A stretch of 64,000 nt of DNA, from the NCBI RefSeq assembly GCF_000151315.2, contig NW_011887292.1:2998063-3062062 (forward strand). Direction: 5' to 3'. This DNA comes from Capsaspora owczarzaki ATCC 30864. Taxonomy: Eukaryota; Opisthokonta; Filasterea. Positions within the stretch are counted from its first letter, which is position 1. Each line of letters opens with the position of its first letter. Position numbers and translations under genes: made by a program. Positions 1 through 64,000 of the stretch are shown one piece after another. Under the pieces are notes generated by a model. It ran no database searches. It was not told where the DNA came from and saw nothing but the letters and a program-made list of their open reading frames with translations.

Positions 1-344
1 GAGCTTTGGACGGATTTTTCCCCTCAACAACTCCACAAGAGGCCGTTCTCAAGCAGCGTGCTGGCATCCGATTGGGGCTTCGGCTTGAGAAACGCATTGC
101 ATTGCATTGCATTGCAGTCCATCCAAACAGCGCAACCCGACCTGAATGAATGCTGAATGCTGGGATCTCAAACGATCTCTGTTTTTTTTTTTTTTATTTT
201 TTTTTTTTTTTTTTGGCTTTGAATCCGAAGGGTCTGATGAGACTTTGGGGGTCATGGAATAGACGCGTTTGACGCTGAGCGTTGCTCTGAGGTTGCAAAT
301 CGAGAAGCACAACGTGTGGTCTGCCAGGCGAGCGCGACGACGAC

Positions 345-347
<3 letters not shown>

Positions 348-417
<70 letters not shown>
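348..417. repeat. (GA)n microsatellite, about 35 units
   Basis: Pure GA dinucleotide run in what is probably an intron of OST48. It is flanked by long T runs (191-214 and 463-494). Confidence 0.95.
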
Positions 418-419
<2 letters not shown>

Positions 420-458
420 AATTTTTATTTATTATTTTCAATGGATTTTCAATGGATT

Positions 459-490
<32 letters not shown>

Positions 491-495
<5 letters not shown>

Positions 496-523
496 GTTTT
501 GGTTTTGGTTTTGGTTTTGGTTT
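491..523. repeat. TTTTGG hexanucleotide repeat, five units
   Basis: Five GG pairs spaced exactly six bases apart in a T background, directly after a poly-T run and just upstream of a possible splice acceptor at 529-530. It lies in intronic or untranslated sequence of OST48. Confidence 0.85.
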
Positions 524-588
524 ACTCACAGTTTGACCCGTTTCAATCAATGAATCTGTTTTTGGTCTGCTGCTCTCATTGGACACAG

Positions 589-2039
589 AGCAAGATTTCA
601 CCCTCTCGTTTGCGCTGGCCGACGAGAAGAAGCTCTCTCTGAGCAGCTACGGCGACCGCATCTACGACAACTTGATCATCTTCGCCCCGTCTGCGGAGGA
701 GTTTGGCGGATCGCTCACTGTGCGCTCCATTCTCGACTTTGTCGACCACGGTGGCAACGTCATTGTTGCAGGCAGCTCGAGCATTGGCGAGCCCATCCGC
801 GAGTTTGGCAGCGAGTGCGGCTTTGAGTTTGACGAGGAGAGCGCGGCCGTCATTGATCACATCAACTTTGACTCCAAGCTCGACAACGGCGAGCACACCA
901 CCATCGTCACCGATCAGATCATCGACAACAAGGTAAGATGTTGATTTGTGTTTTGGAAGCGGCGGTGCTTTGGAAGCGGGGTTGATTTTGGTTGGTTGAG
1001 CGTATGCGGTTTATTCACTTTGCATTTCTTTTTGACTTTGTCGCCTCACCCCGCCGTCGCTACCTCATCTTGATTGCTTGAATTGTACGCCCCAATGATC
1101 AGTTGATTGCTGGCACCAACAAGGGCCGTGTTCTCTTCCGCGGCGTCGGTCTCGTGCAGGATCTGTCCAACCCCCTTACCATCCGCGTCCTGTCGGCTGA
1201 ATCCACCGCATACACTTACTTTACCGACGAGAAGGTTTGTTCTGTGCCAGTCGCGTGCCGAGGAAGGATTTGCATACCGGCAGACTTATCACTTATCCTT
1301 TTCTTTTGTCTGTTGTTTCCCTTTCCCCCCCCCCTCTTTCCAAACAATGCAGATCTCGGTCGCTCCTCACGTCGTTGGCAGCAAGACAGTGTTGGTGGGT
1401 GCCTTGCAGGCGCGCAACAATGCTCGCGTTCTGTTCTCTGGCTCGCTCGATCTCTTCTCGGACGAGTTCTTCAACGCGCAAGTCAATGTTGCTGGCGCGA
1501 CTGCCTCGCCATCTGCCAACCGCGACTTTGCCATCAGCGCTGCGCTCTGGACCTTCAAGCGCTCTGGTATTCTCCGTGTGAGCGGCGAACCCAAGCACCA
1601 TCTTGCCGGCCAGACAACAGTTCCAGAACTGTACACTGTGTTTGACCAGATCGAGTACTCGCTTCGTGTGGAGGAGCTCGTCGACCGCAACTGGGTTGGC
1701 TACCAGGGCAATGACATGCAGCTCGAGTTTGTCATGCTCAACCCTTACTTGCGCTTGACGCTCAACAACACTGGCGACGGCGTCCAGCACGCCAGCTTCC
1801 AGGCTCCCGACGTCTATGGCGTCTTCCAGTTCCGCGTCGACTACAAGCGCACCGGCTACACTTATGTGCAAGTGCACAACCAAATCCCCGTTCGGCCGTT
1901 GCAAAACACTCAATACGAGCGATTTATTTTCTCGGCCTTCCCCTATTATGCTTCGGCCTTCTCCATGATGGGTGGCCTCTTTGTCTTCTCGCTGGTTTTC
2001 CTGTACCATCGCGAAGCCCCTGCTACCAAGAAGAACTAA
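589..2039 (+). CDS. DDOST: Oligosaccharyltransferase 48 kDa subunit (OST48/DDOST/Wbp1), 5' end outside window
   Basis: Non-catalytic subunit of the ER oligosaccharyltransferase, which moves the lipid-linked glycan to asparagines of nascent proteins. Three exons are visible: about 589-932, 1103-1234 and 1353-2039 (stop TAA). Introns are GT-AG and all junctions keep phase. The translation follows animal DDOST closely: YDNLIIFAPS, the GSECGFEFDEE block, LFRGVGLV, GLQARNNARVLFSGSLD, LPDVYGVFQF-type block and RPLQNTQYERFI, then a C-terminal membrane segment (FSMMGGLFVFSLVFLY) and a short lysine tail KKN, typical of this ER type I protein. The first roughly 55 residues (signal peptide and TLVLLDN-type start) are missing. 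I found no exon for them in bases 1-588, so they probably lie before the window. Identity is very secure; the exact start of the first visible exon (589 or 591) is not. Confidence 0.95.
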
Positions 2040-2265
2040 CTGCCAACCCATTAAGGCAGGGCTGGTGATGACAACTGTTCGCGAGCCAGGAGGTTGTGAC
2101 GTAATTTTTTTTTCCCCCCTCTGCTTTCTGACGTCCTCGCCTCAGTCCCGTGTGCTACTGTTGCACCAGCCTCATCTAAGTAGTACAAAACAGCTCATTT
2201 TTGTGCATGTCTCCGTATGTATCGTTGTGTGTATGTGTTTGTGTTTCACAATAACAAATTTTTTC

Positions 2266-2298
<33 letters not shown>

Positions 2299-2875
2299 TT
2301 TTCGACTTGGTTTGTCTCATCGTTGTTGAACTATTGTACCTCTCTCTCACAAGCGTTGAAATTGTGAAGGAGGATTGCAGTAGAATACAAACTTAGTACT
2401 ATTGCAAGTGTGGTACAACATGAAACGGAAACACACACACACACAAAAAAAAAAAATGTACAATCATACAAACACTCACTCATTCACACAACAAAAACAG
2501 AAAACGAAACAAGTCCAGCACCAATAACAAGAACGACAAGGAAACAAACAAGAAAACAAAGACCAATCGAACAACGTCCCCGCGGACACCGAATCACGAA
2601 AACGCCGTTCAAGTAACTGAAATACTGAACAAAAGAGCAGGGACAGGAGGAGAAGAGAAAGAGAGGTAGGCATCGAGATGAAACGAGCAAATGCCCTCTC
2701 ACGTGACTGAAAGGGACAAGAAAACATGATACAAAGAAACTAAAAGAGATAGAGAAAAAACAAAAAGAGAGAGAGAGAGCTCCAACACAGATGCAATCGA
2801 AAATACAGGCCTTCCCGTCAATAGTACAGGCGAGCGCTGAGTGCGCTGCAAGCATGGGAAGAGGGAATCACCAGT
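2040..2875. other. Convergent intergenic region (3' UTRs of OST48 and forkhead gene)
   Basis: Low-complexity T-rich then A-rich sequence between two genes that end toward each other, with a short CA repeat near 2431-2444. No credible coding sequence on either strand. Confidence 0.7.
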
Positions 2876-3436
2876 TCACAACGAGTTTGACGTGCCAGAC
2901 GTGAGTCGGGCGCTATCACCGGGCGGCGTGCCAACCAGCTGAGTTTGCTGGGGAGAGTAGGCCCCAGGAGACATTTGCGGATGACTCATAAAGCTCAGCT
3001 GATGGGCTTGATTGATGGCGTTAGAGTCAAGGCTGCCTGTGCTGATTCGCCGACGAACGGCGGGATCTAGCGACTGCGGGTCCACGTCCCCGGCGCCATT
3101 GCTGAATCCCGAGTGTCCTTCTCCTGGACCGAACTGCATCTGCTGCATCAGGCCAGAGAGTGCTTGTGGGGGAGACAGCGGACTGCGACCGCGTCCGAGG
3201 GAAGACAGAGTTGGCATTGCCGAAGCCGAGCGCGAGGCTAGCGCGTTCTTGCGATCCTCCACATTGCGGCGGTTATGTCCGTTGCGTAGATCGGCCAGGC
3301 TTCCAGTCTCGCTTGCATTGGTGCGCAGCGATCCAGGCGAAGGTGCCATAAATTGCGGCGACATCATGGGGTGCTGCTGCTGCTGCTGCTGCTGTTGTTG
3401 TTGTTGCTGTTGGTGATAGTGGTGTTGCAATTGTTG

Positions 3437-3472
<36 letters not shown>

Positions 3473-5286
3473 GAGTTGATACTGCTGTTGCTGCTGTTGC
3501 TGCTGCTGTTGTTGCTGCTGCTGTTGGTGTTGTTGCAGCTGAAGCTGAAGCAATTGCTGTTGTTGGTGTTGTTGAAGCAACTGGTGCTGTAGTTGCTGCT
3601 GCTGTTGTTGCTGCTGGTGGTGCTGTTGTTGTTGCTGCTGGCTGGGATGCGGCTGCTGCTGCTGCTGCTGCGCCAATAGCAAATTTAACTGCTCGTTCAA
3701 AAAGTCGGTAGATTCGCCCAGACTCAGATCTGCGGCCAGGGGCATTCCTACGCTGAACATGGCGGCCGTATCTGTGACATCATCGCCAGGCAGTTGGATA
3801 CGTTCAGGCAGCGTGCCGGACAAGTTGACGCTGTGGGTGTGCAGACTCTTGAAGCTCAGGTTCAAATCATCCACAAAGCCAAAGTCACCACCGCCATTCA
3901 AGATAGCGCTGCTCATCGTTGGCGTGTTGATTGCAGAGCTGTTTTGTGAGCTCTGCTCGCTGTCGGTATTGCCACTGATGATGAGCTTTGCGGGTTTGCG
4001 AGGCAAGTAGTTGGTATCAATTTCGCCCTCCTTGATATCCGGGTTGTATGGCATGGGTCCTTTCGAGGCCGAGTTGGACCGTGAGCGGCGGCGCTGCTTG
4101 CTTTGGCGCGACGACAAGTCGGTGGTTTGCGTCTCATCCAGCGTCCAATATGCACCCTTGCCCGGATCTTCCCGCTCTCTCGTGACACGCTTGAAGCACT
4201 TGTTGAGCGAAAGATTGTGGCGAATAGAGTTCTGCGTTAGTTTTCAGAGCAAGAGAACGGAGGGATCGAGTGAGGAATGGCAGAACACAACACGAGAGAA
4301 AAGAAAAAGAAACAAAAAGCAAAAAAAAAAAAAAAAAGCAAAAAAACAGCGTCAAAGCGGGTACCTTCCATCCAGTCGACGTTGTCTGATAGAATGGATA
4401 ATTCTCAGAAATCCAATTGTAAATGTTGCTCAGCGTCATTCGATGATCTGGCGTGCTCTGGATTGCACGCGCAATCAACGTGGCGTATGAAAATGGTGGT
4501 TTCCCACCCGAGCCTGGCCCGCTGGATCCTGGGCTGTCGATGGAGCCTAGATGCTCGTTGTAATCGGCTTCCAGCGCTCCGTCCAAAATGTCGTCAAAGT
4601 CGTTGTTCGCAGGAGACGACACAAAATCAGAATCAGCCGCAGGTGTGAGCGGGTGGCCGGCATGTTGGTCGTGCGGTTGCGCAGGGGCTGAAGCGGATTG
4701 CGAGGATTGAGCTGCCGACTGTGATTGTTGTGCTTGTTGCTGTTGTGCCTGTTGTTGAGCCTGTTGTTGTGACTGTTGCTGCGACTGTTGCTGTCCATGG
4801 GGTTGCTGGGATTGTATGGTGGCAAGCATCGATGTAGCGATCAAGTCCAACGCACTGTTTTTGGAAACACTTGCGCGACTGGCACGCCGAGAGCGACCCT
4901 TTGTTGGTGTGGAGGCACCCGATCCATTGGGCGAAGCGCTGTTCAGAGAAGTGAGCGACGGATGCTGGGACAGTGGCGTAAAAGCCGAGCCGGTGGAGGG
5001 TGCGGCTCCCGGTGCGGCTCCAAACATGCTGCCATTATTCAGACCATTCAGCGACGTGGCAGACGTGGGCATGGACGAATGAGAAAAGAGTTCTGTAGGT
5101 GTGACGGCGCGTGGCAGAGCTGGTTGAGGCTGGGAAGGATGCGCTTGCTGCGGAAAAACCTGCTGAGGTTGGTTTTGCGAGTAGTACAACAACTGTGGTG
5201 GTAGTTGATCAGCGCTCGCGAATGCCGCTTGATCCAAGTGGAAGTCTTGAGCAAGCTGTTGTTGGTGTTGGTGTTGTTGTTGTTGT

Positions 5287-5318
<32 letters not shown>

Positions 5319-5967
5319 TTGCTGCTGTTGTTGCAGTAGCAGCTGCTGTTGCAACTGGTCGTATTGCTGTTGCAACGACAGCGTCTGTGACAGGAGCATT
5401 TGCTGTAGGTTTTGCTCTTCTTGGAGAGTCTGCTGGAGCAGCAACGAGCGAGCTGCCTCCGATGACACCGAGTTCAGATTGTTCAGCTCGCTCAGATCAA
5501 ATCCAGCCATGAACGACGACACGTTTGCCGCGCTCTCGGCGAGCCCCGTGCTCAAGTCATCAAAGCTCTGTGGCTGACGCTGCTGTTGTGCAGCGAAAGC
5601 TGGATGTTGTTGCTGTTGTTGTTGTTGTTGCTGCTGCTGCTGCTGGTGCGATTGGTGCTGCTGAATGTATTTTTGCCGTTCCCAATCTTGTTCCAGGCGC
5701 TGTTGGATGATGGCCAAGCTCTGCTGAGCGCGTCGCTGCTTGGCGAGCTCTGCTTGCACTGTGGCGCTACTGTTTTGTACTTGCTGCTGCTGCTGCTGCT
5801 GCTGCTGCGAGACGGCCGTCCCGAGCAGAGGAGAACCTGGCGAGTTTGACGCGGACGAAGCAACTGCGCCAGCGCCGTTCGCGGTGCCCAAGTGCTGCAG
5901 CAGCGACGAGTAGTGCTGTTGCTGCTGTTGTTGCTGCTGTTGCTGTTGCTGCAAGAGGAGCAGGTAG

Positions 5968-5999
<32 letters not shown>

Positions 6000-6179
6000 A
6001 CTCTGGCTTTGTTGCTGTTGCTGAAGTAAGAGCATGTTAGTCAGCTCGCTCAGCTCGTCCGTGGTTGGCACCGAGCCCGACGACGCCAATCCCGACGCAG
6101 CAGCCCCAGCTCCAGCTCCAGCTCCGGCAGCAGCGGCAGACGACCCCGGCGACGGCACAAAGCCACCGCTGCTCGACAT
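2876..6179 (-). CDS. Forkhead-box transcription factor, FoxJ2/3-like, with very long polyQ tracts
   Basis: Nuclear DNA-binding regulator. Two exons, 6179-4365 and 4231-2876, give 1056 residues. The intron splits the forkhead domain right after TGWK and the next exon resumes with [13 protein letters not shown]. The domain runs about residues 560-638: [24 protein letters not shown], the H3 recognition helix [12 protein letters not shown], then [11 protein letters not shown] in wing 2. Helix 3 and wing sequence resemble FoxJ2/FoxJ3 most, from memory of the family, so the subclass is tentative. Both flanks are dominated by glutamine runs coded by mixed CAG and CAA (roughly residues 60-95, 175-195, 290-310 and a near-continuous stretch after the domain at about 3370-3670). 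Start at 6179 is the first ATG before MSSSGG; the upstream frame is a poly-F artefact. Confidence 0.93.
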
Positions 6180-7622
6180 GGTCCCTGCCAAAAAAAAAAA
6201 ATAGAACAAATAATAATAATAAAAAGAAAAAAAAAAAAACAGAAAATCGGTCGGTTTTTTTCACTTGAAGCTGACCCCTCTCAATTGACGCTCGGGGTTT
6301 TGCTCGGCTGCCTGCCTGCCTGCCGAAGGGGAGGACGATCTCAAACCCGCCCAGCGGAGGGGGAGCTTGTGCTGCGTTTCAACTGGCTTGCCTGGCGAGT
6401 AGGAGGCGGAAGTGGATCCCCAGATGGACCAGAGGAAGGACGGACGGACTGTAAGCGAGAAGAGAATGAGAACAAAAAAACATGAACAAGAAGGAGGAGA
6501 AAAAAAAAAAAAAAAAAAAACTCTGGTTACCGTTCGTCTGGTCTTGATGGGCCGGGGTTTTGAGAGACGCTTCGCAGCCCTGGCTTGAGCTGAACCAAGC
6601 AAGCGGGAAGAGAATGAAGGGAATCGCCGAGCGGAGCAGCGTCGGGCACAACAAAACCGGGAGGAGAGGGTCGAAAAGGGGAAACAAACAAAAAAAAAAA
6701 AAAAAAAAGGAAAAGGAAAAAAAAAAAAAAAGGAAAAGGAAAAAAAATACAAAATGGAAAATGGACTAAAATCAAGATTTTGGAGGGAAAACAAAAAAAA
6801 AAAAAAAACAAAAAAAAATTACCCTGCAAAGAATTGGTGCAACAACTGCGAAAAAAGCACAACACAATCCAAAGCGAGCAAAGAGAACAACATCGGAGAC
6901 GCGGGTTGGCGAACGATGGTGGGGGATGGACCAAGGGGGAAGAGGGGCGAAAATCAGGCGAGACGGAGGCGTTTTCTCAGGGGTGGGTGGGTGTTTTGTT
7001 TCTCACCACGTCTCACGTCCCTCGGTTCTTTGCCCACCCTCTCCCTTTGGCGCCGCTGGGTGCCATCCCGCTCTGCTCAAGCCGCCCTGAATGGAACACC
7101 CAGTTTGGAACGAAATGGACAAACAAGGGGCGACTGACTGCTGCAGACTCGAAACAGGAGCCGCATCAGTTCTCAGGCCAACCTGCTGTCAAACCGATTT
7201 ATGGGAAACCAATAAAAAAAAAACCTGGCGAATTTGCAAACTGTTTCGCATTCGGTGGAAGGCCTCATCCCTCCATCCCACCTCCTCCATCCATTGTAGG
7301 CAACATTGAATGAACAGAATCGCGTACTGTTCATTGGATCGCGCAAACGACAGACGACGCAACGAGGTGCCATGAACGTTTAAAATGAACATGACCGAAC
7401 GATGTCACCGCCGCCCTCAATTACAGCGCCCCAAAGCGGCGGACAAAAAAAAAAGCTCTCGCCATTGCTCCACGCCGGGAAGGGGGGGGGGAATCTGGGA
7501 ATGTTCGCGCCGACAGAGGGACGACCATAAAACTCATAAAACGTCGTCTATTCTACGAGCACAATAATAACATTCATTGTACAACTCACAACATTCAATA
7601 TCAATCAATCCCGCAGTCCCAG
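6180..7622. other. Upstream region of the forkhead gene
   Basis: About 1.4 kb between the forkhead start and the 3' end of the ABC transporter, both on the minus strand. Rich in A and T homopolymers (for example 6499-6520, 6689-6740, 6791-6818). It presumably holds the forkhead promoter and 5' UTR. No supported coding sequence or RNA gene seen. Confidence 0.5.
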
Positions 7623-10600
7623 CTACGGGTTGGAAGGCGTTGCGCTGCCACTGGTATCACCGGGCGCAGTGACGCCGGTGTGCCGGTTGTGCGCTCTCAT
7701 GAGGGAGCCAAAGAGACTCGACTCTTGCTGCAAGAGGGCAGCCGGAGTGTCAAACTCGACGACACGGCCAGCCTCGAGGCCCAGAATGCGGTCTGAATCA
7801 GCAATGGTTGCAATGCGATGCGCAATGACCAGAATGGTGCAGTTATGGAAGGCGGTGCGAATCACATGCTGGAGCATGGCATCGGTGCGATAGTCCACGG
7901 AAGCGCTCGCTTCGTCCAGCACGAGAATGCGGGCACGACGCAGGAATGCGCGCGCCATGCAAAAGAGTTGACGCTGGCCAGTGCTAAAGTTGGATCCGCC
8001 CTCGGACACGGTGAAATCCAGACGATCCCCGACAAGCTCCTGCGAGCCGCGCAACTGCTCCACCACCGTGTCCAGCTGAGCAATGCGCAACGCCGCCCAC
8101 AGTTGGTCATCGGTGCACTCCATGGCGGGATCCAGATTGTAGCGGACAGTGCCGGCAAACAGCAGCGGATCTTGCGGAATAATGGCCAGGGCGCCTCGCA
8201 CACGCGCAAGCGGGATGGACGCAATGTCTTGCCCGTCAATCAAGATGCGGCCCGTGACACACGGCACAATGCGAAAGAGTGCAAGGGTCAAGGTGGATTT
8301 GCCTGTCAAGTAGAAATTGGGGGAACATTGCGTGTGTGTGTGTGTGTGTGTGTGGGAACAAGAGACATGCGTGAGAAATTCTTGCTCAAAACTAAACGCT
8401 TTTGTTTTGCGTTGGCACCCCAAACGCTTCCAAAAGAAAAAAAAGAACTTACCACTGCCGGTACGGCCACAAATGCCAATGCGCTCGCCTGCCTTGACAG
8501 TCAGAGATACACCCTGCAAAACAGGGGCTGAATTGGGCCGGTAACACACCGTGACATTCTCAAATTCAATGTTGCCACGCGACGGCCAGGACAGATCCAG
8601 ATCCGGACGGGAGTAAACTCCTGCCAGCGTACCGGCGTCTTCGGTAGTAGCAAAGCCGCTTTCACCTTCGGCAACAGTGTCCTTTTCAATGGCAAGACTG
8701 GCATACTCGCTCACCCGCTGCACAGAGTTCATTTGCATTTCCGTGTCGGTGTAGTTGCGAACCACAATGTTCAGCAGCAGCGTCGTGGTCATGGCGTAGC
8801 TGAGCGCAAGACCCACCAAGCCCGCGTCGATCGTGTTGGCGGCAAGCAGCGAGCTGATTGCCGCGGCGAGAATGATGGTCGAGCCGACACCCTCAATGCG
8901 AATGGCAATCCATCGGTTTCCGCCATAGAGAGCCGAAACGACCAGAGCGTTGCGCTCCACGTTGCGTGCGTTGGCCACAGCAAAGCTGGCCTGCGCCCGA
9001 TACGCGCGGATGGTGGCCAGGCCTTCCAGCGTCTCGGCAAAGTTGGCAAAGATGGGAGACTTGGTCACGCTGTCCAAGCGCTGGAGCTCGCGCGATGACT
9101 TGCGGAAAAAGTTTTGCAGCCAAAAGTAAACGCACAGAATGGGAACAAGCGGGATGGAAAACCATGGCGCAACCACCAGCTGCACAACGAGCGACGAGAG
9201 GACAAACAAGATGCGCTCGGCCAAGCTCTGGAAGGACACAATCAGGACTGTGTCGATGGAATTGACGTCCGAGGTGAAGCGATTCTGGATGCGGCCAACC
9301 GGCGTCGTGTCAAAGAACATCATTGGCGCGTGCGCAATGCGATTCAGCATCTTGGCATGCAGCTCTCGAGCAGATCGGAAGCCCAGATAGGACATGGACA
9401 ACGTCACCATGCCGGATAAAACGAGCGACACACTGACAAGGATGGCATAGTACTTGACATAGTAGAAGGCATCTGCGCTGTCGTCGGCGTTGGCCCACAA
9501 ACTGAGCCACCAGTCTGTCGTCACCAGCACACTTCGAGTGACAATACACAGGCAAAAGACGCCCATCCAGAGTCCAAGTCCGGATGCCGCAAAGTACGCC
9601 TTGTACACGCGCCATGACACGGCGCCTTCGGCGCGTTTTTCGTGATCAATCAAGCGAGCGCTCGAGGTGCCATTGGGCAATGAGGGGGCGCTGCCATTGC
9701 CGTTCGTTGAGGCGGACTTTGTGGTTTTGGCAGGGCCGTTCAGGGGTGCTGTATCGCTGCTGTCTTCCGTCGTCGTCTGGAGCCCGTCGTCCTCTTCGTC
9801 CGCTTCGATGAGTTCAATGTCGGTGTTTTCATTGCTGCTGATGTCGCTCACGCGAGAATTGGAAGGCGAGGCCAGTTTGCTTGCTGCTTCGTCTGAGGTG
9901 CTCATCGCTGACTCGGTTTGGAAGGTCATGCCTGGTTGGGCCTCGTCGGTTGAGGGAACTGCCGATACCAACTGTGGCGAGGCTTCAATCGAGTCTGCCT
10001 GTTCGGGGGCTGGCGATGCCGTCTCTGTGACTTCGGCCCCCAGCACCGACATGTTCACGCCCGAGGCTACAAGCTGCTCTAGGGTGCCCTGCGCGAGAAT
10101 GGACATGCTTTGTAAGACCACCACATTGGTTGCAAATGGCAGATACTGCAGCTGGTGCGTGGAGAGGAGTACAGCTTTCCCTCGGTTGACGAGAGCCTCC
10201 AAGATCACTTTATGGAAGATGTGGTGACCAACATGAGCATCCAGTGCCGAAAGCGGATCGTCGAAAAGAACCACATCAGCGTCCGAGTACAGCGCTCTTG
10301 CAATGCTGATGCGTTGCTTTTGGCCGCCGCTGTTACAAACCACCAAGCAAAAACCACAGCAAAACAAAAAAATCGCACCACAAGAAAGAATTGCCATGTC
10401 AGTTCAGTGCAACACAACCACTCCCCGCCAATGACGAGCACCCCAAAGCATATGCGCACCTCAAGTTAATGCCCTTCTCGCCAATTTCCGTTCTGTCTCC
10501 AGCAGCCAAGGACTCAATGTCTGGGCCAAGAGCACAGCGTGACAGGACTTCTTGATACCGCTCGGCGTTGAATGGAGTTTGGAAGGTAATGTTGTCCCGA

Positions 10601-13600
10601 ATACTGGCATTCAAAATCCATGCCGACTGAGCCACGTAGGCCACAGATCCGCGCAGCACCCGCCGGCCACGCACGCGAGGCATCTCTCCGAGAAGCGCAG
10701 AAATCAGAGACGTCTTGCCAGACGCGAGTCGACCTGCAATCAGAGTCAGAGTGCCGGGCGTGCAGCGGAGCGTCACGTCGGGCAGAACACTGACTCGAGC
10801 CGTCTCTTCGCTGGCATTCGCCTCCAACAACCATGAGAATGTGGCATTCGTTGCAGACACTTCGGCAGGCTGCTGCTGCTGCGACGCGTCCCGCGTTTGA
10901 GCAGCACGGTGCTGGTCGGAGCGGGGGCGACGGTGGGCCGCGGGAGGCCGCGGCAGCCACATTGGCGCGGCGCGCTCCTTGGTCGGGTGGTCGGGATCGG
11001 CCAGGCTGGGATCCAGCACGCCCACAACTTGGTCGACTCCACCATACACGCCAGAGGCTTGCAGCTCCATGCTTTCCGCCTCCGAGTCGAGGAAATCCTG
11101 GTACAAACGCCGATCCCAATCGTCGTCCTCGTCCTCATGGCTTTGGGCGGACACGCCGTCGCCGAGATCGTGCGAAAGTTCAGGCAGCTCCAAAAACGCC
11201 TGCAATCGTGTCATGCTCACCCGCGCGTCTGTTGCTGTGCGGATGATGAGGGGCAGCATGTACAGCGGGATGCGGATGAGTTCGTACAGCGACAGGGCGG
11301 TGAATGCCGTGGTTGGCGTCAACGGTTCGTCGCTGATGGCAGCAAAGGAGGCAAAGGCCGTCACGGTGATGAGCATGGGAAGGGTTTGCTGGATGAGTTG
11401 CAGCAATGCGTTGAGCAGCGCCACGCGAAACATGATGGCCAGCTGAGCAGCTCGCGCCGCGAGCGCCCGTTGCAAGAACGCAGGCTCCCAGGCGTAGAGC
11501 TTGATCACCTTCATGCCGTTGATGAGCTCGGTGATTTTCTTGACGCGAGAATCGTCGCGCGCCATGGCTTGCTTGTTGAGCATTGTAATGTAGGTGGCAA
11601 GGCGCAGTTGCACCGGAATGACCAAGACAATGACCAGGAATCCAATCAAGGCAGCGTAGCCAAGAACATTGGTCAGATAGATGATGGCAATGAGCACTTG
11701 GAGGGGAATTGCCCAAAAGTAGTGCACGAAAAACAGCAGCATCATGACTTTGGTCGTGTCAATGGACATGTGGTTGAGAATGCTGCCAGTGTTGGACTTA
11801 GCGCGAGCCTGAGGAGATAGACGCAGGGCTTTTCGATAGACAGTTGTCATGAACGCCGACCGCAGACGAATGGCAGCGCGCACGGCCATGTGGTTGTGCG
11901 AGTGAACCGACATGGTCTGCACCACTGCGCCAAAGAACATGACGAACGCCAGCACATAGCCGTTGCTGAAAAAGACGTTCCAGCTCACGTGGCCCACTTC
12001 GTGCGGCGGCATCGCTGCAGTCACAGATCCATTGAGGGGCAAGGATGTGTTGTTGCTGTTGCTGCTGGAAGAGTCCGAGTCGGACCTCTGAATCTCAACA
12101 ACGTAGGCAAGAATGCCACGAAGACAAGTCGGATTGAGAAACATGAAACAGCTGCTCAGAAGCATCCAGACACTCGCTTCGAGCATGTCTCGCCGCATGG
12201 TCAACATGACGACGCGGAAGATGGAGCGTAATTGCGGCGGCTTGTTGTCAGATGGGACTAGTTCGGTGGAATGGGAGCCGCGGGGCGCTTCTGGCGGGGA
12301 TTGGCCGCGCAACTCACTTCCGAGCTCATCCAGAGGAACAAACTCGTTGTTGGCGCGACGGCCTGAGCGAAACAAGGGGCGCACGCGACTCTTCCATCTC
12401 GGAATCCGCACTTGCCAGATGGACGGGGAATCTGCGTTTCTCGGGTGGTGAAGTGCGACTGCGGCCTGCGTCAGCCGCGGTGACTCGAGCTCTTCTGTGG
12501 CGGCAAAGGGTTGGGGCGATGTGCGTTCGTCTTCGTCACCGCTGTCGTCGTCGTCGTTCTCGTCACTCTGCATGCGGGCATATCCTGTTTGTTGCTGAGT
12601 GTGGGAGTTGTCAGCAGATGCTTCAGTGGCACGAGAATGGGTGCTGCTGTTGTGGTTGTTGTTGTTGTTGTTGTTGTTGTTGCTGTTGTTGCTGCTGCTG
12701 TTACCGTTGACCGAGGACCCATGTGCAGAACTTGCTGTATCAGCAGACTGCTGCATGAGCTGGCGGACAGCCTCGACAGACGAGACAGTCGGCTCCTTCC
12801 ACGCCAAGAAGGTGCGAAACCGTCGTGCGACAAACACGGCCTTGTCGTCCTGGCTCATTTTGCCCAAATGGTGCGCCTCAAAATTGGTGGTGGCGCCGAA
12901 TTTGAAAAGCGGTGTCAAGTAGAGGTAGTACCGGCGCGACCAAAAGTTGCCGTAGGGCTCGCGAATGACGAGATTGGCCCATCCGGACAGCCGAGCGTCG
13001 TTCGTGGGTTCGGGCTCGGAAAAGTTAAAGGCGACAACGTCCATGACGCCCAGCGCCATGATGAGAATGGCCGAGATGACCCGAACTGCAAACAGAAAAT
13101 CAAACTCGCCCAGCTCCTGACGTTTGTGTGATTGGGGGAAACGAGCAAGAAGATGTCGAACTGAGCAACATGTCGGAACGAGCAATGGGAGGGGATGGAC
13201 CCCCCCCCCCCAACAAAGCCATGCAACGGCAAGATGCTCACCATGGGAGAAGCGGCAGCGCGCCCCAAGTACACGAGGCGGAAGATCAAGAACGAACCGA
13301 GTGCAAACTCGTACACAATCTGCGGAAGCAAGCAGCGCATCCGAGCACGCGTTTCCACGCCGTGGTAAATGGCTGCTGCCAGAATCTGTGTGAGTGATGG
13401 AAGTGAGTAGATTTCGGCGACAGGTTCTCAGAGCCATCACCGGTATGAAACACAAATTGCAGAAGCAATTGACAATGGCTTTTTGTTTACCAAGCAGGCA
13501 ATCAGCAGCCACGGATAGAGCATCGAGTACCCTGGCACATTGCTGTAATGCGGTGCGTACCGCAGCAGATTGCAGCCAAACTCTGCAAAGTACACCAGCC

Positions 13601-14402
13601 CTTGCAGTGGCGCCAAAATCTGCCACGCGAACAAAAAACGTTAGTTCCGCACTATTAACCGGTGTTTGCGTGCACTGAGCGCTTCATCGCAAACCAGAAA
13701 AAAACCAGAAACAGCGATGGGATGCTCGTTGTACAGCAACTCACCCATCGCGCTGTTTGGCCTGCGAGTGGGAGGCGGAGTGGCACGCGTGGGTGGCGCG
13801 ATCGCAACGTGACAAAGCAAACCGAGCCGCCAGCCAGGAAGATTGCCGCGACGAGGACGAGCAGAAACCTGTCGCGATCGCAGCCGTGAGACATAGATCA
13901 GTATGTTTGTGATGGCAGAAACAAGGGAGATTTGGATGAACCGTGGAAACGGAGAAGGGAAGAGGGTGACACAAGATGGAGGATGATGACATCCGCGCGA
14001 AAGCGATCCCAGTGTGTGTGATATCATCAGCCCACTGTAGCACAGAGACAAGATGTGACCAGCCACATTCATGCCCCAACAGCATAGCATGCGACATGCA
14101 AGGCTGCTTCAACAGGGAAGAGAGAAAGAGAGAGCGGCACAAGCATGGGAAAAAGTGATTACCCGTCCATGAAGCACGGCGTCAGATCGAGAGTGGTGCT
14201 CGCATCGGCCTCAACGCCGCTCGACACGTTGAACGGGATCAAGTATGGGCCCTGTTTGGTTTGGGGGGGGGGTTGGTGCAAACAAAAGCGGAAAAGCGTC
14301 AAGGTCAGTTTCGTGTGGAGCGACAGCTTGGGCGTTGGCAAATTGCAGTGGGCTGCTTACCCATCCTTCGCCACGCTGCGGATTGCCACAGTATCCTGAC
14401 AT
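7623..14402 (-). CDS. ABC transporter, ABCC/MRP subfamily (full length with TMD0)
   Basis: ATP-driven exporter of the multidrug-resistance-protein type. Eight exons: 14402-14361, 14251-14163, 13868-13745, 13619-13491, 13385-13242, 13116-10460, 10329-8453 and 8302-7623. All junctions are GT-AG and in phase, giving 1913 residues. Exons 1-6 carry the extra N-terminal membrane domain TMD0 (e.g. FLLVLVAAIFLAGGSVCFVT, IVYEFALGSFLIFRLVYLG) starting MSGYCGNPQ, like ABCC1. NBD1: Walker A GRLASGKTS near residue 970, LSGGQKQRISIARAL near 1061, VVLFDDPLSALD. NBD2: GRTGSGKSTL near 1683, FSTGQRQLFCMARA near 1791, ILVLDEASASVD. The NBD2 signature is FSTGQ rather than the usual LSVGQ. It exceeds the usual ~1500 residues because of Asn/Ser-rich loops (about 12640-12700) and a long acidic NBD1-TMD2 linker. 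Substrate unknown. The start is the ATG that best matches the family; an upstream in-frame ATG at 14582 is less likely. Confidence 0.93.
8332..8354. repeat. (GT)n microsatellite in the last ABCC intron
   Basis: Short pure GT run inside the 150-bp intron 8303-8452 that splits the NBD2 Walker A glycine codon. Confidence 0.9.
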
Positions 14403-15257
14403 GGAGACGTGGTCAATGCCTGCTTTTCCAGAGATAGACGGAGAGGGAGAGATCGAGAGCGAGAGAGAGAGAGACGGAGAGAGCGAAAACACAACGACTG
14501 AGCAGAACCAAGTTTGGATGGCTGTCAATCGTTCGCTCAACAGCCAATGCATGTCGACTTCATCCCGCCAGGGTTTCGCCATCGCCCAACGCTGAGCGCG
14601 AATCTGACAACAACCAGGCCGAGAAAGGGGGATTGTTCTGATGTGACTTTACCCGAAGGGGGCTTGTTCAAGCAGTCTCTTTCCTTTTTTCTGTTTCTCT
14701 GTTTTTGCACGCAATCTCAGCTCTTAGAACATGCCTCAGAGACAACGCAAGGTGCATGACAAAGGCGACAATGCAAGTGGGAAGGAAAAGTAAGATGACA
14801 AACAGCCATCGTGATTGTGAAACAGAATGTGACGTTGAGTGTGTTGACAAGATGGAAAACAGCCTCGTAGAGACGCAGAAGAATGATGACGATGGAGTAC
14901 TCGAGGCGAACGCGGGGCTGACCTGGCTCAGGTAGGCGATATGCGATTTGCGGTGTGAGTTGAGTGACTCTGCAAGATATGTTTTAGCTGATAGGGGGGG
15001 GGAGGTTGGGATGTAGTCTGTGGCAAAATCGGATGGACGACGCTGGAGCGCGCGCGATTGCTGAGGCGCTCAGTCAATACAAGACAGTGGCCGAGCTCAA
15101 GCATGCATATGGCTCGTACTGAAGCACTCGACGCTGGAGGCCATCCCGCAAGAAGAACGACACCCAACCCTGGTCTACTACCCAATAGTATCAATTCCAG
15201 AACAAAACAGCAAAAAAAAAAAAAACCACACCAAGAAAACGAACGAAATCGGCATCG
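14403..15257. other. Region between ABCC start and MRS2 stop
   Basis: Presumed ABCC promoter and 5' UTR plus MRS2 3' UTR, both minus-strand genes. Contains a GA-rich patch (14439-14483), a G run at 14995-15003 and mixed sequence. No coding sequence I can support. Confidence 0.5.
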
Positions 15258-17657
15258 CTACCAAATCTTGCGTCGCCTGCCAGTCCATGCAAGAACTCGC
15301 CAGATGGCCCAGGAGCCCATGCAAATAATAGTGGAAACAATCCAAAACATGTGTGGAGACTGCTCCAAGGACGACTGGAGATTCATGCCAAAGCTGGCGG
15401 CAACCAGGCCGCACACGGCCACCGAGAACGTCCCCATTGCGAGCTGCAGTTCCATTCGCATGATGGTGTTCCGCTTGCTGTCAGTGTAAAAATACAAATC
15501 AAACAAAAGCACTGTGAGCATTCAGGACGTCACGCTTGGTTTTTGAACCACATGCGCATGGCAAACACGACAAACCTGTCCAGCGTAATGGTGATGACAT
15601 CTTCCGTGTTGCGGATGTGGGCAATCATTTGTTCTACCTCGGCAGCCACATCTTCAACCTGAAAGCGTCAAGACAGATTCAGTTGCCAGCAATGCAAAAA
15701 AGCGACACAAGGGGACGATTCAAACCCCAGTACCTCATTCAAATAGTTTTCAAGTAAAAGCTCAACTTCCTCGTGTTGGTCGATGCGACGAGCATGCCTA
15801 CGAGTTCGGAAGGTGAAGCGTGCAGGGGGGGAGATGTGAGTCAATCCAGAAAGAATCTAGCCAAATGGCGTCGTTCCCAATTCCAATCCACTCGTTACCC
15901 TGTTTGTGCTTTGGTGGTCAGGTACATGCTGGCCATGTCTTCATCAGAGTCAAGCAACCGCGTCAGAGCGACTTTGACGTCGTTTACTTCACGCTCAAAG
16001 GGAGTGAGTCAAACAATAACAAAACAAAACAAAACAAAACAAAACAATAACAAAAAACATGAGATGCCAGAAAAAAATGTACCGTTTGCTGTAGTTTAAT
16101 AATGCAGTCAATTGTGGCTTATCCAATTCTGCTCGATCAGTCTCGGCAAGGTCGGCCAGAACCTGAAGGACAGAGGGTCGCAACGCCGAAAGTTTGGCGG
16201 ACAACGACGCGCACTGTGGGGCGAGCAAGCACACAGACGCCAACAAATCGTTCAGAGGACAGCCCCGGAGCATTCACTCGTGTGTGCATCCGTGGAGCAA
16301 CTGTTTTGCTTGACTCACCACATTGATTAAAATCTCTTCCAGCACTTTAAACTCAAACGGTAGTGGATCACTAAACATTAGCGAGAGAGAGCTCGTTTTC
16401 AATCGATCGTGCAGGCAGCGGCGGAGCTCTTCCATTTCAGCGTGATCGAAATCGAAAAAGAGGGCTGAATTGGAGCGTATGATCGCTTTCACATGCTGCG
16501 CGAGAGTGCGTGTTCATGAAAGATAAAAGCCACAAACGAGCAAAAGAGCAGAAACGGTAAGAACAGGAACTTCGAGGAGCAGGGCTCCAAAAATGCCAGC
16601 TCAAACAAGTCAAACAACGACTTGAACCCTGCCGTTCACACTTACGAGCATGTTGATTATCGTGGCGTTCGCGCGAGGAAGAATAGTTGGTTGCTGTTTC
16701 CGCAAATCAAGGGCTCGCAAGTCGCGCGTTTGCAGCCGAAGCTGAGCTGTCAAGTCTGTCTTGGTTGTTTCTGATCAAATCGACACATGCGTGGCTGCTG
16801 TGAGTGGAGAGCAACTCTCATCAGGGTGCGACGCGGCGCAAGTTCGCATCGCACCCACCACCAACAACAGAACAAACCGAGTCATCACCTGTCAAGCTCT
16901 CTTCTCCTCGTGGGTTGAATTGAAGCTGTTCAAAAACAGAAAAATTCATGCGTGTTGCAGTGAGTTTGTAGCTCATGACAGGTGGCTGGAGCACGATCCG
17001 CTCGCGTCAAATGTGTAATGTTACCGTTTTCAAAATTGTCATACTGCTGTGCATCACTTGGGAGAAGTGCGACGACATTGGCAAGTCGTGATCGTGGTAG
17101 AGCACAGGAGGTGGCGGTGGTGATGATGGTGGCGGTGACGATGATGATGATGATGATGATGTTGGTGGTGACGGTGATCGCGGGAACTGGAACGAGTCGC
17201 CGTCCTGGACGTGACGCCCCGGTGAGCCAGCATTGGAGCCCGGCGATTCTGGAGGGAATAGCGATGGCGACCCAGTGCGGAATCCTCCCGATCCATTGTC
17301 GGACGAAACCAGGCTGAGAGGTCGGGACGAGTGAAACGCTCGGCCAAGGAGTCCCAGCAGCAGCACTGGGGAGCGAGCCTGGCCAGTCCCGGGCAGCCCA
17401 GCGCCAAGGCTCGTGTGCAGACTTTGTGTGCGTGAGTCAAGCTTCGCCACCAGTGCGTGGTGGAGTCGGGTGGACATCGGCTGCTCGGTGCAATTTCGGC
17501 TGGAGGCTGTGATTTCACGACGACAACCAATGCTCGCGTCCGCCACGGCAGAGGAAGAAGACCCGCCATGGAACATGCGGATCAGCAGGCGTGTTGCTGG
17601 AAACGCCATCACGCTTGCGAGATCGGTTGGCTGGCTCGCAATGGCAAGACTGCGCAT
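15258..17657 (-). CDS. MRS2: MRS2-type mitochondrial magnesium channel (CorA superfamily)
   Basis: Inner-membrane Mg2+ channel. Exons: 17657-17025, 16759-16646, 16495-16319, 16213-16083, 15993-15899, 15797-15734, 15658-15576, 15477-15258 (about 505 residues). Family blocks in order: TDLTAQLRLQTRDLRALD, HVKAIIRSNSALFFD, DPLPFEFKVLEEIL, LRPSVLQVLADLAETDRAEL, LTRLLDSDEDMASMYLT, HEEVELLLENYLNE, then SKRNTIMRMELQLAMGTFSV leading to the selectivity motif GMN (SFGMNLQSS) and a second membrane helix MFWIVSTIICMGSWAIW. Exon 1 reads like a mitochondrial presequence (Arg/Ser rich, GRAFHSSRPLS), with candidate starts at 17657 and 17609. All junctions keep phase except exon 4 to 5, where canonical GT and AG sites leave two bases (CG) too many. 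This is either a non-canonical splice, an assembly error or a real lesion. Confidence 0.88.
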
Positions 17658-18023
17658 TGTCAGTTCCGTTCGAACTCCCTCCAAACAAACAACGAAGGGT
17701 GTGGTGGGACAAGCTACTAGAGAACTGAGCAAGTGGTGATTGGGTGTGCAAAAAAAAAAAAAAAAGAAATAATTGCATAGAACAGCCATAGTGAGACTGC
17801 AGGCTTCGTTCGCACAATCAGCGTTGAGATCATTCCACACACACACATCTCTGGCATAATATACCCAAAGATCGATATTCCGTAAATCTTTTAATCAAGA
17901 CACAAGACACAAGTTAACAACAACAAAGATAAAGTGGGAGGGGGGGAAGAGATGAACAGAGTGGAAGCTAAGCTACGTCAATTGTAGTTTTTGTTTTTGG
18001 TGTTGTTCAGAAACAAACGCCGC
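17658..18023. other. Short intergenic region, MRS2 upstream / UGDH 3' side
   Basis: A-run at 17750-17765 and simple mixed sequence; presumably the MRS2 promoter and UGDH 3' UTR. No coding sequence seen. Confidence 0.5.
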
Positions 18024-19433
18024 TTAATACTTGGGGGGAACACGCTTGCCAATGACCTCAACCTGGAAGCCGATGGAGCGGAGCTTTTGGTGGTCGAGAA
18101 TAAGTCGGCCGTCGAAAATGAACGCGGGCTTTTGCATGCCTTCGTAGATGCGCTGGTAGTCGAGGGTCTTGAACTCGTCCCACTCGGTGCAGACAATAAT
18201 AGCGTGGGCGTCCTTGACGGCGTCGTATGCGGACGAGTACATGGTGACACCCTTCTTGATCTTGTCGACGTTCGACAGAAGACCGGGCTCGGAGAGGTCG
18301 CGGACAACCTGGTCCTCGGAGACCTTCGGGTCGTAGATGGCGACCTGGGCAGACTCCTCGAGGAAGTACTTGCTAATGTAGATAGCAGCCGACTCGCGGG
18401 TGTCGCCAGTGTCCTTCTTGAAGGCAAAGCCGAGGATGGCAATCTTCTTGTTCTGGACAGTGTTGAACAGCTGGGCAATCACCTTGCGGGTGAAGCGCTC
18501 GCGCTGCCAGTCGTTCATCTTGACGACCTGCTGCCAGTACTCGCCAACCTCGGGCAGGTTGAGCGACTCGCACAGGTAGACCAAGTTGAGAATGTCCTTC
18601 TGGAAGCAGCTGCCGCCAAAGCCAATGCTGGCCTTCAGGAACTTGGAGCCAATGCGGGTGTCGGTGCCGATGGCACGGGCGACCTCCTCGACGTCAGCAC
18701 CCGTGGCCTCGCAGACGGCGCTGATGGCGTTGATGCTCGAGACGCGCTGGGCAAGGAAGGCGTTGGCGGTGAGCTTGGAAAGCTCAGAGGACCAAGTGTT
18801 CATGGTGAGGATGCGCTCGCGGGGGATCCAGCGGGCATACAGGCTGGCAAGGGCCTCAATAGCCTCGTGGCCGGCAGGGGATTGCTGACCGCCAATCAGG
18901 ACGCGATCGGCGTTGACGAGATCGTTGATGGCGGTGCCCTCAGCGAGGAACTCGGGGTTGGAGAGGATCTGGAAGGTGACGCCCTCCTTGGCGTTGGCGT
19001 GGAGAATGCGGGCAATGCTGTCGGCAGCGTGCACGGGGACGGTGGACTTTTCGACGACAATCTTGGGGGCGGTCGAGATGCCAGCGATGCGACGCGCGGC
19101 AGCCTCGAGGTAGGTCAGATCGGCGGCGCGGCCCTGGCCGATACCGTACATCTTGGTGGGGGTGTTGACGCACACAAAGATCAGATCGGCATCGCGGATG
19201 GTGCCGTCGACATCAGTCGAGAAGAAGAGGTTCTTGCCACGCTGCTGCTTGACCATCTCGTCGAGGCCAGGCTCGTAGATGGGGAGCTTGTCCGAGTTCC
19301 AGGCGTCAATGCGTGGTTGCGAGATGTCGACGACCGTGATGATCACATCGGGGCACTTGGCAGCGAGCACAGTGCAGGAAGGGCCGCCGACATAGCCAGC
19401 GCCGATGCAGCAAATCTTCTTGATGACAGTCAT
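18024..19433 (-). CDS. UGDH: UDP-glucose 6-dehydrogenase
   Basis: Cytosolic NAD-dependent oxidation of UDP-glucose to UDP-glucuronate, the precursor for glycosaminoglycan-like and other glucuronate polymers. Single uninterrupted exon of 469 residues, close to the animal length (494). The Rossmann motif GAGYVGG is at residues 11-17, then STVPVHAAD, the [11 protein letters not shown] block, and the catalytic cysteine in [12 protein letters not shown] at residue 276 (the same number as the human catalytic Cys). Later come [13 protein letters not shown] and the C-terminal domain ending PPKY. The start is the ATG before [12 protein letters not shown]; the upstream frame (SQAFRFRS) has no family match. 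The lack of introns contrasts with most neighbours but no sign of transfer is visible. Confidence 0.97.
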
Positions 19434-21782
19434 TGTGTGTGGAGTGTGTGTTTGTGTTGTGTCGTTTGACTGAGGTGGCAACGAAGACTGAAGAGTTGAG
19501 TTTCGGGTTGAACGGAACCGGAAAGCCTGTGACAAGAGAGCAGAAGCGAAGGAGCAGAGCCAGAAGAGTGAGTTTGGGGCGAAGAGTCAAAAACAAACTT
19601 AAAAGAAAAAAAAATGGAAGGAAAAAAAAAACACAGTGGGAGGGAAGGAAAAAAAAAAATGCAATCCAAAAATAAAGGTGCGTTCGACGGTGGGACTGGT
19701 GCGAGTCGTGCAGCAAGCAAGTTCGTGGAGGTGGTGTGTTGGTGACGTTGCGGTCAACTTGGCACACAGATGAGCGACGACCACGACGAGCCGCTCAGTT
19801 CGGTTCAGTGAAGTGAACGAGTTCGTTTGTGGTTCTTTTTTTTTTTTTTTTCTTTTTTTCTTTTTCTTTTTTGGGTTCGTTTGTCTTTCGCTTTGGAAAC
19901 GCTCTCGCTGAGCGATCTGCCTTGCAGGCAAGCCACACAAGACAGATCAAACCAGTGCTCCTTCATGCAGAACGCTCGCATTTGCAAGCACAGTGCACAG
20001 TGCAGTGAAGATCGCACCAAGCATTTCTTTCTTTTTTTTCTTTTTTTTTTTTTTTTGTATTCCGCCGAACCTGCACTACGCAGGGAGTGCGACTCGGAAG
20101 CATGAATCGCGCCAAGCAGAAGGCTCTCATCCAACTCCAATGGGGGTGAGAAACTACAAGACTGAAAGGCAACATTCATGCCTCCGAGTCGCACTCCCTG
20201 CGTAGATGATCAAAGGGCAAACGCGTGGTCGCATCACTCAACTGAGGGCACCCTGATTCTTCTGCAGCGTTCCGCGCCCCTCATCCCCCAAACTCCCATT
20301 GAGTCACTTCTGCGGAGTGTTTGTGTTTGTTGGCATTGCGTTTCATGAAAGAGTGCGAGCAACAGTGAGATAGGACAATTGGAGAGAACTGTACTTCTTC
20401 AAAGAAAAAAAAAAAAAGGAAGACTGAGGGCGAATCATCCCGCCTCCCATCTTTTTTTTTTCTTTTTTTTTTTTCCTTTTTTCTTTTTTCTTAGACCTGC
20501 CCTTTTTTTGCGCTTTTTTCTTTTTCCGTTTTGCGCTCATGTTGGCTTTTGTGGTTCCTTTCTTTCTCTCTCCTTCTCGGTCTTGTTGCAAATGTTGAAG
20601 CTGGATGCTGCATAGCCACCACGATAGACCGTTCGCTTTTTTTTTTTTTTTTTTTTCCTTCGATCAGCTCCCAGGGGCATTGGAAACGGAAATTGACAGC
20701 CGGTGCGTGCACTGGCACCCTCTTGTTGAAGAGCAACAGTCTCGCGATCATGCGACCCAAAGCAACTCGGCTTTGTTCGTCAGGAAGAGGCGGCTCATCC
20801 TTGTGGCGGGGAGGAAGTGAATCATTGGTCTGCGTCAGTGCAACTCATCTTCACACTTTGGCGCGTGTGTTTCGCGCTCCCCCCCCCCTTTTTTTCATTT
20901 TTTCTTCAGTGTGTTGTTGCCATCGTGTTTCATCGGGATCTACCATGGTAGATTTGCAGGTGTCGTTCAACACCTCACCAACCCCCCCCCCAGTCTGTCC
21001 GTCTTGTGCTGTCGTTGATGTTGTTGGGTTTGATCATGATGCTTTCGCCACCTCGCAACACTAGATCCAATAACAACAATAATAAAAGATTCTCCATCCC
21101 CAAATGAGGCTTTACCACAGTTGCCTAGCAAACAAAACAGAATAAAACAGCTGCGCCTTCCATCTCGCCCTACGTTTGCGCTCTTCCTCTTCTTTCTCTC
21201 TCTTTCTTTCTTGCTCTGTCTCGTCACTGCCATGCTCTCGCTTGTTGACTCAAAAGCGAACGAGACGACAAAAAGTCGAGAAGGCACGGCACCGTGAGAA
21301 GGAGAAAATAAAAGAAAACAACCGTGACGAAAAAAAAAAAAAAACACACGATTCACGCCCTGTGCACCGAGCTGACTCCCCCGGCGAGTGTGGCTCGGGG
21401 TCTGCAAGTCGGAGAAATGGGGTGAAAGGGAGGGGCCCAAAGGGCAGGTGTCCGTGTCGGAGCGAACGGAGGGTGCGAGGGCGGAGGAACAAAAGGGCGG
21501 CGAAATCCCGCAACGAGGGGGCACGCGTTGGTTTTTTTGTTTTTTTTTTTTTTTGCTCCCTGATGAGTGGCGGTGGCCCATGTGCGACTCTCGACTCGCC
21601 CACTACAATTAAAAGAGAAAAAAGACTCACACAAGAAAAGTTGGTTAGTGACTGAGCTTTTATCTAAATGGAGACAAAACGAGTAAATGAATCAATTCAA
21701 GGCACCAACAATGCTGCATTCAATGGGAGGTGCGTTCAATGGAGGTTCAATGGAGGAGAGTCGAGCGTTGCAAATCAAAGGT
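19434..21782. other. Longest gene-free stretch of the window, upstream of UGDH
   Basis: About 2.35 kb with many T/A homopolymers (19832-19870, 20038-20056, 20452-20492, 20637-20656) and no coding sequence I can support. It presumably contains the UGDH 5' UTR and promoter. An inverted repeat lies at 20076-20205, and a small tandem of TTCAATGGAGG-like units lies near 21718-21755, just before the transposon insertion. Confidence 0.5.
20076..20205. repeat. Inverted repeat (hairpin) with 32-bp arms
   Basis: Left arm 20076-20107 begins CTACGCAGGGAGTGCGACTC; right arm 20174-20205 is its reverse complement with a single mismatch. The loop is 66 bp. No direct repeats flank it. It could be a small foldback or MITE relic, a structured RNA or a regulatory cruciform; the sequence alone does not decide. 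Confidence 0.9.
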
Positions 21783-21792
21783 CGTTCTACTC
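21783..21792 (+). repeat. Left target-site duplication of the MULE
   Basis: CGTTCTACTC, identical to 26915-26924 on the other side of the element. Confidence 0.85.
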
Positions 21793-21796
21793 CGAA

Positions 21797-21829
21797 CCAG
21801 AACAATACGCCTAAATCCCTACGGGTTCC
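21797..21829 (+). repeat. Left terminal inverted repeat of the MULE
   Basis: Begins CCAGAACAATACGCC and ends ACGGGTTCC. Its reverse complement matches 26879-26911 at 31 of 33 positions. Confidence 0.92.
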
Positions 21830-22511
21830 ATAATGAATGGTAAAATGGCAATCGTGAGATATCACCATAATCGACCCACCATTGTGATCGACTTGATGTG
21901 GCCAATAATAGTGTCAGAGGAGTGGCGGTGCTCAGATGAGCGGTTTTCTCAGAAAATCGAAAAATAAAAATGGCCTCGAGGCCACCGCAAAACGGCGCCA
22001 CAAGCGTTCTTGCAGGACAAGTGCAGCAGAGCATCATAATCTTTGCTCAACTTTGCACCCCCCGCATTTTCGAGATCGAGCACACCGACTGCATAGGGTG
22101 CATCGCGTACTATCACGGCGAGGAAGCGCGCAGGACAGAAACACTGTTTTGACCCCTAGAAGAACGCCACAACGCCGGTCGCCCTCGCCGAGCTCGATTT
22201 CCGACGTGTCCAGTCGGTGTCGGACCGCGCACTTTTCAGGGGTGATTACAGATGATATTTACAACCGTTTTGGCTCAATGGCGGGGCGATCGCGGTGGGG
22301 AGCGATTTTGTGTGAAGCTGGATCTTTACTACTTTGGGCTGGATTGAGCCACTCTTTTCTGTTGTTCTTCCGAGCCATAGGTCTCGGGTCGATTCTTGTA
22401 CTTTTCCGTCCTCACGAGACCGACCAGACCTGCAACACACACACACACGTCAAGCAATTCATCCAAGCATAAGAGCCCGACGCACAAGAGCCAGCGAGAG
22501 CACGAGGCGAG
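21830..22511 (+). other. 5' non-coding region of the MULE
   Basis: About 0.7 kb between the left inverted repeat and the transposase start. Contains partly self-complementary segments around 22069-22220 (an ACACCGACTG / CAGTCGGTGT pair) and a short CA run (22437-22448). Presumably the element's promoter; no other gene seen. Confidence 0.5.
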
Positions 22512-25500
22512 ATGGAGGAGGACGAGGAGATCCAGTCGCAACCAAGCTACGAGACATGCAGTGTGCGGCTGGTGGTCCTTCACGACCTCGTTCCCGACGC
22601 CAGCCAGGATCGCTTCATGGATCTGGATGTACCTGTTGCCCAGCCAGAGGCGCTGCCAACGTACGGCGATGTGGAGCGAGCCTTGCAGACCCATGACTTT
22701 AGAGAAGTTGCCTTCCGCCCAAACCCTCAGTTTTGGTTTCCAGTCGTTGGCGTCAAGAACAAGTTCTACCCGTCGAACAAGACGATTGCACACCCCGGAT
22801 GCGTTCATCTTTCTGTCAGGTTGCGTTGCCCCTGTTGCAAATCCAACGTCCCGCGGTCGCGATTTCACAGCGCGAACAAAACTTGAGATTGTCTTCCGTG
22901 CAACCCGCGTCCACCGGCTTGGCCGACGACGAAACTAGCGTAGTGCAAGATGATAGGGACGACATTCTTGAATTTCTTAACGTCCAAGACGGGCACGACG
23001 AAAACTGCCGCTCAAGAACGCCTCGGAAGCGCAGAGGAGTCCATCTCACCAAGGAGGAGCGAGACAGACTTCCGCAGTGGAGCCCTAGTACGACGCTCAT
23101 TCCTGTTCGAACACGTCGTTGGTATTGCTTCAATAGACGCGATCCGTCGAGGCCGCCTACCGTGCCAGACACACCAACTCTCCAACAACGATTTATTCGC
23201 GCCTGCTCCAGCAAGAAGCGAGTTGACAACAACTTTCAGTTACGTCCGGAGCTCGGCGCCGGATCCTGCAGTTTCGGCCTGAGATTGACGGAGCTTGGCC
23301 AACACACGCACGGCGAGCTGCACCTTATTGGGTTCAAGCTCGAGCAGATGGGTCGCCACGACATGGCTTGCACCGACGGCTCGCTCGCTTTCAAGCAGCG
23401 CGCGCATCCTGAAATCAAAGAGTGGGTCATGGATCTGATGCGCAAGGGGTGCTCGGAGGCGTCCATTGTAGCGCAGTTGGAAGGGCCAACTCTCAACCCG
23501 CCGCCTCGCCCTCTTTCAAGTTGGAACGTACCGTACACTTCTGGTCGCTGGTATCCCACCAAAGACGCAATTCGCATGATGATAGTCAACTCAAGCAGCG
23601 AGAAGCTACATGGAACCGACCAGCAGCGCATCGACCAATTTCTCGCGTCATCCTCGTCGTATGCCTGCTCTCACCCTCACTCGCTCTACCAAGATGGGCA
23701 GTGCCCCGGCGAAAGCCAATACGGCGACAAAAGCGATGTCATTTATCATCAATTTGTTCACTGCGACTGCCAGAGCTGCCTCGAAATCCCCCTGAGGGAG
23801 TCGAACATTCTGATTTTAATGACGCCTTGTCAGCGGGCAACGTGGGACGCCCTTCGTCCCAAGGTCCTGTTCCTGGATTCAACCTTCTCAGTCAACCGCT
23901 ACGACTGGGCGACAACAGCACTCGTTGCTGCTGACGAATCAGGCGCTGGTGTTGTGCCGCTGGCGTTCATGATCTCCGACAGAGATCGCGAGCATGAATA
24001 TGCGCGGTTCTTGTCCGAGGTCAAGCACGCCGTAGGTGAAGCGTTTAATCCGGTGCGCATCGTCATCGACAAATGCGGCGCTGAGCGAAACGGCATCAAT
24101 CAGGCGGTGCCGGGTGTGCAGGTGGCAACTTGCTGGTTTCACGTCTGCCAAGCGGTGGAGCGCCAGTACCCGGGCAGACTAGATCTTCTCTCGTGTATGG
24201 CTAAAATGCGGTATGCCAGGAATGCACAAGAGCTGAAGGACGCGAGCAACAGCTTGCTCAACGCCGCCGGCGAGTTCCAAGGTTATTTTCTGTCTCAGTG
24301 GCTCAACGAACGAGATATTAAAACCTGGACGCTCTTCCACCTTGGCTTGGTGCGTGATGCGCTGGATCAAGGCCACACCAACAATTTGATTGAGCGGTAA
24401 GCTTGTGATGATTGTGAGTCGCTTGTCCCGTGCCGAACTTTGGAACCTCGTTGACTTGTCATTGCGACTTGCCTCCCCCATAGCTTTTTCGGCACGTTCA
24501 AGTACAAGTTTCTGAAAGGTTACCGCATGCACGATTTGGCAGGTCTCGCAATCAGGATTGTTCGGGACACGAACCAGCACTTCTGTTTGCAACGCCAACG
24601 CCAGCGACTCGACAAGCCGAATGTCGCCTTCCTTCCAAAGTTCCGCTCCTTACTGCTTGAGAAAGAGATGCACGCAGAGAAGCTCGTGGAAACCGGTCAG
24701 GTGTTGGAGCTTCATCGCTACTTTGGTGTAGGACTTGTTCTGCCTCAGCGGACGCTTTCTGAGCTTGATCTACTCCAAATTCGCGAACTCGCAAACGCTC
24801 ACCTTGAGCCATTTTATCAGACGCGTGGCATGCCCTTGACTGAGGGTTTGCAGCAGCTGCACGAAGCGCTGAAGCAACAGTACCCAGATGTTGTGGTCGT
24901 TGGTGTCGAGCGGCGCTTTTGCAGCGCCATGCACGATCACGCTTTCATTTGCAGCCACATCCGTGCCGTCGCGCGGCACTTTGGAGGCATCGAGAACTTT
25001 CGTCTTCAAATCCATTCTCTCTTCGAAGAGCCACCAGTGTGTCCCGTGTCCCGCTCAGCACCCGTCAATCCTGCAAGCGAATCTGCTGTGTCCGCAGCCA
25101 CTACTGCTTATGCCGATGATGCCCTGCCGACTGGCGCAACCGACATGGCCGTAGACGATCAGCTTGATGCAGACGGACCTGCTCGCACCTCTGACATGGC
25201 CGTAGACGATCACCTTCCCTCGGGCCCGGATGCAGACGGACCTGCTGACCGCACCTCGGACCTCCCCGCCGAGCTCGATCCGAATCACGGCGCGTCACCT
25301 TCTGCGAGTAACTCCGATGATGCTCCAGAGCACAGCTCTGGCCTTGTTGAGACGGTGGCCAGTCCCGACGACCTGGTGGACGAGCTCTCCAAGCTGTTCG
25401 AGAAAGGACTCGAGCGTCTCAAGACCATGGCTCAGGGCGATGAGTTGCACAGCCTCGTTCGCCAGCTCACACGCAATTGCAGCAACAGCATGCGGAATGC

Positions 25501-26053
25501 GACAGGTCAGCGAGGGATTCTTTCATTATATACCCGGCGCACGCGTGGTGCAACTCGTAAGGCTGCCAAATCTACCCGAGCTGCCCAAGCCAAGGCAAAG
25601 CGAACTGCTGCTGCCAAAGCCAACCGAGCAGCAGCAGCAGTAGCAGCAGCAGCAGCATCAACATCGTCAGTCTCAACCGTTCTTCCAGGTAACGCAACTG
25701 CATCCGCAGCAGCGTCGTTGGCGACCAGTTCGTGGACACGACGCAAGAAGTCTGGAGTGAAGGGGCGGCCCAAAGCTAAGCACCGTGTTCCTGCTGCACT
25801 TATCCGAGAAGTCGCAAGATCCTTTTGCGCCAAAGACAGTCAAGCATTCGAGAGCGCAAGGGCCGCGGTGACTGCGTACAAAACCCAACAGTTTGTCGAC
25901 TACATCCCGCCTTCTCGCAGCAATCGCGGTACTCGAGATCCGTGGGGCGACACTACCCCTTCATTTGCTGATTCCGATCCCACATTTGGGAATGCGAGTG
26001 ATGGTGCACGTTCAAGCCAGTCGGGAACGACCTCGATTGGAAGCCAGAGCTGA
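22512..26053 (+). CDS. MULE-type DDE transposase (three exons)
   Basis: Catalyses cut-and-paste transposition of the element. Exons 22512-22819, 22939-24396 and 24484-26053 join in phase to 1111 residues. MULE catalytic core: first Asp in VLFLDSTFSVN (residue 416), second Asp in VRIVIDKCGAE (480), the C-x2-H of ATCWFHVCQ (501/504) and the Glu in NNLIERFFGTFK (588). The second intron splits the codon just after this Glu. A degenerate SWIM-like segment (FCSAMHDH then ICSHIRAV) lies near 732-745. The C-terminal third is low complexity: an acidic part with an internal duplication, then an Ala/Lys/Arg-rich basic part. The first intron was chosen because it is GT-AG and restores frame. Without it the N-terminal frame runs through a Cys-rich CPCC patch and stops, so a zinc-finger variant is possible. 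Confidence 0.85.
25142..25255 (+). repeat. Imperfect tandem duplication in the transposase C-terminus
   Basis: Two copies, 25142-25192 and 25193-25255. Each starts with the same 20 bases (GACATGGCCGTAGACGATCA) and shares GATGCAGACGGACCTGCT; the second has a 12-base insertion. It encodes repeated DMAVDD...DADGPA. Confidence 0.9.
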
Positions 26054-26055
26054 CC

Positions 26056-26589
26056 NNNNNNNNNNNNNNNNNNNNNNNNNNNNNNNNNNNNNNNNNNNNN
26101 NNNNNNNNNNNNNNNNNNNNNNNNNNNNNNNNNNNNNNNNNNNNNNNNNNNNNNNNNNNNNNNNNNNNNNNNNNNNNNNNNNNNNNNNNNNNNNNNNNNN
26201 NNNNNNNNNNNNNNNNNNNNNNNNNNNNNNNNNNNNNNNNNNNNNNNNNNNNNNNNNNNNNNNNNNNNNNNNNNNNNNNNNNNNNNNNNNNNNNNNNNNN
26301 NNNNNNNNNNNNNNNNNNNNNNNNNNNNNNNNNNNNNNNNNNNNNNNNNNNNNNNNNNNNNNNNNNNNNNNNNNNNNNNNNNNNNNNNNNNNNNNNNNNN
26401 NNNNNNNNNNNNNNNNNNNNNNNNNNNNNNNNNNNNNNNNNNNNNNNNNNNNNNNNNNNNNNNNNNNNNNNNNNNNNNNNNNNNNNNNNNNNNNNNNNNN
26501 NNNNNNNNNNNNNNNNNNNNNNNNNNNNNNNNNNNNNNNNNNNNNNNNNNNNNNNNNNNNNNNNNNNNNNNNNNNNNNNNNNNNNNNNN
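26056..26589. other. Assembly gap (534 N)
   Basis: Run of N beginning two bases after the transposase stop, inside the MULE. Gap length may be an estimate. Confidence 1.
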
Positions 26590-26878
26590 TCACTGCTACG
26601 CAGCCTGACTGGGTGACCCGATCCGCCCGCCCTTCGACCCCATGACTCAAACACCAATACCATTCCATAAATGCCCTAGTAGTGGGTTGCTGGTCCACCG
26701 TGGGGGTTGGTGGCTTGGCCGCTCCCTGCGCGCTCGCGTCGCTCCCAACCATTCCCTCCCGTGCTCGGTCCAGCGCAGACTTTTTCACCGGCTCAAAGCG
26801 GAAATCTACATTATCATTTATGGGCAACATGATGTTGGCAGAGAGAAGAGGCTAGATGACACTTTGAGATTCGGACCT

Positions 26879-26911
26879 GGAACCCGTAGTGATTTAGGCG
26901 GATTGTTCTGG
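26879..26911 (-). repeat. Right terminal inverted repeat of the MULE
   Basis: Ends GGCGGATTGTTCTGG; inverted match to 21797-21829 with two mismatches. The sequence 26590-26878 between the gap and this repeat is non-coding as far as I can see. Confidence 0.92.
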
Positions 26912-26914
26912 CAC

Positions 26915-26924
26915 CGTTCTACTC
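26915..26924 (+). repeat. Right target-site duplication of the MULE
   Basis: CGTTCTACTC, identical to 21783-21792. Confidence 0.85.
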
Positions 26925-27127
26925 ATCCGATCACCATCCATCACTCAATCATCCACTCCAATCGAACAAATCCGAAATGGCGGTCTCTGGCTCCAGTCCG
27001 GTTGAACATGAAACACACAGGCTCTCTTGTGTTTGATATCCTCCGTTTTTTTATTGTTGTACGTCACTGATGATCAGTACGTTTTCCACTGTTCTGGACT
27101 TGGACTTGAGCGCCTCACTCTCATTTT

Positions 27128-27148
27128 GTGTGTGTGTGTGTGTGTGTG
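27128..27148. repeat. (GT)n microsatellite upstream of the coiled-coil gene
   Basis: Short GT run about 55 bp before the start codon at 27203. Confidence 0.9.
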
Positions 27149-27202
27149 CATTGCATTTCGCTTTGAGCGTTTCAAAATTTCAAAATCCGACTCTGCCCAA
27201 TC

Positions 27203-30200
27203 ATGGCCGCGGTGCCGAGCGGCGCGATTGCCGTGTCAGCCAGATCCGTTGCGGCAATGGACGCAATGGTCTCGCGCGTGATTGCGCACATTGCAAGCGT
27301 GAGTGAGGAGCGCGACGCACTGCTCGAGCACATTGGCCAGCAGGACGCGCTCGTCGAGGCGCTCAACGCCGAGCTTGTGGAGAGCGACCGGATTGCCGAG
27401 GAGCTGCGCGCCAAGCACGGGGCGTCTGCTGTGGAGCTCGACCGCCAGGCTGGCGTCGTTCGGGAGCTGCAGCAGTCGCTGCAGCAGCAACGCGACGCTG
27501 CTGCGCAAACGCGCGGCGAGCTTGAAACCGCTCAACGAGAGCACTCTGCTGCAGTCGCGGCACTCGCTGCCACGGCCGCTCAGGATAGCAGACACCACTC
27601 GGACCAGCTTGACGCGATTCAGCTTGAGCATGCCACGCAGGCAGCGTCGGCGCGACGGCAACGGGACGAGTTGCTCGCTGCAGTGAATCGGCTCGAGCTC
27701 GAGTTGGCCAATCTCCGCGCTGCTCAGACACAGCAGACCGCACGGTATGAGGCCGAAGTCGAGGCGTTGCGTCAGGAGGCTCGCACTTTGACGGCCGAAG
27801 GTATTACTCGTTCCGAACAAGAGCTGTCACGCAAAGCCGAGTTCCAGGCGACGCTGGCAACGCTCAACCAGACCCATGCCGCAGCCATGAGCCAACTCCA
27901 AGATCGACTGGTCGCTACGCAAGCAGAGTTGTCACAGTTGACCAGCGAGCATGCTCTCGCCGTCGAGGCCCATCAGGGCGCAATGGCAGCGTCCAGACTC
28001 GAGGCTGACGAACTGAGGCGCGCCAAGGCCGCGCTTGAAGTCGAGCTGCGAGACGGCAAGCGCGCCTACCTCAAGGAGGCCCAGCAGTTGACCCTCGAGG
28101 CCTTGGTTCAGCGCGAAAAGGCCGAGCTGTTGGCAAACCAGCTGGCCTCGGCGACACGCGTGTTCGAGGCGCGGCTGCTCGACACCCAACGACTTGAAGC
28201 TGCTGCGCTCAAAATGTCGCAGGCCCAGGCCAAAACGCGAACTCAACGGAATTCACTCTTGCAACTGCTACGCCAGGCACGAGCGGACGCCCATTCAGGC
28301 CGGATGCAGAAGGAGATTCTCGAGGCGAGCCTCGCGTTCGAACGGAGCCGTCTTGCAACTTCTAGGGCCGAACTAGTGAGCGCAAAAGTGGCCGATGCCA
28401 ACCATCACAGCGAACTGGTTGCTGTTCGTCACCAGGTAGAGCTCGATCGCCAAGCACTCGAGATGGAGAAGGCACATGCTGCCGAATTGCAACAAGCCAA
28501 CCACTCGATGAGTCAGCAGATTGATCAACTGCATCAAGAGCAGCGCAGGGTTGAACGTCAACATCAAGAGCAGCGCCAACAGCAAGAACAGCAGCGCCAA
28601 CAGCAAGAACAGCAGCGCCAACAGCAAGAACAGCAGCGTCAACAGCAAGAACACCAACGTCAACAGCAAGAGCACCTGCGCCTCCGACAAGAGCAGGAGC
28701 GCCTCCAACAGGAGCAACGCCAACAGCAGGAGCAGCGCCAAAAACTACAGCAGCAAGAGCAGGAGCAGCGCCAGAAGCTGCTGCAGCAAGAGCAAGAGCA
28801 GCGCCAAAAACTGCAACAGCAAGAGCAGCAACGCCTGCAGCACGAGCAGCGCCAACGACAAGAATTGCAAGAGCAACTACATTTGCTGGAAGAGGAGCGT
28901 CAACATTTGCTGCAAGAGCAGCAGCAGCAACACCACCAACTGCTGCAGCAACTTCAGCACAGTCATCAGCTGGAATTGCACCAACAACGGCAGGAACAGC
29001 TGCAACTACAACACGAGCAACTATTGCAACACACAGCCGAGAAGAAGCTCCACCAAGCTACCGTTGTCGAAGTGCTCAGTCAGCTTCATCAGCAGCAAAA
29101 GCGGCAAGAGCAGCAGATCCAAGCTTTGCAGCAAAAACAAGAAGAAATGCATTCCCAGTCTCGGCAAGAAGTGCAATCTCAGTCCTTCTCGGCTCGAGCG
29201 TCACCTGCACACCGTGCTCAGCAACCAGAACTTGGCCAACAAGACGGGCGCAGTGTTATTGAGGGCGATGTGGTACATTCGCAAGAATACGTGCCACGTC
29301 GTCAGGAGCAGCAGGAGCAGCAGCAGCGACAAGCAGAAACCGCTTCGCCACATCGTCATCGTCCCACGGAGCACTTTGGGCCGGCGCAGCAAGGGAGTGT
29401 GCCATCCGGCAGCGTGACAGCCGCATCTTTGACGTCGGATGCCATTCCTGCACAAACCCTGCACCCCTCTCATGAGCAGCTTGAAGCTGTTGAGGATCCA
29501 TCGCAGCGAGAGCTGGATGAACAATTGGCGGCGTTTTTGAGGGAGAACATTTCCATTCCCAAAGACGAGGCGCAGCAGCTGCAAAACTACCTGACAGCTC
29601 TCGAGCAACAGGCCCATGATCAAGCCAACCGCGCACAGCGGTATCGACTCGCGGCCATGGCATCCGCAGCTGAGGGCGAGCAACTTCGGCTGCAGGTTGC
29701 GCAGCTGCAAGAAGCGGCCGTGTTGCAGCAACAAGAAATCGCCGACTCTCTTCAGCACACTGCAGAATTGATGCTCGATCGCGACATGCTTGCGTTGCAG
29801 CTCACCGAGCTTGATCAAACTGCCCAGAATCACGCTTCCTTGTCAGACCTGCAGCAGCAGCAACAGCTTTTGATTCAGCAACAGCAGCAATTGCATCAAC
29901 AATTGCTGCAACAAGCGCAGCAACAACAAGCGCAGCAGCAACAAGCGCAGCAACAAGCGCAGCAACAACAAGCGCAGCAACAAGCGCAGCGCAGCAACAA
30001 GCGCAGCAACGACAAGCGCAGCAGCAAATTCCACAGCCTGTTGTCCTGTCTCACGAGAACTGTAACCCTCAGCCGCACCTTGCCGAATGGCATCAACGCT
30101 CTTCCTCCAGTTGCTACAACGCTCTTCCTCCAGTTGCTACACTTTCGCAATCTCGCATCGACCACCAGCACGGCTTGCCCCAGAGCTCTTCGAGTAGTAT

Positions 30201-30861
30201 CTACACTGCATCTGTCCGCGATACTGCACCACAACAAGCCACACCGCTGATGCCATCGGTTGATGTTGAACCCACAGTCGCCAACGCGCCGCAGCAGGTA
30301 CTGGAGCCCATCAATCAAAGCACGATGGCACCAGTCCTTCACTATCTTCATCCAGCCTCGACGGTAGTTTCTGAAACAGCAAACCAGGCGCAAGCAGCAG
30401 CAGTTTCTTCTGCACAAGCCCCACTCCCTCCTACGGCGCGAACGTCTCAACGCGCCGCCATTCAGCCGCTCTTGGAGCAGTTTTGGGCTCTGGCGGAGCA
30501 ACACGCACAAGTGACAGCTCGTGCCGAGCTGTTGGCTAGCTTGCGACCTCCGAGTCCACAAAGCCTGCAGAGCGAGCTGCTTGACGACGACGAGATGATT
30601 CATGACGAGAGCTTCCACACTGTTGGCCAGCACGATGCCTCGTCCCTGCCCGCCACTGAGTATCACGAGTTTGGCCAGGAGCACATTGACACAAATGAGT
30701 TGCTTGCGGCCCTGGATGGGGTGGCACAGGCGCACAACTCTTCGTATGGCGGAAATTTCGCCACCACTGGCTGGGAAGACATCAAAGCCACCCTGGGTCA
30801 TCAGTCATGGCATGCTGGTCACGCAGCTGAGCAATCGACCGATTATTACTACTACAACTAG
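27203..30861 (+). CDS. Large glutamine-rich coiled-coil protein, function unknown, with a frame change in its repeat
   Basis: About 1200 residues without visible introns. Residues ~20-440 show strong heptad-like coiled-coil composition (SEERDALLEHIGQQ, QVELDRQALEMEKAH). About 440-620 is an E/Q/R repeat built on QRQQQEQ units. A second coiled coil lies near 780-890, then a QQQAQ repeat. The first frame carries everything to about 29,990. From there the sensible frame is the next one, which continues QQIPQPVV and ends with an acidic tail (LLDDDEMIHDESFH) and DYYYYN at the stop 30859-30861. The switch sits at an irregular unit (CAGCGCAGCAA) in a CAA/GCG/CAG repeat, so it is either an assembly or read error or a true repeat-length change. 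I see no intron that would bridge it. No family recognised; structural or scaffold roles are only a guess. Confidence 0.75.
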
Positions 30862-31064
30862 ATACCGTGGTGATGTGGGTTTGTTTGTACGTCAGTTTTC
30901 GTTTCTGAATCAATTTTTGTTTGCCAAAAAAACTAGTTGCTGTAATCCGAATAACAAGGATCCATCGAATATACACAACTGCAGAATCGTATTAAGGCAA
31001 AAATAACAATGTGGTGGTAGCGCAAGAGCACAGACCCGCGAGCAAAAGCACAGGGAGCGATTCT

Positions 31065-32312
31065 TTACTCGTCAGCCTCCTCGTCGGCGGCGATCTTGAA
31101 GTAGCGGAGCTCGTAGGTGGTGGGGCTGGTCGAGACGACGTGGAGGTAGTCACGGAGCTGGGACTTCTTGAGGAACTTGTTGGTGAGGTACTTGAGGTAA
31201 CGCTTGCTCAGGGGGATGTCGTTGGCAGTAACGGTGACCTTCGAGGCATCGGTGGTGATGGCAATGTGGCGGCCAAGGTTGTTGATCTTGCCCTCGACCT
31301 TGATGCGGTCGTGGAAGAACTTCTCCTGCACACGGGGAGAAAAACGAATCACGCGGCGCAAAGAGATTCGCGCAGGGAAAAAAAGGGGGGAGAGGGGTAG
31401 AGTTTGAGCAACAAGTCGGAACGATTATCATGATTTTTCAAAAGGAGTTGTTTCGGTGCGGATGTGAAGGTGGAAGACATGTTGCCTCAATTTATAAAAA
31501 ATATGAAGAGGCGTAGCATCCTGTTTCAATCCCTCCTTTTCAAACCTCATTTCCTTTCCCTGCCGCGTCGCTCCGGGCCGATTTTGCATTTGTCCACTGA
31601 TGAAGCGAAACAAAAACGCAAAACAAGCGAAAAGCGACGAGCAGGAACGAGAAAATGTGGGCCAAAGGAGCGTTTTTGAAAGAGAAAACGAACCGTCTGT
31701 GGAAGAGAGCCACAGCGCACCAAAAGGCATTTTTTTTTTGTGAAAAAAAATGATCTCCTCGAAAATGGTAAACATTCCTCGAGTACTCGAGAACAAAGCT
31801 GCATTTGAAGGCGCTTGCTTTGGGGGACTGTCGGGAAACGAGGCCCCAAAAACAAGCGCGCCAGCAAAAAGAAACAGCTCTTTTTCGGCGATTTGAAAAG
31901 ACAGCGAGTGATGCTGCCAATCAAGCCAAAAACGTGGGGCGACTTGAAGCAGTCGCGTGTTCCCGGAGCAGGCGGAGGAGGTTGGGGCTGGTGGCCAGAG
32001 CGCGCTGTTTGCAAAGAAAGAGGGATGGCAAAACGAAAAGACGCATGGTCCTGTTCTCTTATCTTCGCCCTCGCCTCCACTCGGATCCGCACCTCCCAGC
32101 CCATCAATCACACGCGCGTAGTATAGTCCCCCAAGTCAACTTACAAGCTCGGCAATCTTGATGATGGCATCCTCGACGGGGTGGGAGCAGTCGACGATGA
32201 AGCGCTGGGGCTTCTTCTTCTGGACCTTGCCGATGCGCTTGGGAGCGACGGTCTTGACCTTAGGGGCGGCAGCGGAGGCGGCGACGGGGGTGGAAGCGGC
32301 GGCAGCAGACAT
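31065..32312 (-). CDS. RPL22: 60S ribosomal protein L22 (eL22)
   Basis: Cytosolic large-subunit protein. Two exons, 32312-32145 and 31325-31065, give 142 residues (human 128; the excess is an Ala-rich N-terminus). Diagnostic blocks: RFIVDCSHPVEDAI, then EKFFHDRIKVEGKINNLG, VTVTANDIPLSKRYLKYLT, KKSQLRDYLHVV, YELRYFKIAADEE. The 819-bp intron (31326-32144) is much longer than others here. Start is the first ATG before SAAAASTPVA. It is head-to-head with the mitoribosome-like gene starting at 32680, so a shared promoter region is likely. Confidence 0.97.
31326..32144 (-). other. Unusually long RPL22 intron
   Basis: 819 bp, GT-AG. Contains a perfect 14-bp palindrome CTCGAGTACTCGAG at 31778-31791. 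Ribosomal-protein introns often host snoRNAs, but I saw no convincing C/D box pair on the sense strand; an H/ACA RNA cannot be excluded by eye. Confidence 0.7.
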
Positions 32313-32679
32313 TACTGTAACGGATTGGGTAGGGTGCGGGAGGCGGGAGTCGACGCGGACGTGCGGATGGGCAACCAAAGGAAAGAGGAGAGAGAGCGAT
32401 GGAAAATGAACTTTTTGGGTTTTGAGGTTTTGTTTGGAGCAAAAGTCAAAATCCCAAAAATCCAAAAAAAAAAAAAAAAAAAAATCCCGAAAAATCCCAA
32501 AAACCTAAAAATCTATCTCAGACCAAGCGATCGATCGATTCTGACAAAGATGAGCAAGGCTCAAACAGTGAAAAGAATTGTCTTGTATTGTAATGGCAGC
32601 AAGCAGCAAGACAGCACTCTAACTTTTCGCTCATTTCCTTTCGTTTCTTTCCTCCTCCTCTCTCCTTACCTGTTTCCCA
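32313..32679. promoter_or_regulatory. Divergent intergenic region, RPL22 / mS45-like gene
   Basis: 367 bp between two start codons pointing away from each other. Includes an A run at 32464-32483 and pyrimidine-rich sequence (32620-32670) before the second gene. Inferred bidirectional promoter; no specific element recognised. Confidence 0.45.
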
Positions 32680-35457
32680 ATGCTGCGACTCAGCAGAGCG
32701 CCGATCGGCATGGGCAGCAGCCAAGGCCAGAGTGCTGCTGTTGCTGTTGTTGCGTGTGCCTCTGCCGCAGTTGCCGCTCGTGCCTTGTCCTTGTATGGGG
32801 GACGGGCAGCCGTTCGCCGAACGCTGTACAAAGGCAAGGAGCACGCTCAGCAAACGAGCCAGGAGCGGAACGCACACGCACTCGACGCCCAGACGCAGCA
32901 GGAGCAGTACCAAGCACGCACCAGCAAACCCAAGCAGGAGCAGCAGCGGCAGCAGCAGCCCAAGCAGCCTGAGCAGCAGCCGCAGCAGCAGCAGCAGCAG
33001 CCCAGACCCTTCGCTCCCTCCTCGTCGTACCAAGAGCGACTCAGCAGCGGGTTACGCCGTCGCCAGGCCGGGGCTGAGGCAGAGCAGTTTGGCCGCAACA
33101 AGACGTCGTTCATGACTGGCGTGCATGGTCTGGCGACCCCGTCGTCGCTGCCCCAGCGCAAGCACCCTCTCTACCGCATGTTCAATGCAAGTCCTTTTTG
33201 AGCTGTGTGCTTGCTTCGTGTCCTGAAGCAGCGATTCCATGGACGACGACACTAACAACAACAAGTTTTGTCTTTTTGTTTTTTTTCTTCCGTTTTGGTG
33301 GCAACAATAGGAGGAGGATCAGAAAGAAGAAGCGGAACGCGAGGCGATCGAGCGCGACGCCAAAGCGCGTGCTGCAAAGCACCAGTTCGTGCTCCCTCGC
33401 CAGCGCCAATTTGTTCCGTACCAACCCATCAACCGCAACGCTGAGGATGTTGCTGCAGCCAAGCCACACGTCTTTGCTTCGGTCAGTTGGCACCGTTCAC
33501 CAGCCCCCAATGCATTTGCTCTTCATCATCGTCACCATCGTCACCATCATCATCATCTTACTGACGCTGCCCTTTTGGTTCTTTGTCTTGACCAACAACC
33601 ACAAAAAAACACACGCACAGAACTATGTCATGGATGACTATGCACGCACAATGATTGTCCGTCTGTACAAGTCCGATCCGCGAACCTGGACTCTGCGTGC
33701 GCTCTCGCAGCGTTTCAACATTTCTCGCAACCGCGTGCAGGCCATTCTGCAACTCGCTGCTCTTACGCCAAAGGTGAGAATCGGGGAGCTGGAGGGAGGA
33801 GGGGGTTGGACTTTGGCCAATTTGCCTGTTTTTCTTCCTGTATTTATTTTGATAATTGGGTCCTTCATCTCGGATTGCCCTGACCATGAATGCCCTTCTT
33901 GTAGCCCTTCACTGCGAGCCTTGACACTGAGCCGTGGATTCCGCACGACCTGGACCACTTTCGCGCCGACAGTGCGTGGATTCCTGGCGACATGCTCCTG
34001 AACACGCCTGCGTTTTTGAAGGCAGTGGCCATCAACGCGCTAAGAGACATGCGCGAGCTCGGACACAGCATCGGCGATATTCCAGCGCTTCACAAGGCTG
34101 TTGAGAGTGGCAACACGGAGCGCGTGCAATCCCGCTTTGATCGCGACGACCGGTTTGCGACCGACCTGCTGGTCGAGTTGTACGAAAAGCACGCCAGCAC
34201 CTTGCCTCCGTTGCGCGAGGTCGCACCGCGGCTGAACGACCACATCACCCCACCCAAGCTTGATTTTACGACCACATCCGACTTGCCCACCTCCTCGGCG
34301 GTACTTCTCCGAGTCTCGGACCCAGCTGCCATCTCCTTCACCAATTTCTGGCCTTCCAGCACACTTGGCAACGCTGCCGATTCCTCCGAGTGGGAAGACA
34401 TCCACTCGTTCGAGGATTCTGACTCTCCAGACGAAGTCGCTGAAGCAACCAGCAACGTTGATCCGGAGAGCGCAGAAGCCGATCTGGAGAGCGAGGAAGC
34501 CTGTCTGGAGAGCGAGGAAGACGTCGAAGCCGAGCACGAACTTCTGGGGAGTCGCCCCGTGGTTGCCAACATGGATGCCGAGCAACTCACTGAAATTGAG
34601 GAGATGGAGGAGGACGACATGCACTTTATGGTTCAGCTGGAGCGCAACATGCGCGATGTGCGACTAGCACACGCCCGCCGCTACGGCAACACACTGGAGC
34701 CGCACAGCTTTGCCCCGCTCAACGACACGAGCACCTTGCCTCCAGGCGCGGACGGGCGCAACATTGACTATGTCTCGTATCCCTCGTTCGTGCTTGCCGA
34801 TGACGCCTCGTTTGTTCAGGTGAGTTGAAAGGTTGAGTGTGTTTGATGTTTTTTTTTTGTTTTTGTTTTTTGCCGCTGTTCGAGCTGTTGTTGTCTCGTT
34901 TGTGCTCACCTGCTCGGCTCACTTGACCATGAATGGTATTTAATAATTGACCTTCTTTCATGCACTGTTAGACCGTGCGCGCGGCCAGCAACCCTCGCCC
35001 AATCAGCTTTGCGGAAGACCACGACTTTGCCAACCCGCTAAACCTCCAGTCCCAAACACTCGCAACGCGCGCCCTTGGTGCGCACCGTCATCCCATCACC
35101 TTTGTCAATACTAGCAAGCGTCAAGATAAGAGGGTAATGCTTTGTGTAGATCCTTGCATTTTATGTTTTCTTTTGGTGTTGCCGGTTGGGACGAGCGCTC
35201 ACCAAACCCCGTTTGCTTTTGCTTGATTGTAACAGCGGCGCGAGTGGCGACAGTACAATCCCGAGACAGAGGCGTACGTCCCTGATTTCCGTGCCAGGAA
35301 GCGCATTACAATTGCAGAGCGCGATGGCTCGCTCCGCACCGCAACTGGCAACGAGGCTGTGGTGGCACAACATCTTGTCTACCCGGCCTTCCGCCGCACT
35401 CTGCGCTCCGTTTTGCCAGCCAACTTGCCCCACCCTGACGATCTGCCAGTGGCTTAA
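32680..35457 (+). CDS. Putative mitochondrial protein resembling mitoribosomal subunit mS45 (Bot1 family)
   Basis: Six exons: 32680-33186, 33311-33481, 33621-33773, 33905-34819, 34972-35133, 35236-35457 (709 residues), all in phase 0. The first intron uses a GC donor (GCAAGT) with a normal AG acceptor; no GT donor fits the frame. N-terminus is a good mitochondrial presequence (Arg/Ala/Ser rich, no acids). The segment WTLRALSQRFNISRNRVQAI near residues 245-265 and the C-terminal block RREWRQYNPETEAYVP followed by RKRITIAERDG are the basis for comparing it with the fungal mS45/Bot1p small-subunit family (about 320 residues). The large acidic insert in exon 4 (ESEEACLESEEDVEAE) accounts for much of the extra length. 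The family call is from memory of motif shape and is tentative; the gene model itself is strong. Confidence 0.8.
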
Positions 35458-35515
35458 ACAGTTCCGTGTAGTGGATGACAGTTTGTATTTGTTTTCTCGC
35501 TCTCTCGCTCTCTCG

Positions 35516-35551
<36 letters not shown>

Positions 35552-35790
35552 CTTTTATCTTCCTCTCCACCTCTTCTTCTTTCCAATGTACTGTTTCCTT
35601 CCAAGCCGTATTGTGCTGATTGCCCGTTTCCAACAACTCCGTACCGTGTCAATTGCCAATACATGCTCACCAGAACCGTTCAAAAATCCTGAAAATTTCG
35701 CTTCCGTCGTTAACACGACACCAAAACCACACTGATAAAATCCCAACATGTCACATCTACACAACCTGAGGACAGGCAACACGGACCAAA
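35458..35790. other. Convergent intergenic region
   Basis: 3' UTRs of the mS45-like gene and TARBP1. Contains a CT-rich tract (35494-35584). Nothing coding seen. Confidence 0.6.
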
Positions 35791-38700
35791 CTATTTCGGG
35801 CCCAGCGCAGGAACAATGTGCTGGCGCGCATACTCCCACACCATGAGAGCAGCAGAGACATGCACGTTGAGCGAACGCACAACGCCAAACTGAGGGATTT
35901 CAACACAGACGTCCAACAGCTGAATCAGGTCTACTGGAATGCCAGTACGCTCACGCCCAAGCAAGATGAGCGACTTTTGGGGGAAGGAGAAGTTGGAGAG
36001 TCGCTTGCCCTCGGCCGTCTGCTCAACGCCGACCAGAGTGTAGCCCTCGCTCTTTTTCTGCTTGAGGTAGGCTGGCAGCGCGTGGTCTTCCACCTGCTTC
36101 AACGGCATCCACTTGTCTGCAGTGACACTGAGCTGCTTGAACGTGTCGTCGGTCGTCACACGGAGATCGTGCATGACGAGCAAGCCCGCCTTGAAAATCT
36201 CGCACGTGCGCGTGAGGCCTCCGAGATTCGGCACGCGATCAATCAGCGAAGCGACAACAATGAGATCCGAGCGGCCTGTTCCAGCAAGAGGTGCAACCGG
36301 ACCGTTGGCCACGAGAGGGGACGCCGCGTCGACGCCGACCATGGACGCAGTGGCTTGCTGCCAGGGCGTGAGCTTCTTTTGCACGTTCGTGCTTGGTGCG
36401 GCGGATTGCTGCTGCTCTTGGTCTTCCGGCGCAGGTGGCTTGCCCTCGTTGGCTTCCATCTCTGCATCTGCACGTGCTTCGGCCGCTGCCTCGGCCTCCG
36501 CCTCGGCTTCTGCTGCTGCGGCTGCCGCCTCGTTCAAACGCGGAACAAACTGGCGCATGGCGGTGGAAGAACGCACTGCAACATAGGTGAAAATGTGCGA
36601 CTCGTAGTCTTGCTCGCAAAGGAGGACAGGCTTGTGAAGACGGCCACAAACAAATGCGGGAGCCGTGGTGGTGGGTGGCGGCGTGGGTGCCGAGCGAGAT
36701 CGACGAAGCGCCAGTCCATGCCAGTGTTTGCGCACCAGCTCGACATTCATCAGAGTGGCTTGGCTGCCAAGCGCAATCAGCGGCAGGTAGTACACAATAA
36801 GCTCGACATTGAAATCCAGCACGGGGTCAAAGCCCGAGAAGGAAAAGTCCCGCTTGAGCTTGTTTGCGTGCTTGACACACTCTGGCGAGGTGGCAAGGAA
36901 CTTCATGACGTGACCCACAACATTGGCACCGCTGCCCATCTGGTTGTCGGTTTCACCAGCACGTGCAGACGCGGAAGAGTCACCCAGCACGACGCGAAGC
37001 GGAATGTGCGACGAGGCCAGCAGCTCGGCCATGCCGACAACCGTGGCCTGCGCGTACAAGCGCATTGCAAATTGGTGCGATGTAATCCAAGGAAGCACAA
37101 AGTCCAGAGTGCGGGCGCAGAAGCGAATGGCAGACGCCGTGCGGGGCTGCGCGCAATCGTGGTCGCCCCGAGCTGCTGCGTCACTCAATGGAGCCTTGTC
37201 GTTCGAGCTGCCCGTTGACCGCTCGGACAGCGAGTCGGCACACAGCGCTCGTGCCAGTTGCATGCACATGGCGCAGAGCGAGTTCAGGGTTTGCGTCGTC
37301 ACGTACGAGCGAGTGAAGGGCGACCAAAGCGCATCAAACATGGCTGTCGTCGGATGGGCAAGCACAGTCAACACAATGACCCACTCCATGATGGTGCGAA
37401 TCGTCATGTGGTTGATGTGATCGAGCGTCTGCAAAACGCGCTGCACGAGCTCAAGCGCATCGGGTTCCCCACCGCCCAGGACGACTGGGGTGAGGAGCAG
37501 CACGCCTTGCCAGACATGCAGCTTGCCAATGAAAATGTCGGAATCGGGGAAGTAGCCGCCTGTCGTGCTGTTGGACATGCCGCTGTATCGCGAATCGCGC
37601 TGGATCAGGAGATCGATCGTGGTTTTGGCAATGGCAATGTGCGTTGGATTCTCGGAGGAGAGGCTCGAAATGTAGCCAAGGGCAATCGCGCGAACTTCTG
37701 CATCCGCATCGGCAATCAACGCCAGAGGGTCTTCCAAATCGACATCAGCAACAGCGGCAACAGCAGCACCTGGAGTAGCATCCTCGCGGCCGTCCACGTC
37801 AGACGACACAGTGGCCCCGGCGACTTGGTGCAGATTGGTAATCATATCAAACATTTTAGAGTACAGCCGAGCAGCAGACACTGCTCCCAGATTGCTCCTC
37901 AAGAATGGGCGGCAGGTTCCCACATCAAGAAGACGCGCGAGGTACGAGCTGACGAACGGCGCTTGCTCGAGCGTGGACGCAGCTCCTGCGTTCCAAGCGG
38001 TGCACAGCTGGCGCGCCACAGTGAGCATCAAGCCGGGGCGAGTCGTGTTGATCTCGCTAATCTTGTCGAAAATAGCGCGAAGCCGCTCGGCAGTGTTTTT
38101 GCCGGTCGGGATGGAAAACAACTCGCGCTTGCTGCCTCGAGCGCCAGAATTCTGGATCTTCTTGATGGAGACGGTGCGGGGAGGTGGGGCGAGCGAATGC
38201 AGGCGAGTGACACGAACAAGTGCGGGATGGAAGGCAAGACGCGCAACCGCGGCAACCACGCTGGGGAACACGCGATCTCCATCACGCTCGGCCAGAATTT
38301 GCCAGCTGGCCGTCACAGCACCAACCAGCGCGTCAACCGAAACAAAGGACGCGTCCCCGGAAGCTTCGCCGTCTCCATCCACCTCGCGGGCGAACGGGGC
38401 AACCAACATCAGGCAGTCGAGCACGGCGAACGCACCATCGAGTTCGACCACATCGAACGCCTCGGTGCACACACGCACCACATCGGCTGGCAAAACCAGC
38501 AAGGGCCGCTGCTGAGCAATACCCACATTCTGCAACAAAAGCAGCTGGTGGAGGGTGCGATACTTGCGGAGCGAGAACAAACTGGCAATGTGTGACCAGT
38601 TACCAAGACCGACTTCCCACCCGCGCGGCTTGCGCAGCTCAACCTCGATGGTCTCGGCAGTGGCTTGCTGCAGTGCTTCCGGACTATCATAAAGAGCAGT

Positions 38701-41700
38701 GGCAGCAACGTACAGGCGATCAACAGGGGCAAACTCGAGCACGTCCTGGATGGTTTTCACCGCCAAAGTGGTGTGGAAGGCGCCGCTGATCGAGCCAAGC
38801 TCACGCCGGGCGGTCGACAACAGCTGCCAGGCCTTGGTGAATTGGGCGCATTGGAAGTCGATCACTTGGTTGCGAACGGGCTCTGAGACACCTTGCTCGG
38901 TAGCCATTTCAAAGATGGCATGGCAGAGGGAGGACAAGGATTCGGCAGCGATCAGCTCCGAGGACGTCGGCAGGTCAAGAGATGGGTCAACTACAATAGC
39001 ACCGAGGGTCGGAAGGAGCTGCTGGAACAGGACGTCATCTGGCAGGGCAGCACGCACGGTCGCGCTAAAGGTGGCGGCACTGGTCTGACGACGCAAGCTG
39101 AGCAACAACGCCAGCGCCGGGAAGGCACGAGACTGGACCAAGTGCATGGGCCGTGCTTCAGAACAGCAAACCCCGAGGTCGCTACGCAGGATTGTAAACA
39201 CGTTCTGGAGCAACAAAAGCAAGGCGGAAGGATTGTTGAAGACAGCCAGCGAAATCAAAAACGCAAGCCACTTGGCTTGGCGGAGCCAGTCCGGGAATAC
39301 AGCGAGGGGCGACGTTGGTGTGGATTGCAAGAACGACGCAGCTAGCTCGGACTGGATGTTGCGGGCGAGCCAGGTAGGCTCAGCGTCTGCTTGATCGTCA
39401 AAGGACCGAATGGACCAGAGCCAGCGACTCAACAGGGACAGCACAAGCGCAGAAGGCTGGAAGGAGGAATCATCAAAGATGATGGCCACAAATCGAAGCA
39501 ACTGCTCAAAGGTGAGCGGAAACTCAGAGTCTGATGAGGCTGGCGAGCGCAGGTAGCTGCCCGAACGCTGCTCGGTCTTTGCCGAGGTGGCACTGCCGTT
39601 GTTGGCGGTGGCACTGACGAGCGGAAGCGAGGTGGCAGTGTGCCGTTGCAGCGTCAGCAACGCCAAGGCATGGATCGGGTTTCGAAGCTCGACCTCGCAC
39701 ATCATGACTGTAACTGCCTCGAAATGCAGGAGGTGCTCGATTGTGCGTGCATCGATTGCTCCAGGAAGCGGCGGCATTGATGCAAGCAACATGAACTGTT
39801 TTTGTTGTGCCAGGACACGCAAAGTGGGAGAGGGGGGGGGGGTCAGCCGTATAAACCGAAAAACGCAAAACCAGCACACGCTTTCACAAAAAAAAAAAAA
39901 AAAAAAAAGGCAAAAACACAAATCGCAAAAAAGCAAACTCACAACATGGATGGCAGATGGGATGGAACGGTTGTCGCACATGACATGAATGAGCTTGCGG
40001 AAGAGACGCCGACGCTCGACATCGGATGGGAGCAGTTCGACCACGTACGCCAAATGCCGCCGCATAATGGAAGCGTGACGCTCGTGTGTCATGAAATCTG
40101 TAATCAGGGCAAAGCGGAAGACAGTGTCCACGAAAAAGTCCACATCCGCCAAAAGCAGATGCGGCTCTCGAACTGCTGATGCGTCCGGTGCCGATCGGCT
40201 TTCGCGCGGGTCTTGGGTGGAGATGGGTGCGGGTGTGGTGCGGGTGCGAGCGTGCTTTTGGAATCGCCGGAAGAATGGAGCTTGGGCCTGCTGTTGCTCT
40301 TCGTCGTCTTCGTCGTCATCGATCGCATCCGTGGACGTGTTGGTTCCGCCGGAGACGGGCGCAGGGGAGCGCGCATTTTTGCTGCGGTATTCGTCGCTCA
40401 GTTCGCCCAAGACGGTGTCGAGGGAGGGCGTTGCCAGGCTGGAGCGCACGTCTTGGCGCAAAAAGAAGCGGAAGGCACGGTGGATGACGCGTCGATTCTC
40501 GTTGCGGAAGAGGCGATCAAACAAGATTTTAAACCAGGTTCCGTGAAAGTTGCCTTCGGTGGCCGTTCCACGACGCGGCAACAGTGTCACCCAGCGAACA
40601 AGCACCTGGTCGATGATGCTGAGAGACGTTTCTTGGAACGTATCGTAGAGCAAGCAAAACTCTTCAAACTGCACACGCTGGCTTTCAAAAGAGGTGCGCT
40701 CGCCGTGGAAGTAGTCCGTCCATCCTTCGTTCGAGTCGCCGCCGGGCACGACCTCGTGGATGAAGGCTGTCGTGTCAAGAACTCGCTTAATCAAGTAGAC
40801 GCCGCGATTGTTGGTGAGAAAATCAGCATGCTTCAGGGCGTGGTGCACCAGCTCCCAAAACCGCGCGTCACGGCGCAGATCGAGGCGAACAATGTCCGAA
40901 AGGTGCACGACGGGTTGTGTGCCACGAACATGGTCGGACCGCGACACGAAAAACAGGTCGTACATGGCGCACAAGGTCGCGACGGCGTCTACTTGCACGG
41001 CGTCAGAGTCGTGGCGACTCATGGTGAGAATCACTGCCCATAGATGGGAGATGAATGACTCCAGCGGCTTGCTTCCGGTTGCCCCAACCGAAGGGCTTGG
41101 CGCTCCGACAAGCGTGGCTGGCAATACGAGCTCGGCGTTCTGGACCATGAGCGGAATAATGACAGAACCGATGCTGCGACGAACCTCTCGGTCGGCCGAC
41201 AGTGTAATGCAGTGAAAGCAGGCGCTAGTGGTGATGGCCCAAAAGTCAGGCGCACGCTCGGCGCACTGACGCGCAACGGCGGGCGATCGAAGCAGCTCGG
41301 CAATCACGGCGCAAAGGGTCGATGCCTGGATGGACACTGGAATCTCGCTAGCGGCCTGCTTGTTGGCAATCGACTTGACGCCATCGAGCTTGCTGTTGCC
41401 GTCAAATGCCTCGAGAGAGAGCTTGACATAGTCACGAAGCGATTCGCGCATGAACGTCACCACAGTTTGGGCGTGAGGGAGCGCCGTTGCCAGAGTCGCA
41501 ACCAGCAACCGCACGCTGAGCGCAGCAAGTGTATTGCCGCCATTGCCTCCCTCGGTCGAAGGCGTGTAGTTCATGGTATCCGGCGCAGGCGGCTGCGGTA
41601 CATCCAGCCTCAGTGGCTCTGTGCGTCCCACGAGGACTCGGTCGCCAGCGAGCACCGCTGCCGGGATGATGCCCAGTGGGTTGTCCTGTGTGCTCGCATA

Positions 41701-42183
41701 CGTCAATGCAGGCGCTGGAGTGATGGTCTCTCCCACCTTGGCCTTGGCGGCATCAAACGTGTTGTTCAGCAACGGCAACACATGGATTCGGAGCAAGCGA
41801 GCCAGGCCGTCCTCCTGAGCGTCGTCGTGGTCGGGCTTGGTCGAGCTAGCTGAGCTGGCTGAGCTGGCTGAGTCAATGTGAGTGCTGCCTGGCGCGACTG
41901 GCGGCTGCGAGGCAGAGGCAGAAGCGGAGGACTCGAGCAGGGCAATGACAGCGCTCAGTTGCTGCTTGACTGTGGCCAGCGCCAGAGTCAGAGTCGGAGT
42001 CAGAGTCAGAGTCTGAGTCTGAGCATGAGCATGCGTAGTCGAAGTGGGAGCCACAAGGGCAGTCAAGCCATGGCACGCGCTGTCGGCAAGCGAATGCAGC
42101 AGCTGCAGCGCAATCGCAGGCGGGAGCTGTCCAGCCAGAACGTCCATTGGGAGCTGATCTCGACCAAAAGGGAGTGGTTTCAA
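35791..42183 (-). CDS. TARBP1: tRNA (guanosine-18-2'-O)-methyltransferase, TARBP1/Trm3 type
   Basis: SPOUT-class enzyme that methylates the ribose of G18 in tRNA using S-adenosylmethionine. Two exons, 42183-39943 and 39795-35791, give 2081 residues (human TARBP1 is about 1620). The N-terminal ~1850 residues are a helical, HEAT-like scaffold with low-complexity inserts. The C-terminal SpoU domain shows motif 1 VPNLGGLTRTCEIF, motif 2 SLILLGRERTGIPVDLI and motif 3 IPQFGVVRSLNVHVSAALMV, with the Arg, Asn and knot-forming residues present. The 147-bp intron (39796-39942) is a multiple of three and has no stop in frame, so the uninterrupted frame looks like a 2130-residue protein; the poly-F segment it adds is clearly intronic. 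Start is the first ATG in frame. Confidence 0.94.
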   Translation of the reverse strand: MKPLPFGRDQLPMDVLAGQLPPAIALQLLHSLADSACHGLTALVAPTSTTHAHAQTQTLTLTPTLTLALATVKQQLSAVIALLESSASASASQPPVAPGSTHIDSASSASSASSTKPDHDDAQEDGLARLLRIHVLPLLNNTFDAAKAKVGETITPAPALTYASTQDNPLGIIPAAVLAGDRVLVGRTEPLRLDVPQPPAPDTMNYTPSTEGGNGGNTLAALSVRLLVATLATALPHAQTVVTFMRESLRDYVKLSLEAFDGNSKLDGVKSIANKQAASEIPVSIQASTLCAVIAELLRSPAVARQCAERAPDFWAITTSACFHCITLSADREVRRSIGSVIIPLMVQNAELVLPATLVGAPSPSVGATGSKPLESFISHLWAVILTMSRHDSDAVQVDAVATLCAMYDLFFVSRSDHVRGTQPVVHLSDIVRLDLRRDARFWELVHHALKHADFLTNNRGVYLIKRVLDTTAFIHEVVPGGDSNEGWTDYFHGERTSFESQRVQFEEFCLLYDTFQETSLSIIDQVLVRWVTLLPRRGTATEGNFHGTWFKILFDRLFRNENRRVIHRAFRFFLRQDVRSSLATPSLDTVLGELSDEYRSKNARSPAPVSGGTNTSTDAIDDDEDDEEQQQAQAPFFRRFQKHARTRTTPAPISTQDPRESRSAPDASAVREPHLLLADVDFFVDTVFRFALITDFMTHERHASIMRRHLAYVVELLPSDVERRRLFRKLIHVMCDNRSIPSAIHVVSLLFCDLCFCLFFFFFFCESVCWFCVFRFIRLTPPPSPTLRVLAQQKQFMLLASMPPLPGAIDARTIEHLLHFEAVTVMMCEVELRNPIHALALLTLQRHTATSLPLVSATANNGSATSAKTEQRSGSYLRSPASSDSEFPLTFEQLLRFVAIIFDDSSFQPSALVLSLLSRWLWSIRSFDDQADAEPTWLARNIQSELAASFLQSTPTSPLAVFPDWLRQAKWLAFLISLAVFNNPSALLLLLQNVFTILRSDLGVCCSEARPMHLVQSRAFPALALLLSLRRQTSAATFSATVRAALPDDVLFQQLLPTLGAIVVDPSLDLPTSSELIAAESLSSLCHAIFEMATEQGVSEPVRNQVIDFQCAQFTKAWQLLSTARRELGSISGAFHTTLAVKTIQDVLEFAPVDRLYVAATALYDSPEALQQATAETIEVELRKPRGWEVGLGNWSHIASLFSLRKYRTLHQLLLLQNVGIAQQRPLLVLPADVVRVCTEAFDVVELDGAFAVLDCLMLVAPFAREVDGDGEASGDASFVSVDALVGAVTASWQILAERDGDRVFPSVVAAVARLAFHPALVRVTRLHSLAPPPRTVSIKKIQNSGARGSKRELFSIPTGKNTAERLRAIFDKISEINTTRPGLMLTVARQLCTAWNAGAASTLEQAPFVSSYLARLLDVGTCRPFLRSNLGAVSAARLYSKMFDMITNLHQVAGATVSSDVDGREDATPGAAVAAVADVDLEDPLALIADADAEVRAIALGYISSLSSENPTHIAIAKTTIDLLIQRDSRYSGMSNSTTGGYFPDSDIFIGKLHVWQGVLLLTPVVLGGGEPDALELVQRVLQTLDHINHMTIRTIMEWVIVLTVLAHPTTAMFDALWSPFTRSYVTTQTLNSLCAMCMQLARALCADSLSERSTGSSNDKAPLSDAAARGDHDCAQPRTASAIRFCARTLDFVLPWITSHQFAMRLYAQATVVGMAELLASSHIPLRVVLGDSSASARAGETDNQMGSGANVVGHVMKFLATSPECVKHANKLKRDFSFSGFDPVLDFNVELIVYYLPLIALGSQATLMNVELVRKHWHGLALRRSRSAPTPPPTTTAPAFVCGRLHKPVLLCEQDYESHIFTYVAVRSSTAMRQFVPRLNEAAAAAAEAEAEAEAAAEARADAEMEANEGKPPAPEDQEQQQSAAPSTNVQKKLTPWQQATASMVGVDAASPLVANGPVAPLAGTGRSDLIVVASLIDRVPNLGGLTRTCEIFKAGLLVMHDLRVTTDDTFKQLSVTADKWMPLKQVEDHALPAYLKQKKSEGYTLVGVEQTAEGKRLSNFSFPQKSLILLGRERTGIPVDLIQLLDVCVEIPQFGVVRSLNVHVSAALMVWEYARQHIVPALGPK

Positions 42184-42477
42184 GTTAAGATGTTGGATCT
42201 TGGTGGAATTGTACAGAATTGTCAGAGTGCGGTTTTTGCTTGGTTCAGTAGCTGGAGGTCGAAAAAGGTTTGCGGCAGAAAACGTTCAAAGTAGTGTCCA
42301 CTGCTTTAACAGGATTTGTCGCTGGGTGCGTCGAGAGTGCTGGTAAGTGCAGTCAATAGGATTGCTGGAGTAAAAGCCGAATGAGAGCAAGCATCAGCGG
42401 TGGTCAATGTTGCACTGCAGAACAAAAAACAACTACTGTATTGCTTCAACATGCCAAAACATCGTCGTACGCCAATG

Positions 42478-44731
42478 TCAATTCACAGGGGTGTTGCGCA
42501 ATGGTCGCTTCCCCTTATCCACAGAAACATGTTTAGACGAACTGCGGACCAAAAGAGGGGATTCGGGGATGTCTGGAATCGGGGAATAGCCTGCAACCGC
42601 CTGCTGGCGAATAGGCGAGGCGCGGTGAAAGTGAAATCTGTGCAACCCTTCGGGCTCGTCGTACACGGAGGGCATGCGGTCGTAGATTGCAACACTGTGA
42701 GGAACAACGCCTGTGGACGGGAAGGGAACAAGCTGTTGGTTTTGGTAGCAGTAGACATCCAGGTAGTCGGCCCACCCGTGGCTTGTAGACTTTGAAGCAA
42801 TGTCTGTCGCCCCAGCAGTGGGTGGCAGATTGAGCGAGGAAGACTCCTTGCGCTGCTGTTGTTGTTGTTGCTGCTGCTGCTGCTGCGGTTGGGATGTGTG
42901 AGCCTGGGTGCTCGAGGAAAATGTCTGGTACCGACCTGCAGCAGATGGGTGGTGAAATTGGTAGTGCTGCGACTGCGGCTGTCCTGGAGCAACGGAGGCG
43001 CCTGGTAGCGTGATGTCACTTTGGAAGGGGTGGCCTGGCATGCCTGGCAGATTGCTTTTGATCCCGGGATCTGGTTGGAGCTCGAGCTTGCACTCGCGTC
43101 GCTTCTTTCGATTCGCAAGCAAACTTGGAAACAGCGCAAACAGGACGGCGACGACATGTTCTTGCGGTGCCACGTGCGCAGAAACGCAGCGCATGCTCAG
43201 TAACATGGCAAACACCCCCGCCAACGCGATAGGGATGGACAGCAGGGTATGCAGATGAGCGCCGTCCACGCCGTAGCCGACCAGGCTCCCGCCGATCGCA
43301 GTCACTGTACCAATGCCGAGAGCCGTCCGAATGCACCAATTCGGAAGGTTGAGTGGCTGGGCATCGAGCTCTGATGGTTGCTGTGGCGGAGGCAGATGCG
43401 ACAAGGCTTTGGCCAACCTTGTCGGCCACCACCATGCCGGTAGAAGGGCTGGAAACTGAGGGATGGTTTCCAGAGGGCCGAGTTTCATGGTGGCCGAGGC
43501 AGACCCTGAGGCAGCAGCGACAATGTATGGAGTGAGCCGAATCCGGCATTGAAGAACTTTGAAGCTGCTGTAAAACCAGAGTCCCGCGAACGCGGCAGTG
43601 GCCGACGCCAAAGCATCAAAGGCGGCCATAGCCACAAATCCAGATATGTACTCGCTAATAATGAAGGATATCAGGGCTCCGACGTTGGCAGTCTGCGAGA
43701 CAACGAGGCAACAGTCAGGGTCAGGCGGAAAACACTTCCCCTTGCGCAGCCAATGTCAGCATTGCACGTACCATCCAAACGAGCATTGGAAGAGTGTAAG
43801 GATACTCTGCGCCAAAGACCATAACGAGCCTCAGGTTTATCGGCAACAAGCTGATGAACGCCAGAGGAAGATACGAAAATTGGATCGCCTTAGAGTGCGG
43901 AGCAGTTGCGATCGCATCCTGGACAATCGGGACGAACGAAAATATCGCGGTTGCTCCAGTAACTGTGAGCGCCAAAAGAAAAACTGTCCGCCAGTATCGC
44001 CTCAAAAAGTCTGTGCGCCACACGGTTCAACGTTGAGCATGGGCAAAAACAAACAACCATCCAGCAAAGCTCCTTCAAGCAAAAACGCCATACCTGCCCC
44101 CATCGCTACATCCAGCACATGAGCTTGACGCGACTTTGTGAAATTGGAGACTGTGAGCATCGGAGCGCTAATTGCTCCTGTCAAAGTCGGGCTGCTCCGA
44201 ACCAAACTTGGACAGACTGGAAACACGGTTTGAGCGCAAAGATTGTAGTGAGTACGAATTTACTTTAGGCCGTTCTCTGACATAGTACCACGCATGCACA
44301 CACCCACGCACGCATGAGGCTGCCATGAATGCGCGCCATTCCTTACGGGAGGTGGGCTGGACGAGCTGAATGACACGAGAACGCAATCCGTCTTCCACCA
44401 GCGCGCTTTGCTCTTGTGGGTTGACCGGCTGCGAGTACTCTCGCGAAAAGTCTGGTATTTCAAGCTGCTGCTGCTGCTGTGGCGTCGGCTTTGCGACGGG
44501 CATCTGCGTCGTTGTTGGCCCACCGGCGGCGTTCAAATTGACGGTAGGTAACAAAGTTGGCACGTCGCCCGCATTCGTGTCGCTGCCGACTCGAACGTCC
44601 TGTCCGACTCCCGGATCTCCGTCTCGGATGAATGCAGCGTGCGTGCCGGCCTCGTCTGACTGATACGGCGGTGCATCGCGGTCGTTCTCGCGCAGATACG
44701 TTCGCGGAGCGTTCAAGTCGCGAACGACCAT
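42478..44731 (-). CDS. Multi-pass membrane protein, about seven TM segments, unrecognised
   Basis: Four exons: 44731-44347, 44216-44094, 44010-43772 and 43692-42478. They join in phase (GT-AG, first donor GTAAGG) to 653 residues. The N-terminal ~130 residues are soluble and rich in Asp/Pro/Gln. Hydrophobic segments follow, including RTVFLLALTVTGATAIFSF, SYLPLAFISLLPINLRLVM, TANVGALISFIISEY, AAFDALASATAAFAGLWFY, TALGIGTVTAIGGSLVGYG, LLSIPIALAGVFAMLLSM and VVAVLFALFPSLLA. A long cytosolic-looking tail contains a polyQ run and ends SVDKGKRPLRNTPVN. Seven spans would fit a receptor-like topology, but I recognise no GPCR, Frizzled or transporter signature. Divergently placed 189 bp from the AAA ATPase gene. 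Confidence 0.78.
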
Positions 44732-44920
44732 TTGTTTCCTACAGACTCCAATTCAATATACTTAAAAAAATCAGATCTGAGCCTTTCCGTCGCTTTATTC
44801 GGCATCGGACGCATTTACATTTGTTTTAGGCAATATCAGTCACTCTGCTAAGAATCTGAGCACTGTTCTCGACTTTGATCAGTCTTTCGTCGTCTGTCTG
44901 TCGCGTCACTCAATTCGCTG
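44732..44920. promoter_or_regulatory. Short divergent promoter region
   Basis: 189 bp between the starts of the membrane-protein gene (-) and the AAA ATPase gene (+). Necessarily holds both core promoters or 5' UTRs; no named element recognised. Confidence 0.5.
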
Positions 44921-47788
44921 ATGTCGCTGAGCCGTGTGCGCCTCTGCATTGGCGGTCTGCCGGCGAGCGGCGCGCTGTCAACACGCGACCTGGACTTTGT
45001 TGCTGCAATCCCATCTCCAGCAGCCATCCGAGCAATCCTGCTGCAGGCCTCGCAACAGCAGCAGCAGTCTCAGTCGGGATCCAGCAAGAAGGAGGATGGC
45101 AGAGCGACTGAGAACGACTCGGACTACGAGTCCGACACCGATGATCATGCCGATGCCGATGCCGATGATGCTGCTGAGAGCGGTGATGACGGTATCGAGG
45201 CAGACCAGGCTGAGGACGACGACGACGAGTCAAAGCCTCGTGTCGCACTGACTGCCAAGCAGCTCGTGCTCGTGCCGCTGACCTCGCCGCAACTACCGCC
45301 AGCCGCAAGCCACGCCCATGGCAATCATCATCATCAACACCAGTCTGCTGTTGCAGGGGCCGGCGTGCGGGTCGCGTCGTCAATGGTCCGTGTCGCAGAC
45401 GCCCAGCTCGTGTGTGCCAATCTCGTCCCTGCAGCGACTCTGAAGAGCAATCCTGATGCTACGCAGTTGCGTGCGCAAGCGCTCTCTCAGATGGGCAGTG
45501 GTCCTCGCAAGTTGGAGGCCCTGAATCCGTGGACTTGTGGTGCTCACGTCGCAGAGGGAATGCTCACTGACAAGACTTCCGTAGTACTGAGCACCGTTGT
45601 GCCAGATGATGATGCAGCAGTGGTGGATTCAGCAGCAAGCGCAACGAATGTGCCATTTCATAGCAACTTCCATCAGCTGGATCAGTTCCTCTTGCTGGCT
45701 TTGTTTGCCCGATCGCAGTGCCTGGAACATGGCACAAAGGCGCCAAACGTTGCCCTGCTCCACGGACCTCATGGAACGGGCAAGTCAGTGTACCTCCAAA
45801 ACGCGGCAGCTTCTGCTGGTGCAAGCTTTCTCAAAGTCCGAGCATCCGATTTGTTCATTTCGCACCCCGGTGCGGTCGAACGTGGCTTCGAGCGCTGGAT
45901 GGTCCTCGCCCAGAAGCTGCGGCCCTGCGTGCTTGCCATAGAGGACGCCGATGTCATGTTTCCGCAAGAGCCTGCTGGCTCCAGCACAAGTGACAGTCTC
46001 GGTGGTCATCGTGACGGAATACAGGACGAGAACGATGCGGACGCGGACGATAGCGCGAGCGATCTGTCCAATGCCGATCGCGACATGCGCCTTGTCTACT
46101 GCGCAATGAGCTTGTTTGATGCTGCTGCTGCTGCTGCAGCAGCAGCGAGTCACACCTCACCACAGGGGATGACTGATGACTTTGGCGTGGCAATAGTCTT
46201 GGTCACGTCTCGTGGCGCTACTTCCATCCACCCGCTCATCCGCAGCCGCTGTGATGCAGAAGTTTCCATTCCGCTCCCGGCAGCAGGCTTTCGGTTGCAA
46301 CTGACTTCTCACTTGTATCACAACCTCGTGTCGCGCCTACCATGGCCATCGCCACCACCGGCGGTCGTCCCCGCCACTCAAGAGCACGACCTCGTGTCAT
46401 ACCTCGTCGATGCCTGTCAAGGATTTTCCGGAGGCGATCTCATGCATCTATTTGCTCAAGTGGAACTGGAGGCTATTTGCCATGCCGCCTGCTGCCCTGA
46501 CGAATCCTCGCCATCCGTCTCCCAAACCCTCTCTAAAGCAGCGTTCGCCCCGCATGTGACCGCAGCGCGCAATCGACTCACTGCGTTAGCCTCGCGGACT
46601 GCACACTCGGATGCTGTGAGCACAGCAGTGCGATGGGACGACATTGGTGGCCTGGACTTGGTCAAGGCGCGCCTCAAAGAAGCGGTGGAAGGTGTGTACA
46701 AGCACGCACGGCATTATGCGCGGCTCGGGATCTCCCCGGTGCGAGGAGTGCTGCTGTTCGGGCCGCCTGGGACTGGCAAGACCTTGCTCGCCCGCGCCGT
46801 GGCGACCGAATCGCACGCCAACTTTCTGTCCGTGTCGGTGCCTGATTTGGTGAAAGGGCACGTTGGTGAATCGGAGCGAACGCTGCGTCGCGTATTTGCT
46901 CGGGCCGTGCGGCTTGCTCCCTGCGTTGTATTTATCGACGAGATTGATGCCTTGTTTGGCACGGTGCTGGATGCGCAAGCCACGCAGGACGCCAACGCAG
47001 CAGCGCCTCAGCATGGGTTTCAATTCCCACCGCGAACTGCCACCATCCCCAATTCCAATTCCACTGCGGCGTCGAGTCTCGAGGCTGCGAAACCGGGTAT
47101 GCGCTTCAACTTTGCTCCTCGCCAACCGCGCGAGGGCACTTCTACCCTCTCACCGGCCAACACGATCAAGCCACTCGCTCGTGTTTCGGCTGCTATCGCA
47201 CCCACACCCTCCTTTGACCGGCCTGCCTTGTCCCTGACAAGTGCATTGCCTGTCGTGTCGTCGGAAATGGTGGTCAATCCGTCCGACTTGTCGTCGGCGA
47301 CCGCTGGCCATTCGACCAGTGCGAAGCTGCTCGCCCAGCTGCTCGCATCCATTGACGCAGCCTCTAAGATTGACGGCATCATCATCCTTGCAGCTACCAA
47401 TCGCCCGCACGTGCTCGACAAGAGCTTGCTGCGTTCCAACCGGCTCGAATCGCATCTGTTTGTCCCTCCGCCGACCGCCCCAGAACGCGAGAGCATTTTG
47501 CGCGTCCGCTTGTTCCCAGGCTTGGACAGAGCACCTTTGGCAGACGCATCCGTGGACCTCAACTGGTTGCAGCAAGTGACGGAAGGTTTTACTGGAGCCG
47601 ATTTGGCGAATCTTGTCCGCGAAGCAGGTGTTGCTGCCATTCATCGGTTTTCGACCTCGTCGGCGCTTATAAGTGCCATGTCGCTGCAGATTGGTCGCGG
47701 AGACTTTGAGCAAGCACTGCTCAGGGTGAGTCCCAGCACAAACGCTGGTCAGCTGAACGCGCTGAAAAATTGGGTTCATTCGCTGTAG
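44921..47788 (+). CDS. Double AAA ATPase of the AFG2/SPATA5 group, most like AFG2B (SPATA5L1)
   Basis: Cdc48-family unfoldase; AFG2 proteins act in cytoplasmic recycling of pre-60S ribosome factors. Single exon, 955 residues (human SPATA5L1 753). Acidic linker at about 60-110. D1: Walker A GPHGTGKS near residue 283, weak Walker B VLAIEDADVMF near 340. D2: VRWDDIGGLDLVKARLKEAV, Walker A GPPGTGKT near 613, Walker B VVFIDEIDALF near 671, sensor IIILAATNRP, then LLRSNRLESHLFVPPP. D2 has an insert of about 110 residues between Walker B and the sensor strand. The arginine-finger region reads RSNRLES instead of the canonical RPGRFDR/RPGRLDK. The C-terminal end (LLRVSPSTNAGQLNALKNW) resembles that of SPATA5L1. 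PEX6 or another type II AAA protein is the main alternative. Confidence 0.88.
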   Translation: MSLSRVRLCIGGLPASGALSTRDLDFVAAIPSPAAIRAILLQASQQQQQSQSGSSKKEDGRATENDSDYESDTDDHADADADDAAESGDDGIEADQAEDDDDESKPRVALTAKQLVLVPLTSPQLPPAASHAHGNHHHQHQSAVAGAGVRVASSMVRVADAQLVCANLVPAATLKSNPDATQLRAQALSQMGSGPRKLEALNPWTCGAHVAEGMLTDKTSVVLSTVVPDDDAAVVDSAASATNVPFHSNFHQLDQFLLLALFARSQCLEHGTKAPNVALLHGPHGTGKSVYLQNAAASAGASFLKVRASDLFISHPGAVERGFERWMVLAQKLRPCVLAIEDADVMFPQEPAGSSTSDSLGGHRDGIQDENDADADDSASDLSNADRDMRLVYCAMSLFDAAAAAAAAASHTSPQGMTDDFGVAIVLVTSRGATSIHPLIRSRCDAEVSIPLPAAGFRLQLTSHLYHNLVSRLPWPSPPPAVVPATQEHDLVSYLVDACQGFSGGDLMHLFAQVELEAICHAACCPDESSPSVSQTLSKAAFAPHVTAARNRLTALASRTAHSDAVSTAVRWDDIGGLDLVKARLKEAVEGVYKHARHYARLGISPVRGVLLFGPPGTGKTLLARAVATESHANFLSVSVPDLVKGHVGESERTLRRVFARAVRLAPCVVFIDEIDALFGTVLDAQATQDANAAAPQHGFQFPPRTATIPNSNSTAASSLEAAKPGMRFNFAPRQPREGTSTLSPANTIKPLARVSAAIAPTPSFDRPALSLTSALPVVSSEMVVNPSDLSSATAGHSTSAKLLAQLLASIDAASKIDGIIILAATNRPHVLDKSLLRSNRLESHLFVPPPTAPERESILRVRLFPGLDRAPLADASVDLNWLQQVTEGFTGADLANLVREAGVAAIHRFSTSSALISAMSLQIGRGDFEQALLRVSPSTNAGQLNALKNWVHSL

Positions 47789-48844
47789 ATCTCTGCCCGT
47801 CGTTGGGGGTATCCATTCATTGGATTCACCCTTGTTCTACCATGTTATTCGCCTTGTCTGGCAAAAGGCTGAAGAGGCGGGGCATTCAGAATTGGTGGTT
47901 GGTGCAAGAATTGCAAATTTGACCTTTGCGACTCTTTGGTCCCCTCGACCACAGCCCCACGACACGACAGCTCTGCCTTGTACTCAATTTTGTCTCGTCC
48001 ATGCAAAGTGTGCTGTATGAACATCCTGCACCGGGCTGTGTCAAATTTTATTCAACTATTGCACGACCTATTTGGTTGATCGCTCTCTCTTCTTTCTCAA
48101 TAGTAAGTCGCCATTGATCCAAAGCTCGGCCATTCGGTGCCGTTTTCTCCTGAACGCCCCAGGCGTCGTACGGCCTTCGCTCGGCCGCCATAGTCGTCAA
48201 CCGTCGTGCAGCATCGCCTGGTGGGGCTACGGCAGGGGTTGGAAATGTGTGCTGGGCTGGGGAGTTGGTTGGGCAGAGCATTGAACGAAAGCAAAGCTTT
48301 TTGCCAACTCCTGTCGCGCCCCTTTCGGCCCCCGCTTAGATCGCCATCCGCTCGCCTCTCGCGCTCGTAGCCCTGCCAATCCGATAGAGAACTGTCCACT
48401 TTATCGGATTTCGTCGTGAGGAGACGGAATGGAGGCCGTTTGGGCGCGGCAGTGAGCGGTGCAAACGGGGCGAGTCGAAGTGTTTGGAGCCAATGCAAAA
48501 CCCATTTGGCTCCAGCCCCCCTTTCGGCCCGGCGAGCAGCATCCTCGCCCTCATCTGCTCGCTTTCCGTTTGGATTGTGAAAGGACCAAGGACTCGAAAA
48601 AAACACCTCTTTGGTGTCTGGGGTTGAGGATGAGGTGCAGAGCCATTGACAGCTCGGTCGACCATTTTCCCCCCTCTTCTGTCTCGCCTCCCAGGCCCTA
48701 CTCAATGCACTGGAGATGATGCCAACGTCACATACCTTCCATGTTGAGTGGAGCTGGTCTCTTCCACTCCAACACACTGAATCACAAGAGACTTGTTTTT
48801 CTCACTTTTTTTTTTTTTGCCTCTTCTTCTTCCCTGCAGCAGCA
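47789..48844. other. Region upstream of RPL34
   Basis: About 1 kb between the AAA ATPase stop and the RPL34 start. A good acceptor (TTCTTCCCTGCAG) 3-6 bases before the RPL34 ATG suggests a 5' UTR intron whose first exon lies somewhere here. Long open frames on the minus strand (e.g. 48097-48777) have no protein-like features. Confidence 0.5.
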
Positions 48845-49297
48845 ATGGCTCAGCGACTGACCTATCGCCGCCGCCACTCTTACAAGACCTCGTCGAACCT
48901 CGTTCGCGTGGTCAAGACCCCTGGTGGCGTCCTCCGGTACATTTACCAAAAGAAGGCCGGCACCGTCCCCAAGTGCGGTGACTGCTCCCAGACCCTGATC
49001 GGTCTGCCCGCCCTCCGCCCTAAGGAGTGGGCTGGTGTCTCCAAGACCAAGAAGTCCGTCAACCGTGCTTATGGCGGCTCCCGCTGCGGCACCTGCGTCC
49101 GCGACCGGTATGTTGGGTTTTTTTTTTTCTTTTGCTTGTCGTCCTCGTTTCTTTAGCTCGCTGCTCGTGTTAAGCATGCCCAGTCTCATTTTTGATCTCT
49201 GTCTCTGCGTGTTTGCTCGTTTAGCATCCTCCGTGCTTTCCTCCTCGAGGAGCAGAAGATCGTCAAGCGCATGGTCAAGGCTGCCCCCAAGGCTTAA
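48845..49297 (+). CDS. RPL34: 60S ribosomal protein L34 (eL34)
   Basis: Cytosolic large-subunit protein. Exons 48845-49107 and 49225-49297, joined inside an Arg codon, give 111 residues (human 117). Diagnostic sequence: MAQRLTYRRRHSYKTSSN, TPGGVLRYIYQKKAGTVPKC, the zinc-type cysteines CGDC and CGTC, LSKTKK-like SKTKKSVNRAYGGSRC and RDRILRAFLLEEQKIVKRM. A poly-T run follows the donor in the intron. Confidence 0.98.
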
Positions 49298-49635
49298 AAA
49301 CAACACAAGTCTTGTCCCGCGTCTTGTCGTGCTTGTAGTCCTTTTATCCAAATGAATTTTATTTGGCTTTGATCCTGCTCGCAGTTTTGACTGGTCCAAC
49401 AATAATCCACGACGTGTCTGCTTTTTGAAAGGGGGTGATTGTTTATTTGGATCGGAACGGAGCGAGAGTGCGCTCGACCGTCTCATCCCTCCTTCGTCCA
49501 TGATTGTTGTACATTTGCATTTCATCATCCATTGCCGCATCAATACTTGACATTTACCAAATGGAGCGCAGTTAGTCTTCTTGTCCGTGTTTCGTTTTTC
49601 TATTGTGATTTTCATTCATTTCTGCTTCTTTCCAG
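49298..49635. other. Intergenic region, RPL34 3' UTR / APPBP2 5' UTR
   Basis: 338 bp. A pyrimidine tract ending TTTCCAG directly abuts the APPBP2 ATG at 49636, suggesting a 5' UTR intron acceptor there. No coding sequence seen. Confidence 0.5.
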
Positions 49636-51444
49636 ATGGCAACAACGCGGCGGGAACCGACCACGCTGGTCACCGCGCAACCCGACGACACCATTACCTC
49701 TGTGCTGCAGCGCGTGCTGGAAGCCGAGAAGCAGTCGCGCGTCGCCCTTGCGCAGCAGCCAAACCGGATGGGAATGTGGCACTTGAACGAGGTGCCCCGC
49801 GAAGAGCCCTTTCCATTCCACATTGACGACCCCAATGACGCAGCAGACGACGAGGGCGACGACCGGGCGGATGGCGAGCAACAGGCGAATGATGCTGGCC
49901 GGGACGGCGAGCAGGAGGAGGGCATTGAGCGCGGCGCTGCTGAGCGCGGTGATGACGACGCGGAGGATGATGATGATGATGATGATGGTGCCGAGCTTGC
50001 CCGACGGCTCCACGCTGCGCTGTCGACCCTGCCGCCGAACGAGAGGCCGACGTTTGTGCTGACGGGAGACAGGAATGACCTGCCTGAAGCCATCCGGCGC
50101 TTCATTGGCCCCATCTCGGACGCGGATCGAGAGATGCTCCGGCGCCTTGAAGCCAGCCTGCCGCTGCCGAGGACGACAACGGCAACCGTGAATGCTGCCG
50201 CTGCCGCTCCTGCCCGCGACCCGCGCCTGCCACCCTTTGCTGCGGTCGCGCCGAGGCGACGCCGGGCCCAGGCTTCGGGCGTGCCGTCGCTCGTCCAGCT
50301 CGCTACCAGCGCCGTTGCTTTAGCTGTCCCACGCTACTATGACGAGCTGCAGTGGCTTCCGTCGTTGCGAGCAGTCGGTCTGCTGGCCCAGGTAAAGCTG
50401 CAAGAAAAAGAGTTGCATCGTCTCTGACGCAAAGAGTCAAGTAGGGGGGGTGTGGGAGGCGAATACCGTTGTTATCGTTTTGGCTGTTTTTTTGGTTTCC
50501 GAGTTTCTGGTCTTGGTTTCTGTCCCGCTCTGACTCTATGAGCCCTGAACTCCCAGATGCACCAAGACTCGTTCGAACACTGCCATCTTGCAGTGTACTT
50601 GTTCTCGCTTTGCACCAACTGGAGCTTCCTCGCCAATGTGACGCAAGTGAAGGCGCATCGACGCGTTTTAGCCAAATGCTTGCAGCATTTACGCGATGCA
50701 AACACATCTCGTCTTCGGTACACGGCTCGTGTAGAGTCGCTGCCTGAGATGCCCGCGGGCTTGCCGCGACTTCCGTTCGCACCGTGTGTCAGCGAGAGGG
50801 CGCCGCCAGGTTACATCCATTTCACCCTGGCCGAAGAGATTGGTGGGGCTGTGGCACGATGTGTCTCCAACTATGTGGGTTCTGTGGAGTCGGGCTCAAC
50901 CTCCTTCGCGAGCTTAGAAGAAGCCAACCAGGCGCTCAATGTTGTGCGAGACATTGCTGCCGTGTTTGAAGACTTGCTGTGGAGCCCTGAAGCCGTGTTG
51001 GTCTTGAACCAAGCGCTCCGTTTGCTGGAGCTGATCTCCAAGCGATGCACAGACCCAGAGCACCCCGGACGGTTTGGATGCTCCACTCAGCAGCTCTTCC
51101 ACATGCGCTATCGCTCTCGATACGAGCTTGAAATGCGGCTGGGCCGCTCGTACGAGCTGCACTGCCAGTTCCGCGAGAGTGCTGAAGCGTTCCAAAGCGC
51201 CGCAGAAACAGCACACGCTGCGCATCAAGAGGGCATCTTCATCTGCACAGCCTTGTTGACAAGTCGCTTGGCCACGCTCTATTTTGCGCTCAGCCGTAAG
51301 TCACCTTGGAGCGGGGTGGAATAAGACTCTTTGTGGCTGTGATTTCGTATCGTTTTTTCCCCTTTTGCATCGATCTTTGGCGTCTGACATCTTTTTTTTT
51401 TTCTTTTTTTCTTTTTTTTTTTTTCTTTTTTTTTTTTTCTTTTT

Positions 51445-51475
<31 letters not shown>

Positions 51476-53038
51476 TCTTTTTTTTTCTTTTTTTGATCAA
51501 CCAACAGGCTATCGTGATTCATTCCCCTTGTGTCTTCGCGCATTGCGAGAAGTGCAGGCCATTACTGGAGATCGATCGTTTGAGATCCTGCAAGATGAAG
51601 AAGAGCCTGCTGTCGAACAGACAGTGTTCTTGGAAGCCATCCCGCTGATAAAGAGGCCTGATGGCTCGGCAAATGTGATGCCACCTCGCCTTAGGAGTTC
51701 ACAGAAACCCATCGCTCAAGTTGCTGCCGAAATTATTCACTCGGTGATTTCATCAGGCATGCTGATTGCGCCGACCGAGAATGAAATGCCCCAGCTGCAG
51801 CTCTCGCCAGTCGAGCTGATTGAAATTTTCCGGTACGCCTCGCGCATCCACGTTGCCAAGCGCCACTTTGGTCTTGCGCGCACGTACATTGAGAAGGCTC
51901 TCAAGATTGCCGATGCGCACTTTGCTCCATCCCATCCCATTGCTGCCACTGTCTTTGCGGACTTTGGCTATCTGCTTCTCAACATTGATGAGGTGGGCCA
52001 GGCTGTGGCAGTGCTCCGTCACTGCTTGTCATTGCAGCGACGAGTGTACGGCGATCAAAGTTTGCACGTTGCCGCTGCTGACCTGGAACTTGGATACAGC
52101 CTGTACGTGCAAAACTACACAAATGGCGCCTTTGCGTCTGCTGAACAGCACGTGTCACGGTCACTGGCCATTCGCAAACTTGTACGTGTTTCACTTGTCT
52201 GTGGTATTGCTGGCCTGCCTTTGGTCGCGTTGCGAAAACTCCCGCTGACTGACTTTGTATGTGGGGTGGGGGTGCCCTTTGTGTTTGTTCTTTGACTCAG
52301 ATGCTGCCCACTGACCACGTTCTGCAAGCCTTTGCTCAGCGAGTGCTCGGCTTGATCAAGGAGGAGATGGGCATTGATGTGTCTGATGAATTCGAACCTG
52401 GCCGACGTCAGCTCTTGTTGGACGAGTCCAAGCAGCTGCAGACTGCTGGTCTCGGCTCTTGCCTCGAAGTTTTTGGCGAGGAGAGCCTCATCACGGCCAA
52501 GTATTACGGAAATCTCGGGCGCCTGTTCCAGACTTTGAAGCAACCCGCCGATTCGGAGATTATGCACCTGCAAGCGATTGCCATCAAAGAGCGTGTGATG
52601 GGTGTGAACGACTTTGAAGTCGCACTGTCCGTGGGGCATCTGGCGTCTCTCTACAACTACGATGTCGGCCTGTATGAGGCGGCAGAGGAGCTGTATTTGC
52701 GATCCATCTCAATTGGCATCCATCTTTACGGTGAAAGCTACAGGTACATTGGGCTACCATTTGTTGTTGCTTCCTTCTGTCGCGACCATTGCTGTTCTCT
52801 CATCTCAATTTGACGTTTGACTTTTTGGTATCTGACCAGCGGCTTGGAGTTCGACTACATGGGTCTCATCCATGTATACGAGCATCTTGGCAATGCAGAA
52901 CGAGTAGCCTGGTACAATAACACGCTGGACAAGTGGGATCGCCTTCGGCTCGACAACCATCCCGCTCGCGCTGACGACTACGACCCCACGCTTGACCACG
53001 AGGATGACGATGCCTCATGGATCGACGAGGCAAGTTGA
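49636..53038 (+). CDS. APPBP2: Amyloid protein-binding protein 2 (APPBP2/PAT1) orthologue
   Basis: TPR-repeat adaptor; in animals it binds the basolateral sorting signal of amyloid precursor protein, associates with microtubules and is a substrate receptor of CUL2 ubiquitin ligases. Exons: 49636-50391, 50557-51295, 51508-52181, 52301-52743, 52840-53038, all in phase, 936 residues (human 585). The C-terminal half matches animal APPBP2 closely: YASRIHVAKRHFGLARTYIE, DFGYLLLNIDEVGQAVAVL, the LPTDHVLQAFAQRVLGLI block, TAKYYGNLGRLFQTLKQ, VALSVGHLASLYNYDVG, LYLRSISIGIHLYGESYSG and LEFDYMGLIHVYEHLGNAE. The N-terminal ~250 residues are an acidic, low-complexity extension (DDDAEDDDDDDD). It has no counterpart in the animal proteins as I remember them. 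The intron at 51296-51507 is dominated by T runs. Confidence 0.95.
51391..51494. repeat. Poly-T tract with regular C interruptions in an APPBP2 intron
   Basis: About 100 bp of T8-12 runs separated by single C bases, just before the acceptor at 51507. Confidence 0.9.
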
Positions 53039-53339
53039 CGAGTGCCTGCCAGTCAGTACAATGACGAAGGAAGGAGACTAGGGACCGCTTCTTTTTCGTT
53101 TTGTATTTGTTGTTAAAAAACAAAAAACACGCAATACACCACAATAATACAATCAAAAACAATAATACAATCGAAAACAAGGCCCGTCAGCCGTTCAAAA
53201 AGAAAGAGAAAAACAAACAAGAGGTAAAAGCGATTTGAAAAAATGCTTGTTGGCCACCAAATCAAAATATTCCAAAAGTTTCAAACGACAAGGCAGCGAC
53301 TGGGGGTAAATTCAACGGGAAAAAAACCAGGCTGACGAT
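53039..53339. other. Convergent intergenic region
   Basis: A-rich 3' UTR sequence of APPBP2 (+) and mitofusin (-). It has a near-duplicate AACAATAATACAATC motif at 53144-53171. Nothing coding seen. Confidence 0.6.
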
Positions 53340-56169
53340 TTACGCTTCCTCGTGTCCGCTGCTCGAAGACTGCTCGGCATCGATGAAGGTCTCTTGTGCA
53401 TCCGCCAGGCCTTTGCGAATGGAAAGAGCCTCGTGGTGGAGAAGACCCGCTTTCGAAATGGCATCCTGCATCATGGCCACTTCGCGCTCAGCTCGCGCAA
53501 TCTCGGCCGTCAAGGTTGCTTCGGTCTGACGCACAGCGTTGCGCAGCTCGTCGACGTAAAAGGACAGGCGGCTTTGGAGGGAGATGCTGACGGTGTGGCT
53601 GGTCTGGCGAACAGAACGGCGCAGCTCGGAGGCAGCGTGACGAGTAAACTGCTCCTTGAAGCGGCGTTCTTTCGCGCCATTCGTGTACAGGGCATACTCG
53701 TACAGATAAAGGCTGCCGAAAGCTGCGCCCGACAAGGCCGCCAGCTTCCAGACTCCCGGGCGGGTTACCAGTGTCGCAAGGATGGTCACCACCGCGTACG
53801 AGGACGGGGTGGACAAAACCAGGCCCACGCGATCAGCAAGCGTGAGCGCCGCCTCAGCGGTGACGCTTGAGGAGGCGACGGCATCCTGCGATGCCGATGC
53901 TGCCAACGCCAGCTCGGACGCGGAGCCCGCTGCTGCGTCGCCGTTGAACTGGGCGGTATGGACGCTCACATACGAGGCAGTCCGCGCGATGGTGCCCGCC
54001 GCAGGGGTGGGGGAACCTGACGCAAGGGCAGCAGCGCTGCGCATGTTTTGCTGGCGAGCGTTGGCAAAGCCGGAGGCAATCGAAAACTTGCTCGCAACAG
54101 CAGAGATGACCACAGAGAATGCAGGATAGAGGCGGGGACCGAGCAGCTTGGGTCCAACAGTGTGCCAGCCCAACGAAAACCGGAAGGCAATGTCCTCCTC
54201 AAAGTTATCAGAGAGCCCCTTGCAATCCAGGTTGAACTCGATGAGCGAACCGTTGGTGGAGATGGACTGCGTCTGGATGGCTTTCAGAATGGCCGGAATG
54301 ACCACGTCGGCAGGAACAGCGAGCGACTCGAGTTCGGCGTCCTCGGCAGCCGAGGTCGTGGTGCCGTTGTTCAACGTCTCGAGCAAAGCTGACGCACCAT
54401 TGGCAAGCATGCTGCTTGAACTTGCGTCGGGAACGACGAGGACGTTGGCCACAATGCGCTGCATCTCGGACTTGGTTTCATCAAACGCCATGATGAGACG
54501 GGCGGCGCACTTTTTGTTCAAGTCGCTGCCAAGATGGCCCTCAATGTGGTCGTTCAGCATTCGCTTGTACTGAAGGAGATGCTGTGGGCGGAATTGCGAA
54601 TAGCTAAACTCGGCGACAATGTGAGGCAAAACGTGGTCAATCTCCTCGTTCATGGCGCGGGCCACCGAGGCACGGGATGTAGCCGCAAGACGATCAACCA
54701 GGGCGGAGCAGCACTTGAGGCTGCGCTCGCCCAGCTGTCGGATGCGCGCGGCGTTCTCCTTGCGTTCGTTGATTTCCTTGATGCGGCCCGAGATTTGTTC
54801 CTTGGACAAGGTCTCGGCTTTGCCAGCAATTTCGGCCAGCGAGTACGCAATGTCAAGGCCGCGCACGATGCGATGCTCAAACTTGGTCTTCATGGCCGAC
54901 TTGCAGATGGTGCGCTCAAAGGCCTGCTCGAAGCGCCTAAACTCGTCGTAGCGATCGCGCACAGCCTGCGACTCTTTGAACCGGGTCCAGTTCTCGGTGG
55001 TGCGGTAAAGGAGGGTCTCCCGGGCAGACACAAAGAAGACGCGGTCTAGAATCTTGGAACGCGACACCACCTTGAGCTCGTCTGCCAAGAACTTGGACGC
55101 ATACTCGAGGTGCTGCTCGCGAACCCGCTCGGGCGAGTCGTCAATCTCGTTATCACTCGCATCCCAGCGGTTGTTCAGAATGAACACGTTGGGCTTGGAG
55201 AGCTTTTCGTTGACCTTGAAGAAGAAGGCGCGCTCCTATGTATCGACCAATAAGTGCATGTCAAAAGACAAAAGAAGGCGAAACGGAAGAAAAACAAGGT
55301 GAATGCCAAGAAAGATATTTGTTTTTAAAAAAAAAAAAAAGGAGAAAGGAAAAAAGGGGGGGAAAGACAGAAAACACATCCACATGAAAAATACATACCG
55401 CCACTTTCAACGTGGCCTCGGCATTCGCCACGAGAACAAACACATCGGCGTCCATGCAGTAGTCGTCAATCCATTGGTTGATGTCGTTGGACAGATCGAG
55501 GCCGGGACTGTCAATCAGATCGACATCGTCTCCAAGAAGACGGCACTTGGTGGTGGGCCAAAAGACGCGAATTAGACCGCTCTGGTTGAGGGAGCCTTCA
55601 GGATGGAGAGCGTTGGCAAGCTGTAGAACGTTGGAAATCGGCTGCTGCTCGGACGAGAGCGAGTCGATAATGTAGGGCGTGTTAGCGTCGCTGCCCGACA
55701 CGCTGACAAAGCAATTGGTGGTGTGGCCGATGCCCGACGGGAGAATGCGGTTGTACAACATGGCATTGACGACGGTGCTCTTGCCGTTGGACGTCTGGCC
55801 GACAAAGACCACCTTCATGTGATCGCGCTCGAACAGCTTGGAGATGCTGCTCACTTGCGACGAGAAGACGCCAATTTCCTTCTGTTCCTTCATGAAATCG
55901 TCCGCCTCAATGTGGGTGGCAGCGAGAAACGCGCTGCAGTCCGAGAGCAGCGTTCTGAGGCGGTCAAACAGGGCTGAAATCTGCAGCTTGCCGACGCGGA
56001 ACTTGCGCAGAGGAGACGGTGCGCTCTGCGACTGCACCTCCTCGCGCAGCCTACGCGAGACGGGCGTATCGAGCGACTCTGCGCGTTGCAGCGACGACGC
56101 CGAGCCGCGCACTGGCGTTGCAGCAGCGTGTCCATTCGCGTGCTTTGCGCCGCCGTTCGTGCTCGCCAT
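53340..56169 (-). CDS. Mitofusin / Fzo1-type outer-membrane fusion GTPase
   Basis: Dynamin-related GTPase that fuses mitochondrial outer membranes. Two exons, 56169-55399 and 55235-53340, join in phase to 888 residues (human MFN about 750). G1 FVGQTSNGKST near residue 124-132, then LPSGIGHTTNCFVS (switch I with the conserved threonines), G3 DLIDSPGLDLS near 218, ADVFVLVANAEATL, G4 region NVFILNNRWDAS near 277. A helical stalk follows, then a bipartite hydrophobic segment (ATLVTRPGVWKLAALSGAAF, SLYLYEYALY, about 735-770) and a C-terminal heptad region to residue ~880. The intron falls where animal MFN reads NSESTLMQTEK. The extra length is an N-terminal leader and Ser/Ala-rich insert before the TM region. 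Start is the ATG of MASTNGGAKH. Confidence 0.95.
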
Positions 56170-57103
56170 TTCCGTTGGTTTTGTGATTTTTTTGAAACAG
56201 AAGCAGCAACAAGCCTGTTGGGGTTTGGTGTTTCTTGAAAGTCTGTTTGAGCTTTGAAGACTGGCCGTAGGCAGAGAGACAAGAGAGAGAATGTGAGCGA
56301 GGACAGCCAAAGTGAAGCAACGGGGGGCGTCGAGTCGGACCACGCTTCTTTGGTGGGGGGGGGAGGTACGACAATGCAATTGAGGAAGCGAGTGTGACGA
56401 TGAGCGAGAGAGAGAGAGAGAGAGGGAGAGAGGGAGAGGGAGAGAGAGTTGAAGTTGAGTGGCTGGACATGCGTCTCTCTCGTCGTTGCTCGTCGGTCGT
56501 CACTGTCGCTTTTGACGATGATGATGTTGTTGTTGTTGTTGATGATGATGTTTGATTGTTTGTTCATTCGTTTGCTTTGGTTTTGGTTTGTTCGCGATGG
56601 TCGAACAGCGAAACGCGGAAAAAACGAAAAGAAAAACGAGGAAAAAAACCGGGAAAAGAAAGCAGCGCGCCAAGACAGAAAAATAAAAGGCAGAGACAAG
56701 AAAATGATACTCTCGAAGTGCGACGTTTAGTTAGAACTCCGTATCCAAGAATGAAGCTAAAAGTGAAACAAAAAAGCCATTTTCTCATTGTTTGTCTGTC
56801 TCACACACACTCTCTCTCGCTCTCTCACTCTCTCTCGCCTTGTTAGCTCGCTGCATTCATTGATTTCAGGATTTTGAAGCATTTTGAAACATTTTGGTCT
56901 TACAATCGAAAGCAGCCGAAACACACAAAAAAAAAAAAAGAATGAAGAAAGAAAAGAAAAAGAGTGAACTTTTCTGATCTGGATTTCTCAGAAAAAACAG
57001 TCTCTAAACTGCTTTTTTTGACTGAATGAACGATTTTTCGATCATTGCTTCTCATTCTTTGTTTGTTTCTTCACTTTGAGTGTGAGTGTGAGTCGAACAC
57101 GGA
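56170..57103. promoter_or_regulatory. Divergent intergenic region, mitofusin / PEX14
   Basis: 934 bp between two divergent starts. Contains GA/CT tracts (56404-56450, 56799-56840), an A-rich block (56610-56700) and short A runs. Presumably both promoters and 5' UTRs; no coding sequence seen. Confidence 0.45.
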
Positions 57104-58680
57104 ATGGCGTCTGAAAGCACTTCCGCTGGGCTTGCATTAGAACAGCCGCAGCCAGCCGATTCCATCACTACGACCACCACCACCACACCAACAACAACCT
57201 CATCATCATCATCATCATCATCGAGTGCTGGCGCTGGTGCTGGTGCTGGTACAACGTCATTGCGCGAGGACCTGCTCGACACCGCGACCAAGTTCCTGCG
57301 CAATCCAAAGGTGCAGCAGGCGCCAAAGGCCAAGCGGGTGGCCTTCCTCGAGCAGAAGGGACTCACTGCTGCCGAGATTGACGAGGCATTCCGGCGCGTT
57401 GGACCAGACGCTCCCCCCAGTCAGCCTGCAGCCGTCGGAAGTTCCATTCAGCCGGCTCAGCAGCAGCAGCACGCACAGCAGGCCATTGCGACCATCCACG
57501 GCCACCTGCAGCAGCAACAGCTGCCACCAATGGGATATGCTCCGCAGCCACAGCAGTACCCTGCTCAGCAGTATGCAGGGCAGTACGGACCGCCGCAGCA
57601 GTACTACAACCAGCAGCAGCAGCCGTTCATGATGATGCCCCCGCCGCCACCACCGCCGCATGAAGTTGCTCTGGCGCCGCTCGGGTGGAAGGACTATGCT
57701 GTAGCGTCTGCTGCGTTGGGTGCTGCTGGCTACGGCGTGTGGCGACTCACACGCCAGTTCATCACTCCGCACCTGCCTGAATGGCTGGTTCGACCCGACT
57801 CTGCTGCTGACGGAGCGACGACGGCAACAACCACTGAGACCAATGAAGACAATTCAGCCAACAGTAACAATAGCAATAACAGCAACTTCCGACAACACCT
57901 CGATTCCAGTCTCAACGAACTCAAGCAAAGCGTGGCTGCTACGGGTGAGCATTGAAAATGGAAAATCATGGAAGATTGTAGATTGTAGATTGTTGCTCAG
58001 AATCTCTCACTTTCGAGTTCCCTCGCATGCATGCAGTCTCCTCCGTTCGCGAACTCGCAGACGCACACAAGATGCAAGCCGACCAGAATGAAGTCGTGAT
58101 GCAGTCACTGTCTTCTGATGTGGCTCTGCTGAAGTCCATGATTGCCAGCCCGACATTCGGCGCTTCGTCCGCTGCCTCCCAAGATGCCGCACTTGCAGAA
58201 CTGCGGTCGGAATTGGCCTCACTCAAGGGCCTCTTGTTGAACCGCAAACAATTCCCCAGCACGCCCAGCGGAAGCAGCACTGGGTTTGCTGCCGCTGGCG
58301 CAGCAAGTCCGACCCCTGGCACTCCTTCCTCGTCCTCGGCTTCGCTTCCAGCCTGGCAGCGCTCTTATATGGTCAAACGACCCACCCCGCCTGTCGATTC
58401 TCCCAAGAACGATGGCACGGTGGAAACTACTCGTGATGAAATTGCCTCTGCCTCTGCGCCCACAACAACTGTGCGTCCATGTTCTTGTTGTTTGATTCGA
58501 GAAGACTGGGAGGCGGGGGGGGGGAGAGAAGTGCTCTTGACTGACTGACTCTTTTCTTCTCCTTGACCTCGATGATAGACTCCTGCAACGGTGGAGAATG
58601 GCACAGTGCTCGAGACCAGCGCAAACGACCTTCCGGCTCGTGAAGACTCACCCACACCCGTCGAGCAACAGCCGCAGTAA
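57104..58680 (+). CDS. PEX14: Peroxin-14 (PEX14), peroxisomal import docking protein
   Basis: Peroxisomal membrane docking factor that receives PEX5-cargo complexes. Exons 57104-57944, 58037-58470, 58579-58680 join in phase to 458 residues (human 377). The conserved N-terminal domain lies at about 50-100: LREDLLDTATKFLRNPKVQQ, AKRVAFLEQKGLTAAEIDEA, the three-helix fold that binds PEX5 WxxxF and PEX19 motifs. A Gln/Pro-rich linker with a PPPPPPP run follows, then the membrane segment YAVASAALGAAGYGVWRL near 195-213. Next comes a coiled-coil portion (SSVRELADAHKMQADQNEVV, LAELRSELASLKGLLLN) and a disordered tail. Start is the only ATG that places the domain in frame. Confidence 0.94.
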
Positions 58681-58811
58681 TTCTCGTTGTGTACATTTAC
58701 ATTCATCTACCACAAAAATATATTCATCTGAGCTGAATCAAACGAGACAAAGAGCCGGAAGTGAAAAACAAAACTTGTATTATTCGAAAACAACTTTTTT
58801 CTGTGCAGCTA

Positions 58812-59624
58812 CTAAACGTCAAACTCCTCGGGTTCTTCTTCCGCTTTCCGCTTTCGAGAGAGGCTGTCCTCCAACTGCGCTGTGGATTGAGAGCCTGCTG
58901 GCTCCGTGTCCATTGCGTCTGCGAGAGGCGCACCTGGCATCATAACGCCTGGCATTGCTACTCGAATTGCTGGCATAGGAACGCCGACACCGACAACGCC
59001 GAGAATTGGTGGTAGTGGGGCTTGCAGTTCTGCGCTTGGTAGCGGTGCGGCGAGTGTGGGGTCGACCTGGTAATTGACGTTTGAAAGCGTGTACTTTTCT
59101 GGTGGTAATCGGAGTCCGTGTACGTGGTCTCTGATTGTCGGAAGTTGAAACTGGTTGCGCTGTGCAGCGAGCTCTGCTAAGAACTGCCAATCACAAACAA
59201 ACAAACAAACAGAACGACGGGAGATTTGGAGTGAGATTCGAGTGGTTCGAAACCGATCCTACACTTTGGTGCAAACGCAACGGATCTTTCAAGTAGTCTT
59301 GTGATGTCGTTTTGCTTGCTTTGCTTGTTCGTTTTTTGTTTGATTTACCTCGCGTGGTGGCGGAGTGACAAACCCAGTGCTCACAACGGTCGACGCAGCC
59401 AACCGAACGTCGTCTACGTTAATCCGATCCCGACTTGCGTGCGCTGCGTAGCGCTTTGCCTCGTCATTGACTGAGGCCACATATCCTAACAGCAGTACCA
59501 AGCAATGCAATGCAATGAGTACATGGACGACAGACCGCCCCCAAAGACCCCAACCACCATCCAAGAGCACTACTGGGGCTTTCGATGCAAAACCCAGCGA
59601 TCTCCGCTTTGGCTTTGCTCCGTC

Positions 59625-59672
<48 letters not shown>

Positions 59673-59798
59673 ACGATGCATGAACTCGAGTAGCTGTTGG
59701 ATGACGCGCTCGTCGTACTGCTCGGCACCCATCGCGCGGAGAATGTCGCGCATCGAGCGAACGGCCTTGGGCAGGTACCGCTCGTTCTCCTTGACCAT
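58812..59798 (-). CDS. TAF9: TFIID/SAGA subunit TAF9 (histone-fold TAF)
   Basis: H3-like histone-fold subunit shared by TFIID and SAGA, partner of TAF6. Exons 59798-59675, 59485-59349, 59183-58812 join in phase to 210 residues. Fold helices: RSMRDILRAMGAEQYDERVIQ, LLEFMHR|YVASVNDEAKRYAAHA (intron at the bar), then INVDDVRLAAS. It continues with the TAF9 signature TPPPRE, FLAELAAQRNQFQLP and LRLPPEKYTLSNVNYQV, and a nuclear-type tail SRKRKAEEEPEE. The first intron (189 bp) begins GTAAGCAGCAG and runs into 15 GCT/AGC units. It is a multiple of three with no stop, so intron retention would insert 63 residues including polyQ into helix 2. Confidence 0.95.
59627..59671. repeat. (GCT)15 trinucleotide repeat in TAF9 intron 1
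   Basis: 45 bp of uninterrupted GCT (AGC on the coding strand), starting three bases inside the 5' splice site of the intron. Confidence 0.97.
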
Positions 59799-60399
59799 TT
59801 TGCTTGTGTTTGGCTGATGATGAAGAAGTGAGCCAAACAAGTGCTGATACAAAGTAAAGGAACAATAACAATAATAGTAGTAATAATAATTATAATAATA
59901 ATCATAACAGAGTGAAAAATGCTGATCAGCAAGAGTAGCGAGAACAATGGAAGTTTGTTGCTTTATTGCAAGAAGGTTTCTGCAGTTGATGTGATTCTGT
60001 GTGCAAGCAACGTTTCAATGCAAGCAATCTTCGGCAGACATGCAGTATGCTCTGTATTGCATCATCGATGACGTGCAACATGGCTGGCCGAAGACTGAAA
60101 GAATCCGCCTGAGAAACAGACCATGAAAGTTCGCTGAGCCGCTCTCTCGCGATTGAGAGCTTCAACATGGGCGCCTCAGCAGCTTGCAGACGCTTGTGCA
60201 GTACAAAAAAGCGCGATGCGGCTTGGGTGCTATTTGCCGTGCATCTGAGCCGCGATGTGCTTGTTTGGCAATGGCTGGTCGTCGTCGCGCACTGCCTGCT
60301 TTTCAGTTCAACCCTCTTCGCTTGCCATTGCAGACACGCTTGCCCCGGGTTCAAGAGTGTTGGTGCCCTGTCAGACATGCTTAAAAGTCAGCAGATGTA
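59799..60399 (-). other. TAF9 upstream region and probable SPT7 3' end
   Basis: The TAF9 upstream side has a TAA/ATA-rich stretch (59861-59910). The rest to 60399 is probably SPT7 3' UTR and possibly final coding exon(s). A 150-residue open frame (60378-59926, minus) has no recognisable features. Confidence 0.4.
59962..59967 (-). terminator. Candidate polyadenylation signal AATAAA for SPT7
   Basis: AATAAA on the minus strand (TTTATT on plus) downstream of the SPT7 frame and before the TAF9 upstream region; position fits an SPT7 transcript end. Confidence 0.4.
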
Positions 60400-63300
60400 T
60401 CATGCATGCTGTGTGGTTGGCAGAAGTGCTGCAATCCGTACCGAAACAGTGTCAAGTGCCCTCGTCATTGCTCGAATCTTGTTTGAGGTGCCTTGTACGA
60501 CTACGTGGCCATGCCGCAACAGTGCAGCTGGAGAGCATTCGACAGCTTCCAAGCAGGGCACCAGTAAATCCTGCCAAGCCAGAACAACAACCAACAAAAC
60601 ATCCCTGAGATTGATCAACTTGTTGGTCGCTTCAGAATCCAACGCGCACACACCCCTTACCTCAACGTTGCTTGAATCGCGGTGCGTAACACGAAGGATG
60701 TTCATTTTATTGGCAAGGTTTTCGAGAAACCGTCCGGTCATTTCGCCAATCAATTGGAAAGCGGACGCATCACACCCTACAAACAATACAATGCAAGTCA
60801 GCGTCTCTGCGGCCTCGCGAATCAAACACGCAAGTGCACAATACTAGCTGCGTACCATCCAGCCCTGTATGCGCCAAAAGTACCGCTACCGATCGGTCGA
60901 GCAGGTTGGAAATCAGCGACGCGTCCAAACGATCCACAGCCACCGACTGCTTGGGCAGTGTGAAGTTCCAAGTGGCCTAATACCAAGAGAATGATAATGA
61001 GACACTTGAGTTTTGAAACTCTGCCAATTGAGTACACTGTACAAGTTGGACCAAGGTCTTACCACATCTGGATTCACCCGTTGTTTGATGGATTGCAGTG
61101 CAACAGCGTTCGCCCATACGGGTGACCGCGTCCATATGTCGCTGTGAGAGAGAGAGAGAGAGAGAGAGTTTGAGTGCGTGTGTGTAAGTTTGAGTGTGAT
61201 GGTAGAACAACGTTCAATTTTTACGGACAAAACCACCATTTGCCCAAAGACAACCACGAACAAACTCATACCTGCTCAGCTGGTATGAATACGATGATGA
61301 AAGTGGCTGCGTTGGTGTGGCAAGCGCAGGGTGGTACAACCAAGGAAGGGCAAGCTGCTCCGAGTACGCGTCCGGGAAGATCCGCTTTCCAACGCACTCG
61401 AGTTGCTCGGCATCAAACACGAGCTCTGTCTGCCTTGGAGCGGCGGCGACGTGTGGGCCCTCACCAAGACCAGGATCATCATCGGAAGCGCTCAGCACGT
61501 TTGGTACAATAGTGTCAAGCGAGCCAAGAATCGGACAGGCCACTTTCGCTGCAGCTTGAGGCAGTACGGTCAAATCCAGCGTTTCGTGCGTCGATACTGG
61601 AATGGCTGGCAAGATGACAGCCTGGTCACTGAACCTTGGCTGCGCGTCTTGTTCGGCGCTCCCTGCTCGAAACAGGGAGCCAGCAGCAACGCCGTACTCG
61701 TTCGCTACTGGCGAAATGTACCCGACGAGCGGCGTGGGATAATAGCTCAGGGCGGTTGGACGGATGGCGAAAGGCTCTCTGTCGGCAGCGAGCCTTGGAT
61801 CAGGTGTACTGCTGGACGCCGCGCCGTTCGCACTGTCGCTCCGTGCCAGCCAGCGCAGGGCTCGTGTGCGCAGCAGAGAATTCCGCAAGAACCGCCGGTG
61901 AGCATGGAACGTGTCTGGTTGAGCAGTATCGCGCGCTCGAATGGTCAGCTCTTGTCGCAGTGTCTGCAGCACGGATGGGAGCGGCTGTGGGGGCGGAGGT
62001 GGAAGTGGCGGGGCAGGTATGCAGACTGCTGGATCGGCACCTGTTTGGTTGGCGTTGACTTCAACGTCCGAAGCATCTTCCGAGCGGCTCGATTGTGCGG
62101 CTTGAAATGCTGCTAGAACTTTGTGGCGCAGTTGGGCTTCTTTGGCTTGCAAGGCTAGACTCTTGCGCCGAATGGAAACGGGCACTGGCACGGTGACCCA
62201 ATCGGCAAACAATCGATCTGTGATTGCCTCCAAGGCGTCCGCATGAGCACAAAAGACATTGTCGTCCTCTGTGTTGTACGCCCGGCAATTGGCATAGATC
62301 AGGCGAATGTCAGCCTCGAAAGGGGCCCGCTCGAGATACTGCTGGCTTGAAAGCTTGCGCTGAATGAGCGAAAAATCCATCGGATGAACAATCTCGTCGT
62401 AGTAGCCGGGTGCATCGCGTTTCGAGACGCGTGTTAGAAACGGATAGGCGTGGTCTCGATTGTTGCGCAAAGTCAGCACAATGTGCTCGCATTGGGTGTT
62501 GAACATTTCCAAATAGTCGCTTTCATCCCGCGCTGTCTGTAGTCGTTTGACTTCCGTGTCGCTGTCATTGCCGTCGATGATGGTATTGCTGTTGTTGTTG
62601 GTGGTGGTGCCGTGGGCTGGACCAGTCTGACTCGTGCCGTCAAAGTAGGACGTGACGTTCGGGAGAGTACCAGCGTCGATTTCATGCTGCCGGACTGGTC
62701 TTCGGCGTAACTCGTCCATTTCGAGTTCAGCGTCCTCGCCAAGATCATCGAGAAGGATGAACACGTCCTGCAGTTCAACCAGCGCTTGGTAGCGCCCAGC
62801 CGTCTGCGCATCGAACGCGGACAGCCGCTGGACAAACTCACCGTCGCTCACGGCGGTATCGAACTGTGTCGGTACTGTAGCTCTGCCTCGCTTGGTAGTG
62901 TTCTGCTGTTGTTGCGCAGCTTGGCGCAGTACTTCGGATGCTCGTGCTGCTCGCTCGTGGTCGTCGTCGTGGCGTCGGCGAGGAATCGCATCGTCAATCC
63001 GATGCTGATACAGGATGGAGCGAATCCGCAGGGCAAAAATGACTGGGTCCAGAGAAAGCGCAATCAATGCGTGAAGGATGGACTCGAGCACGGTCAGATC
63101 GGCCATGGGCATGACCTCGGCAGTGACTGCGTAAGCAGCGACGAATTCGTCGGTGAGCGATCCAGTCCAAACCAGCGCAAACAGCTCCTCGCGGGACAGT
63201 CCAGACAGTGAGTCGAGCATGATACTCGGTCCTCGTGAAACTGGCATTTCGACCTCGAGGGCAGCAGAGTCGGGTTTGGGTCGCACGTCGACTGGTCGCG

Positions 63301-63490
63301 TCAAGACGGCGCGAAGCTGGGGCTGCAGCAGCACGGGCATCGCCAGCAACGCCTGCCAGTGCGCCTGGGACTGGAGCGCAAACACCAACGCTTGGAACGC
63401 TGGTCCGTCCAGCAGGCGGGCCCACTCGCCAGCGCGCTGCATTCGGAGCGCGAGCTCGTACACGGCCTCGTCATGATCCGAGTCGCACAT
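60400..63490 (-). CDS. SPT7: SAGA subunit SPT7 (bromodomain plus histone fold)
   Basis: Scaffold of the SAGA histone acetyltransferase complex; pairs with TAF10 through its histone fold. Exons 63490-61272, 61141-61063, 60976-60856 and 60776 onward are in phase. Bromodomain at about 333-435: YPFLTRVSKRDAPGYYDEIV, HPMDFSLIQRKLSSQQY, IRLIYANCRAYN. The histone fold, about 780-845, reads SLISNLLDRSVAVLLAHTGL, then CDASAFQLIGEMTGRFLENL. It aligns with human SUPT7L (LLYQAVATILAHAGF). Domain order matches yeast Spt7, whereas human SUPT7L lacks the bromodomain. If the last exon runs on unspliced, it stops at 60400 and the protein is 931 residues. A strong donor (GTAAGG) at 60660 suggests a further intron instead, so the C-terminus is uncertain. 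The GA run 61145-61168 is the pyrimidine tract of intron 1. Confidence 0.88.
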
Positions 63491-64000
63491 GAGTCGATTG
63501 GGTTTCGTGTCTCCCCGCGGTGTTGCCCTGTTCAGCTGGGATGGGTTGCGTGTTCAGTGAGTTGTAGTTTTGGAGGTGTCGGACTCGGTGAGGAGGCGAT
63601 GAGGAGACGGTCGATTGAATTTTGCGCCAAACTGGCAACAAAAAACGACTGCTCTTGTTCGAGCAGCCGAGTCCTTGAGATGGGATTTGTATTCGAGAGT
63701 CGCTGTATTCCAATAGTGTGTAAAATATTAATATCTAATAGAAATTAGAGCAGACGAGCGAGTCAGGTGGTTTTCAACCTTCGAAATGGCGTGTTGAAAT
63801 TCTGTTGGAATGCGTGCATGGTAGCGGGTGGTGAATTGCGTGAGAATTCGAGTAGGTGAAGACAGACATGTAGTGTGTACATCATTGCGTTGTTTCAAGT
63901 CTTTGATTGAACTTTCATCGCCCAATCCTGATGAAATGGCTACCTCAAGTGCTCTTCAGACAAACACAGTTGCGGACGCCGTTTGCGCAAATCTCAATCG
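63491..64000. other. Region upstream of SPT7
   Basis: About 0.5 kb to the window edge, presumably SPT7 5' UTR and promoter. No coding sequence, RNA gene or repeat that I can support. Confidence 0.5.

What the first reader, a model, noticed from the sequence alone, without database searches (positions are those of the whole stretch)
21783..26924. Structurally complete MULE with inverted repeats, target duplication and an open intron-containing transposase
Seen directly: 33-bp inverted ends with two mismatches, identical 10-bp direct repeats outside them, and a transposase with Asp416, Asp480 and Glu588 in MULE contexts plus the C-x2-H between them. Three exons join in phase to 1111 residues. 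Identical flanking repeats argue for a recent insertion and possible activity. The short ends (33 bp, against roughly 100 bp or more in many plant MULEs), the introns and the long acidic-then-basic tail make it a candidate for a distinct MULE lineage.
Basis: partly seen in the sequence, partly recalled or inferred. Interest (0 to 1): 0.8.

Follow-up and report, generated by a model that had tools for sequence, protein, structure and literature searches.

The report
Deleted copy of Capsaspora Com1 transposon
This is a recently inserted but internally deleted copy of an already published cut-and-paste transposon (the MULE family Com1) of the animal relative Capsaspora; it has lost a piece of its transposase gene, so it most likely moves only with help from other copies.

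Summary
The inverted ends, a target duplication (9 bp, not 10) and the catalytic Asp, Asp, C-x2-H and Glu are really there, and the element is a genuine MULE. It is not new. The genome is Capsaspora owczarzaki, and the element matches the published family Com1 (nine-base duplications; 5' diversity 0.015 in the paper, 0.0151 here).

Completeness and the three-exon gene fail. Of seven copies found, five, this one included, share one 334-bp deletion at 22885/22886; two carry the segment wholly or in part. In the deleted copies that frame stops at 22884; the proposed intron, and the one in deposited protein CAOG_08308, bridge the break. The C-terminus here is cut by a private 1-bp insertion at 26014 and an N run. 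Only the 87-bp intron after the catalytic Glu looks real; three MULE lineages share it.

The deleted form has spread most recently (two copies without a single substitution), so it is best read as a non-autonomous subfamily moved in trans. Interest is modest.

The parts
21784..21792 (.). left 9-bp target-site duplication GTTCTACTC
   Evidence: exact match to 26916-26924; 9-bp length set by comparing copies
21793..26915 (+). whole element, a Com1-type MULE copy, 5,123 bp including 534 N
   Evidence: same boundaries CGAA...CACC in the 6 two-ended copies found
21797..21829 (+). left terminal inverted repeat, 33 bp
   Evidence: 31 of 33 match to the right end; the same left version in the 6 two-ended copies
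26879..26911 (-). right terminal inverted repeat, 33 bp
   Evidence: the same right version in the 6 two-ended copies
22512..22885 (+). N-terminal part of the transposase gene up to the deletion; its frame hits a stop at 22884-22886
   Evidence: frame continuous across this point in the undeleted copy L050
22885..22886 (.). point of the 334-bp internal deletion shared by 5 of 7 copies; it removes the second Cys pair and basic stretch of a Cys4 zinc-finger-like motif plus a linker, and shifts the frame
22815..22870 (+). stretch that the deposited model CAOG_08308 skips as an intron (inferred by comparing protein and DNA); it is coding in the undeleted copy L050
22888..24396 (+). transposase body with Pfam MULE domain; Asp codons 23876-23878 and 24068-24070, C-x2-H 24131-24142, Glu 24392-24394
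24397..24483 (+). 87-bp phase-2 GT-AG intron directly after the catalytic Glu
   Evidence: same position and phase in Com1, the Com2-like family and a third MULE lineage
24484..26013 (+). C-terminal transposase exon with a SWIM-like C-x3-H-x5-C-x-H motif, then an acidic and a basic stretch
   Evidence: the SWIM label is recalled, no Pfam hit on this exon
26014..26014 (+). private 1-bp insertion that shifts the frame and creates the early stop at 26051-26053
   Evidence: absent from the 6 other aligned copies
26056..26589 (.). run of 534 N hiding the true C-terminus and part of the 3' region
26916..26924 (.). right 9-bp target-site duplication GTTCTACTC

Best explanation
The stretch is a recently inserted copy of the Com1 family of Mutator-like DNA transposons in Capsaspora owczarzaki ATCC 30864. 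A full Com1 transposase presumably binds the 33-bp ends with an N-terminal zinc-finger-like domain, cuts with an RNase H-like DDE centre and inserts with a 9-bp stagger (function inferred from the MULE family). This copy belongs to a subfamily descended from one element that lost 334 bp of coding DNA. That loss took half of the zinc-finger-like motif and put the N-terminus out of frame with the catalytic part. The subfamily kept intact ends and has spread most recently, so it is most likely non-autonomous and mobilised in trans by transposase from undeleted copies. Shown: copies, ends, duplications, shared deletion, frame breaks. Inferred: mobilisation in trans, zinc-finger function, and the name Com1 from matching traits.
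For: Organism: the only database hit at E <= 0.001 among 5500 candidates is CAOG_08308 of Capsaspora owczarzaki, 96% identity over 89% of the query. Family: nine-base duplications and 5' diversity 0.015 for Com1 in PMC4007536, against 9 bp and 0.0151 over the first 300 bp of six copies here. Deletion: the same breakpoint in 5 of 7 copies; in L050 the frame is open across it; the L050 stretch that spans the segment aligns to the Com2-like family at E = 2e-10 to 7e-10, part of the alignment lying outside the segment, so the segment is most likely ancestral. Spread after the deletion: L046 and L047 have 0 substitutions, L045-L048 differ by 0-8, on different flanks. No purifying selection is visible between L044 and L047: 8 synonymous, 18 non-synonymous, p = 0.36 against neutral expectation.
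Against: The deleted copies keep a long open catalytic frame, and exon 2 has diverged less than the 5' non-coding region (10 of 1,511 against 19 of 682; p = 0.00015), which could mean selection or recombination between copies. Com1 is transcribed, and splicing of the deleted form was not tested. No copy that I found has both ends and an undisrupted undeleted frame, so the helper is not seen directly. Of six two-ended copies two lack a target duplication (4 and 3 of 9 bases match) and one is imperfect (6 of 9). The paper counts 19 Com1 copies from traces against 7 here. The paper's own Com1 sequence was not seen (supplements not available), and this genome holds three MULE lineages against the two families of the paper.
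Confidence: 0.78

Rival explanations
1. The deleted form is still autonomous: a short intron (22815-22870 as in CAOG_08308) or an internal start codon yields a shortened transposase that lacks the zinc-finger half but works.
For: CAOG_08308 reads across the break as if by that 56-bp intron; four deleted copies carry an ATG at 22943 where the window copy has GTG; the catalytic exons are nearly intact.
Against: The skipped stretch is coding in the undeleted copy. 32 GT-AG choices keep the frame open, so an open join is weak evidence. Several deleted copies have further breaks: L046 a 5-bp deletion, L048 a 23-bp deletion, L046-L048 a shared 6-bp insertion that carries a stop in the transposase frame, and L045-L048 one base fewer than L049 and L050 near 26052; CAOG_08308 itself reads in the longer frame at that last place, so it may be a variant or an assembly error.
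Confidence: 0.15
2. The window holds a complete, active autonomous MULE of a new lineage.
For: Exact target duplication, near-perfect inverted ends, MULE domain.
Against: 334-bp deletion, private 1-bp insertion and early stop; MULE families of this organism already published.
Confidence: 0.03
3. The 334 bp are a later insertion in L050 and in the C7:1267062-1279934 copy, and the shorter form is ancestral.
For: Only 2 of 7 copies carry it, one of them only in part because of a gap; I made no rooted tree.
Against: The segment is open in frame with both sides, and the L050 stretch aligns to the Com2-like family, including the K-T-C-x2-C-x-D-R-N motif.
Confidence: 0.04

Closest known systems
Com1 (MULE family of Capsaspora owczarzaki; Suga et al. 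2013, not seen; Carr and Suga 2014, PMC4007536)
   Same: organism, MULE superfamily, 9-bp duplications without a conserved target, 5' diversity 0.015, multiple near-identical copies
   Different: seven copies with transposase DNA found here against 19 counted from traces there; the shared 334-bp deletion is not mentioned in the parts read (Results, first part of the Discussion, passages); supplements not seen
Com2-like MULEs in the same genome (C8, C10, C14; loci L064-L066)
   Same: same order of parts, same intron after the catalytic Glu, zinc-finger-like N-terminus
   Different: 34-40% amino-acid identity to Com1; N-terminus undeleted; different C-terminal tail; whether this is the paper's Com2 was not tested
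KP-type internally deleted P elements of Drosophila (recalled)
   Same: an internally deleted derivative with intact ends that outnumbers full copies
   Different: unrelated superfamily; no repressor role tested here

Membership tests
Mutator-like elements (MULE) | MULE transposase domain with DDE residues and C-x2-H between D2 and E | tested here: met
   PF10551 E = 8e-12, 45.9 bits against cut-off 27.6; D416, D480, C501-x2-H504, E588
Mutator-like elements (MULE) | 8-11 bp, typically 9, target-site duplication (range recalled) | tested here: met
   exact 9 bp in 3 of 6 two-ended copies including this one; 6 of 9 bases in one; none in two
Mutator-like elements (MULE) | terminal inverted repeats shared by dispersed copies | tested here: met
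   13 end sites, 12 of them in six pairs, control 0
Com1 of Capsaspora owczarzaki | host is Capsaspora owczarzaki | tested here: met
   CAOG_08308 as the only database hit
Com1 of Capsaspora owczarzaki | 9-base duplication and low 5' diversity (0.015; Com2 0.197) | tested here: met
   9 bp; 0.0151 over 300 bp, six copies
Com1 of Capsaspora owczarzaki | identity to the published Com1 sequence | not testable with these tools
   no look-ups of supplementary files allowed; Suga et al. 2013 not held
Autonomous MULE | uninterrupted full-length transposase gene | tested here: not met
   334-bp deletion and 1-bp insertion
Non-autonomous MULE derivative moved in trans | intact ends, broken transposase, spread after the break | tested here: met
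   five copies share the deletion on different flanks
Non-autonomous MULE derivative moved in trans | mobilised by a helper copy | not testable with these tools
   needs a transposition assay

The most novel reading that the evidence does not exclude
Com1 has split its labour: a deletion subfamily that lost half of the transposase's zinc-finger-like domain does the moving, while an immobile copy without either end (C7:1267062-1279934, open on both sides of its assembly gap and flanked by a 192-bp direct repeat) supplies the transposase, on the way to becoming a host-resident gene.
Probability: 0.15. Interest if true: 0.5.

Novelty: already known. Interest (0 to 1): 0.25.

Why it matters
It corrects the reading of a published family: diversity measured only at the Com1 ends cannot see that the most recently spread copies found here carry a broken transposase, and the deposited gene model CAOG_08308 seems to contain an intron that bridges a deletion. 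It is a compact case of a non-autonomous subfamily taking over in a close relative of animals. It would not surprise a transposon specialist much.

Tried and rejected

Led nowhere: three protein searches returned only CAOG_08308 (the tool needs shared exact 5-residue words, and one search scored only the 7994 candidates sharing most words), so I built no DDE phylogeny and rely on the paper's statement that the families nest among opisthokont elements (its MULE tree is in a supplement not seen). The phage collection gave no match. A keyword search for work on internally deleted MULEs listed four papers, none opened. PMC6446971 was searched for passages only and does not name Capsaspora. Pfam found no match above cut-off in the N-terminal zinc-finger-like stretch of L050. 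The attempt to find ends on the third-lineage fragments failed.

Rows dropped before the copy count (64 matches; 40 of 65 candidates scored, counts are lower bounds): diverged fragments on C14:884023 (72%), C6:1297757 (73%) and C5:1059269 (72%), the lone end on C11, end-to-end cross matches, and many short matches at query 3798-3896 that look like simple AGC repeats. The seventh copy counts C7:1267062-1267750 and C7:1275927-1279934 as one element split by a gap.

Full report
Identity. The window lies in a 27.46-Mb genome in 29 contigs. The spliced transposase has one database relative at E <= 0.001, CAOG_08308 of Capsaspora owczarzaki ATCC 30864, at 96% identity over 89% of the query. Carr and Suga 2014 (PMC4007536; I read the Results, the first part of the Discussion and passages) treat two MULE families in this organism, Com1 and Com2, both with nine-base duplications without a conserved target. 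Com1 has 19 copies counted from traces, 26,930 RNA reads, 12 identical copies and a 5' diversity of 0.015; Com2 has 0.197. Six two-ended copies here give 0.0151 over the first 300 bp. I therefore name the element Com1; the reference sequence itself could not be seen.

Ends and copies. The end motif, searched with up to three mismatches, occurs at 13 sites, all without mismatch, control 0; twelve form six pairs and one is alone on C11. DNA search (lower bounds; 40 of 65 candidates scored) finds seven copies with long transposase sequence: L044 (window), L045 (C9), L046 (C4), L047 (C7:4308), L048 (C17), L050 (C7:620545), and a seventh without ends at C7:1267062-1279934 (L009, L049, L051), counted as one copy across a 7,944-N gap. 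Diverged fragments at 72-73% were left out of the count. The six two-ended copies run CGAA...CACC. Exact 9-bp duplications flank L044, L046 and L050; L045 matches 6 of 9; L047 and L048 have none. About 400 bp of flank on each side shows no blastn match between copies. This supports repeated transposition, and recent insertion of the window copy, which lies between a gene read here as UDP-glucose dehydrogenase (my reading, not tested) and a long Q-rich open frame at 27167-30250.

Divergence. L046 and L047 differ by 0 substitutions, L045-L048 by 0-8; the window copy differs from these four by 64-66 and from L050 by 51; L050 differs from L045-L048 by 77-80. An unrooted FastTree places the window copy between L045-L048 and the L049/L050 pair.

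The gene. The window frame from ATG 22512 stops at 22884. Relative to L050, five copies (L044-L048) lack the same 334 bp at 22885/22886. In L050 the frame reads through this point without an intron and encodes C-x2-C ... K-T-C-x2-C-x-D-R-N and a basic stretch, with a counterpart in the Com2-like family (E = 2e-10 to 7e-10 for the L050 stretch as a whole). The seventh copy, whose sequence resumes inside the 334 bp after its gap, agrees with L050 from there on (176 of 176 residues). The deletion is thus most likely derived and shared by descent. The 87-bp intron at 24397-24483 looks real: position and phase are the same in Com1, the Com2-like family and a third lineage. At the 3' end the window copy has a private extra base at 26014 and poor agreement next to the 534-base run of N, so its stop at 26051 is not the family's C-terminus; in the seventh copy the frame ends at ...NPEFL.

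State of each copy. L044: 334-bp deletion, 1-bp insertion, N run. L045: 334-bp deletion and one base fewer than L049/L050 near 26052. L046: the same two, a 5-bp deletion, and a 6-bp insertion with a stop codon. L047: the same two, an in-frame 18-bp deletion, and the 6-bp insertion. L048: the same two, a 23-bp deletion, and the 6-bp insertion. L050: undeleted, but with 32-bp and 2-bp deletions and two 1-bp insertions in the gene. Seventh copy: carries the segment at least in part, open where sequenced, no ends, a 7,944-N gap. So 0 of 7 copies has both ends and an undisrupted frame. CAOG_08308 reads in the longer frame near 26052, so that 1-bp difference may be an assembly matter.

Mechanism. 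Shown: a lineage with intact ends and broken transposase has multiplied after the break. Inferred: it uses transposase made elsewhere. Between L044 and L047 the counts of 8 synonymous and 18 non-synonymous changes fit neutrality (p = 0.36). Against a simple picture, exon 2 is less diverged than the 5' non-coding region (10 of 1,511 against 19 of 682, p = 0.00015), and synonymous sites too (8 of 712, p = 0.03).

Verdict. A real, recently mobile MULE copy of a published family, internally deleted and probably non-autonomous. The correction is useful; the element is not a new kind.

Noticed in passing
G000 C7:1266874-1280123 (L051, L049): A Com1 copy of the undeleted lineage lacks both ends (element positions 155 to 5094), holds a 7,944-N gap, and is flanked by a 192-bp identical direct repeat of a sequence that has relatives elsewhere in the genome.
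   Followed up: partly
G000 C11:8732-8774 (L052): A lone right Com1 end, 43 bp, joined on its inner side to an A-rich stretch; the C7 copy without ends breaks at the same element position, 5094/5095.
   Followed up: partly
G000 C4:1338400 (L057), C2:1837754 (L067), C17:389111 (L068): A third MULE lineage, 30-32% identical to Com1 and the Com2-like family; fragments on C2 and C17 match it on both sides of one and the same internal deletion of about 1.86 kb.
   Followed up: partly
G000 C7:4308, C8:2595, C14:3808, C11:8740: Four MULE features lie within 9 kb of contig starts; this may be a subtelomeric preference or simply assembly breaks at repeats.
   Followed up: no
G000 C14:884023-884385, C6:1297757-1297955, C5:1059269-1059398: Diverged fragments (72-73% identity) of the Com1 5' and 3' non-coding regions, perhaps old copies or relatives.
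   Followed up: no
window 21830-22511 against 22886-24396: The 5' non-coding region differs more between L044 and L047 (19 of 682) than exon 2 (10 of 1,511) and than synonymous sites (8 of 712; p = 0.03), which hints at selection or recombination between copies.
   Followed up: partly
window 27167-30250: A long Q-rich, coiled-coil-like open frame of 1,027 residues (stop to stop) begins about 250 bp downstream of the element.
   Followed up: no
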